Assembly (NCBI GenBank): GCA_028821125.1
Contig: JAPPHD010000047.1
Coordinates: 1 to 36,495 of the forward strand
Length of the DNA: 36,495 bases
Source: Gammaproteobacteria bacterium
GTDB lineage: Bacteria > Pseudomonadota > Gammaproteobacteria > Pseudomonadales > Azotimanducaceae
Direction: 5' to 3'
Shown: positions 1-36,495 of the stretch, one piece after another
How positions within the stretch are numbered: position 1 is the first letter of the stretch
How the letters are laid out: the number at the start of each line of letters is the position of its first letter
The notes under the pieces: generated by a model
Seen by the model: the letters and a program-made list of their open reading frames with translations, nothing else
The model's database searches: none
What the model was told of the DNA's origin: nothing
Translations under genes and position numbers: made by a program

Positions 1-35
1 GTGTCGTTGGATTTACGCCCCCCCCCTTCAGGCTC

Positions 36-2087
36 ATGCCTCGTTGGACAAGGCTATATATTCCGTGTTTTGGGTATCGTCCGGTCTCAATGCGGGACTC
101 CGTTCGCCAAAAGACCTACCCGTCATCGGTCCGACAAGCGTTCGAAGAGGCGGAGTCGTTGCTGCGTAGCCGCCAGGCGCAGCCGGCGATTCGGAAGCTC
201 CAGGCAATACTGGAGCGGCACCCCGACGAGGTGAACTCACTGCGGCTGCTCGGTTCCATTCGCCTTGCCCAGGGCGACACTCGGGCCGCCGTCACGCACC
301 TGAGCCGAGCCGTGGAGGAGGCGCCCGGTTTCGCCCAGGCGGCGGTCGATCTGGCCCGGGCCTATCGGCAGGACAGCCGCCTGGACGATGCGGTCCGTTG
401 CCTCCAGGGGTGTGTCGCCAGGACGCCGGGCAACAGCGAAGCCTGGCAGTTGCTCGGCGATGCGCTGGTGGAGCGGGGCGACGTCCTCGCAGGCCGCGAT
501 GCGTTCCGCCGCGCCGCTGCCGCCGACCCGCACCGGCGTGAAATCGCCGCCGCACTCGAAGCCCTCCGGCACGGCCGCCGCCAGGCGGCGGAGCAGGCGT
601 TTCGCGGCATACTGAGGCGGCAACCGGATCACGTGGCAGCGCTGGTGGGGCTGGCCAATATCGCCCTCGACGCCAATGCCGTGGGCGATGCGGAGCGACT
701 GCTGCGCCATGCGCTGAAGCTTGCGCCCAACATGGACACCGTGTGGCGCGGCCTGGCCCGGGTGCATTCGGAGCGGGCCGACTATAACCGCGCGGAAGCC
801 GCCGCAGAGCGGGCGCTGGCGCTGGCGCCCGAAAACGCCGATTGCTGGACCATGCTCGGTACCGTCCAGGCTTGGGGATTGCGCCCGGAACGGGCGCGAG
901 CGTCTTTCGAACGCGCCCTTGAACTGAAGCCCGACCAGCCGCGCGTGGCACTCTCGCTCGGCCATGTGCTGAAGACGATCGGTGACCGGAAAGCCTGCGA
1001 GCGGGCCTATCGGCGCGCCGCGGCGCTCGACCCCGCGCTGGGCGAAGCCTGGTGGAGCCTGGCGGATCTGAAGAACTACCCGTTCGACGATGCCGAAGTC
1101 GAGCGCCTGAAAACCGGCGCGGCAACGCATCACCCGGACCCGGCGCAGCGGGCCGCCTTCCACTTCGCCCTCGGCAAGGCACTGGAGGACCGCGGCGACT
1201 GCGAAGAAGCCTTCGCGCAGTACGCGGACGGGAATGCCGTCAAGCATGCAGCCGACCCTTTCGACAGCGCGGCGCTCGCGGAGCGTTGCCGGCGCATCGA
1301 ATCGGTCTGCACCGAAGCGTTCCTGTCCGAACACCCACCGGAGCGGCAGGCCGGGGCAACGCCTATCTTCATCGTCGGACTGCCCCGCTCGGGCTCGACG
1401 CTCATCGAACAGATCCTTGCCACGCATTCCGCCGTGCAGGGCACCATGGAGTTGCCGCAGATCCAGAATTACACGCGGGAACTGGATGCCAAGGGCGGAT
1501 ACCCTGAGGTGCTGGCCGACATGCGGCGATCCGACTTCGCGTCACTGGGCAAGCGGTATCTGGCCGAGACGGATCCGTATCGGGGCGGGGCCAACCGATT
1601 CATCGACAAGATGCCGAACAACTTCTTCCACCTCGGCCTCATTCACCGGATGCTGGCCGGCGCGGTGTTGATCGACTCGCGGCGCCATCCCCTGGACTGC
1701 TGCTGTTCCCTGTTCAAGCAGAACTTCGCCAGGGGCCAGACTTTCAGCTACGACCTGGGGGTGCTCGGCGCTTACTACCGGGAGTACCTGGCGATGATGC
1801 GCCATTGGGAGTCGGTGCTGCCGGGCCGGGTGCTGCGGGTGCACTACGAATCGCTGGTGGACGACACGGAAGCGCAGGTGCGGCGCCTGCTCGATCACTG
1901 TGGGCTGCCGTTCGAGGAAGCCTGCCTGCGCTTCCACGAGACCCGGCGGGCGGTGCGTACGGCGAGTGCCGAACAGGTACGCCAGCCCATCAACCGCCGC
2001 GGCATAGGGAGTTGGCGGCGCTTTTCCGCGCAACTCGAGCCGCTGAAGGTCGCCTTGGCGGACGCGGTAGACCGGTACGCGGATTGA
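36..2087 (+). CDS. TPR-repeat sulfotransferase family protein
   Basis: The first two thirds (residues about 35-400) are a run of tetratricopeptide repeats with the usual Ala/Gly/Leu spacing. They are followed by a sulfotransferase domain whose PAPS-binding P-loop reads VGLPRSGSTLIEQI at about residues 447-460. A second family landmark, DKMPNNFFHLG, follows near residue 525. This layout is known from bacterial TPR-sulfotransferases, which transfer sulfate from PAPS to an unidentified acceptor; the TPRs presumably bind the acceptor. The substrate cannot be told from sequence. The frame is open to the left edge of the window, so the start is uncertain: ATG 36 and ATG 90 are both possible, neither has a convincing ribosome binding site, and a start before the window is not excluded. 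A TonB-dependent receptor follows after 294 bases on the same strand, with no gene between. Confidence 0.88.
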   Translation: MPRWTRLYIPCFGYRPVSMRDSVRQKTYPSSVRQAFEEAESLLRSRQAQPAIRKLQAILERHPDEVNSLRLLGSIRLAQGDTRAAVTHLSRAVEEAPGFAQAAVDLARAYRQDSRLDDAVRCLQGCVARTPGNSEAWQLLGDALVERGDVLAGRDAFRRAAAADPHRREIAAALEALRHGRRQAAEQAFRGILRRQPDHVAALVGLANIALDANAVGDAERLLRHALKLAPNMDTVWRGLARVHSERADYNRAEAAAERALALAPENADCWTMLGTVQAWGLRPERARASFERALELKPDQPRVALSLGHVLKTIGDRKACERAYRRAAALDPALGEAWWSLADLKNYPFDDAEVERLKTGAATHHPDPAQRAAFHFALGKALEDRGDCEEAFAQYADGNAVKHAADPFDSAALAERCRRIESVCTEAFLSEHPPERQAGATPIFIVGLPRSGSTLIEQILATHSAVQGTMELPQIQNYTRELDAKGGYPEVLADMRRSDFASLGKRYLAETDPYRGGANRFIDKMPNNFFHLGLIHRMLAGAVLIDSRRHPLDCCCSLFKQNFARGQTFSYDLGVLGAYYREYLAMMRHWESVLPGRVLRVHYESLVDDTEAQVRRLLDHCGLPFEEACLRFHETRRAVRTASAEQVRQPINRRGIGSWRRFSAQLEPLKVALADAVDRYAD

Positions 2088-2381
2088 CGCCGCGGCAGGC
2101 TGGAGGTGGCTGCTGTCGAAAGCGCGGGAGGCGTGTTCTCAAACGTTGGCGTGAAGGCGGCGCATGGAGAGGATTGCGGTGCATTTCACGACGCGACCCG
2201 GGTTGAATGTGCCCATTGATCGGGCGCGGAATTGCAAGCGTCCGCGCTGAGCCACGATCGGTCGGATGCGACGCAATCCATGTCGTTTTTGAATGGTTTC
2301 GCGTGAAATAGTGCTGGCGAAGCCGGAGGTTTCTGGTAATTTTGCCGACGCAGTAGAGGTCATTTAGGGGGGTGACTGAAC

Positions 2382-4766
2382 GTGGCAAAGAACGCCGGAA
2401 ATCCGAGGTCGGGCATTCGATCCGACAAGCTGCCATTCGAGAAAACAGCCATCGCGACAGCAGTCACGCTGGTTTCCGTAGCGTTGGCTGCGACGCCGGC
2501 ATTCGCTCAGGAAAGCACTGCAGACAGCGGTGGACAAGGGTCCGGACGCATCGAGGAGATCGTCGTCACGGCGCAGAAGCGCTCGGCGAGCATCCAGGAC
2601 ATCCCCCTTGCGGTGCAGGCGTTCACGGCGGACCGCATCGATGAGCTTGCCATCCACCGATTCGAGGATTTCGCCGTCCTTTCGCCGTCGATCAACATCG
2701 CGAGCTGGATCCCCGGCACCACGTCCATGGTCATGCGCGGCGTCTCGGACGGCGGCGGCGGCGGCGACACGGCGGCCACGGCCACCCTCTACCTCGACGA
2801 GCAGCCGCTGACCTTCCGCGGGCAGGTGCCCGACCTGCACCACTACGACATCGAGCGCATCGAGATCCTGAACGGCCCCCAGGGCACCCACTACGGGGCG
2901 AGCGCCACCTCCGGCGCCGTGCGCATCATCACCAACAAGCCCGACCCGGACGAGTTCAGCGCCGGCGTGGACCTGACGGGTGGCATCATCAAGGACGGCG
3001 ACCATGTACGCACCGTGGAGGGTTTCGTCAACATTCCCGTGGCCGAAGGAATATCCGCGGTGCGCCTGGTGGGGTGGTACGACGCATCGCTCGGGTTCGT
3101 CGACAACCTGCCGGCGAACCGCACCTATGTGAACGGCGTGACGGTCTCGAACGATGCCTTCGTCGAGGACGACTACAACGAGGAGTCGGTGTTCGGCTTC
3201 CGCGCCGCGCTGCGTTCGAGCCTCGGCGACCGGTGGATGGCGACGCTGTCGGGCGTGCACCAGGAATCCGACATCGACGGTTCCTGGGACTACGAACCGG
3301 AACTCGGCGGCGACCGGGAGGTGACCCGCTTCCTGCCGGAGGAGAGCGACCTGTCGTACAGCCAGGTGGCGCTGACCCTGGAAGGCGATGTAGGCATCGG
3401 CGACCTGGTCTACGCCGGCGCCTACTACCGGCGCAACTCGGACACAGTCAGCGACTATTCGAGCTACGTGGCCTACGTGCCCTGGGCCGGCTGGACACAG
3501 CAGTTCGCCTGCAACGACTTTTACTGGTACGGCAATGTCGATTGCAACGACCCGAGCATGTATTTCGACCTGGAATGGAACGTCGACCGCTGGTCCCACG
3601 AGGCGCGGCTCGCCTCCAGGGGGGACGGCCCGTTGAGCTGGATCGTCGGCGCCTTCTTCGAGGAAACCGAAAGCCGCCAGATCGCCTTCTGGGGCATGGA
3701 GGGCATCCAGCACGGGGGGGTGCCGTCGGCCTACTACCTCGGTTTCGCGGGCGGCTCGCCCCTGCCGGAGGAATGGTATTTCGCCGATGCGGTGTACAAA
3801 TGGGAGCAACTGGCCGGTTTCGGCGAGGTGGCCTACTCGTTCACCGACCGGCTGACGGCCACCTTCGGCATGCGGGCGTTCCGGTCCGAATACGACAAGG
3901 CGCCCTCTCCGGACTTCAACATCTTCTACGATCCCAAGGCGGGGGGCACCAGCGTGGATGCGTCGTCGGACGATGTCATCTTCAAGGCGAACCTCACCTG
4001 GGAGGTGAACGACGACCTGCTCACCTATTTCAATTTCGCCCAGGGTTTCCGGCCGGGCGGCGCCAACACCACGGCGGCGGACGACAACATTCCGGAAACC
4101 TACGGCCCCGATGTGCTCGACTCCTACGAGGTCGGCTGGAAGTCGACGCTCGCCGACGGGCGGGTGACCTTCAACGGCGCCGTCTACCTGATGCAGTGGA
4201 AAGACTTCCAGACCAACATCTACGACCCGGATGTGGGGGTGGTCAACTTCATCGCCAACGTGGGGGATGCCCAGACCAAGGGCTTCGAGTTCGATCTGCA
4301 GGCCTACCTCACCGAGAACCTGGCCATCCAGGTGGCGACGACGCACAACGACGGCGAACTGAAGGAGCGCTTCCAGGCGTCCGAGTCAGCGTTTGCGGAG
4401 AAGGGGCAGCGGCTGCCGCTGGTGTCGAAGTGGAAGACCTTCATCAACGCGCGCTACCAGTGGCAGCAGGGGCCGGCGACGCTCGGCTATGCCCAGGCGA
4501 CCTACAGCTATACGGGAGACTCCTGGAATCAACTGGTAACCGCCGGCTACGTGGAGTTCGCGCCGCAGAAGCAGTCGTCCTACGACACCCTCGATGCACG
4601 CGTTGGCTGGGTCTTCCGCGACGGCCGCTACGGCGTGGAACTGTTCGCAACCAACCTGCTGGACGAGCAGGCGCAGATTTTCATCAATACGGCTCAGGCG
4701 GATCAGCGCATTACCACCATCCGGCCACGGACCATCGGCCTGAGGCTGAGGACCCGGTTCGATTGA
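2382..4766 (+). CDS. TonB-dependent receptor
   Basis: An outer-membrane active transporter of 794 residues. A GTG start is chosen because a G-rich ribosome binding site (AGGGGGGTGA) lies just upstream. A signal peptide ends near residue 45 (ATPAFA before QES). The TonB box with the usual context EEIVVTAQKR lies at about residues 58-67. The plug domain (about 65-175) holds the typical VMRGVSDGG and IERIEILNGPQGTHYGASA segments, and the rest is a beta-barrel rich in aromatic/glycine strands, ending RLRTRFD. The ligand is unknown. This receptor type (few cysteines, long EIVVTAQKR-type N-terminus) is often called iron-siderophore-like but is broad. The adjoining trehalase suggests a carbohydrate ligand, as inference only. 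Confidence 0.93.
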   Translation: MAKNAGNPRSGIRSDKLPFEKTAIATAVTLVSVALAATPAFAQESTADSGGQGSGRIEEIVVTAQKRSASIQDIPLAVQAFTADRIDELAIHRFEDFAVLSPSINIASWIPGTTSMVMRGVSDGGGGGDTAATATLYLDEQPLTFRGQVPDLHHYDIERIEILNGPQGTHYGASATSGAVRIITNKPDPDEFSAGVDLTGGIIKDGDHVRTVEGFVNIPVAEGISAVRLVGWYDASLGFVDNLPANRTYVNGVTVSNDAFVEDDYNEESVFGFRAALRSSLGDRWMATLSGVHQESDIDGSWDYEPELGGDREVTRFLPEESDLSYSQVALTLEGDVGIGDLVYAGAYYRRNSDTVSDYSSYVAYVPWAGWTQQFACNDFYWYGNVDCNDPSMYFDLEWNVDRWSHEARLASRGDGPLSWIVGAFFEETESRQIAFWGMEGIQHGGVPSAYYLGFAGGSPLPEEWYFADAVYKWEQLAGFGEVAYSFTDRLTATFGMRAFRSEYDKAPSPDFNIFYDPKAGGTSVDASSDDVIFKANLTWEVNDDLLTYFNFAQGFRPGGANTTAADDNIPETYGPDVLDSYEVGWKSTLADGRVTFNGAVYLMQWKDFQTNIYDPDVGVVNFIANVGDAQTKGFEFDLQAYLTENLAIQVATTHNDGELKERFQASESAFAEKGQRLPLVSKWKTFINARYQWQQGPATLGYAQATYSYTGDSWNQLVTAGYVEFAPQKQSSYDTLDARVGWVFRDGRYGVELFATNLLDEQAQIFINTAQADQRITTIRPRTIGLRLRTRFD

Positions 4767-5019
4767 AGACAGGGAACTGACTTTCCAGCGAGCGAATCCG
4801 GCACGATCGGACGCAACGCGAGAGCTGGGGCATCGGGAGGCCTGCGCGCGTTGCCGGTGGCCGTTTCGCGGATCCGAGGTCCAACCGGCCAGCCAAAGGA
4901 CGACGTGCCGTAACCGTGCGCAACGGCCCGGCCCGAGAGGAATTCGGCAATCCGTTCTGATCCTCGCCTGCGTACTGCCTGCTTCCGGCTGGGTCGAAGA
5001 CTACAGGCCCTGGGTTGAG

Positions 5020-6498
5020 ATGAGCGCGCTGTTCCAGGACGTGCAGACTTCGAGGATCTTCAGCGACTCGAAGACCTTTGTGGATTGCGATGCACGGCGC
5101 AGCCCGGTGAGCATCCGCATTGATTACAATCGTCTGCGGGCTGAGCCTCCCGTCGATCTCCGGCGCTTCGTCGAGGCCAACTTCCAATGCCCGGCCATTC
5201 CGGCGGACGCGCCCGCCACGAGCGACATACCCTTTCGCGAACACCTGAATGCCCTCTGGGACCGGCTGGTTCGCTCGGACCGGCGCGGCTCGGGACGTTC
5301 CACACTGATCCCGCTGCCGCACGAATACGTGGTTCCGGGCGGCCGTTTTCGAGAGGCCTACTACTGGGATTCCTATTTCACCATGATCGGGCTGGCCGCC
5401 TCCGGCAGGAAGCGGCTGATCGAGTCCATGCTCGATAATTTCGCTTTCCTGATCGATTCCTACGGGTTCGTGCCCAATGGCAACCGTACGTACTACACGG
5501 GCCGAAGCCAGCCGCCGTTCTTTTTCGCGATGGTGAACCTCTACATGCAGGTAGCCTCCGCGGAAAAGGGCCTGGCCTACCTGCCCGCCCTGCGCAGGGA
5601 ATACGACTTCTGGATGGACGGCGCGGAAGAACTGCGACCCGGGAGCCCGAGCCATCGGCGCGTGGTGTTGTATCGCGGCACTATATTGAACCGGTATTGG
5701 GACGATTTCGATGCGCCGCGTCCCGAGTCGTACCGGGAAGATGTGCATCTGGCGCAAGCCCTGTCCGCCGCGCCCGGAAAGCGCCTGTACCGGGAACTCC
5801 GGGCCGGCGCGGAGTCCGGGTGGGACTACAGTTCGCGCTGGTTTGCCGACCCGCGGGATTTCGCCAGCATCCGCACCACCGGCATATTGCCTGTGGACCT
5901 GAACAGCCTGCTGTTCGCAATGGAATCGACGCTGTCCGAGCTGTACCGGGCTGCCGGAGACCTTGAAGCGCATCGCCGCTTCGAAGCCAGGGCCCGGGCT
6001 CGCTTCACGGCGATCAACGATCTGTTCTGGAACGCCGATGCGGGCATGTTCCAGGACGTTGACTGGCGACGAAGCGTTTTCACGGAGCGCGTGACCGCGG
6101 CGAGCTTCTACCCGATGTATTTCAGAGCGGCCAGGGGCGATCTGGCGCGGAAACAGACACCGCGCCTGATCGACGCATTGCTGAAAGAGGGCGGCATCGT
6201 CACCAGCACCTACGCCTCGGGCCAGCAATGGGACAGCCCGAACGGCTGGCCGCCGTTGCAGTGGATAGCCGTCAAGGGCTTGCTGCACTACGGGTTTGCC
6301 GAGCAGTCCGACGATATACGCCGGCGCTGGCTCGCCGTGAATCGGAGGGTCTATTCGAACACGGGTAAAATGATGGAAAAGTACGATGTGGTGGACACTT
6401 CGCTACCGGCCGGCGGCGGCGAGTATCCGGCTCAGGATGGGTTCGGCTGGACCAACGGCGTCGCGTTGGGGCTGCTCGACGACAACGCGTTGTATTGA
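5020..6498 (+). CDS. treA: Alpha,alpha-trehalase, GH37 family
   Basis: Hydrolyses trehalose to two glucose molecules. Both family signatures are present: PGGRFREAYYWDSY at about residues 106-119 and QWDSPNGWPP at about 403-412. The C-terminal GGGGEYP-like element appears as GGGEYPAQDGFGWTNG. The protein aligns in order with E. coli TreA from its mature N-terminus (ALFQDVQTSRIFSDSKTF here). ATG 5020 is the only canonical start and has no good ribosome binding site. The same frame is open upstream for more than 250 bases and encodes a signal-peptide-like stretch (SVLILACVLPASGW, 4951-4992), but contains no ATG, GTG or TTG. As annotated the enzyme would lack an export signal; see findings. A terminator follows at 6549-6588. 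The preceding receptor may supply a substrate (inference). Confidence 0.93.
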   Translation: MSALFQDVQTSRIFSDSKTFVDCDARRSPVSIRIDYNRLRAEPPVDLRRFVEANFQCPAIPADAPATSDIPFREHLNALWDRLVRSDRRGSGRSTLIPLPHEYVVPGGRFREAYYWDSYFTMIGLAASGRKRLIESMLDNFAFLIDSYGFVPNGNRTYYTGRSQPPFFFAMVNLYMQVASAEKGLAYLPALRREYDFWMDGAEELRPGSPSHRRVVLYRGTILNRYWDDFDAPRPESYREDVHLAQALSAAPGKRLYRELRAGAESGWDYSSRWFADPRDFASIRTTGILPVDLNSLLFAMESTLSELYRAAGDLEAHRRFEARARARFTAINDLFWNADAGMFQDVDWRRSVFTERVTAASFYPMYFRAARGDLARKQTPRLIDALLKEGGIVTSTYASGQQWDSPNGWPPLQWIAVKGLLHYGFAEQSDDIRRRWLAVNRRVYSNTGKMMEKYDVVDTSLPAGGGEYPAQDGFGWTNGVALGLLDDNALY

Positions 6499-6548
6499 GC
6501 GATTGGTTTCAGGGTTGCGATCGACAGGCAATCCCCCGGATAACGACA

Positions 6549-6588
6549 CGGCGGACGGCCGCCAAGGCGATGCGATCCGCCGCTTTTT
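6549..6588 (+). terminator. Rho-independent terminator after trehalase
   Basis: The arms CGGCGGA (6549-6555) and TCCGCCG (6576-6582) are perfectly complementary, enclose a loop with a small GCC/GGC inner pairing, and are followed by TTTTT at 6584-6588. It lies 50 bases after the trehalase stop. A second perfect hairpin (AGGCTC/GAGCCT, 6595-6610) sits just before the end of the opposing Hsp20 gene but has no T-run on either side in the right place. Confidence 0.75.
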
Positions 6589-6615
6589 CCACTCAGGCTC
6601 AAGCGAGCCTCGCCG

Positions 6616-7026
6616 TCAGTTGATGGCGATGCTGCGCGGGGTCGCCTCCGCCGTCTTCGGCAGGCTCAGGGTCAGCACGCCGTCGTCGACGCTGGCCTCG
6701 ATCCGGTTCCGGTCGATCCGGCTCGAAAGCTGGAACGAGCGGGTGAAATGGCCCACTTCGTACTCCGTGTACACCGGCTCCAGCGAGCCGTAGCGCTCGA
6801 GGCCGATGCGCGCCGACACCGTCAGCCGGTTGTTGTCCAACTGGATGTCGATGTCATCGCGGTCGACGCCGGGCACTTCCATGACCACGGTCAGTGCGTC
6901 CGGGTTCTCGAAGATGTCGGTCAAAGGCCGGAAGAAGCGCCCCTCGACGGTCTGTTCCCCGTTCGAATCGTGCGCCTGCTTTTCCTGAACGGCCAGGTGT
7001 TCCTTCGCTGTGGTTTTGTCGCTCAT
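6616..7026 (-). CDS. Small heat shock protein, Hsp20/alpha-crystallin family
   Basis: An ATP-independent holdase of 136 residues that keeps unfolding proteins soluble. The alpha-crystallin domain covers about residues 35-125, with the GVDRDDIDIQLDNNRLTVSA strand region, and the C-terminal tail RSIAIN carries the IxI-type motif used for oligomer assembly. The start is supported by AGGAGGAT seven bases upstream; this ribosome binding site overlaps the stop codon of the preceding Hsp20 gene (9 bases between reading frames). The two genes are therefore almost certainly cotranscribed from the sigma-32-type promoter at 7506-7533. It is a diverged paralogue of its neighbour, longer at the N-terminus and shorter overall. 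Confidence 0.93.
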   Translation of the reverse strand: MSDKTTAKEHLAVQEKQAHDSNGEQTVEGRFFRPLTDIFENPDALTVVMEVPGVDRDDIDIQLDNNRLTVSARIGLERYGSLEPVYTEYEVGHFTRSFQLSSRIDRNRIEASVDDGVLTLSLPKTAEATPRSIAIN

Positions 7027-7035
7027 GGGATCCTC

Positions 7036-7461
7036 CTAGTTCAGTGCGATGCTGCGCGGCTGCTCTTCCTGCGGCGGGCTGAGCTTCAGCGCCAGCACGC
7101 CGTTGTGCAGTTCGGCGGTCACCGAGTCGGGGTCGACCGAGAACGGCAGGGTCACCGTTCTATCGAAACTGCCCGCGGCGCGCTCCTTGCGGTGCATGCT
7201 GGTGTCGTCCCCGTAGTCCAGGGCCTTGCTGCCGGTCAGCCGGATGCGGTTCCTGTGCACCTGCACGTCGATGGCGTCCCGGGCCACACCGGGCAGCTCG
7301 GTGACCACGATGTAGTCGCCGCCGTCGCGAAAAACGTTGATGGGCGGATAGGCCCCGCGGCCGCTGGTGACCGCATCGAGCAGGCTGCCGGTGCGTGCGC
7401 GGCCGAGTGCCCGCTGCAGATCGAGTAGCTGGCTCAAAGGGCTGCCAAACAAGTCACTCAT
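7036..7461 (-). CDS. Small heat shock protein, Hsp20/alpha-crystallin family
   Basis: The first gene of a two-gene Hsp20 operon, 141 residues from ATG 7461. This start is preferred over an in-frame ATG at 7485 because AAGGAGGAAC lies seven bases before 7461 and would otherwise be inside the coding region. The alpha-crystallin domain is at about residues 40-130 (GVARDAIDVQVHRNRIRLTG and the GVLALKLSPP strand), ending with PRSIALN, which carries the oligomerisation motif. The N-terminus MSDLFGSPLSQLLDLQRALG is typical of the IbpA-like class. The gene lies directly behind a good sigma-32 consensus, so heat induction is likely. Confidence 0.94.
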   Translation of the reverse strand: MSDLFGSPLSQLLDLQRALGRARTGSLLDAVTSGRGAYPPINVFRDGGDYIVVTELPGVARDAIDVQVHRNRIRLTGSKALDYGDDTSMHRKERAAGSFDRTVTLPFSVDPDSVTAELHNGVLALKLSPPQEEQPRSIALN

Positions 7462-7505
7462 GGTTCGTTCCTCCTTGGTTTGCACTTGCGGGTTACGATG
7501 AAAAC

Positions 7506-7533
7506 AAATAGGGACTGCCGTGGAATTTTCAAG
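7506..7533 (-). promoter_or_regulatory. Sigma-32 (heat-shock) type promoter for the Hsp20 operon
   Basis: Read on the minus strand, the -35 element is CTTGAAA (7533-7527), then a 13-base spacer, then CCCTATTT (7513-7506). The sigma-32 consensus is CTTGAAA, spacing 11-16, CCCCATNT, so the -35 is perfect and the -10 nearly so. It lies between the cbpM stop (7547) and the Hsp20 start (7461), leaving a leader of about 40 bases that includes the strong ribosome binding site. Confidence 0.8.
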
Positions 7534-7546
7534 GCGCGCGGAAGAT

Positions 7547-7891
7547 TCAGCGCCTGGTTGGTCGGGTTCTGTCGATTCGATACCTGGCGATGCGCCGGTC
7601 CAGGCGCAGTTGTTCGATTTCCTCCAGAAGGTCGAGCGCCAGTGCCGCGCCCGGCCAGTTGACCTCCAGGTCGCGGGTCAGTTTGAGCGCTTTCTGGGCC
7701 CGTATGACGGCACGGCCGGTGAAGCGCCATTCCGAGGGAACGCGGCCGCGCGGATCCAGCACGCCTTCCTCCACCATCTCGATCACCACTTCGGACTGCA
7801 CGCCGCAGGCCGAGCAGAGTTCACGCAGGGTGAAAACCGTTTGTTCGCCGATGACGGTTCCGGACAGATGCTGTGAGGTTCGTCGCTTCAT
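7547..7891 (-). CDS. cbpM: Chaperone modulator CbpM (MerR-like fold)
   Basis: A 114-residue protein matching the CbpM family: a MerR-like helix-turn-helix N-terminus (FTLRELCSACGVQSEVVIEM) with the typical VEEGVLDPRG turn, then a helical C-terminus (ALALDLLEEIEQLRLDRRI). In E. coli CbpM binds the J-domain of CbpA and inhibits its stimulation of DnaK. The start codon lies three bases after the cbpA stop, so the two are translationally linked and the inhibitor is made with its target. Confidence 0.9.
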   Translation of the reverse strand: MKRRTSQHLSGTVIGEQTVFTLRELCSACGVQSEVVIEMVEEGVLDPRGRVPSEWRFTGRAVIRAQKALKLTRDLEVNWPGAALALDLLEEIEQLRLDRRIARYRIDRTRPTRR

Positions 7892-7894
7892 GGC

Positions 7895-8833
7895 TCAAGC
7901 CTCCATGGCCGATCTCGGATTGAACGGCATTTCGCGCTTCATCCGTTCGTAGAGATCGCGTGCCTTGTCCGTGCCGGGCCTGGGCGTCACGATGTCCAGT
8001 ACCATGTACTGATCGCCAGGCGGGTTGCCGGGCAAGCCGCGGCCTTTCAGGCGCAACCGGCTTCCCGTCTGGGACCCCGCCGGTATCCTGAGTTCCACCT
8101 TGCCGCCGGGCGTGGGCGCTGTCACGGTATCGCCCAGGGCCGCTTCCCACGGGGCTACCGGCAGGTGCAGGTACAGGTCCTTCCCCGCGATCTCGTACAG
8201 CGGATGAGGAGCGAGCGCCACGTCGAGATACAGATCGCCTGCCGGGGCGCCGCCGAGCCCGGGACCGCCCTGTCCGGCGAGGCGGATGCGTTGGCCTTCG
8301 GATATCCCTTTCGGGATCTTCACCTGCAGGGTGCGATTGCGGGTGACCAGGCGCCCATCGTCGTCCAGTTCGGGCGACTGCAGCGACAGGCTGCGCGTCG
8401 TACCCGCGTAGGCGTCCTCCAAATCGATGACCACCCTGGTGTGCAGGTCTTCCCCCTTCGTGCGAAATTGCGTGAATCCCCCGTCCCGCCCTGGCCGTGC
8501 AGCGCCGAACAGGGACTCGAAGAAGTCGCTGAAACCGCCGGCGCCGGAATCTCCGCCCACGCTGAAGTGGACGCCCGGCTCCCATTCCGGCGGCGGCCGG
8601 AAATCCTGTCCGGCCTGCCAGTCCGCGCCGAACCGGTCGTAAGCGTCACGCTTCTCCGGATCCTTGAGCACCTCGTAGGCTTCCTGCACTTCCTTGAAGC
8701 GTTCCTCCGCCTCGGGCTCCGTGCTGACGTCCGGATGGTACTTGCGCGCCAGCCGCCGGTAGGATCGCTTGATGTCCTCCGGTGAGGCGTCGCGCTCGAC
8801 GCAGAGCGTGCTGTAATAGTCCTTGAACTCCAC
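7895..8833 (-). CDS. cbpA: Curved DNA-binding protein / DnaJ-type co-chaperone CbpA
   Basis: A 312-residue type II J-protein. The J-domain is at residues 1-70 with the DnaK-activating HPD at 33-35 (KYHPDVS). A Gly/Phe-containing linker follows ([21 protein letters not shown]), then the two-part C-terminal substrate-binding domain (about 120-300) without the four CxxCxGxG zinc repeats of DnaJ. It stimulates DnaK and in E. coli also binds curved DNA. A GTG start is used (GTGGAGTTCAAG) with a weak AGGAC ribosome binding site. The gene order cbpA-cbpM then Hsp20 operon groups the protein-quality genes, though the Hsp20 pair has its own promoter. Confidence 0.94.
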
Positions 8834-8887
8834 GTCCGTCCTGGAGAGTGGTTGCCTGTCGATTCAATGAGGGCGACCTGTCCGGAT

Positions 8888-10210
8888 TTAAAGTAGCGCG
8901 GACAACGCCAGGGCGATCCCCAGGAACGAGAGGAAGCCGGCCACGTCGGTGACGGTGGTGAGAACGATCGACGATGCGGTTGCCGGATCCTGGCCCAGCC
9001 GGGTGAGCAGCATCGGCACCAGCGCGCCCGCGACGCCCGCCATGGGCATGGCAATCAGCATGGCCAGCGAGATCACCAGGGCGAGGCCGATGGACCCGCT
9101 CCACAGATAGACGCCGCCTCCGCACACGGCCGCCAAGGCCAGGCCGTTGACGATGCCGGCGGCCAGTTCCTTGGTCAGAAGGCGCGGCAGGTCGCGGCTG
9201 CCGATCTCGCGCAGGGCCAGGCCGCGAACCGCCACCGCCAGGGCCTGGGCGCCGGCGTTGCCGCCCTGGCCGGCGACCACCGGCAACAGCACGGCGAGCG
9301 CCGTGAACTGGGCGATCAGCCCTTCGAACAGCGCCACCACGGCCGAGGCCAGGAATGCGGTGAGCAGGTTGATCTGCAGCCAGGGCAGGCGCTGCCGCAC
9401 GGCGAAACCGGGTGAGGACAATGCCTGTTCGTCGGCGCTCGCCCCCACCATGGTCTGCATGTCGGCGCTGAACGATTCGCCCACCGCATCGAAGAGGCGA
9501 TCGTAACGTACCACCCCCAGAAGCCGGTTGCCGCTGTCCACGACCGGCAGCGAATCGGTACGGTGCCGCTCGAGCAGTTCCACCACCTCGTCCCTGGGAG
9601 CGACCACATCGACCGCGGGCGTGGAACCGGCGTACGCGCCGACCCGGTCTGTCCCGTCGGCGAGCGCCAGGGCCTGCATCTCCACCCGTCCGTCCAGCCG
9701 CCGCGCCGAATCCAGGAGATAGAGCGACCGGACACCCCGTACCGGCGACGAGCGAACCCGCTCGATGGCGGAGGCTACGGTCATGTCGCGGTTCAGGGTG
9801 CACACCGCCCGGTCCATCAGGCGCCCTGCGGCCCCTACGGGCAGGTCGACGAGACGTTCGAGTTCCCGGCCAAGCGACCTTGGCAATCGCTCGTGGAGTT
9901 CCTCACGCCGCTCCTGTGACAGGCCGGTCGTCAGGCTCAGGGCGAGGTGGGTCGGCGCTGCGGCAACGACTTGTGCCTGATCATCGCCGGTCAGGTTTTC
10001 AAACAGGGCTGAGGACCGCGCCGGCGGCAATCTGTCCAGCACCGTGAGACGGCTCGCCAGGCCAACGCCCGCGATCTCTTCAGCGAGGGCGTCTTCGTCC
10101 ATGTCTTCGAGCACGGCAACGGCTTCCGCCGGGAATCGGGCGATAAAGTCCTCCCGGACGGCGGCGGACAGCGCCAGGTGTTCCGGGACGCGCTCGGCTG
10201 CGGCGCTCAC
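8888..10210 (-). CDS. mgtE: MgtE-family magnesium channel
   Basis: 440 residues in the order expected for MgtE: an N-terminal helical MgtE_N domain (about 15-130), a pair of CBS domains (about 135-260) that sense cytosolic Mg2+, and a five-helix membrane domain (about 275-440). The conserved pore region PVVAGQGGNAGAQ lies near residues 308-320. A GTG start overlaps the stop of the upstream CBS gene (GTGA), so translation is coupled. It is the last gene of a three-gene operon with a soluble CBS protein and an MscS-like protein. The channel passes Mg2+ (and often Co2+) inward when intracellular Mg2+ is low. Confidence 0.93.
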   Translation of the reverse strand: MSAAAERVPEHLALSAAVREDFIARFPAEAVAVLEDMDEDALAEEIAGVGLASRLTVLDRLPPARSSALFENLTGDDQAQVVAAAPTHLALSLTTGLSQERREELHERLPRSLGRELERLVDLPVGAAGRLMDRAVCTLNRDMTVASAIERVRSSPVRGVRSLYLLDSARRLDGRVEMQALALADGTDRVGAYAGSTPAVDVVAPRDEVVELLERHRTDSLPVVDSGNRLLGVVRYDRLFDAVGESFSADMQTMVGASADEQALSSPGFAVRQRLPWLQINLLTAFLASAVVALFEGLIAQFTALAVLLPVVAGQGGNAGAQALAVAVRGLALREIGSRDLPRLLTKELAAGIVNGLALAAVCGGGVYLWSGSIGLALVISLAMLIAMPMAGVAGALVPMLLTRLGQDPATASSIVLTTVTDVAGFLSFLGIALALSALL

Positions 10211-11025
10211 GGGGCCCGCCTGCCCGTCGCAACGAGTGCCGGCAACTCCGCGAGCAGCTCGAACAGGGTGCCGGCAAGTGTTGTCAGCACGGACGGCGCG
10301 TTTGCGCTCGGTGACGCCGAGACATCGGGCAGCCGGGATCGGTGCAGCAGGCCGACCGGGCGGGATTGGGCATCGATGACCGGCAGCCAGGGCTCGTCGA
10401 GTGCGGCGAACTCCACGGCAGCGGCGTACAGTTGGGTATTGGCCTTCAAGGGACGAATCGGTACAAGACAGTCCCGCACCGACCCGTCGGGGCCGTGCAA
10501 CAAGGCCAGTTGCGTGTCCAGCCAGCCGGCCAGCCGGCCTTTCCGGTCGACAACGAGCAACGGAATGCGATCCGGTGATTCGGGAGCATCCAATGCCTGC
10601 ACGGCTTCCGCGATCGACTGCGCTTCGCTCACCGCAGCGAAATCCGTATCCACGTACGCCCCCACACTGGAGTCGGGAAAAGAGCAGTATCGGTCAAGGT
10701 CTTTTCGCCGTCGGGCGGGCAGCCGGTCTGCAAGGCCGGCCCGAAGCGGCTGGTCGAGGAGCCGCGCGAGCCGGACGGCGGAATCGAGGTCGGCCTCGGA
10801 AAGCCAGCGGACGAGTTCGCTGTCCGACGAATGAACCAGAAACGCCCGGGCCATGCCCTTCGGCAGGTTCACCACCACGGCCGGCAGCACCGATTCGGGC
10901 AGGGAAGCGAGCAACGGGTACACCGCGGAACTGCCGCTACGCGCAATGGCAAGCGCAAACTCGCCGAGATGACGCTGTGCGTAGCGTTCGAGCAGGCGGC
11001 TTGCGGGCACGGCATGGTCTGTCAC
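10207..11025 (-). CDS. Soluble MgtE_N/CBS-domain protein without membrane part
   Basis: 272 residues with no predicted membrane helix. The first half has helical repeats like the MgtE N-terminal domain (SLPESVLPAVVVNLPKGMARAFL, then LSEADLDSAVRLARLL). The second half looks like a diverged CBS pair (IPLLVVDRKGRLAGWLD and PWLPVIDAQSRPVGLLHRSRL). It therefore resembles the cytosolic part of MgtE standing alone. The gene overlaps mgtE at its 3' end and the MscS-like gene at its 5' end by GTGA, which implies a fixed ratio of products. A role as a regulatory partner of the adjoining MgtE is inference; I do not know a characterised homologue. Confidence 0.8.
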   Translation of the reverse strand: MTDHAVPASRLLERYAQRHLGEFALAIARSGSSAVYPLLASLPESVLPAVVVNLPKGMARAFLVHSSDSELVRWLSEADLDSAVRLARLLDQPLRAGLADRLPARRRKDLDRYCSFPDSSVGAYVDTDFAAVSEAQSIAEAVQALDAPESPDRIPLLVVDRKGRLAGWLDTQLALLHGPDGSVRDCLVPIRPLKANTQLYAAAVEFAALDEPWLPVIDAQSRPVGLLHRSRLPDVSASPSANAPSVLTTLAGTLFELLAELPALVATGRRAP

Positions 11026-11741
11026 TCCGATGCCTCCGCCAAACGCACGACCGGGGCTTCGGCGAATCGTGCCGCCGGTATGGTCACCAGGCCATCGGAC
11101 GTTGCGAGCACGATGCCGGTACGGCGCAGCTCGACCACCGTGCCTTCGGTATCGTCGACGCGCAGTCGGTCGCCCTTGCGGTAGCCGTCCAGTTCCCGGC
11201 GGGCGATCAGGTTGGCGACGTGCTGCCGCGCGCCCAAAGCGAAGGCGAGCCCGAGCGCCGCGGACGCGATACCGAACGCCAGCAGCGCCAGGTCCGCAAT
11301 GAACGACACATCGATGCCAAGTTGCTGCGCGGCGATGATGATCGCGGGTCCCGCCGCGAGCCAGTAGGCGCCGCGCGGCGGGAAACGGACGGCGCCGGCG
11401 CGGCGCTGGACGAACTCGCGAAGACCGGCGCCGATCAGGTGCCCGGCTGCGATGACCAGAACGGCGATGATCAGTCGAGGCAGATGAATCAGCGCCTCAT
11501 CGATCAGCCCGGCCGCCTGCCCGATGCCGAGAACCCGCAACGACAGCCCGACCGCTGCCGCGAGAACACCCCAGAACGCAAGGGGCGCCAGCGCGCGTAT
11601 GATTCTGGCGAATGCCCCGGAGTCCCGGGCGTGACGGTCCGTCAGCCGGGCAATGACGGTCCGGGTGGCGAAGGCGATGGCGACCCCGGCGGTCAGCACG
11701 ACCAGGCCAACCAATTCGGAACTGGCGTTCAGTTCGAACAA
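11022..11741 (-). CDS. Small MscS-like membrane protein
   Basis: 239 residues from a TTG start supported by GGGAG nine bases upstream. Four hydrophobic segments occur at about residues 9-27, 47-68, 87-107 and 125-155. They are followed by a short beta-rich tail (GYRKGDRLRVDDTEGTVVELRRTGIVLATSDGLVTIP) typical of the MscS beta domain, which usually sets solute passage and gating. The large C-terminal alpha/beta vestibule of MscS is missing, so the protein is a short relative (conserved TM-helix/YnaI-like type). It is the first gene of the operon with the CBS protein and MgtE. Confidence 0.78.
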   Translation of the reverse strand: MFELNASSELVGLVVLTAGVAIAFATRTVIARLTDRHARDSGAFARIIRALAPLAFWGVLAAAVGLSLRVLGIGQAAGLIDEALIHLPRLIIAVLVIAAGHLIGAGLREFVQRRAGAVRFPPRGAYWLAAGPAIIIAAQQLGIDVSFIADLALLAFGIASAALGLAFALGARQHVANLIARRELDGYRKGDRLRVDDTEGTVVELRRTGIVLATSDGLVTIPAARFAEAPVVRLAEASE

Positions 11742-11862
11742 CTCGCAGTACTCCCAGCCAGTTCATGCATCGGAGGCCAACCGCCGGCGCGTCGGGCCGC
11801 AGTCATTGTGCGTTCCACACCCGACAGCAAAAGACCGTAAGCTGGGGTGGGGCAACCGGCAA

Positions 11863-12545
11863 TCATTCGACGGACGAAACCTCGGATCCCTGAAGCACGC
11901 CCATCGCCGTGTCGTAGTAGTCGGCGATGCTTTCGTTTTCGGAAGCCACGGCAACGACCGTACGCGGTGTCATCACATCTCGCGCCTCGATCGTCTGAAA
12001 ACGGATCATGTGGCCGATCATCTCGCATTCCCCGGCCTCGAACACGCCTTCTTCCGCCCCGAGTTCCGCCATCGCCAGAAAGTCGGTCCGCGTCAGTATC
12101 GGCTGGGTCGTGTCACGCTTCAGCCGCCGGGTAAGGTACTGACTCAGCCAGACGAAGGGGGCGAGGGCCTGGGTCAACAGGCGAAGCGAGTGCACGGTGA
12201 AGGTCATCAGTCGCCGCCAGTACAGGGCGTCGATCGTTTTCGGGACGATTTCCGAGAACACCAGTATCGCGATGGTCATGCTCGCCGGTACCACGATTCG
12301 GGTGATCCAGGGATTCGGCTCTTCCCAGATCGCCGCCGGCCGTGTGGGCGACGGTGTTGAGCGTGAGGATCGCCGCCAGGGGGCGGTCGATGTTGGCCTT
12401 GAAATCCTCCAGGTAGCGCCCGACCCTGCTGCGACTGCAGGCGCGCGTGACTCGGCGTGATGCTGAGCAGAACCGCCTCCCACAACGAGCAGAAGAATGA
12501 GAAGAGCAGCGCGAACAGGAAAAACGTGACGAGCAGGGCGTACAT
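11863..12545 (-). pseudogene. Broken CNNM/CorC-type (DUF21-CBS) transporter gene
   Basis: Three reading frames in series give recognisable parts of one family. From ATG 12545: SLWEAVLLSITPSHARLQSQ (DUF21 first helix). After a shift near 12426: RYLEDFKANIDRPLAAILTL and NTVAHTAG. After a second shift near 12336: NPWITRIVVPASMTIAILVF, then SEIVPKTIDALYWRRL and the start of the CBS region with DVMTPRTVVAVASEN. The frame stops at 11863 inside the first CBS domain, and no further CBS or CorC_HlyC sequence is visible. Two frameshifts plus a 3' truncation make sequencing error alone unlikely. Intact members are Mg2+/Co2+ exporters or regulators, so this is a dead ion transporter beside a live MgtE operon. 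Confidence 0.85.
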
Positions 12546-12678
12546 GCGGGCAATCTACAGCGAGAGGGCCACATGGGTCGACGGAGCCAGCAGATGGCCA
12601 GGGCCTGGCCGCGCGATTGCCGGCTTGTCGGCGAATAAACGATTTGTGCCGGAATCCCGGCGGGCGGGCATGGTCGCT

Positions 12679-13530
12679 CTATCCATCCAGCCTGCCGAGG
12701 ATTTCCACGGACAGGTCCCGGAACGCATCGGCCAGGTGACCGTCCCGGTATTTCTGCCGCAGCATTCGGGGATAGGCCAGGTGTTCCGCGGATTGCGCAA
12801 TGCGCTCAGCGTGCCAGACGATCGTATTGAATACCGGCGGGTTACCCGCGCGCCGCAATTTCCGCAATACTTTCCGGTGCGATTCCGAATTGCCCTGGTA
12901 CCTGGTGACCACGACCCCCAGCAACTCAATGGGGCGCGCGGTCGCCTCCGAAAACTCCTGGATTCGAGCGACAATCTGCGGGATTCCGTAGGTCGACATG
13001 AGATCCGTTGTCGTCGGAACGATGTAGCCATGTGAGATTTGCAGGCCGTTCAGGGTGAGAACGCCGAAGTTCTGCGGACAATCGACGATCACCACGTCAT
13101 AGTCACGGAGACTGTACTCCAGCGCGGTCTCGAGCAGGTTCGCGGGCATCCCCGCCTCCCGCCCAATGGGCGGTGCGGTGGCGAGGCGGTCCTGACTGCC
13201 GATGAGATCGAGGCTGGACGGCAGCAGGTCTACCGTGCGGGCAATCCCCACGTTGGATACGCCGCGTTGCATCACGGAGCCGAGATCGAATCGTTTGGCC
13301 AAACCGTTCAGCGGTCCCTCGAACAGGGTTGCCAGGGTGCGGCCGCTCCCGTTCAGTTCCTGCCACCGTTTCTCGCCGATCAACATCGTGGTCGCGTGGG
13401 ACTGGGGATCGAGGTCGATCACCAGTACGCGCTTGCGAAACAGCGTCGCAAGTGTTTCCGCCAGTCCGACCGAAATCGTGGTCTTGCCAACGCCTACCCT
13501 TAGACTGATGGTTGAAACGACCTGGGTCAC
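12679..13530 (-). CDS. ParA/MinD-family ATPase with altered Walker A, no ParB
   Basis: 283 residues with the ParA fold: an N-terminal P-loop region, VLVIDLDPQSHATTML (Walker A' region), and DYDVVIVDCPQNFGVLTLN (Walker B region). The deviant Walker A, normally KGGVGKTT, reads RVGVGKTT here: the signature lysine is arginine and the following glycine is valine, while the second lysine is kept. The start is GTG 13530; the only AGGAG is about 25 bases upstream, so start or initiation mode is uncertain. No parB, parS-like repeats or partner gene is adjacent, which argues against a simple chromosome-partition pair. Known ParA relatives position cargo or polar complexes; the function here is unknown. 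Confidence 0.85.
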   Translation of the reverse strand: MTQVVSTISLRVGVGKTTISVGLAETLATLFRKRVLVIDLDPQSHATTMLIGEKRWQELNGSGRTLATLFEGPLNGLAKRFDLGSVMQRGVSNVGIARTVDLLPSSLDLIGSQDRLATAPPIGREAGMPANLLETALEYSLRDYDVVIVDCPQNFGVLTLNGLQISHGYIVPTTTDLMSTYGIPQIVARIQEFSEATARPIELLGVVVTRYQGNSESHRKVLRKLRRAGNPPVFNTIVWHAERIAQSAEHLAYPRMLRQKYRDGHLADAFRDLSVEILGRLDG

Positions 13531-13762
13531 GTCGAAGATTCTATCAACTTAGACTCCTTATACCGCCACCATTCGTGACACCAACGCCGCAAGCCTGCCC
13601 AACCGCGAACCGGAAGCGTGTGTCAATCGACCGAGCCTGCAGCAAGATCCCCGCCTGCGAAACGACGGGACTGCGATGGAGCCCGTCATTCATGGAGGCG
13701 GCAAACTCAAGGTCGCTGGCATCCGAATGAACCGGAGGCCTTGCATCAATCGTGGAGCGCGG

Positions 13763-14923
13763 TTACGGCGAGTCTTCGATGGACTCGATCGCGTAAAGCG
13801 GATCTGCTTCGAGCACGCTTTCATGGGAGACGATCTCCTCTTCCACTGCACTTACTTCGCCGAACCGCGCCAGGTGGAACAGGGCTTCGCCCTCGTTCAC
13901 CGGCGGCAGCCGGTTGATGCCGATAACGATGCCCTCGAACGGCGCGGGGATTACGTCATCGTCTGACGAGAACGGGGCGGACACGGTGCCAAGCACATCG
14001 CCTACCCGTACATGGGCGCCGAGGCGAACCAGCGGGCGGAACAGGCCATCGGTGGGCGCACGGATCCACCGGGTGGAGTTGGCCACGTATGGCTCGCTGC
14101 GCGCGGTCCGGGTGCGCCGCGCTGGCAGCATGTCCAGGCCGCGCATGACGTTCACGACCCCACGTACCCCGGCCACCACGCACTTCTCGTCGAGACGTAG
14201 CGCCTCCCCGGCTTCGTAGGTGATTACCGGGATGCCCTCCCGCCCCGCTTCCGAGCGCAGGCTGTTGTCCAGGAGTCCGGAGTTGACAATCACCGGAATC
14301 GAGAAGGCGCGGGCCATTTTCCCGACGCCGGGTTGGTCGAGGGCCGCCCGGATCTGCGGCAGGTTGTCCCGATGCACTGCTCCGGTGTGCAGGTCGATGA
14401 CGTGCGTGCAGCGCTTCACCACAGAACCGAAGAACACGTTCGCCATGCGCGAGGCCAGCGAGCCGATCTCGCTGCCGGGGAAGCTGCGGTTCAGGTCCCG
14501 GCGATCCGGCAGGTAGCGGGACCTGTTGAGAAATCCGAACAGGTTGACCACGGGAACCAGCACCAGCGTGCCGTGCAGCCGTTCCAGCGCCGCAAGCGTG
14601 CGCAGGCGGCGGATGACCTCGATACCGTTCAGTTCATCGCCGTGGATTCCCGCCGACACCAGGAGCGTGGCGCCCTGCCAGCGGCCGTGTATTACCTCGA
14701 CGGTCAGGTCGAGGGGCGTCTGCGTATACAGTTGCGCCATCGGTAATTCGAACTGCAGCCGTTCCCCGCGCCGCACCCGCCGGCCCGCAATCTCGAACGG
14801 TCCCTGCAGCGCGCCCGCCTTGCGCCGGGCTGATTTGGCGCCCGCCCCCCTTGCCGCCTCAGCCACGGCCGCCGCTTTCGGTTTAGCCGGTGCCACGCGT
14901 GCGCGTCCTGCCCTGACGGGCAT
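13763..14923 (-). CDS. Succinylglutamate desuccinylase/aspartoacylase-family zinc hydrolase
   Basis: 386 residues. An Ala/Lys/Arg-rich N-terminal tail (1-40) precedes an M14-type metal hydrolase domain. The zinc ligands are recognisable as H94 and E97 in AGIHGDE and H179 in [16 protein letters not shown] (142-150) is the substrate carboxylate-binding motif. The C-terminal third (about 280-375) is a beta-rich barrel-like domain ([20 protein letters not shown]). It is the third gene of the RimB-like, RimK, desuccinylase triad, which recurs in many proteobacteria. The start overlaps the rimK end by 41 bases. Its substrate in this context is not established; removal of amide-linked groups added by RimK-type ligases is a reasonable inference. 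Confidence 0.9.
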
Positions 14924-15788
14924 TGCGTTCTATGAATTCGATGACACGGTCCGCGACGTCAATGCCGGATGCCTCCTCGATGCCTTCGAGGCCCGGTGAA
15001 CTGTTCACCTCAAGGACGAGCGGTCCGTGATTGGAGCGGATCAGATCCACTCCCGCAATATTCAGACCCATGGTCTTGGCAGCAGCCACCGCGGTTCGCC
15101 GTTCCGCGGGCGAGATCTTGGCGGCATGGGCACTGCCGCCGCGGTGCAGGTTGGACCGGAATTCGCCGGGCGCCGCCTGGCGCCGCATCGCCGCGACCAC
15201 CTTGTCGCCAATCACGAAACAGCGCACGTCGGCGCCCCCGGCTTCTTCGATGTACTCCTGGACCATGATGTTGACATCGATGCCGAAGAAAGCCTCCATG
15301 ACGCTCTCCGCAGCCTTGCGGGTCTCGCAGAGCACGACGCCCACGCCTTGGGTCCCCTCAAGCAGCTTCACCACCAGCGGCGCGCCCCCGACCATGTCGA
15401 TGAGCCCCGGTATGTCGTCGGTGGTGTGCGCAAAGCCGGTTACGGGCATGCCGATATCGCGCCGCGCGAGCAGTTGCATGGAGCGCAGCTTGTCACGGGA
15501 GCGCGCGATGGCGACCGATTCGTTGACCGCGTAGACACCCATCATTTCGAACTGGCGCACCACGGCGGTGCCGTAGAAGGTGATCGATGCGCCGATGCGG
15601 GGTATCACCGCATCGACAGGCGGCAGCGGTTCTCCCCGGTAGCGGATGGAGGGTTTTGCGGTGGCCATGTTCATGTAGCAGCGCAGGGTGTCGATCACCG
15701 AGGACTCGTGGCCCCGCGTGTGGGCCGCTTCGAGAAGCCTGCGGGTGGAGTACAGCTTCCGGCTTCGGGAAAGGATGACTATGTTCAA
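14883..15788 (-). CDS. rimK: RimK-type alpha-L-glutamate ligase (ATP-grasp)
   Basis: 301 residues, the typical RimK length. The N-terminal domain ([20 protein letters not shown]) leads into an ATP-grasp core: [20 protein letters not shown] (nucleotide-binding lysine and small loop), [20 protein letters not shown], and the metal site [14 protein letters not shown]. In E. coli RimK adds glutamate to the C-terminus of ribosomal protein S6. Translation begins at TTG 15788 with GAGGG seven bases upstream. It sits 12 bases after the RimB-like gene and overlaps the downstream desuccinylase, so the three are one operon. Confidence 0.94.
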
Positions 15789-15800
15789 TGTTCGCCCTCG

Positions 15801-16274
15801 TCAGTACGCTCGGTTTCTTCCGATATTGCGCCGCTTTCCCGTCCTTTTCGCAAGGAGATAGGACCGTCCCGGGTCGACCACGAAGCGCCGGCGTACGGCG
15901 GTGCGGCCGATCAGCAACGGAAAGCTCATGGCATGGCGGGCGGTGAGCGTCAACTCCACCGGCCACTCGTCATCGCCCAGCCTCAGCATCGTCTCGATGA
16001 GATAGCGCTCTTCGGCCCGGCCGCCGGAGTTGCGCACGGTTCGCTGGCCCGACAGCGGCACACGGAACGGTGCGGAGGCGTTGGGCAGATCGCGCCTGTC
16101 CAGTTCGAATTCCACCCAGTCGGCACCGTTTACCTGGAGCGGCCTGATTCGCGCCGCATGCAAGGCCGAGGTGCGGGCGCCCGTATCGATCTTCGCCTTG
16201 ATGGGGTTCCGGTGCAACAGGGGGAGCACCACCCATTCGCGCCAGCCAATGATCGGTTTCATGGTCGCCGGCAT
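15801..16274 (-). CDS. RimB-like retropepsin-fold protease (DUF785, ATP-dependent zinc protease family)
   Basis: 157 residues. The single retropepsin-like active-site motif KIDTGARTSALHA places the catalytic aspartate at residue 30. The second family landmark is SFPLLIGRTAVRRRFVVDPGRSYLL near the C-terminus. In Pseudomonas the homologue RimB is encoded with RimK and trims or regulates RimK-dependent modification of ribosomal protein S6. The start may be ATG 16274 or ATG 16262 (MKPIIGW); GGAG lies about 12 bases before the first. It is the first gene of the rim-like operon. Confidence 0.9.
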   Translation of the reverse strand: MPATMKPIIGWREWVVLPLLHRNPIKAKIDTGARTSALHAARIRPLQVNGADWVEFELDRRDLPNASAPFRVPLSGQRTVRNSGGRAEERYLIETMLRLGDDEWPVELTLTARHAMSFPLLIGRTAVRRRFVVDPGRSYLLAKRTGKRRNIGRNRAY

Positions 16275-16641
16275 CTATGGGCCGCTCCGGGCCTCATCGG
16301 AGGCGCCGCGTGTGCGTAACGATCAATCGACGACGCTCGCATGGTCGCCACGGGCTGCCCGCCGCCATGGCGATCAGGACCTGCAGCCAGAAGCGCCGCT
16401 CGGCAAGCCGTCCGGTTGGGCGCGTTGTGCGGGCAGGGATCGGGGTTCGCTCATGGTTTCCAAGCAGAGTTTAGCGGAGATGACGTCCTTGACCTTGGTG
16501 GCGGCGGCCACCGCAGCTACGCACCTGGAACCGTCAATGGAATCGAATCGACGGTGGGCCGAGTATACTACAGGGTCGGATTGCCGCTGGCTGCCGCCTT
16601 TGCGTAATGCGCGCTGGAGTGGCGCCGGTTTGGCGGACAGA
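16275..16641. other. Intergenic region of 367 bases between rimB-like gene and mscS
   Basis: No reading frame here looks coding. A palindromic AGTATACT lies near 16561-16568 and gives a TATACT on either strand, but no matching -35 hexamer at 16-18 bases is convincing. The region must hold the promoter of the rim operon and the 3' end of the mscS transcript. I see no terminator with a T-run and no repeat. Confidence 0.4.
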
Positions 16642-17535
16642 TCATCGATCCAGCGATTCCCGCGCATTGTCGTGGAGTTGCACCTTGAGCGGAGAGCTTG
16701 CATCGAGGTGGATGTCGCGCTGGGGGAAGGCAACGACGACGCCGTGTTCGTTGAAGTGGTCGGCGATACGCAAGCGAATGTCGCTACGGATCTCAAACAG
16801 TGCTTTGTCGCCGCCAAGGTCGCACCAGAAGTAGGCGTCGAACACGAGCGCGTTGTCACCGAAATCCTCGAAAACGACTCGGGGAACCGGGTCTGGCTTG
16901 ACTTCAGGCTGATCCGTTACGGCCTTGAGAATGAGCTGCGAAACCTGCCGGACGGGTGATCCGTACGCAACCCCGACGCGTACGACACTTCGAATCTCGC
17001 GGTCGATGAGCGTCCAGTTGACCACGGTACGCTCAAGCAACTGGCTGTTCGGGACCAACAGATGCACGCCGTCGATCCGGCGAATGCGCGTGGAGCGGTT
17101 GCCGATTCTCTCGACCGTGCCCATCCAGGTGTCGAACTCAATGAAATCGTCGACTCGGACGGGGCGCTCGGCCAAGAGAATCCAGCCACTGATAAAGTTG
17201 TTGACAATGTTCTGCGTGCCGAACCCGACTCCGATTGCGATGGCGCCCATGACGAAGGCAAGTGCGGTTACCGGTATGCCCAGGAGGTTCAGGGCAACAA
17301 AGAAGATCAGAGTCAGAAACACGAAAAAAACGATCCGCTGAATGGCATGGATCGCGTCCGGCCTGAGTTTCGTACGCGAGAGCCGGCGCCCCACGATGGC
17401 ACCGGCAAACCGGCTCACGAGGTAACCGGCCGCGAACAGCAGCAACACCGTGGCAAGTTTGCCGACCGAGATCGTGTATCCGCCCGGTAGCGTAAACAGG
17501 TTGAACGCCCAGATGACTTGAGCTTGTTCCCACAT
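16642..17535 (-). CDS. MscS-family small-conductance mechanosensitive channel
   Basis: 297 residues, close to E. coli MscS (286). Three membrane helices lie at about 22-45, 66-88 and 90-115. The third is the pore helix with the Gly/Ala ridge AFVMGAIAIGVGFGTQNIVNNFISG, which is the family signature. The beta domain (about 120-185, VRVDDFIEF and the RRIDGVHLLVPNSQLL loop) and the alpha/beta vestibule (about 185-290) follow. It releases small solutes on hypo-osmotic shock. GAGG about eight bases upstream supports ATG 17535. It is monocistronic as far as can be seen. Confidence 0.93.
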   Translation of the reverse strand: MWEQAQVIWAFNLFTLPGGYTISVGKLATVLLLFAAGYLVSRFAGAIVGRRLSRTKLRPDAIHAIQRIVFFVFLTLIFFVALNLLGIPVTALAFVMGAIAIGVGFGTQNIVNNFISGWILLAERPVRVDDFIEFDTWMGTVERIGNRSTRIRRIDGVHLLVPNSQLLERTVVNWTLIDREIRSVVRVGVAYGSPVRQVSQLILKAVTDQPEVKPDPVPRVVFEDFGDNALVFDAYFWCDLGGDKALFEIRSDIRLRIADHFNEHGVVVAFPQRDIHLDASSPLKVQLHDNARESLDR

Positions 17536-17622
17536 GTCTTGACCTCGAAGCAGGCGTAGTGAGCATGCTACCAGTCCAAAGGCTGCTGGCCCGATTTATG
17601 CGGTCGTGAATTCGGTAAGCCG

Positions 17623-17651
17623 TTGACACAAGCGAAATTGGCTCTTGTAGA
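17623..17651 (+). promoter_or_regulatory. Possible sigma-70 promoter ahead of the small exported protein
   Basis: A perfect TTGACA (17623-17628) is followed at 17 bases by TGTAGA (17646-17651), which matches the -10 consensus at only three positions. It lies about 180 bases before the start at 17832, in a 296-base gap that holds no gene. Confidence 0.3.
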
Positions 17652-17831
17652 ACGAATCGCCAGCCCGGAGACGCGGGTCAATACGCGCAAGAACGACCCC
17701 AGGAGCTTCACGTGAAAGGGCGAGTTCGAGACGAGAGATTTTGATTGGCGACAGCCATAGAATGCGTTGTCATTGGTGGCAGGCAGGATTGACCTGAATC
17801 TGCCCTGCACGGAGTTCCAGACGGTCCCGAC

Positions 17832-18467
17832 ATGAAACTCGCCGAAATGATCCTCCTGAGGACGATCGCGTTCCCCGCCTGTTTTCTCTTGTTGACATCC
17901 CAGGCGGCCGTCGATCCGGGAGCGGTGGACGGGGCACAGTTCCAGCCGGCCTACTCGCTGAGCGAGTCGCTCGAACATCATCGCAACCTCATCCGGGACC
18001 ACATCTGGTGGACGGTCACCGGCCGGGAAATGGCCTGGATGCACAAGAACGCCCACAGCCTGTTCCGGACCGTAACCGTTTACCGCAACGGACCGGTGCG
18101 GATGCTCGAATCCGAGTCCTCCGCGGAGATAGCCGGTTTTCCGGTGCCAACACCCGACGGCGACATTCCCCTCGAGGCATTCATCGCCAGCGGGCATTCC
18201 ACCGCCATGCGTGTCGTCGTGGTGCAGGGAGGCCGCATCGTCTTCGTGCGCTATCCGCGCATGCGGGACTACGTGCATCCCGACGGCACCCTGTTCAAGG
18301 GCGGCTGGGGTGGGCTGGGCCTGGACGTCAATCCTGCACAGGACCCGGTGGTGGTATTCGCCAGCTACTTCAAGGACGACGATCACAGAGAGATGGACCT
18401 GGGAGAGGCGGTGCTGGGAATGCTGCACGGCGTTTACGGTCTGGCTGCACCGCTCGCTCCTCCTTGA
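17832..18467 (+). CDS. Small exported protein of unknown function
   Basis: 211 residues. A signal peptide is clear: MKLAEMILLRTIAFPACFLLLTSQA with probable cleavage after residue 25. The middle (MRVVVVQGGRIVFVRYPRMRDY) recalls the early strands of beta-lactamase-like serine hydrolases, where this element comes before the catalytic SxxK. No SxxK follows and the protein ends soon after, so it is either an unrelated small protein or only the N-terminal part of such an enzyme. Its stop lies 23 bases before the MFS sugar transporter on the same strand, suggesting cotranscription. I do not recognise the family. Confidence 0.6.
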   Translation: MKLAEMILLRTIAFPACFLLLTSQAAVDPGAVDGAQFQPAYSLSESLEHHRNLIRDHIWWTVTGREMAWMHKNAHSLFRTVTVYRNGPVRMLESESSAEIAGFPVPTPDGDIPLEAFIASGHSTAMRVVVVQGGRIVFVRYPRMRDYVHPDGTLFKGGWGGLGLDVNPAQDPVVVFASYFKDDDHREMDLGEAVLGMLHGVYGLAAPLAPP

Positions 18468-18490
18468 ACGGACAGAGGGGCAGAGCACGC

Positions 18491-19942
18491 ATGACCCGAT
18501 CCGAATCGACGCGAAACCGGCGGCAGCCCGCCGGGAACGAAGCGCGGTCGGATGCCGGTTCTTCGTTCATCGTCCTGATCAGTTGCATCGCAACCCTGGG
18601 CGGATTCCTGTTCGGCTTCGACAGCGGCGTCATCAACGGCACCGTCGACGGGCTGCGGCTTGCCTTCGAATCCGACACGGTGGGCACGGGTTTCAACGTG
18701 GCATCCATGCTTCTCGGGTGTGCGGCGGGCGCGTTCTTCGCGGGACGGCTGGCCGACCGGTTCGGGAGGCGCGCGCTGCTGATCGCCGCAGCCGTATTCT
18801 TCGTCGTCAGCGCCTGGGGTTCGGGCGTTGCGAACGGCTCTGTCGAGTTCGTCCTCTATCGCGTGCTGGGCGGCATGGCGGTGGGGGCCGCCAGCGTCAT
18901 GGCGCCGGCCTATATCGGCGAAGTCACGCCGGCGCGCTACCGGGGGCGGTTGATTACCGTTCAGCAGATCGCCATCATTTCCGGGCTGTTCAGTTCGTTC
19001 GTCAGCAACTATCTGCTGGCCGGTACCGCCGGCCTGTCCACGGCACCGCTGTGGTTCGGTTTCGAAGCCTGGCGCTGGATGTTCTGGATGGAGATCGTCC
19101 CGGCCGTGCTCTTCTTCGTCGGGCTGCTGTTCATTCCGGAAAGCCCCCGCTACCTGGCAGTGAGCGGCCGGACGGACCGGGCGCGCGCGGTGTTGGCCAG
19201 GCTCTACGGCGCCTCGCAAGCCGCATCCAAGCTTCGCGAGATCGACGCTTCACGCGCCGCCGACCGCCATCGACCCCGGTTCTCGGACCTGCTCGATGGC
19301 AGGACCGGCCGCGTCCGCAAGCTGGTCTGGGTTGGCGTGGGCCTTGCGACCTTCCAGCAACTGGTGGGCATCAACGTCGTCTTCTACTACGGCGCGGTGC
19401 TGTGGCAGTCGGTGGGTTTCTCGGAAAGCGATGCCCTGCTCATCAACGTGATTTCCGGCGCGGTCAGCATAGGTGCCTGCCTGGTCACGGTGGCGCTGAT
19501 CGACCGGATCGGCAGAAAGCCGCTCCTGTGGATCGGTTCGATCGGCATGGCCCTCACCCTGGGCACCATGACCGCGGCGTTCGCGAGTGCCGCCCTCGAT
19601 GCCGGCGGGGCGCTGACGATGAGCGATACGCTGGGCACCGTGGCGCTGGTGGCAGCCAATCTCTACGTCTGCATCTTCAATGCAACCTGGGGGCCGGTGA
19701 TGTGGGTCATGCTCGGCGAGATGTTCCCGAACCAGATCCGCGGGTCGGCACTTTCGGTCAGCGGCCTGGCGCAATGGGGGTCGAATTTCGGCATTACCAT
19801 GACCTTCCCGATACTGCTCGCGGCGATCGGCCTTGCGGGTGCGTACTCTTTCTACGCCGCGGCCGCGGTCGTCTCCGCTTACTTCGTGATTCGCTACGTG
19901 CATGAAACGCGCGGGCTCGAATTGGAGGAGATGCCGGGGTAA
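18491..19942 (+). CDS. Sugar-porter family MFS transporter
   Basis: 483 residues from ATG 18491; the frame is open further upstream but only as an overlap with the preceding gene. Twelve hydrophobic segments are visible. Sugar-porter signatures are all present: GFLFGFDSGVINGT in helix 1, GRLADRFGRR after helix 2, PESPRYLAVSGR before the central loop, QQLVGINVVFYYG in helix 7, DRIGRKPLL after helix 8, and GPVMWVMLGEMFPNQIRGSALS in helix 10. It imports a hexose or related sugar with protons, by homology with XylE/GalP/Glf. Glucose from the trehalase encoded 12 kb away is a conceivable but unproven substrate. Confidence 0.93.
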   Translation: MTRSESTRNRRQPAGNEARSDAGSSFIVLISCIATLGGFLFGFDSGVINGTVDGLRLAFESDTVGTGFNVASMLLGCAAGAFFAGRLADRFGRRALLIAAAVFFVVSAWGSGVANGSVEFVLYRVLGGMAVGAASVMAPAYIGEVTPARYRGRLITVQQIAIISGLFSSFVSNYLLAGTAGLSTAPLWFGFEAWRWMFWMEIVPAVLFFVGLLFIPESPRYLAVSGRTDRARAVLARLYGASQAASKLREIDASRAADRHRPRFSDLLDGRTGRVRKLVWVGVGLATFQQLVGINVVFYYGAVLWQSVGFSESDALLINVISGAVSIGACLVTVALIDRIGRKPLLWIGSIGMALTLGTMTAAFASAALDAGGALTMSDTLGTVALVAANLYVCIFNATWGPVMWVMLGEMFPNQIRGSALSVSGLAQWGSNFGITMTFPILLAAIGLAGAYSFYAAAAVVSAYFVIRYVHETRGLELEEMPG

Positions 19943-20293
19943 CCGAGACGGGTGACCGTTGCGAACGATAGTGGTGGCTACCCCGCAATGCGGGACTTGC
20001 CGATGCGTTGGATGCGAAGCACGTCATCTGGACCTGCAAGGTTGGTTCCTTCTGCCGCATGCGCGTTCGAGCTTCGGAACGGAACGAATTGGAAAAGGTG
20101 GAGCCTCTGCTGCGTGGCTGACAAGTGAAGCTGACGATGCGGAACCTCGAAGTGACCAATAGCAGTGTTTCATGGTCTTGTCTTGCTTGCACTCTGTCGG
20201 ACCATTTCATCACCTTAGCGCGTTGTTCAAAAATCGGGGTCCACTTCTCTGCGCGTCTGCGCACCGGATGCCGGGGCGGGAACTCCGGGTAAG
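19943..20293. other. Intergenic region of 351 bases, origin unclear
   Basis: This stretch separates the sugar porter from the convergent PatB gene. It starts with a small hairpin (CCCGCA/TGCGGG, 19982-19994) that has no T-run. A 67-codon plus-strand frame at 19959-20162 has no ribosome binding site and no recognisable product. Base composition at 20160-20245 is visibly less GC-rich than its surroundings, which could mark a remnant of an inserted element, but no terminal repeat or transposase fragment can be named. Confidence 0.35.
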
Positions 20294-21463
20294 TCACCTG
20301 GCGGTGGCCGCCTCCATCGCCCGGTGGTAACGCTCGAGGCCGCGGTCGAGCATTGTCCGGGGGCAGGCGAAGTTGAACCGGACGTAACCCGGCCCGCCGA
20401 AAGCGGCGCCGTCCGACAGCCCCAGCCCGAAATCTTCGAACCAGGCTCCGGGATCGTCGAGTTCCAGGTCGCTTACGTCGATCCACGCCAGGTAAGTCCC
20501 TTCCACCGGGGTCATTCGATCGCCCACGGCCTCCAGCAGGCGTTGGTGATTCCCCCGCAGATAGTCCAGCAGCTCGGGCACCCAATTGCTGCGATCCTCG
20601 AACGCGGCTTCGGAGGCGGTGAACGCGAGGGGCCCGACCAGGGGTACCAGGTCGCGCCGGGCCGCGTTGAAGCGGGCGCGCAGGTCCGCGTTGGGAATCA
20701 CGGCCACCGCACAGGAAAGGCCGGGCATATTGTAGGTCTTGGTGGCGGCGAACAGGGTGATGGTTCTCGCGGCGATGTCCTCATCGAGGCTGGCGATGGG
20801 AACATGCCGCGCCTCAGGGTCGAGGATCAGGGCGCAGTGGATCTCGTCCGAGCAGATGACGAGATCGTGGCGCTCGGCGAACCGGGCGAGTTCGAGCAGT
20901 TCGTTTTTCGTGTAGCAGCGCCCGGTGGGGTTCTGGGGATTGGCGATCAGCACCAGCCGCGTATCGGGCCGCACCGCGGCCTCCATGGCGTCGAAATCCA
21001 TTTCCCACTTCCCGCGTGACCGGCTCATTCGCGCTTCCATGAACCTCCGCTCGGCATTGGCGGGGACGGAGAGGAAGGGGTAGTAGACCGGCGTGGGTAT
21101 CAGCAGCGAATCGCCGGGTTGGCCGACGGCCATGGCGCTCAGGTTTGTGCCCGGAACCACGCCTGTCATCCACACCAGCCACTCCTTGGGGACGCTCCAG
21201 CCGTAGTTGCGCTCGAGCCACGCCTGGAAGGCGGCCACCAGCGTTTTCGGGGTTCGCGTGTAGCCCATGATGCCGTGGTCGAGCCGCGCCCGCAGGCTGT
21301 CCAGGATGAAATCCGGCATCTCGAATTCCATGTCTGCCACCCAGAAGGGCAGCACGTCCGCGCCGCGGTACCTGTCCCACTTGATGGCCGACGTGCCGCG
21401 GCGGTCGACTTCCCGGTCGAACGTGCTTTTCGACGCTTGGCTCGTTTCGCTCGTTTCGCTCAC
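20294..21463 (-). CDS. patB: PatB/MalY-type cystathionine beta-lyase (PLP-dependent)
   Basis: 389 residues, fold-type I PLP enzyme. Characteristic PatB/MalY elements are present: FDREVDRRGTSAIKWDRY at the N-terminus, LPFWVADMEFEMP, ANPQNPTGR, ICSDEIHCALIL, and the PLP-binding lysine in FAATKTYNMPGL (about residue 240). The family cleaves cystathionine or other cysteine S-conjugates to thiol, pyruvate and ammonia. The start is GTG 21463, embedded in a tandem repeat that also encodes the opening SETSETS. Only a weak GAGAG lies upstream. The gene is divergent from grxD. Confidence 0.92.
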   Translation of the reverse strand: MSETSETSQASKSTFDREVDRRGTSAIKWDRYRGADVLPFWVADMEFEMPDFILDSLRARLDHGIMGYTRTPKTLVAAFQAWLERNYGWSVPKEWLVWMTGVVPGTNLSAMAVGQPGDSLLIPTPVYYPFLSVPANAERRFMEARMSRSRGKWEMDFDAMEAAVRPDTRLVLIANPQNPTGRCYTKNELLELARFAERHDLVICSDEIHCALILDPEARHVPIASLDEDIAARTITLFAATKTYNMPGLSCAVAVIPNADLRARFNAARRDLVPLVGPLAFTASEAAFEDRSNWVPELLDYLRGNHQRLLEAVGDRMTPVEGTYLAWIDVSDLELDDPGAWFEDFGLGLSDGAAFGGPGYVRFNFACPRTMLDRGLERYHRAMEAATAR

Positions 21464-21479
21464 GTTTCGCTCAGGTTTC
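21440..21479. repeat. Four-copy tandem repeat spanning the patB start codon
   Basis: On the plus strand the units are GCTCGTTTC, GCTCGTTTC, GCTCACGTTTC and GCTCAGGTTTC (9, 9, 11 and 11 bases), directly adjacent. The GTG start codon of patB (21461-21463) lies in the third unit. A change by one 9-base unit inside the gene would keep the frame and add or remove Ser-Glu-Thr. Confidence 0.75.
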
Positions 21480-21651
21480 TCTCACTGGAAAAGACGCCTG
21501 TCCCGCTGTTTTGCGCATGGAGTACAATGCTCGCTGTTCCTGCCCACCGGGTAAAGCGAACGGGGCGGCGCCCCGGCCCGGCGCCGGAGCGGTTGACGGG
21601 CATGAACCCGACTCATTCGACAACCCGTTCCGCGAACAAGAGGGTAAAAAC

Positions 21652-21984
21652 ATGGCGGATACGAGCGACCCGATCCTCGAAACCATCAAAGGCCAGATTG
21701 AGGCCAATCCCATCCTCGTCTACATGAAGGGGTCGCCTCAGGCACCGCAATGCGGGTTCTCGGCGCAGACCGTGCAATGCCTGATCGCCTGCGGCGAGCG
21801 GTTCGCCTACGTGGACGTTCTCGCCAACCCGGATATCCGCGCCAGCCTGCCGCGCTACGCCAACTGGCCGACCTTCCCCCAGCTCTACATTGGCGGCGAA
21901 CTGGTCGGCGGCTGCGACATCGTCACCGAGATGTTCGAGATGGGGGAACTGCAGCCGCTGGTCAAGGAAGCAGCCGCGGACTGA
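21652..21984 (+). CDS. grxD: Monothiol glutaredoxin, Grx4/GrxD type
   Basis: 110 residues from ATG 21652, chosen for the GAGGG ribosome binding site seven bases upstream; an in-frame ATG at 21511 would add 47 residues with no family resemblance. The CGFS active site is at residues 34-37 (QCGFSAQ), with a preceding KGSP loop, the WPTFPQLYI cis-proline segment and GGCDIV for glutathione. Grx4 proteins bind a [2Fe-2S] cluster between two subunits and pass it on, often with BolA. The gene is convergent with rnt; grxD and rnt are also close neighbours in E. coli. Confidence 0.95.
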   Translation: MADTSDPILETIKGQIEANPILVYMKGSPQAPQCGFSAQTVQCLIACGERFAYVDVLANPDIRASLPRYANWPTFPQLYIGGELVGGCDIVTEMFEMGELQPLVKEAAAD

Positions 21985-22009
21985 GCCCCCAAGAGTCCTG
22001 GCTGGCGCC

Positions 22010-22636
22010 TCAGCCGGGCGCCCGAATCGGGTTTGGCGACAGGGCATCCCAGGTATTAACGACCTTGCAGAACAGCAGGGCGCATCGTTCGGCGTCGTAG
22101 AGGGCGCTGTGTGCCTTGTCTTTTTCGTACGGGATGCCGGCCCGTGCGCAGGCTTCGCTCAGTACGGTGTGGCCGTAGGCGACGGCTGCGATCGATGCGG
22201 TGTCCAGGGTGCTGAAGGGGTGGAAGGGGTCCCGTTTGACCCTGGTGCGCTCGACGGCCTTGCGCAGGAAGCCGGCATCGAAGGCAGCGTTGTGGGCGAG
22301 CAGAATGGCGCGCTGGCAGCCGTGGCGCTTGACCGCCTTGCGCACCACCTTGAACATTTCCGTCAGTGCGTTCTTTTCGCCGATCGCGCCCCGATCATGG
22401 TCGTCGAGGTCGATGCCCGTAATCTTGAGCGATGCCTGGTCGATCGCCGCGGCGGCGAACGGGCGGACCGCCCAGCGCAAACGCTGGTCGATGACGAGTT
22501 CGGCGTTCAGAAACTCGAACGTGACCGCGGCGATTTCGAGAATCCCGTGCCGGTTCGCATCGAAGCCGCTGGTTTCGATGTCCACCGCCACGGGAAGGAA
22601 GCCGCGGAAGCGGTTGGCCATCGGGTTTTCGGACAT
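22010..22636 (-). CDS. rnt: Ribonuclease T
   Basis: 208 residues of the DEDDh exonuclease family. The acidic residues are seen in VAVDIETSGFD (D19, E21) and LAHNAAFDAGFL, and the final motif is HSALYDAE with the catalytic His. RNase T trims the 3' ends of tRNAs and stable RNAs and turns over the tRNA CCA end. AGGTGGGGAG stands close before ATG 22636. Homologues are usually about 200-220 residues, so the gene is complete. Confidence 0.94.
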   Translation of the reverse strand: MSENPMANRFRGFLPVAVDIETSGFDANRHGILEIAAVTFEFLNAELVIDQRLRWAVRPFAAAAIDQASLKITGIDLDDHDRGAIGEKNALTEMFKVVRKAVKRHGCQRAILLAHNAAFDAGFLRKAVERTRVKRDPFHPFSTLDTASIAAVAYGHTVLSEACARAGIPYEKDKAHSALYDAERCALLFCKVVNTWDALSPNPIRAPG

Positions 22637-22762
22637 CTCCCCACCTAAACAGGTCGGTGGGCATAACTCAAGCGCGGGTGGCGGCTTGCACAGCCAGGCG
22701 CCGGATATCCGGTTGGTGGGCTGGAATTTTCGGTGTCTGCGGAGCCCGACGGTTTCGAAGGG

Positions 22763-24754
22763 TCAGTCTTGCGGGTATTCAAACGCGAACAGGACGTTGC
22801 CGGGCATGCCCAGTCCCTGGCCGTAACCGGAGGACTGAAAGAACATGCCTTCGACCAGTGCTGTCCCACCCCGGGATATCGAGCCCCCCGACCCGGACAA
22901 CCCGTTTACGCCGTCCACCGCGAACGCCGTATCAAACGCCCAGACCGTCTCGCCGGTCTTCTTGTCGTAGGCGCGAAGGACGCCGTCGTTGGCGCCGGCG
23001 AATACGACTTCTCCCGCTATCGTCGGCGGCGAGGTTATGGATGTGTAGCAGCGATCCGGCTTGCCGCTGCACCAGTCGTCCGCCGCGTCGGCGCGCCAGG
23101 CGATTTCCCCCGAGCCGAGGTCTACGGCGACGAGTGATCCGGCAGCGGTGTTCTCCATCACGTCGATGTCGGCTATGGGTACATAGGCGCGATCATCATC
23201 GGCGGCTATGCCGTGTTCCACGCCGCCGAAGGACGGGCCCCGAATTCGAATGATCCTGCCGACCCGAGATTGCCAGATCGTTTCTCCGTCCCGATCCGGG
23301 TCCAGGGCGTATAGCATGCCGTCCTTCGATGCGGCCAGCAGGATTTCCGCACCGTCGCTGCGGGTCTGCAGGACTATGGGGGCGCCGATGTCCCGGTCTC
23401 CTTCGAGCGACTGGTTTTCGGGCGGGCACTCCTCTTCCGGGTCGGCGAACACCCCCACACAGCCGCCGTTCCAGATGTCCAGTCCGCCGAATCGCGGTGG
23501 GGCAAAGCTCCTTACCCACTGTTTTGCGCCGGTGCGCAGGTCCAGCGCAACCACGGCGTCGGACTCGGGTATGGGCGGCCCCGTCTTCTGGTTGCTGGTG
23601 CCCACGTAGAGGAGTCCGCGCCCGGCGTCGACGGTCGGTACCGACCAGACGCTGCCGCCGGACGGGCCGTAGCGCATGGTTCCCGAGGGTGAGGGGCCGA
23701 GTTCCCGCAGCGGTTCATCGATGATGCGAGCCTGCCACAACCGCCTTCCCGAACGGGTATCGAATGCGGTCACGGTTCCCTGAAAAGTGCAACAGGGAAG
23801 CCTCGGGTCAAGGGCGTTCACGAATCCCTGATTGGTAGAGACGGGAACATAGACCCTTCCGTCGTGCACCGTGACGCTGCCGTTGACTCGTGCCGAAGGC
23901 TGTTCGTCGGCCTTGTTGCGCCAGAGCAGTTCGCCGGTGCCGGTTGCCAGGGCATAGACGTAGTTCTCGTAGTCGGCAAAGATCGCCTTGCCGTCGTCGA
24001 TGGCAATCGCCGACCGCACGCCGGCGACGGGGCGATACTGCCAATGGATGCAGCCGCTTCGGGCATCCAGCGCAAAGACGAATCCGCTCCTGCTGCCGAT
24101 ATACAGGCGGCCGGCGTGGACTGTCGGCTGATTGCCGGCGTTGGTGGTGGAGCCGGTATCCGGGATGACGAACGCCCACTTCAATCGTGCCCGAGCCACT
24201 TGTTGAGCGGTCAGGCCGGAATCGGCCAAGTGCCGGCTGTTGCGCGTATCCGGCGCCCAGGCGCCCCAGGCGCCGGTAGCTCCGTTCGCAGTCAGCGCTT
24301 TGGCATCGCAGAAGTTCGAGACCTCCGCCGATGGCTTTTCCGGCACGAGGCCGCCGAGATACTGCGCGACCGCCTGGCGTTCGGCATCGTTGAGCCCGAC
24401 TGCGGCCTCCCGCATGATTCCGGACCACAGCGACCGGTAGATGTACTCGGGATTGAGCTTTGTCAGGCCGGCCACACTCGGTTCGATTACGGAAGAGCTG
24501 TGGCATTCGGCGCAGCGTTCGGAAAAGACCCGTTCGCCCAGCGCGGTTTCGATTGTTTGCCGGGGGGTCGCCGCGCCTGCCGAAGGAGGTAATGCGGTTC
24601 CTTCGGCGCAGGAGCCCTGGATTGCGCATGGCGGCCGTTCGGCGCCATCCGCGACTGGAGCCGATACGAGCAGAATCACCGACAGGATGCGCGCGGCCAG
24701 GTTTCGGGCCCTGTGATCGCCGGGACTATCGCCGTTGCACGCTGCGGGAGTCAT
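22763..24754 (-). CDS. Quinohemoprotein dehydrogenase resembling polyvinyl-alcohol dehydrogenase
   Basis: 663 residues. A signal peptide (RILSVILLVSAPVADGAE, cleavage near residue 38) is followed by a cytochrome c domain with CAECH at 81-85. From about 165 on there is a PQQ-enzyme beta-propeller with repeated W-type blades, such as GRLYIGSRSGFVFALDARSG, ALATGTGELLWRNKA and LRAYDKKTGETVWAFDT. An N-terminal heme domain fused to a PQQ propeller is the layout of PVA dehydrogenase, as opposed to the C-terminal heme of type II alcohol dehydrogenases. It would oxidise an alcohol in the periplasm and pass electrons to a cytochrome. No PQQ-synthesis gene is in the window. The substrate is unknown. It begins 14 bases after hipA on the same strand. 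Confidence 0.82.
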   Translation of the reverse strand: MTPAACNGDSPGDHRARNLAARILSVILLVSAPVADGAERPPCAIQGSCAEGTALPPSAGAATPRQTIETALGERVFSERCAECHSSSVIEPSVAGLTKLNPEYIYRSLWSGIMREAAVGLNDAERQAVAQYLGGLVPEKPSAEVSNFCDAKALTANGATGAWGAWAPDTRNSRHLADSGLTAQQVARARLKWAFVIPDTGSTTNAGNQPTVHAGRLYIGSRSGFVFALDARSGCIHWQYRPVAGVRSAIAIDDGKAIFADYENYVYALATGTGELLWRNKADEQPSARVNGSVTVHDGRVYVPVSTNQGFVNALDPRLPCCTFQGTVTAFDTRSGRRLWQARIIDEPLRELGPSPSGTMRYGPSGGSVWSVPTVDAGRGLLYVGTSNQKTGPPIPESDAVVALDLRTGAKQWVRSFAPPRFGGLDIWNGGCVGVFADPEEECPPENQSLEGDRDIGAPIVLQTRSDGAEILLAASKDGMLYALDPDRDGETIWQSRVGRIIRIRGPSFGGVEHGIAADDDRAYVPIADIDVMENTAAGSLVAVDLGSGEIAWRADAADDWCSGKPDRCYTSITSPPTIAGEVVFAGANDGVLRAYDKKTGETVWAFDTAFAVDGVNGLSGSGGSISRGGTALVEGMFFQSSGYGQGLGMPGNVLFAFEYPQD

Positions 24755-24768
24755 TACTTTGCAGGCTG

Positions 24769-26025
24769 CTATGACAGCCCGGCCAACCGGGTCTTCCTCA
24801 ATTGGCCGGCTATTCGGTTTCTTGATCTGGCGCTCACGTCGTAACTCCCGGCAACGTCCGGCCAGGTGGCAACGGCCGCCGCAACCCGGTCGACGATCTG
24901 GAAGATCTCGCTGTTCCTGAGGTCGGCATGCCTGCCGAGCGCGGTTAGATGTTCGCGGGCAATCGATTTTCCGTGGCCCTGAACGGAGGTGGAGTGTTCG
25001 CCTCCGGGGCCGGGCGTAAATGTCAGGTCATAGGCGGGCGCCAGGCGCCAGATTCCTTCACGGCCCATAAGCCAGGTGAATTGCCGCGCGTGGTCGTCGC
25101 GGTTGTGAGCCATGACGTTGAACGCAGCGAGCGCGAACATGGCCCGGCTTTCCCGCCGGTCGCGCGTGATGGATTGCGTCAGCGCGATCAGGTCGCGGTA
25201 ATCCAGGGAGGGCAGGCGGATGTCGGCGTACAGAAGGCCGCTCGCCGTGTGCGCGTGCAGGCGCACCTCGCCATCGCGGTCGAAGCGGCGGGAGGCGAAA
25301 TACAGCTCACCCCCGGCGCATTGCAGAAGGCGGGTCTCGGGCATTCGAACGCCCGCGACCCTGGCCATGTCGGCGTACGCTTGCTCGATTCGGGCGGCAT
25401 CGGCGGGGTCGCCGTCCCCCCTGAACTTCACCAGGTAGTGAACATGGCTTTCCGGCACGCTGTCGGTACCGGCAATGACGTTGTCGTCGGCATCGATGGC
25501 AACCAGGGCCTTGGGACGGGCGCCGCCGGGAGAGCCGCCGGCACGGCCCAACTCGGAAATCACCTCCTCTGCGCTGCCTTGCAGCACGGTACGTGCACCG
25601 GCCGCCAGCCTGTCGAGATCGAACGGCGGCTCGATTTCGCCCCACACTTCGGTGGCCGGGGCATAGCACAACGCGCCGATACCCTGGGCGCCGACGCAGG
25701 CTAGCCGGTCGAGGGGCGTCAGCGTGGCGGGATCGATGCCGAGTTGGCGGGCGCGGCGGTCGACCAGGAGACGGCCCCAACCGTCAGGCAGGCTGTCGTT
25801 GAACAGGCCATGCAATCCTTCGAACGCACCGATGTCATGCGGGCGGACCAAGCCTTGTACCGATTCGTGATGCACGGGAGACAGCTGCAGACTTGAGGCC
25901 AGGAAAGCACCGTCGAACTCGAAGTAGGCAAGGCGGTTCCGGTATGCGAGACGGCCGACCGGCTGTTCGTCGCCGGGCCTCCAGCGGAGGCTGACCTGTA
26001 ACGGCGAGCCTTGCGGAATCTTCAC
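24769..26025 (-). CDS. hipA: HipA-family serine/threonine kinase toxin
   Basis: 418 residues. The N-terminal couple domain (1-100) contains FEGLHGLFNDSLPDGWGRLL. The GGARPK P-loop region (about 165-172) is the regulatory autophosphorylation loop in the family. The catalytic motif is NVMAHNRDDHARQF (about 308-321), and the metal-binding motif is LAPAYDLTFTPG. HipA kinases inactivate aminoacyl-tRNA synthetases (GltX in E. coli) and cause growth arrest. The GTG start overlaps the hipB stop (GTGA), with the antitoxin first as expected. All recognisable catalytic residues are kept, so it looks intact. Confidence 0.92.
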   Translation of the reverse strand: MKIPQGSPLQVSLRWRPGDEQPVGRLAYRNRLAYFEFDGAFLASSLQLSPVHHESVQGLVRPHDIGAFEGLHGLFNDSLPDGWGRLLVDRRARQLGIDPATLTPLDRLACVGAQGIGALCYAPATEVWGEIEPPFDLDRLAAGARTVLQGSAEEVISELGRAGGSPGGARPKALVAIDADDNVIAGTDSVPESHVHYLVKFRGDGDPADAARIEQAYADMARVAGVRMPETRLLQCAGGELYFASRRFDRDGEVRLHAHTASGLLYADIRLPSLDYRDLIALTQSITRDRRESRAMFALAAFNVMAHNRDDHARQFTWLMGREGIWRLAPAYDLTFTPGPGGEHSTSVQGHGKSIAREHLTALGRHADLRNSEIFQIVDRVAAAVATWPDVAGSYDVSARSRNRIAGQLRKTRLAGLS

Positions 26026-26330
26026 GTGATGCGGCCCCTGCGGCGCGTCCGGGGCGGTTCGAGCACGTCGTCCAGGCTTTTAAACTCCGGTTCCGTCAGC
26101 AGCCTGTCGAGCCCCGCTTCTTCCCTGAGCGCGACCAGCAGCCGGATGAAGGAGACCAGTGCGATCGACCCGGAGTTTTCGAACTTCTTCAGAGTGCCCA
26201 GGGGGACGCCCGAACGCAATGAAAGGCCCCGCTGGCTCAGATTCACGATCAGCCGTCGGGATTTCAGCCGCTCGCCAAGCGCTTTCGCAACATCTTCTGG
26301 CGATCTTTTAGCAGATATAATTGTAGCCAT
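26022..26330 (-). CDS. hipB: HipB-like HTH antitoxin
   Basis: 102 residues with an Xre-type helix-turn-helix (LKSRRLIVNLSQRGLSLRSG, then VPLGTLKKFENSGSIALVSF). The C-terminus is rich in Arg and Pro. It is the DNA-binding antitoxin that represses its own operon and binds HipA. ATG 26330 abuts an AT-rich promoter with two inverted repeats, the likely operators. Confidence 0.9.
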   Translation of the reverse strand: MATIISAKRSPEDVAKALGERLKSRRLIVNLSQRGLSLRSGVPLGTLKKFENSGSIALVSFIRLLVALREEAGLDRLLTEPEFKSLDDVLEPPRTRRRGRIT

Positions 26331-26370
26331 AAATCACAAAATACAGGATTTATAGCTCAAATAATAGCTA
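26329..26370 (-). promoter_or_regulatory. hipBA operator/promoter: two adjoining inverted repeats
   Basis: The first repeat is ATAAATC (26329-26335) with GATTTAT (26347-26353), perfect over 7 bases with an 11-base spacer. The second is TAGCT (26353-26357) with AGCTA (26366-26370), spacer 8. They share a base and lie in an AT-rich patch that contrasts with the GC-rich flanks. The first repeat overlaps the hipB start codon. Autoregulation by HipB at paired operators is the family norm; assigning these repeats is inference. Confidence 0.55.
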
Positions 26371-26452
26371 CTATGAGAGGAAACTTCCTCCTTTCCGGAT
26401 TCCGTCGACCCGCCTCTCGAATCGAAAATGCGACTGCGCCCGGGACACGCCG

Positions 26453-27133
26453 TCAGGCTTCGATCAGGCCAATCACCTCGTCGGTGGAATAGACATCGCC
26501 GAAACCGAGCAGGATGTTTGAGAGGCTTGCCCAGTGCTCCTCGTCGTCGCGGCCGGCGTTGGCATCGGTGATCATGACGGTCTTGAAGTTGCGCATGGCG
26601 GCTTCCCGGGCGGTGGATTCGCAGCAGACGCTGGTGACGGTGCCGGTGACCAGCACGGTATCGATGCCGCGCTCGCGCAGCAGCTCTTCGAGCCCGCCGC
26701 CGCTGCCGACGAAGGCGCTGAACCGGTTCTTGCTGACGGTGATGTCGTCGGCGTGCTGTTCCAGCGGGGCATAAACCGAGTGGCCGGGTGCCCCCGTGCT
26801 GAGCGAAGCGCGGAAGGCCTTGCCCTGTTCCTCGCCGAAGACGTGGTCGTACATGATGGGCCAGCGATTCTCTTCGTCGGGGCCGTAGGTGGATACGATC
26901 CACACCACCAGCCCGCCGGCCTGCCGCAGCGCCGCGTTGATGCGGTTGATGTTGGGCACCACCCCCCGGGCCGAGGGAATCTCGGCGGCCGCGCCCTCGG
27001 CGACGAAGGCGTTCTGCATGTCGACGACCAGCATGGCCGTATGTGCCGGGTCGATGGATTCGAAAGTGTGCAACCGGCCGCGCCGGGCCATGCAGCGATT
27101 GATTACGTCTTCAGGTATTCCGCCTGCGTGCAT
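26453..27133 (-). CDS. Isochorismatase-family cysteine hydrolase
   Basis: 226 residues from ATG 27133, chosen because GGGGAGAA lies eight bases upstream; the frame is open 43 codons further with no similarity. The catalytic triad of the family is seen as D38 in LVVDMQNAF, K135 in VSKNRFSAF and C170 in TGTVTSVCCESTAR. The cis-peptide region is GTVT. Members hydrolyse nicotinamide, N-carbamoyl amides, isochorismate or similar small amides; this one is nearest in look to generic amidohydrolase-like members, and the substrate is not predictable. It is divergent from argG. Confidence 0.9.
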   Translation of the reverse strand: MHAGGIPEDVINRCMARRGRLHTFESIDPAHTAMLVVDMQNAFVAEGAAAEIPSARGVVPNINRINAALRQAGGLVVWIVSTYGPDEENRWPIMYDHVFGEEQGKAFRASLSTGAPGHSVYAPLEQHADDITVSKNRFSAFVGSGGGLEELLRERGIDTVLVTGTVTSVCCESTAREAAMRNFKTVMITDANAGRDDEEHWASLSNILLGFGDVYSTDEVIGLIEA

Positions 27134-27355
27134 TTGCCGTTCTCCCCTTTGTTTCTGGCAGATGCTGATTCTCGCAACTTGGAAGAATCGAGTCCAACGC
27201 GAAGCCGCGGGCGGGCCTAGTGCGATCACCGGTGCATCGCCACGGTACCCCGCAGCGTGCACGGCCCCGGCCTGCCGTTATGCAATTCCAATCGCCTGGC
27301 GTAGGATTGCGCGATTCACAACGGGCCTTGAGCGCGGCGGGGGAACCGACCACAG

Positions 27356-28567
<1,212 letters not shown>

Positions 28568-28572
28568 TTCCG

Positions 28573-30330
28573 GTGTCTGGAAATTCTGAAGAACGCGGCG
28601 TCGTCTACGAACCGGACGAGGCACCGCCCGCGGCACAGAGCGCCGGCCTCGGCCTGCAGTACGCGCTGCTGTCGCTGAGCGGGATGATTCTGATCCCCCT
28701 CGTGGTTTTCCGTGCCGCGGACGCTCCGGAGAACCTGCTGATCTGGGCGGTGTTCGCGTCCATGGTCGTCGGTGGCCTGATCACGGCCCTGCACGGCTTT
28801 CCGCTGGGCCGGTTCGGGGCCGGATACGTGCTGATTACGGGGCCGACGGGCACCGCCATCGCAGTCAGCGCCGATGCGCTCGATGCCGGGGGCATCGCCC
28901 TGCTGGCTTCCCTGATGCTGGTTGCATCGCTTTTCCAGTTTGCGTTTTCGCTGAAGCTCTCGATGTTCCGCCGTGTGCTCACGCCAACCGTTTCCGGCGT
29001 GGTGCTTATGCTCATTCCGGTGACGATCATGCCCGTCGTCTTCGGCATGCTGGACGATCTGCCGGACGGGACGCCGCTTGGTGCATCGCTGATTCCCGCG
29101 CTGGCAACGCTGGTGGCGCTCGGCGGCATCATGGTCAGGGGCACGCCGAAACTGCGTCCCTGGGCGCCGGTGGTCGCCCTGGCCGTGGGGTCGCTGGTAT
29201 CGTCGATGTACGGGCTGTACGACGTCGAGCGGGTTGTGGATGCGGGCTGGTTGGGAATTCCCGCAGACAGGCCCGCCTTCGGGCTCGACTTCGGGCCGGC
29301 CTTCCTGCAACTGCTGCCCGCGTTCATATTGGTGTACCTGGTCTTCACGGTTCGGACCGTAAGCGGTGCCCTCGGCATTCAGGGGGTGTCCTGGCGGAAA
29401 CGGCGAGCGGTGGATTTTCGCTCCGTACAGGGGGCGGTGGCCGCGGACGCACTCAGCAACCTGTTGTCCAGCCTGGCGGGAACGGTGCCCAACGGCGTTC
29501 GCGCCACCACCATTGCGCTGACCGAGTTCAGCGGCAACGCCGCCCGCCAGGTGGGCATCGTACTCGGGTTGGCCCTTGCCGCCCTGGCGTTCTTTCCAAA
29601 GATTCTGGCGCTGGTGCTGGCGGTACCGGGGCCCGTGATTGCCGGTTACATCGTGGTGCTCATCTCCGCGATATTCACGCTGGGCATGAAGATGGTCGTC
29701 TCGGACGGACTGGACCGCCGGCAGGTGCTGGTGGCGGGAATCTCGTTCTGGGTCGGCGTCGGCTGTCAGTACGGGTTCATCTTTCCCGAGGTGGTGCCGG
29801 ACCTGGCGGGGGGTCTGCTGAATAGCGGTCTCACCGCGGGCGGGCTCACCGCCATCGTGCTGAGCCTGGTGATGGAACTGATGGCGCCGCGGCGCAGGAA
29901 AACGGAAACCCGCCTGGGCGTCGGCGCCCTCCCGGTGATCCGGCAGTTCGTTGCCGACTTCAGCGCCAGGAGCGGCTGGGGCGAAGCGATGGCGAACCGG
30001 CTCGATGCGGCGAGCGAGGAGACGCTGCTCTCACTGCTGGTGGACGAAGAGGGGACCGCAACCGGCGAGCGGCGGTTGCTGGTGACGGCGCGCAGGGAAG
30101 GCAAGGACGCGGTGTTGGAGTTCATCGCCTCCGGCGGCGAGGAGAACATCGAAGACCGGCTTGCCCTGCTCGCCGAAGGGGCCGCGGAAGAGGTGATGGA
30201 GCGGCAGGTATCGCTCCGGCTGTTGCGGCACCACGCCTCCGAAGTGCGCCATCGGCAGTATCACGACGCGGATTTCATTACGGTGCGCGTATCGGCGCCG
30301 ACCCTGCGCTCCGCGGCGCCGGACGGTTGA
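28573..30330 (+). CDS. NCS2-type (xanthine/uracil permease family) transporter with C-terminal cytosolic domain
   Basis: 585 residues from GTG 28573, five bases after the argG stop; earlier in-frame starts lie inside argG. About residues 25-440 carry 12-14 hydrophobic segments of the NCS2/NAT fold, with LTPTVSGVVLMLIPVTIMP and the NAT-motif-like PNGVRATTIALTEFSG. After the last helix the protein continues about 135 residues (VIRQFVADFSARSGWGEAMA, then ASEETLLSLLVDEEG and EENIEDRLALL). This tail looks like the single-domain ATPase of anti-sigma/histidine-kinase type, a weak resemblance only. Ordinary NCS2 permeases end soon after the last helix. The substrate is presumably a nucleobase, but the link with argG is unexplained. 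Confidence 0.82.
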   Translation: MSGNSEERGVVYEPDEAPPAAQSAGLGLQYALLSLSGMILIPLVVFRAADAPENLLIWAVFASMVVGGLITALHGFPLGRFGAGYVLITGPTGTAIAVSADALDAGGIALLASLMLVASLFQFAFSLKLSMFRRVLTPTVSGVVLMLIPVTIMPVVFGMLDDLPDGTPLGASLIPALATLVALGGIMVRGTPKLRPWAPVVALAVGSLVSSMYGLYDVERVVDAGWLGIPADRPAFGLDFGPAFLQLLPAFILVYLVFTVRTVSGALGIQGVSWRKRRAVDFRSVQGAVAADALSNLLSSLAGTVPNGVRATTIALTEFSGNAARQVGIVLGLALAALAFFPKILALVLAVPGPVIAGYIVVLISAIFTLGMKMVVSDGLDRRQVLVAGISFWVGVGCQYGFIFPEVVPDLAGGLLNSGLTAGGLTAIVLSLVMELMAPRRRKTETRLGVGALPVIRQFVADFSARSGWGEAMANRLDAASEETLLSLLVDEEGTATGERRLLVTARREGKDAVLEFIASGGEENIEDRLALLAEGAAEEVMERQVSLRLLRHHASEVRHRQYHDADFITVRVSAPTLRSAAPDG

Positions 30331-30340
30331 ACGGCGGAAA

Positions 30341-31162
30341 CTACCCGGATTCCGACTGCCAGAACGGCGTTCCCACCACCGGTGTCGACGGCTGTGCCGT
30401 CTCGCTCTCGGCCATGGCGCCGGCTTCGAAGGCCAGGCGGCCGGCCGCCACGGCCTTGCCGAATGCCGCGGCCATGCGCACCGGGTCGTCGGCGCGCGCA
30501 ACCGCCGTATTGAGCAGCACGCCGTCGAAACCCATTTCCAGCACCCGGGCGGCATGAGAGGGCAGGCCCAGGCCCGCATCGACGATGAGCACCGCATCGG
30601 GCAGCCGCGCGCGCAGCGTCTCGAGCGCGTAGGGGTCGGTGACGCCCTTGCCGGTGCCGATGGGCGCACCCCAGGGCATGATCACTTCGCAGCCGAGGTC
30701 GCGCAGCCGCGTGCAGACCACCAGGTCGTCTGTGGTATAGGCGAACACCTTGAAATCGGCCTTGACCAGTTCCCGGGTGGCTTCGATCAACTCGTAGGGG
30801 TCGGGCTGCAGGTTGTAGTCGTCGCCGGTGACTTCGAGCTTGATCCAGCTTGTGCCGAAGATCTCGCGGCTCATGCGGGCGAGGGTGACGGCCTCCCGGG
30901 CGGTGTGACAGCCCGCTGTGTTGGGCAGGAGCCGGCAGCCGAGCTTCGCGATATGGTCCCAGACCGAGCCGCCGCCCAGTTTTTCCGGCGACTGGCGGCG
31001 CAACCCCAGCGTCAGCACTTCCGCGCCGGAGGCGGCAACGGCCTCGGTCATGACGGCGAGCGACGGGTATCGGGCCGTGCCGAGCAGCAGGCGGCTCTTG
31101 AGCGGCTCGCCGTACAGCGACCACCCATCGGGGACCGTCGGCGCGATCGGCGCTTCGCTCAT
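30341..31162 (-). CDS. thiG: Thiazole synthase ThiG
   Basis: 273 residues from ATG 31162, which has a G-rich ribosome binding site (GAGGGGGGA) at suitable spacing; ATG 31168 is too close to it. ThiG makes the thiazole phosphate of thiamine from deoxyxylulose phosphate, dehydroglycine and ThiS thiocarboxylate. The Schiff-base lysine is in [25 protein letters not shown] and [11 protein letters not shown] are phosphate-binding elements. It overlaps the thiS stop region and is the last gene of the thiamine operon, ending 10 bases from the convergent permease. Confidence 0.96.
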
Positions 31163-31164
31163 GC

Positions 31165-31362
31165 TCATCCCCCCTCTATGGCCGCAAGGATATCGAGACG
31201 GTCGCCGGCACGTACCCGGAAGGAGGGCCACTCCTCCTTGGCGACAAAGGTCTCGTTGACGGCGACCACCACGCGGCGGTCGCCGAACCCGAGAGTTTCA
31301 AGGGCTTCGGCAAGCCGCTCCACGTCGAGGCTCACCCGGTCGCCGTTGCAGAAGATGTCCAT
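31165..31362 (-). CDS. thiS: Sulfur carrier protein ThiS
   Basis: 65 residues with the ubiquitin-like fold and the required C-terminal Gly-Gly ([10 protein letters not shown]). ThiS is adenylated at that glycine and then carries sulfur as a thiocarboxylate to ThiG. The start ATG 31362 lies inside the 3' end of thiO (overlap 31 bases), and the stop TGA sits in the thiG ribosome binding region, so all three are coupled. Confidence 0.95.
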
Positions 31363-32327
31363 ATCTTTTCGATCTCGGCGACGACATGTTCGACCAGAGC
31401 GGGGGCGATCAGGAAGCCGTGCCGGTAGAGCCCGTTGACCCGCAGCACGCCGCCGTGCCACTCGATGCGGGGCAGGTTGTCTTCGAAGGCGGGGCGCAGG
31501 CCGACGCACAGCTCCAGGATTTCCGCCTCGGCGAAGCCGGCGTGCAGGGCGAAGGCGGCGGACAGCAGTTCGAGGGCGCTGCGCACCGTGACGCCCTGAA
31601 GGGAGCCGCTTTCGATCTGGGTGGCGCCGATCACGACTTCGCCGCCGGGGCGGGGCGCCGCGTAGAGCTGGTAGCGCGGATGCATCAGCCGCACGGGCCG
31701 GGCGAGCTCCACCTCCGGCGCGCGCACGCGAATCGCCTCGCCGCGCACGCCGCGCAGGCCCTCGAGGCCGGCCCCGACGCCGCGGCAGTCGATGACGATG
31801 TCGGCGCGCAGGCCGTGCGGATCGACCGCATCGCGGTAGCGGATCTCGCCGCACCGGGGTTCCAGCGCATCGAGCAGGGCGCGGTTGTCCAGCCAGCCCT
31901 CGTTCGGCAGGTACAGGCCGCGCTGAAAGCGGCCGGCCAATGCGGGTTCGAGCGCCCCGATACCGTCGCCGTCCAGCCAGCGCGCCTCGGTCGCGCCTTC
32001 AACGCCCAGGGAGCGGTGGAACTTGTCGAGCAATGGTCCGTCCGGGCCGTGGGCTACCAGCAGCGAGCCGTCGATGGAGTAGGGCACGTCCAGAGCGTCG
32101 AGCAGCGGCGGCCAGAGTTCGAGGCTGCGCTTGCCCATCTCGAAAACTGCCGGGTCCGCGTCCGGATACTCGCTTACCGGCGCCAGCATCGCCGCCGCCG
32201 CGTGTGCAGCGCTTTCCGGGGCTTCCCGGGATGCGCGCTCATGCAGCGTCACGTCGGCGCCGCCTTCGGCAAGGCGCCAGCCGATCATTCGCCCCATGAG
32301 GCCCGCGCCGGCGATTTCAACCCGCAT
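31332..32327 (-). CDS. thiO: Glycine oxidase ThiO
   Basis: 331 residues of the FAD-dependent D-amino-acid-oxidase-like family. The dinucleotide-binding motif is IAGAGLMGRMIGWRLAEGG at residues 4-22, and the C-terminal FAD signature region is VLRVNGLYRHGFLIAPALVE. ThiO oxidises glycine to dehydroglycine for ThiG, the aerobic alternative to ThiH. Its place between thiC and thiS-thiG confirms the role. It starts 22 bases after the thiC stop. Confidence 0.94.
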   Translation of the reverse strand: MRVEIAGAGLMGRMIGWRLAEGGADVTLHERASREAPESAAHAAAAMLAPVSEYPDADPAVFEMGKRSLELWPPLLDALDVPYSIDGSLLVAHGPDGPLLDKFHRSLGVEGATEARWLDGDGIGALEPALAGRFQRGLYLPNEGWLDNRALLDALEPRCGEIRYRDAVDPHGLRADIVIDCRGVGAGLEGLRGVRGEAIRVRAPEVELARPVRLMHPRYQLYAAPRPGGEVVIGATQIESGSLQGVTVRSALELLSAAFALHAGFAEAEILELCVGLRPAFEDNLPRIEWHGGVLRVNGLYRHGFLIAPALVEHVVAEIEKIWTSSATATG

Positions 32328-32349
32328 TGGCGTTCGCTCCGGGATGCAG

Positions 32350-34366
<2,017 letters not shown>

Positions 34367-34377
34367 TCGAACGGCAA

Positions 34378-34408
34378 GTATAGGGTCGTTGGGTGGTCTT
34401 TTGCCAGT
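34378..34408 (-). promoter_or_regulatory. Candidate promoter of the thiamine operon
   Basis: On the minus strand TATACT (34383-34378) is preceded at 18 bases by TGGCAA, a weak -35. Transcription would start near 34370, immediately before the riboswitch, which is the expected place. Confidence 0.45.
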
Positions 34409-34574
34409 TCGGCGTTGTTCCTTCCACGAGAGCAAACCAGGGGTTTTGTAGGGGTTCGGAGCATCGCATAAGGTTCTCTTAACCTTTTGATAAATAAAAA
34501 CTTCTTGGCCCTTTCCGCTTCACGGCGGCACACTCCGTCAACACACTTTGTTGTGTCAATAGGAGTACCGCTTC

Positions 34575-35750
34575 ATGAACAAACGACCCACCATGCTGTC
34601 CGCAACTTTCGTCAAATCGGTCAACGTGCCTGGCCGCTACGGGGACGGCCGGGGCGGCCTTGGCCTCACCCTACTGGTCAAGCCCTCGTCGCGGCGCGGC
34701 TGCCGCAAGTCCTGGGGGCAGAGCATACGCATCAACGGCAGAAAGACCACCCTGGGGCTCGGCACCTACCCGGTGATCACGCTCGCCATGGCCCGCGAGC
34801 GGGCGCTCGAGAACGCCCGCGCGATTGCCCTTGGGCGCGATCCCCGCCGCGCATCGAACGGCGTGCCGACCTTCGCCAGGGCTGCAGAGACGGTCCTGGC
34901 CATCCACGCCGTGAACTGGAAGCCGGGTTCCCGCTCCGAGGAGCAGTGGCGCACCAGCCTGCGCGACTACGCCCTGCCGCGTCTGGGCAGCATGCGTGTG
35001 GACGCGGTGACCACCGGCGACGTCATGGCCGTTTTATTACCGATCTGGTCGACCAAGCGTGAGACCGCCCGGCGCTTGAGGCAGCGCATTGGCGCGGTGA
35101 TGAAGTGGGCGGTCGCCCAGGGCTACCGCGTGGACAACCCCGCCGGCGATGCCATCTCCGGTGCGCTGCCGAAGACCGGGGTGCGCATCGAGCACCGCAA
35201 GGCGCTGCCCCACGCCGAGGTAGGGGCAGCCCTTGAGCGCGTCCGTGCCTCGGGCGCTTACGCGGGTCTCGTGCTCGCCTTCGAGATCCTGGTGCTGACC
35301 GCCGCCCGCTCGGGCGAGGTCCGCGGCGCCCGCTGGTCGGAGATCGACACCGACGCCGCCGTCTGGACGGTCCCCGGTGAGCGCATGAAGGCCGGGCGCG
35401 AGCACCGGGTGCCGCTCTCGAACCGGGCCCTTGCCGTGCTCGACGAAGCGCGCCAGCTTGCCGACAGAGCCGCCTTGGTGTTCCCCAGCGCCACCGGGCG
35501 GATGCCGAGCCAGACCGGCCTGCGGAAGCTCTTGTGCAAGGTCGGCATCGACGCCGTGCCGCACGGGTTCCGCTCCAGCTTCCGGGACTGGGCCGCCGAG
35601 TGCACCGAGACGCCCCGCGAGGTCTGCGAGCTCGCGCTCGCCCACGTCAACAGCGACCGCGTCGAGGCCGCCTACCGCCGCAGCGACCTGTTCGAGCGCC
35701 GCAGGACGCTCATGCAGCGGTGGGCCGACTACCTCGCCGCCACGGCTTAA
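34575..35750 (+). CDS. Tyrosine recombinase (P4-type integrase)
   Basis: 391 residues. An N-terminal arm-binding domain of the DUF4102 type (about 1-90, with WGQSIRINGRKTTLGLGTYPV) is followed by a core-binding SAM-like domain (about 95-190) and the catalytic domain (about 205-380). The catalytic residues are recognisable: Arg in TAARSGEVRGARW, His-Gly-Phe-Arg in PHGFRSSFRDW, His in ELALAHV, and the nucleophile Tyr in VEAAYRRSDLFERR. AGGAG lies nine bases before ATG 34575. Such integrases drive insertion of genomic islands, usually at tRNA genes, but no tRNA is visible here. It probably marks one end of an element that continues to the right of the window. Confidence 0.94.
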   Translation: MNKRPTMLSATFVKSVNVPGRYGDGRGGLGLTLLVKPSSRRGCRKSWGQSIRINGRKTTLGLGTYPVITLAMARERALENARAIALGRDPRRASNGVPTFARAAETVLAIHAVNWKPGSRSEEQWRTSLRDYALPRLGSMRVDAVTTGDVMAVLLPIWSTKRETARRLRQRIGAVMKWAVAQGYRVDNPAGDAISGALPKTGVRIEHRKALPHAEVGAALERVRASGAYAGLVLAFEILVLTAARSGEVRGARWSEIDTDAAVWTVPGERMKAGREHRVPLSNRALAVLDEARQLADRAALVFPSATGRMPSQTGLRKLLCKVGIDAVPHGFRSSFRDWAAECTETPREVCELALAHVNSDRVEAAYRRSDLFERRRTLMQRWADYLAATA

Positions 35751-35769
35751 GCCCCGAACCCGCCCCAGC

Positions 35770-35843
35770 GCCCGCCGGCCGTTGCAATGCGAATTGCAAA
35801 CGCCGGCGGGCTCCGGGCGAACGTTTTCAATTCGCATTGCAAC
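35770..35843. repeat. Nested, mutually exclusive inverted repeats after the integrase
   Basis: Hairpin 1: GCCCGCCGGC (35770-35779) pairs perfectly with GCCGGCGGGC (35802-35811), and inside it TTGCAAT (35782-35788) pairs with ATTGCAA (35793-35799) around GCGA. Hairpin 2: the 16-base GTTGCAATGCGAATTG (35781-35796) is perfectly inverted at 35828-35843, spacer 31. Both use 35782-35796, so they cannot form together. The structure starts 20 bases after the integrase stop and ends 15 bases before the next start codon. Confidence 0.85.
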
Positions 35844-35858
35844 CGCCAGGAGATACCC

Positions 35859-36212
35859 ATGGAACTGGAACAGACCATCCAAGACTGGGGCACGCCGGCG
35901 TGGGCGATCCCCGCCGTGGCCGCGTGGATCCGCTCCGGAGGCGCCCTGGACCGCGACCTCTGGGTCGCACTGCGCGCCGCAGCCCAGGAGGGCATCCCAA
36001 TGACCGACCAGAGAACCAACACCGCGATCGAGCGCGAGGACGCCAGGACGTTCCGCATCGCCTGCCGCCTCGACGCCCGCACCTTCGAGATGCTGCAGGA
36101 CATCGAGCAACACGTCAGCGCCGATTCCCGGCGCGCGCCCCGGTCCGCTGCAGTCCGCAGCGCCATCCGGACGCTGCACCGGGCACTGTGGCCCAACGGC
36201 ACCGGGAAGTAG
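35859..36212 (+). CDS. Small protein of the integrative element, possibly ribbon-helix-helix at its C-terminus
   Basis: 117 residues from ATG 35859, which has AGGAGA six to eight bases upstream; the frame is open 24 codons further into the inverted repeats. The N-terminal half (MELEQTIQDWGTPAWAIPAV, then AAWIRSGGALDRDLWVALRA) looks helical. The C-terminal half (FRIACRLDARTFEMLQDIEQ, then PRSAAVRSAIRTLHRAL) has the strand-helix-helix rhythm of RHH DNA-binding proteins, a weak resemblance. An internal ATG at 36001 has its own AGGAGG and would give the 70-residue C-terminal half alone. The position behind an integrase suggests a regulator or excision factor; this is inference. Confidence 0.6.
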   Translation: MELEQTIQDWGTPAWAIPAVAAWIRSGGALDRDLWVALRAAAQEGIPMTDQRTNTAIEREDARTFRIACRLDARTFEMLQDIEQHVSADSRRAPRSAAVRSAIRTLHRALWPNGTGK

Positions 36213-36245
36213 CCGTCCGCAACGCCCATCTACCCGAGATCGCCC

Positions 36246-36265
36246 ACTCGGACCCCTGAGTTTTT
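36246..36265 (+). terminator. Rho-independent terminator after the small element gene
   Basis: ACTCGGACCCCTGAGT folds into a six-base-pair stem (one G-U) with an ACCC loop, and the T-run TTTTT covers 36261-36265. It lies 34 bases after the stop codon at 36212. Confidence 0.6.
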
Positions 36266-36410
36266 CCGCGCCAATGACCGCCACCACCACGACGCACCGC
36301 AGGGGTGATTTCGTTTGGTCAGACTGAAGGTATGACGTGAAGGCGCCACCCGGAGTCCGCGGCACGTAGCCGCAATCTCACGGTGGAAGCACAGTTTTCA
36401 GATTCGGCCG

Positions 36411-36430
36411 CGCCCCGCGAGCGCGGGGCG
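36411..36430. repeat. Perfect GC-rich palindrome near the right edge
   Basis: CGCCCCGCG (36411-36419) and CGCGGGGCG (36422-36430) are perfectly complementary across AG. No T-run follows, so it is not a typical terminator. The remaining 65 bases to the window edge show no gene. Confidence 0.6.
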
Positions 36431-36495
36431 GGCGTGGGATAGCTAATGTATGACCCGCCCCCGCTTGCGTTGGTGAAGTTTAGCGACATCCAAGG

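Follow-up and report, generated by a model that had tools for sequence, protein, structure and literature searches.

What two strong hairpins that cannot form together are doing between an integrase gene and the next open reading frame (ORF) is the question raised by the far end of the DNA analysed here (the window; 36,495 nt), which is contig C71 of a draft genome of 5.28 Mb in 193 contigs. The features concerned are collected in Table 1. The first-pass annotation had described a compound hairpin (10 + 7 bp; hairpin A) and a 16-bp perfect inverted repeat (B) overlapping at 35782-35796, and had placed both between the integrase stop (35750) and the AGGAG (35848) of a small ORF. Coordinates and position were borne out, and every pair is Watson-Crick (10/10 in the outer and 7/7 in the inner stem of A). 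Hairpin A begins 20 nt past the integrase stop, on the same strand, and its GCGA loop is of the GNRA type; folded alone, the segment 35768-35813 gives -33.7 kcal/mol. Repeat B can be extended, with mismatches, to arms of 26 nt (35777-35802/35822-35847) that are 92% complementary, and the segment 35777-35847 folded alone gives -39.5 kcal/mol. Since A and B both use 35782-35796, they are mutually exclusive.

The half-site, noted earlier as nearly palindromic, is indeed so at 16 of 18 positions. It is present in two inverted copies that both fit TTGCAATKCGMATTGCAA, with a GC content of 39% and 33% vs 71% in the integrase gene. Because the palindromic TTGCAATGCGAATTGCAA sits in a GC-rich 10-bp stem and is followed by a second inverted copy, two exclusive pairings arise; their exclusiveness is a by-product of this one feature and needs no separate design. 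The absence of a T-run, also remarked upon before, holds for both stems: the sole TTTT (35824-35827) lies 12 nt past stem A, there is no T in the 8 bases after B, and a scan of the plus strand found no intrinsic terminator.

Table 1. Positions of the integrase gene, the two hairpins and neighbouring features in the window
Feature	Position	Strand	Description
Left flank of integrase module	34430..34574	+	DNA similarity within the same genome starts at 34430-34431 for C105, C110, C117 and C13, and at 34416 for C92
Tyrosine recombinase (integrase) gene, P0001	34575..35750	+	391 aa by translation; Pfam Arm-DNA-bind_3, Phage_int_M and Phage_integrase above cut-offs; phrog_1 integrase
Hairpin A	35770..35811	+	Outer stem 35770-35779/35802-35811; inner stem 35782-35788/35793-35799; loop GCGA 35789-35792
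Inverted repeat B	35781..35843	+	16 perfect bp, 35781-35796/35828-35843, 16/16 Watson-Crick; 22-nt arms with one mismatch, 19 nt between
Near-palindromic 18-mer, copy 1, TTGCAATGCGAATTGCAA	35782..35799	+	Palindromic at 16/18 positions
Near-palindromic 18-mer, copy 2, inverted	35825..35842	-	Differs at one position from degenerate consensus; its centre is 43 bp from that of copy 1
AGGAG, ribosome-binding-like site	35848..35852	+	Outside both stems
117-aa ORF, P0003	35859..36212	+	Genome-like codon usage; internal ATG at 36000 gives 70 aa

The structure formed by A and B, as laid out in Table 1, is not due to chance. The best inverted-repeat score in the 160 nt past the integrase stop is 18, whereas 2000 dinucleotide shuffles never exceeded 12, and the fold of 35750-35870 has z = -2.48 (4 of 200 shuffles equally or more stable). 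No other inverted repeat in the 36.5-kb window scores at least 14 (loop ≤90). In this hairpin-rich genome, however, a long inverted repeat is nothing unusual in itself, and 17 others scoring at least 14 were found in 299,302 bases (20 other stretches or contigs); ten of them belong to two repeat families, neither of which includes the repeat studied here. At up to two mismatches, no second genomic copy of the repeat pair or of the 18-mers was detected. Among 150 genomes of the family, seven (this one included) match 35748-36495 at the DNA level and the repeat itself is covered only in its own genome; the paired 18-mer pattern had no match in viral contigs. A lone 19-mer match in locus L215 was judged to be chance (AT-rich DNA, with no second arm in 301 bases). 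The same holds for the 16 sites in 207 other loci that match a 13-mer exactly, of which the AT-rich ones are confined to L215 and to 6800 in L067; the latter has no inverted repeat around it.

The first of the two families (A) consists of hairpin repeats mostly of about 109 bp, with near-perfect 31-bp arms (GAGTTCGCATACGGCGCTTCCCTTTCGGCGC) around some 47 nt, as at L169 5790-5898, L171 197-305, L175 13-121, L177 5711-5837 and L180 482-590. Its arm core has 111 forward and 106 reverse matches genome-wide (≤1 mismatch; reversed control 0), several copies lie near contig ends, and the loci tested gave no Rfam gathering match. The second (B), of about 95-115 bp, has arms like GAGAGCAGGTATGCGGTACGGGCATCCGGCAC around 51-52 nt and edges like CTTTAAAG and GCTTGGC (L152 2376-2469, L153 3663-3777, L169 5548-5658, L177 5971-6085, L180 15543-15657 and L184 10852-10966). 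A possible third family comprises L176 8-104 and L184 2975-3064, whose inner sequences look alike by eye, and the inverted repeats at L026 3772-3862 and L148 5266-5328 share TGTCACTAC/GTAGTGACA in their arms. A dispersed stretch (window 36233-36444, L148 4480-4691; 80% between the window and C94) ends in a GC hairpin plus GGGCGTRGGRTAGCT; it is also represented at L061 2898-2912, where the hairpin stands directly behind an integrase, and at L042 1503-1517 on the minus strand.

The integrase carries the full domain set of a P4-type tyrosine recombinase (Arm-DNA-bind_3, Phage_int_M and Phage_integrase), and we take it to be of that type. Its gene starts 203 bp beyond a TPP riboswitch (34277-34372, minus strand) that leads thiC (product ThiC_Rad_SAM). 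Since none of eight congeners has an integrase match around the corresponding thiC leader (tblastn E ≤1e-3, 0.5-1.5 kb on each side), its place beside thiC suggests an insertion.

The same genome holds 33 integrase matches, fragments included. One of them is the copy on contig C105, which is 99% identical in protein and differs from C71 at 3 of 1140 positions over 34550-35689. The two copies diverge on both flanks: 53 of the last 60 nt of the gene are identical, and past about 35780, which is the start of the inverted repeat in both, the DNA can no longer be aligned. In C105 an unrelated perfect 16-bp inverted repeat, GATCATGGCCGGATGG-TT-CCATCCGGCCATGATC, follows 32 nt past the stop. Conservation of the repeats at homologous loci had been set beforehand as decisive, and their sequence is not kept; this comparison counts against a conserved repeat sequence, not against the presence of a hairpin. 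Near-identity with both flanks divergent points to gene conversion or assembly collapse. Because the integrase core is almost identical on the two contigs, and the flanks of such repeats can be misjoined, the linkage of thiC, integrase and repeat may be a misjoin of the draft assembly; the linkage of the repeat to the divergent last part of the gene and to the ORF is independent of this. Contigs C110, C117 and C13 break off within the opening 57-66 codons of the integrase gene. Tandem integrase matches occur at G007 C17 50355-52672 (L033) and G000 C139 7597-9906 (L149; the first with internal stops), and C-terminal remnants stand right behind longer copies at G000 C105 5688-5825 and G006 C47 75725-75832. 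A cassette made of a repeated integrase 3' end and hairpin (C167, C106) was considered and dropped, N-terminal fragments being common too and several lying at contig ends.

Relatives with about 70% protein identity were found, among the best 80 of 191 confirmed loci, in metagenome-assembled genomes labelled Gammaproteobacteria, Pseudomonadales, Alphaproteobacteria, Chloroflexota and others; many of these are presumably sponge-associated, judging by their isolate codes. From 112 downstream stretches 96 were kept (16 duplicates or stretches under 60 nt were removed), and exclusion of L072, cut by a contig end, left 95 loci; 20 loci on viral contigs (≤45% identity) were left out of the hairpin counts. 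With a strong inverted repeat defined as a score of at least 11 within 160 nt past the stop, a threshold picked after the scores were seen, 11 of the 33 integrase loci with at least 66% identity to P0001 (window included) were positive vs 6 of 214 controls (Fisher 3e-7), the controls being mechanical, non-overlapping ORFs of at least 300 codons from the window and from loci of at least 4 kb, not curated genes. The less similar integrases gave 2 of 62 and shuffles of the close set 3 of 990. Among the close set are two copies with a broken frame (L111, L115) and three C-terminal remnants, of which C167 carries two and C106 one; the count without these five is 7/28 (1.4e-4), and 5/24 (0.002) if the homologous hairpins of L064, L066 and L067 are merged as well. 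The excess is seen at a threshold of 10 (11/33 vs 11/214; 1e-5), holds at 12 and 13, and fades at 14 (2/33 vs 2/214; p 0.09). Close relatives of this integrase show an excess of strong inverted repeats past the stop, mostly unrelated in sequence; 22 of the 33 loci score below 11. Two of the six positive controls can be named: L152 is a family B hairpin and L016 stands some 300 nt past a convergent integrase.

In nine of the 11 positive loci the repeat starts 30-47 nt past the stop (59 and 60 nt in the other two), and no T-run follows in any of them (the 8 bases behind the repeat contain 0-3 T). In the sub-family of L064, L066, L067, L111 and L115 the hairpin lies within a conserved module extending from about -1329 to +100-130, and L057 and a C167 remnant have another hairpin in common over -180 to +101. 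A crude scan for downstream starts (ATG or GTG within 250 nt, with a ribosome-like site and a frame of 50 codons or one running off 260 nt) gave a same-strand start behind five of the 33 close integrases, including three with a strong repeat (window, C106 and C167); in the other eight strong-repeat loci it saw no close same-strand gene start.

Because strong hairpins recur behind the integrase although their sequences differ, and mostly where no gene start was seen close downstream, we favour, tentatively and with a probability of about 0.36, the reading of A and B as a hairpin structure at the 3' end of the integrase transcription unit, resembling lambda sib or a terminator without a U-tract. 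Hairpin A would fold at once when transcribed and cap the 3' side of the coding region, where it could slow 3' exonucleases and hinder read-through into the adjoining DNA. Transcription through the inverted second copy would permit the alternative pairing B, an RNA duplex of about 22 bp of the kind that RNase III may cut, and early-ending and run-on messages could then differ in fate, as at lambda sib. Transcription of A and B, their action as RNA and any effect on integrase expression are inferred. The different hairpin behind the C105 copy, the hairpin inside a conserved module in one sub-family and the GCGA loop are in keeping with this reading. So are the energies of the two states, whose comparison had been proposed from the outset and which prove close: over 35760-35880 of the plus strand the minima are -50.3 kcal/mol for the A state and -49.2 kcal/mol for the B state, a gap of about 1 kcal/mol. 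Against it stand the lack of a T-run in all 11 positive loci, the 22 close loci below the threshold and the choice of that threshold after the fact, the AT-rich, duplicated near-palindromic core, which resembles DNA-binding sites more than a GC-rich RNA stem, the wealth of other hairpin repeats in the genome, and the minus strand of the same region, which folds into a B-like structure of -60.9 kcal/mol that is stabler than the plus-strand fold. A more ambitious version appears improbable to us: an integrase clade spread across several phyla would keep a "hairpin slot" about 30-50 nt past the stop, with the structure kept and the sequence swapped, and the copy in the window would have gained a second arm and become a sib-like control of integrase dosage with two states, in a genome holding many integrase copies.

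Since the near-palindrome is AT-rich and duplicated, operators at the DNA level remain a serious rival, which we regard as possible rather than probable. A dimeric regulator (the 117- or 70-aa product, or another protein) would occupy both inverted near-palindromes of 18 bp, whose spacing is about four helical turns, and repress a promoter in the gap that separates the integrase from the next gene. The two TTGCAATKCGMATTGCAA copies lie just upstream of AGGAG, and the lack of any other genomic copy of the 18-mer at up to two mismatches is as expected of a local autoregulator. The downstream ORF looks coding, and the window is among the only five close loci with a same-strand start close behind. 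Its codon score is 0.32 bits per codon, vs a right-frame mean of 0.32 and with 7.6% of wrong-frame stretches as high; because an upstream extension to 35787 scores 0.105, codon usage makes the ATG at 35859 the likelier start. This codon usage is in line with a real gene; the earlier suggestion that its product might bind DNA found no backing from any profile or model. No DNA-binding family was recovered for the 117-aa form in Pfam (E up to 1), nor for either the 117- or the 70-aa form in NCBIfam (E up to 10) or in PHROGs (best 0.057, to families of unknown function), and AlphaFold models made without an alignment are poor for both lengths (mean pLDDT 56.5 and 63.7). A strand-helix-helix pattern seen by eye had raised the idea of a ribbon-helix-helix protein, which neither the profiles nor the models support. 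The four PDB chains matched (E 0.32-0.35) are queuosine-salvage proteins and were taken as noise.

P0003 has no confirmed homologue. Matches were found in two of 58 relatives (own genome included), in no plasmid, and in none of the genomes holding integrase relatives (0/49, in a search with no known positive), and none of five pattern matches in viral contigs is a relative. Six of 293 genomes of the order match at E ≤0.01, own genome included; the other five matches have 28-32% identity (E 6e-5 to 0.005) and four of them fall within open frames that are 334-1589 aa long. Also against operators are the absence of a sigma-70-like promoter from 34300-36495, the eight strong-repeat loci in which no close downstream start was seen, and two features that an operator does not need, namely inverted identity extending past the palindrome (AAACG/CGTTT) and the GC-rich outer stem of A. 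The operator reading put forward by the first-pass annotation is a possibility, with the unique paired near-palindromes in its favour and no DNA-binding fold recognised in the product.

An unlikely alternative that nevertheless fits the abrupt end of similarity is a junction scar without present function: the integrase module would end about 30 nt past the stop and abut palindromic DNA, either a hairpin element in decay or an inverted duplication that arose on insertion. Besides the point at which C71 and C105 part, the hairpin-rich background (17 scoring at least 14 in 299 kb, and one family with 111 + 106 arm matches) speaks for it. The window repeat belongs to none of the repeat families found, however, its 16 mismatch-free base pairs argue for recent origin or constraint, and in another sub-family the hairpin is part of a conserved module.

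The two remaining readings fit least. As an RNA switch, A and B would be alternative leader folds setting translation of the 117-aa gene. This was one of the earlier proposals and has turned out weak: the energies are close, and both the start-codon U (unpaired 0.82 in B vs 0.15 in A) and the first A of AGGAG (0.99 vs 0.34) are more open in B, but neither stem includes AGGAG, whose G's at 35849 and 35850 are paired alike in both states (unpaired ≤0.09). Rfam yields no gathering match at 35770-35850, its sole match in the window being the TPP riboswitch before thiC, and the eight strong-repeat loci without a close start also tell against a switch, which we hold to be very improbable. Least credible is the other earlier proposal, a recombination site or an origin, for instance of transfer or replication of an element beside its accessory protein gene: although inverted repeats adjoin an integrase and a small ORF and could extrude as a cruciform, no direct repeat of at least 14 nt links the region to the left border of the integrase within 34300-36495 (the contig ends at 36495, short of the far end of the element), 35600-36300 contains no tandem direct repeats, there is no plasmid relative or confirmed viral-contig relative, and the sequence is not common to near-identical integrases.

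A and B can be compared with several known systems. The two repeat families of about 110 bp in the same genome likewise have long near-perfect inverted arms around an unpaired middle; the window repeat differs from them in being unrelated in sequence and single-copy. Riboswitches and attenuators hide the ribosome-binding site in one state, and here AGGAG is outside both stems. Like the paired palindromic operators of small autoregulators, this locus has a pair of near-palindromes, spaced by about four turns and found nowhere else in the genome, ahead of a small gene; the differences are a product without a recognised DNA-binding fold and the extra GC-rich outer stem. Hairpin A has in common with intrinsic terminators and 3'-protecting hairpins a strong GC stem shortly past a stop codon, whereas A and B lack a T-run and have an AT-rich upper stem and an inverted second copy. 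If A and B are an operator or a scar, they represent an ordinary case. If the clade retains 3'-end structure but not the underlying sequence, RNA searches based on alignments overlook such structures, and a structured 3' end would be, if true, a simple self-limitation of expression for multi-copy integrases.

For the favoured reading of a 3'-end structure, the closest known way of working appears to be that of lambda sib, an analogy by which we do not claim membership in the sib kind. At sib the int message has two possible 3' structures, set by the extent of transcription, and RNase III is involved. A and B differ in lacking a U-tract terminator and a recognised attP between the integrase and the site. 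As stated in a passage of PMC5300877, lambda int mRNA is lowered by retroregulation via the downstream element sib. In both systems the structure stands just downstream of int on the same strand. Here, too, two alternative 3' structures are predicted, depending on where transcription stops, and in a putative read-through RNA a duplex of about 22 bp with one mismatch can form, which RNase III might cut.
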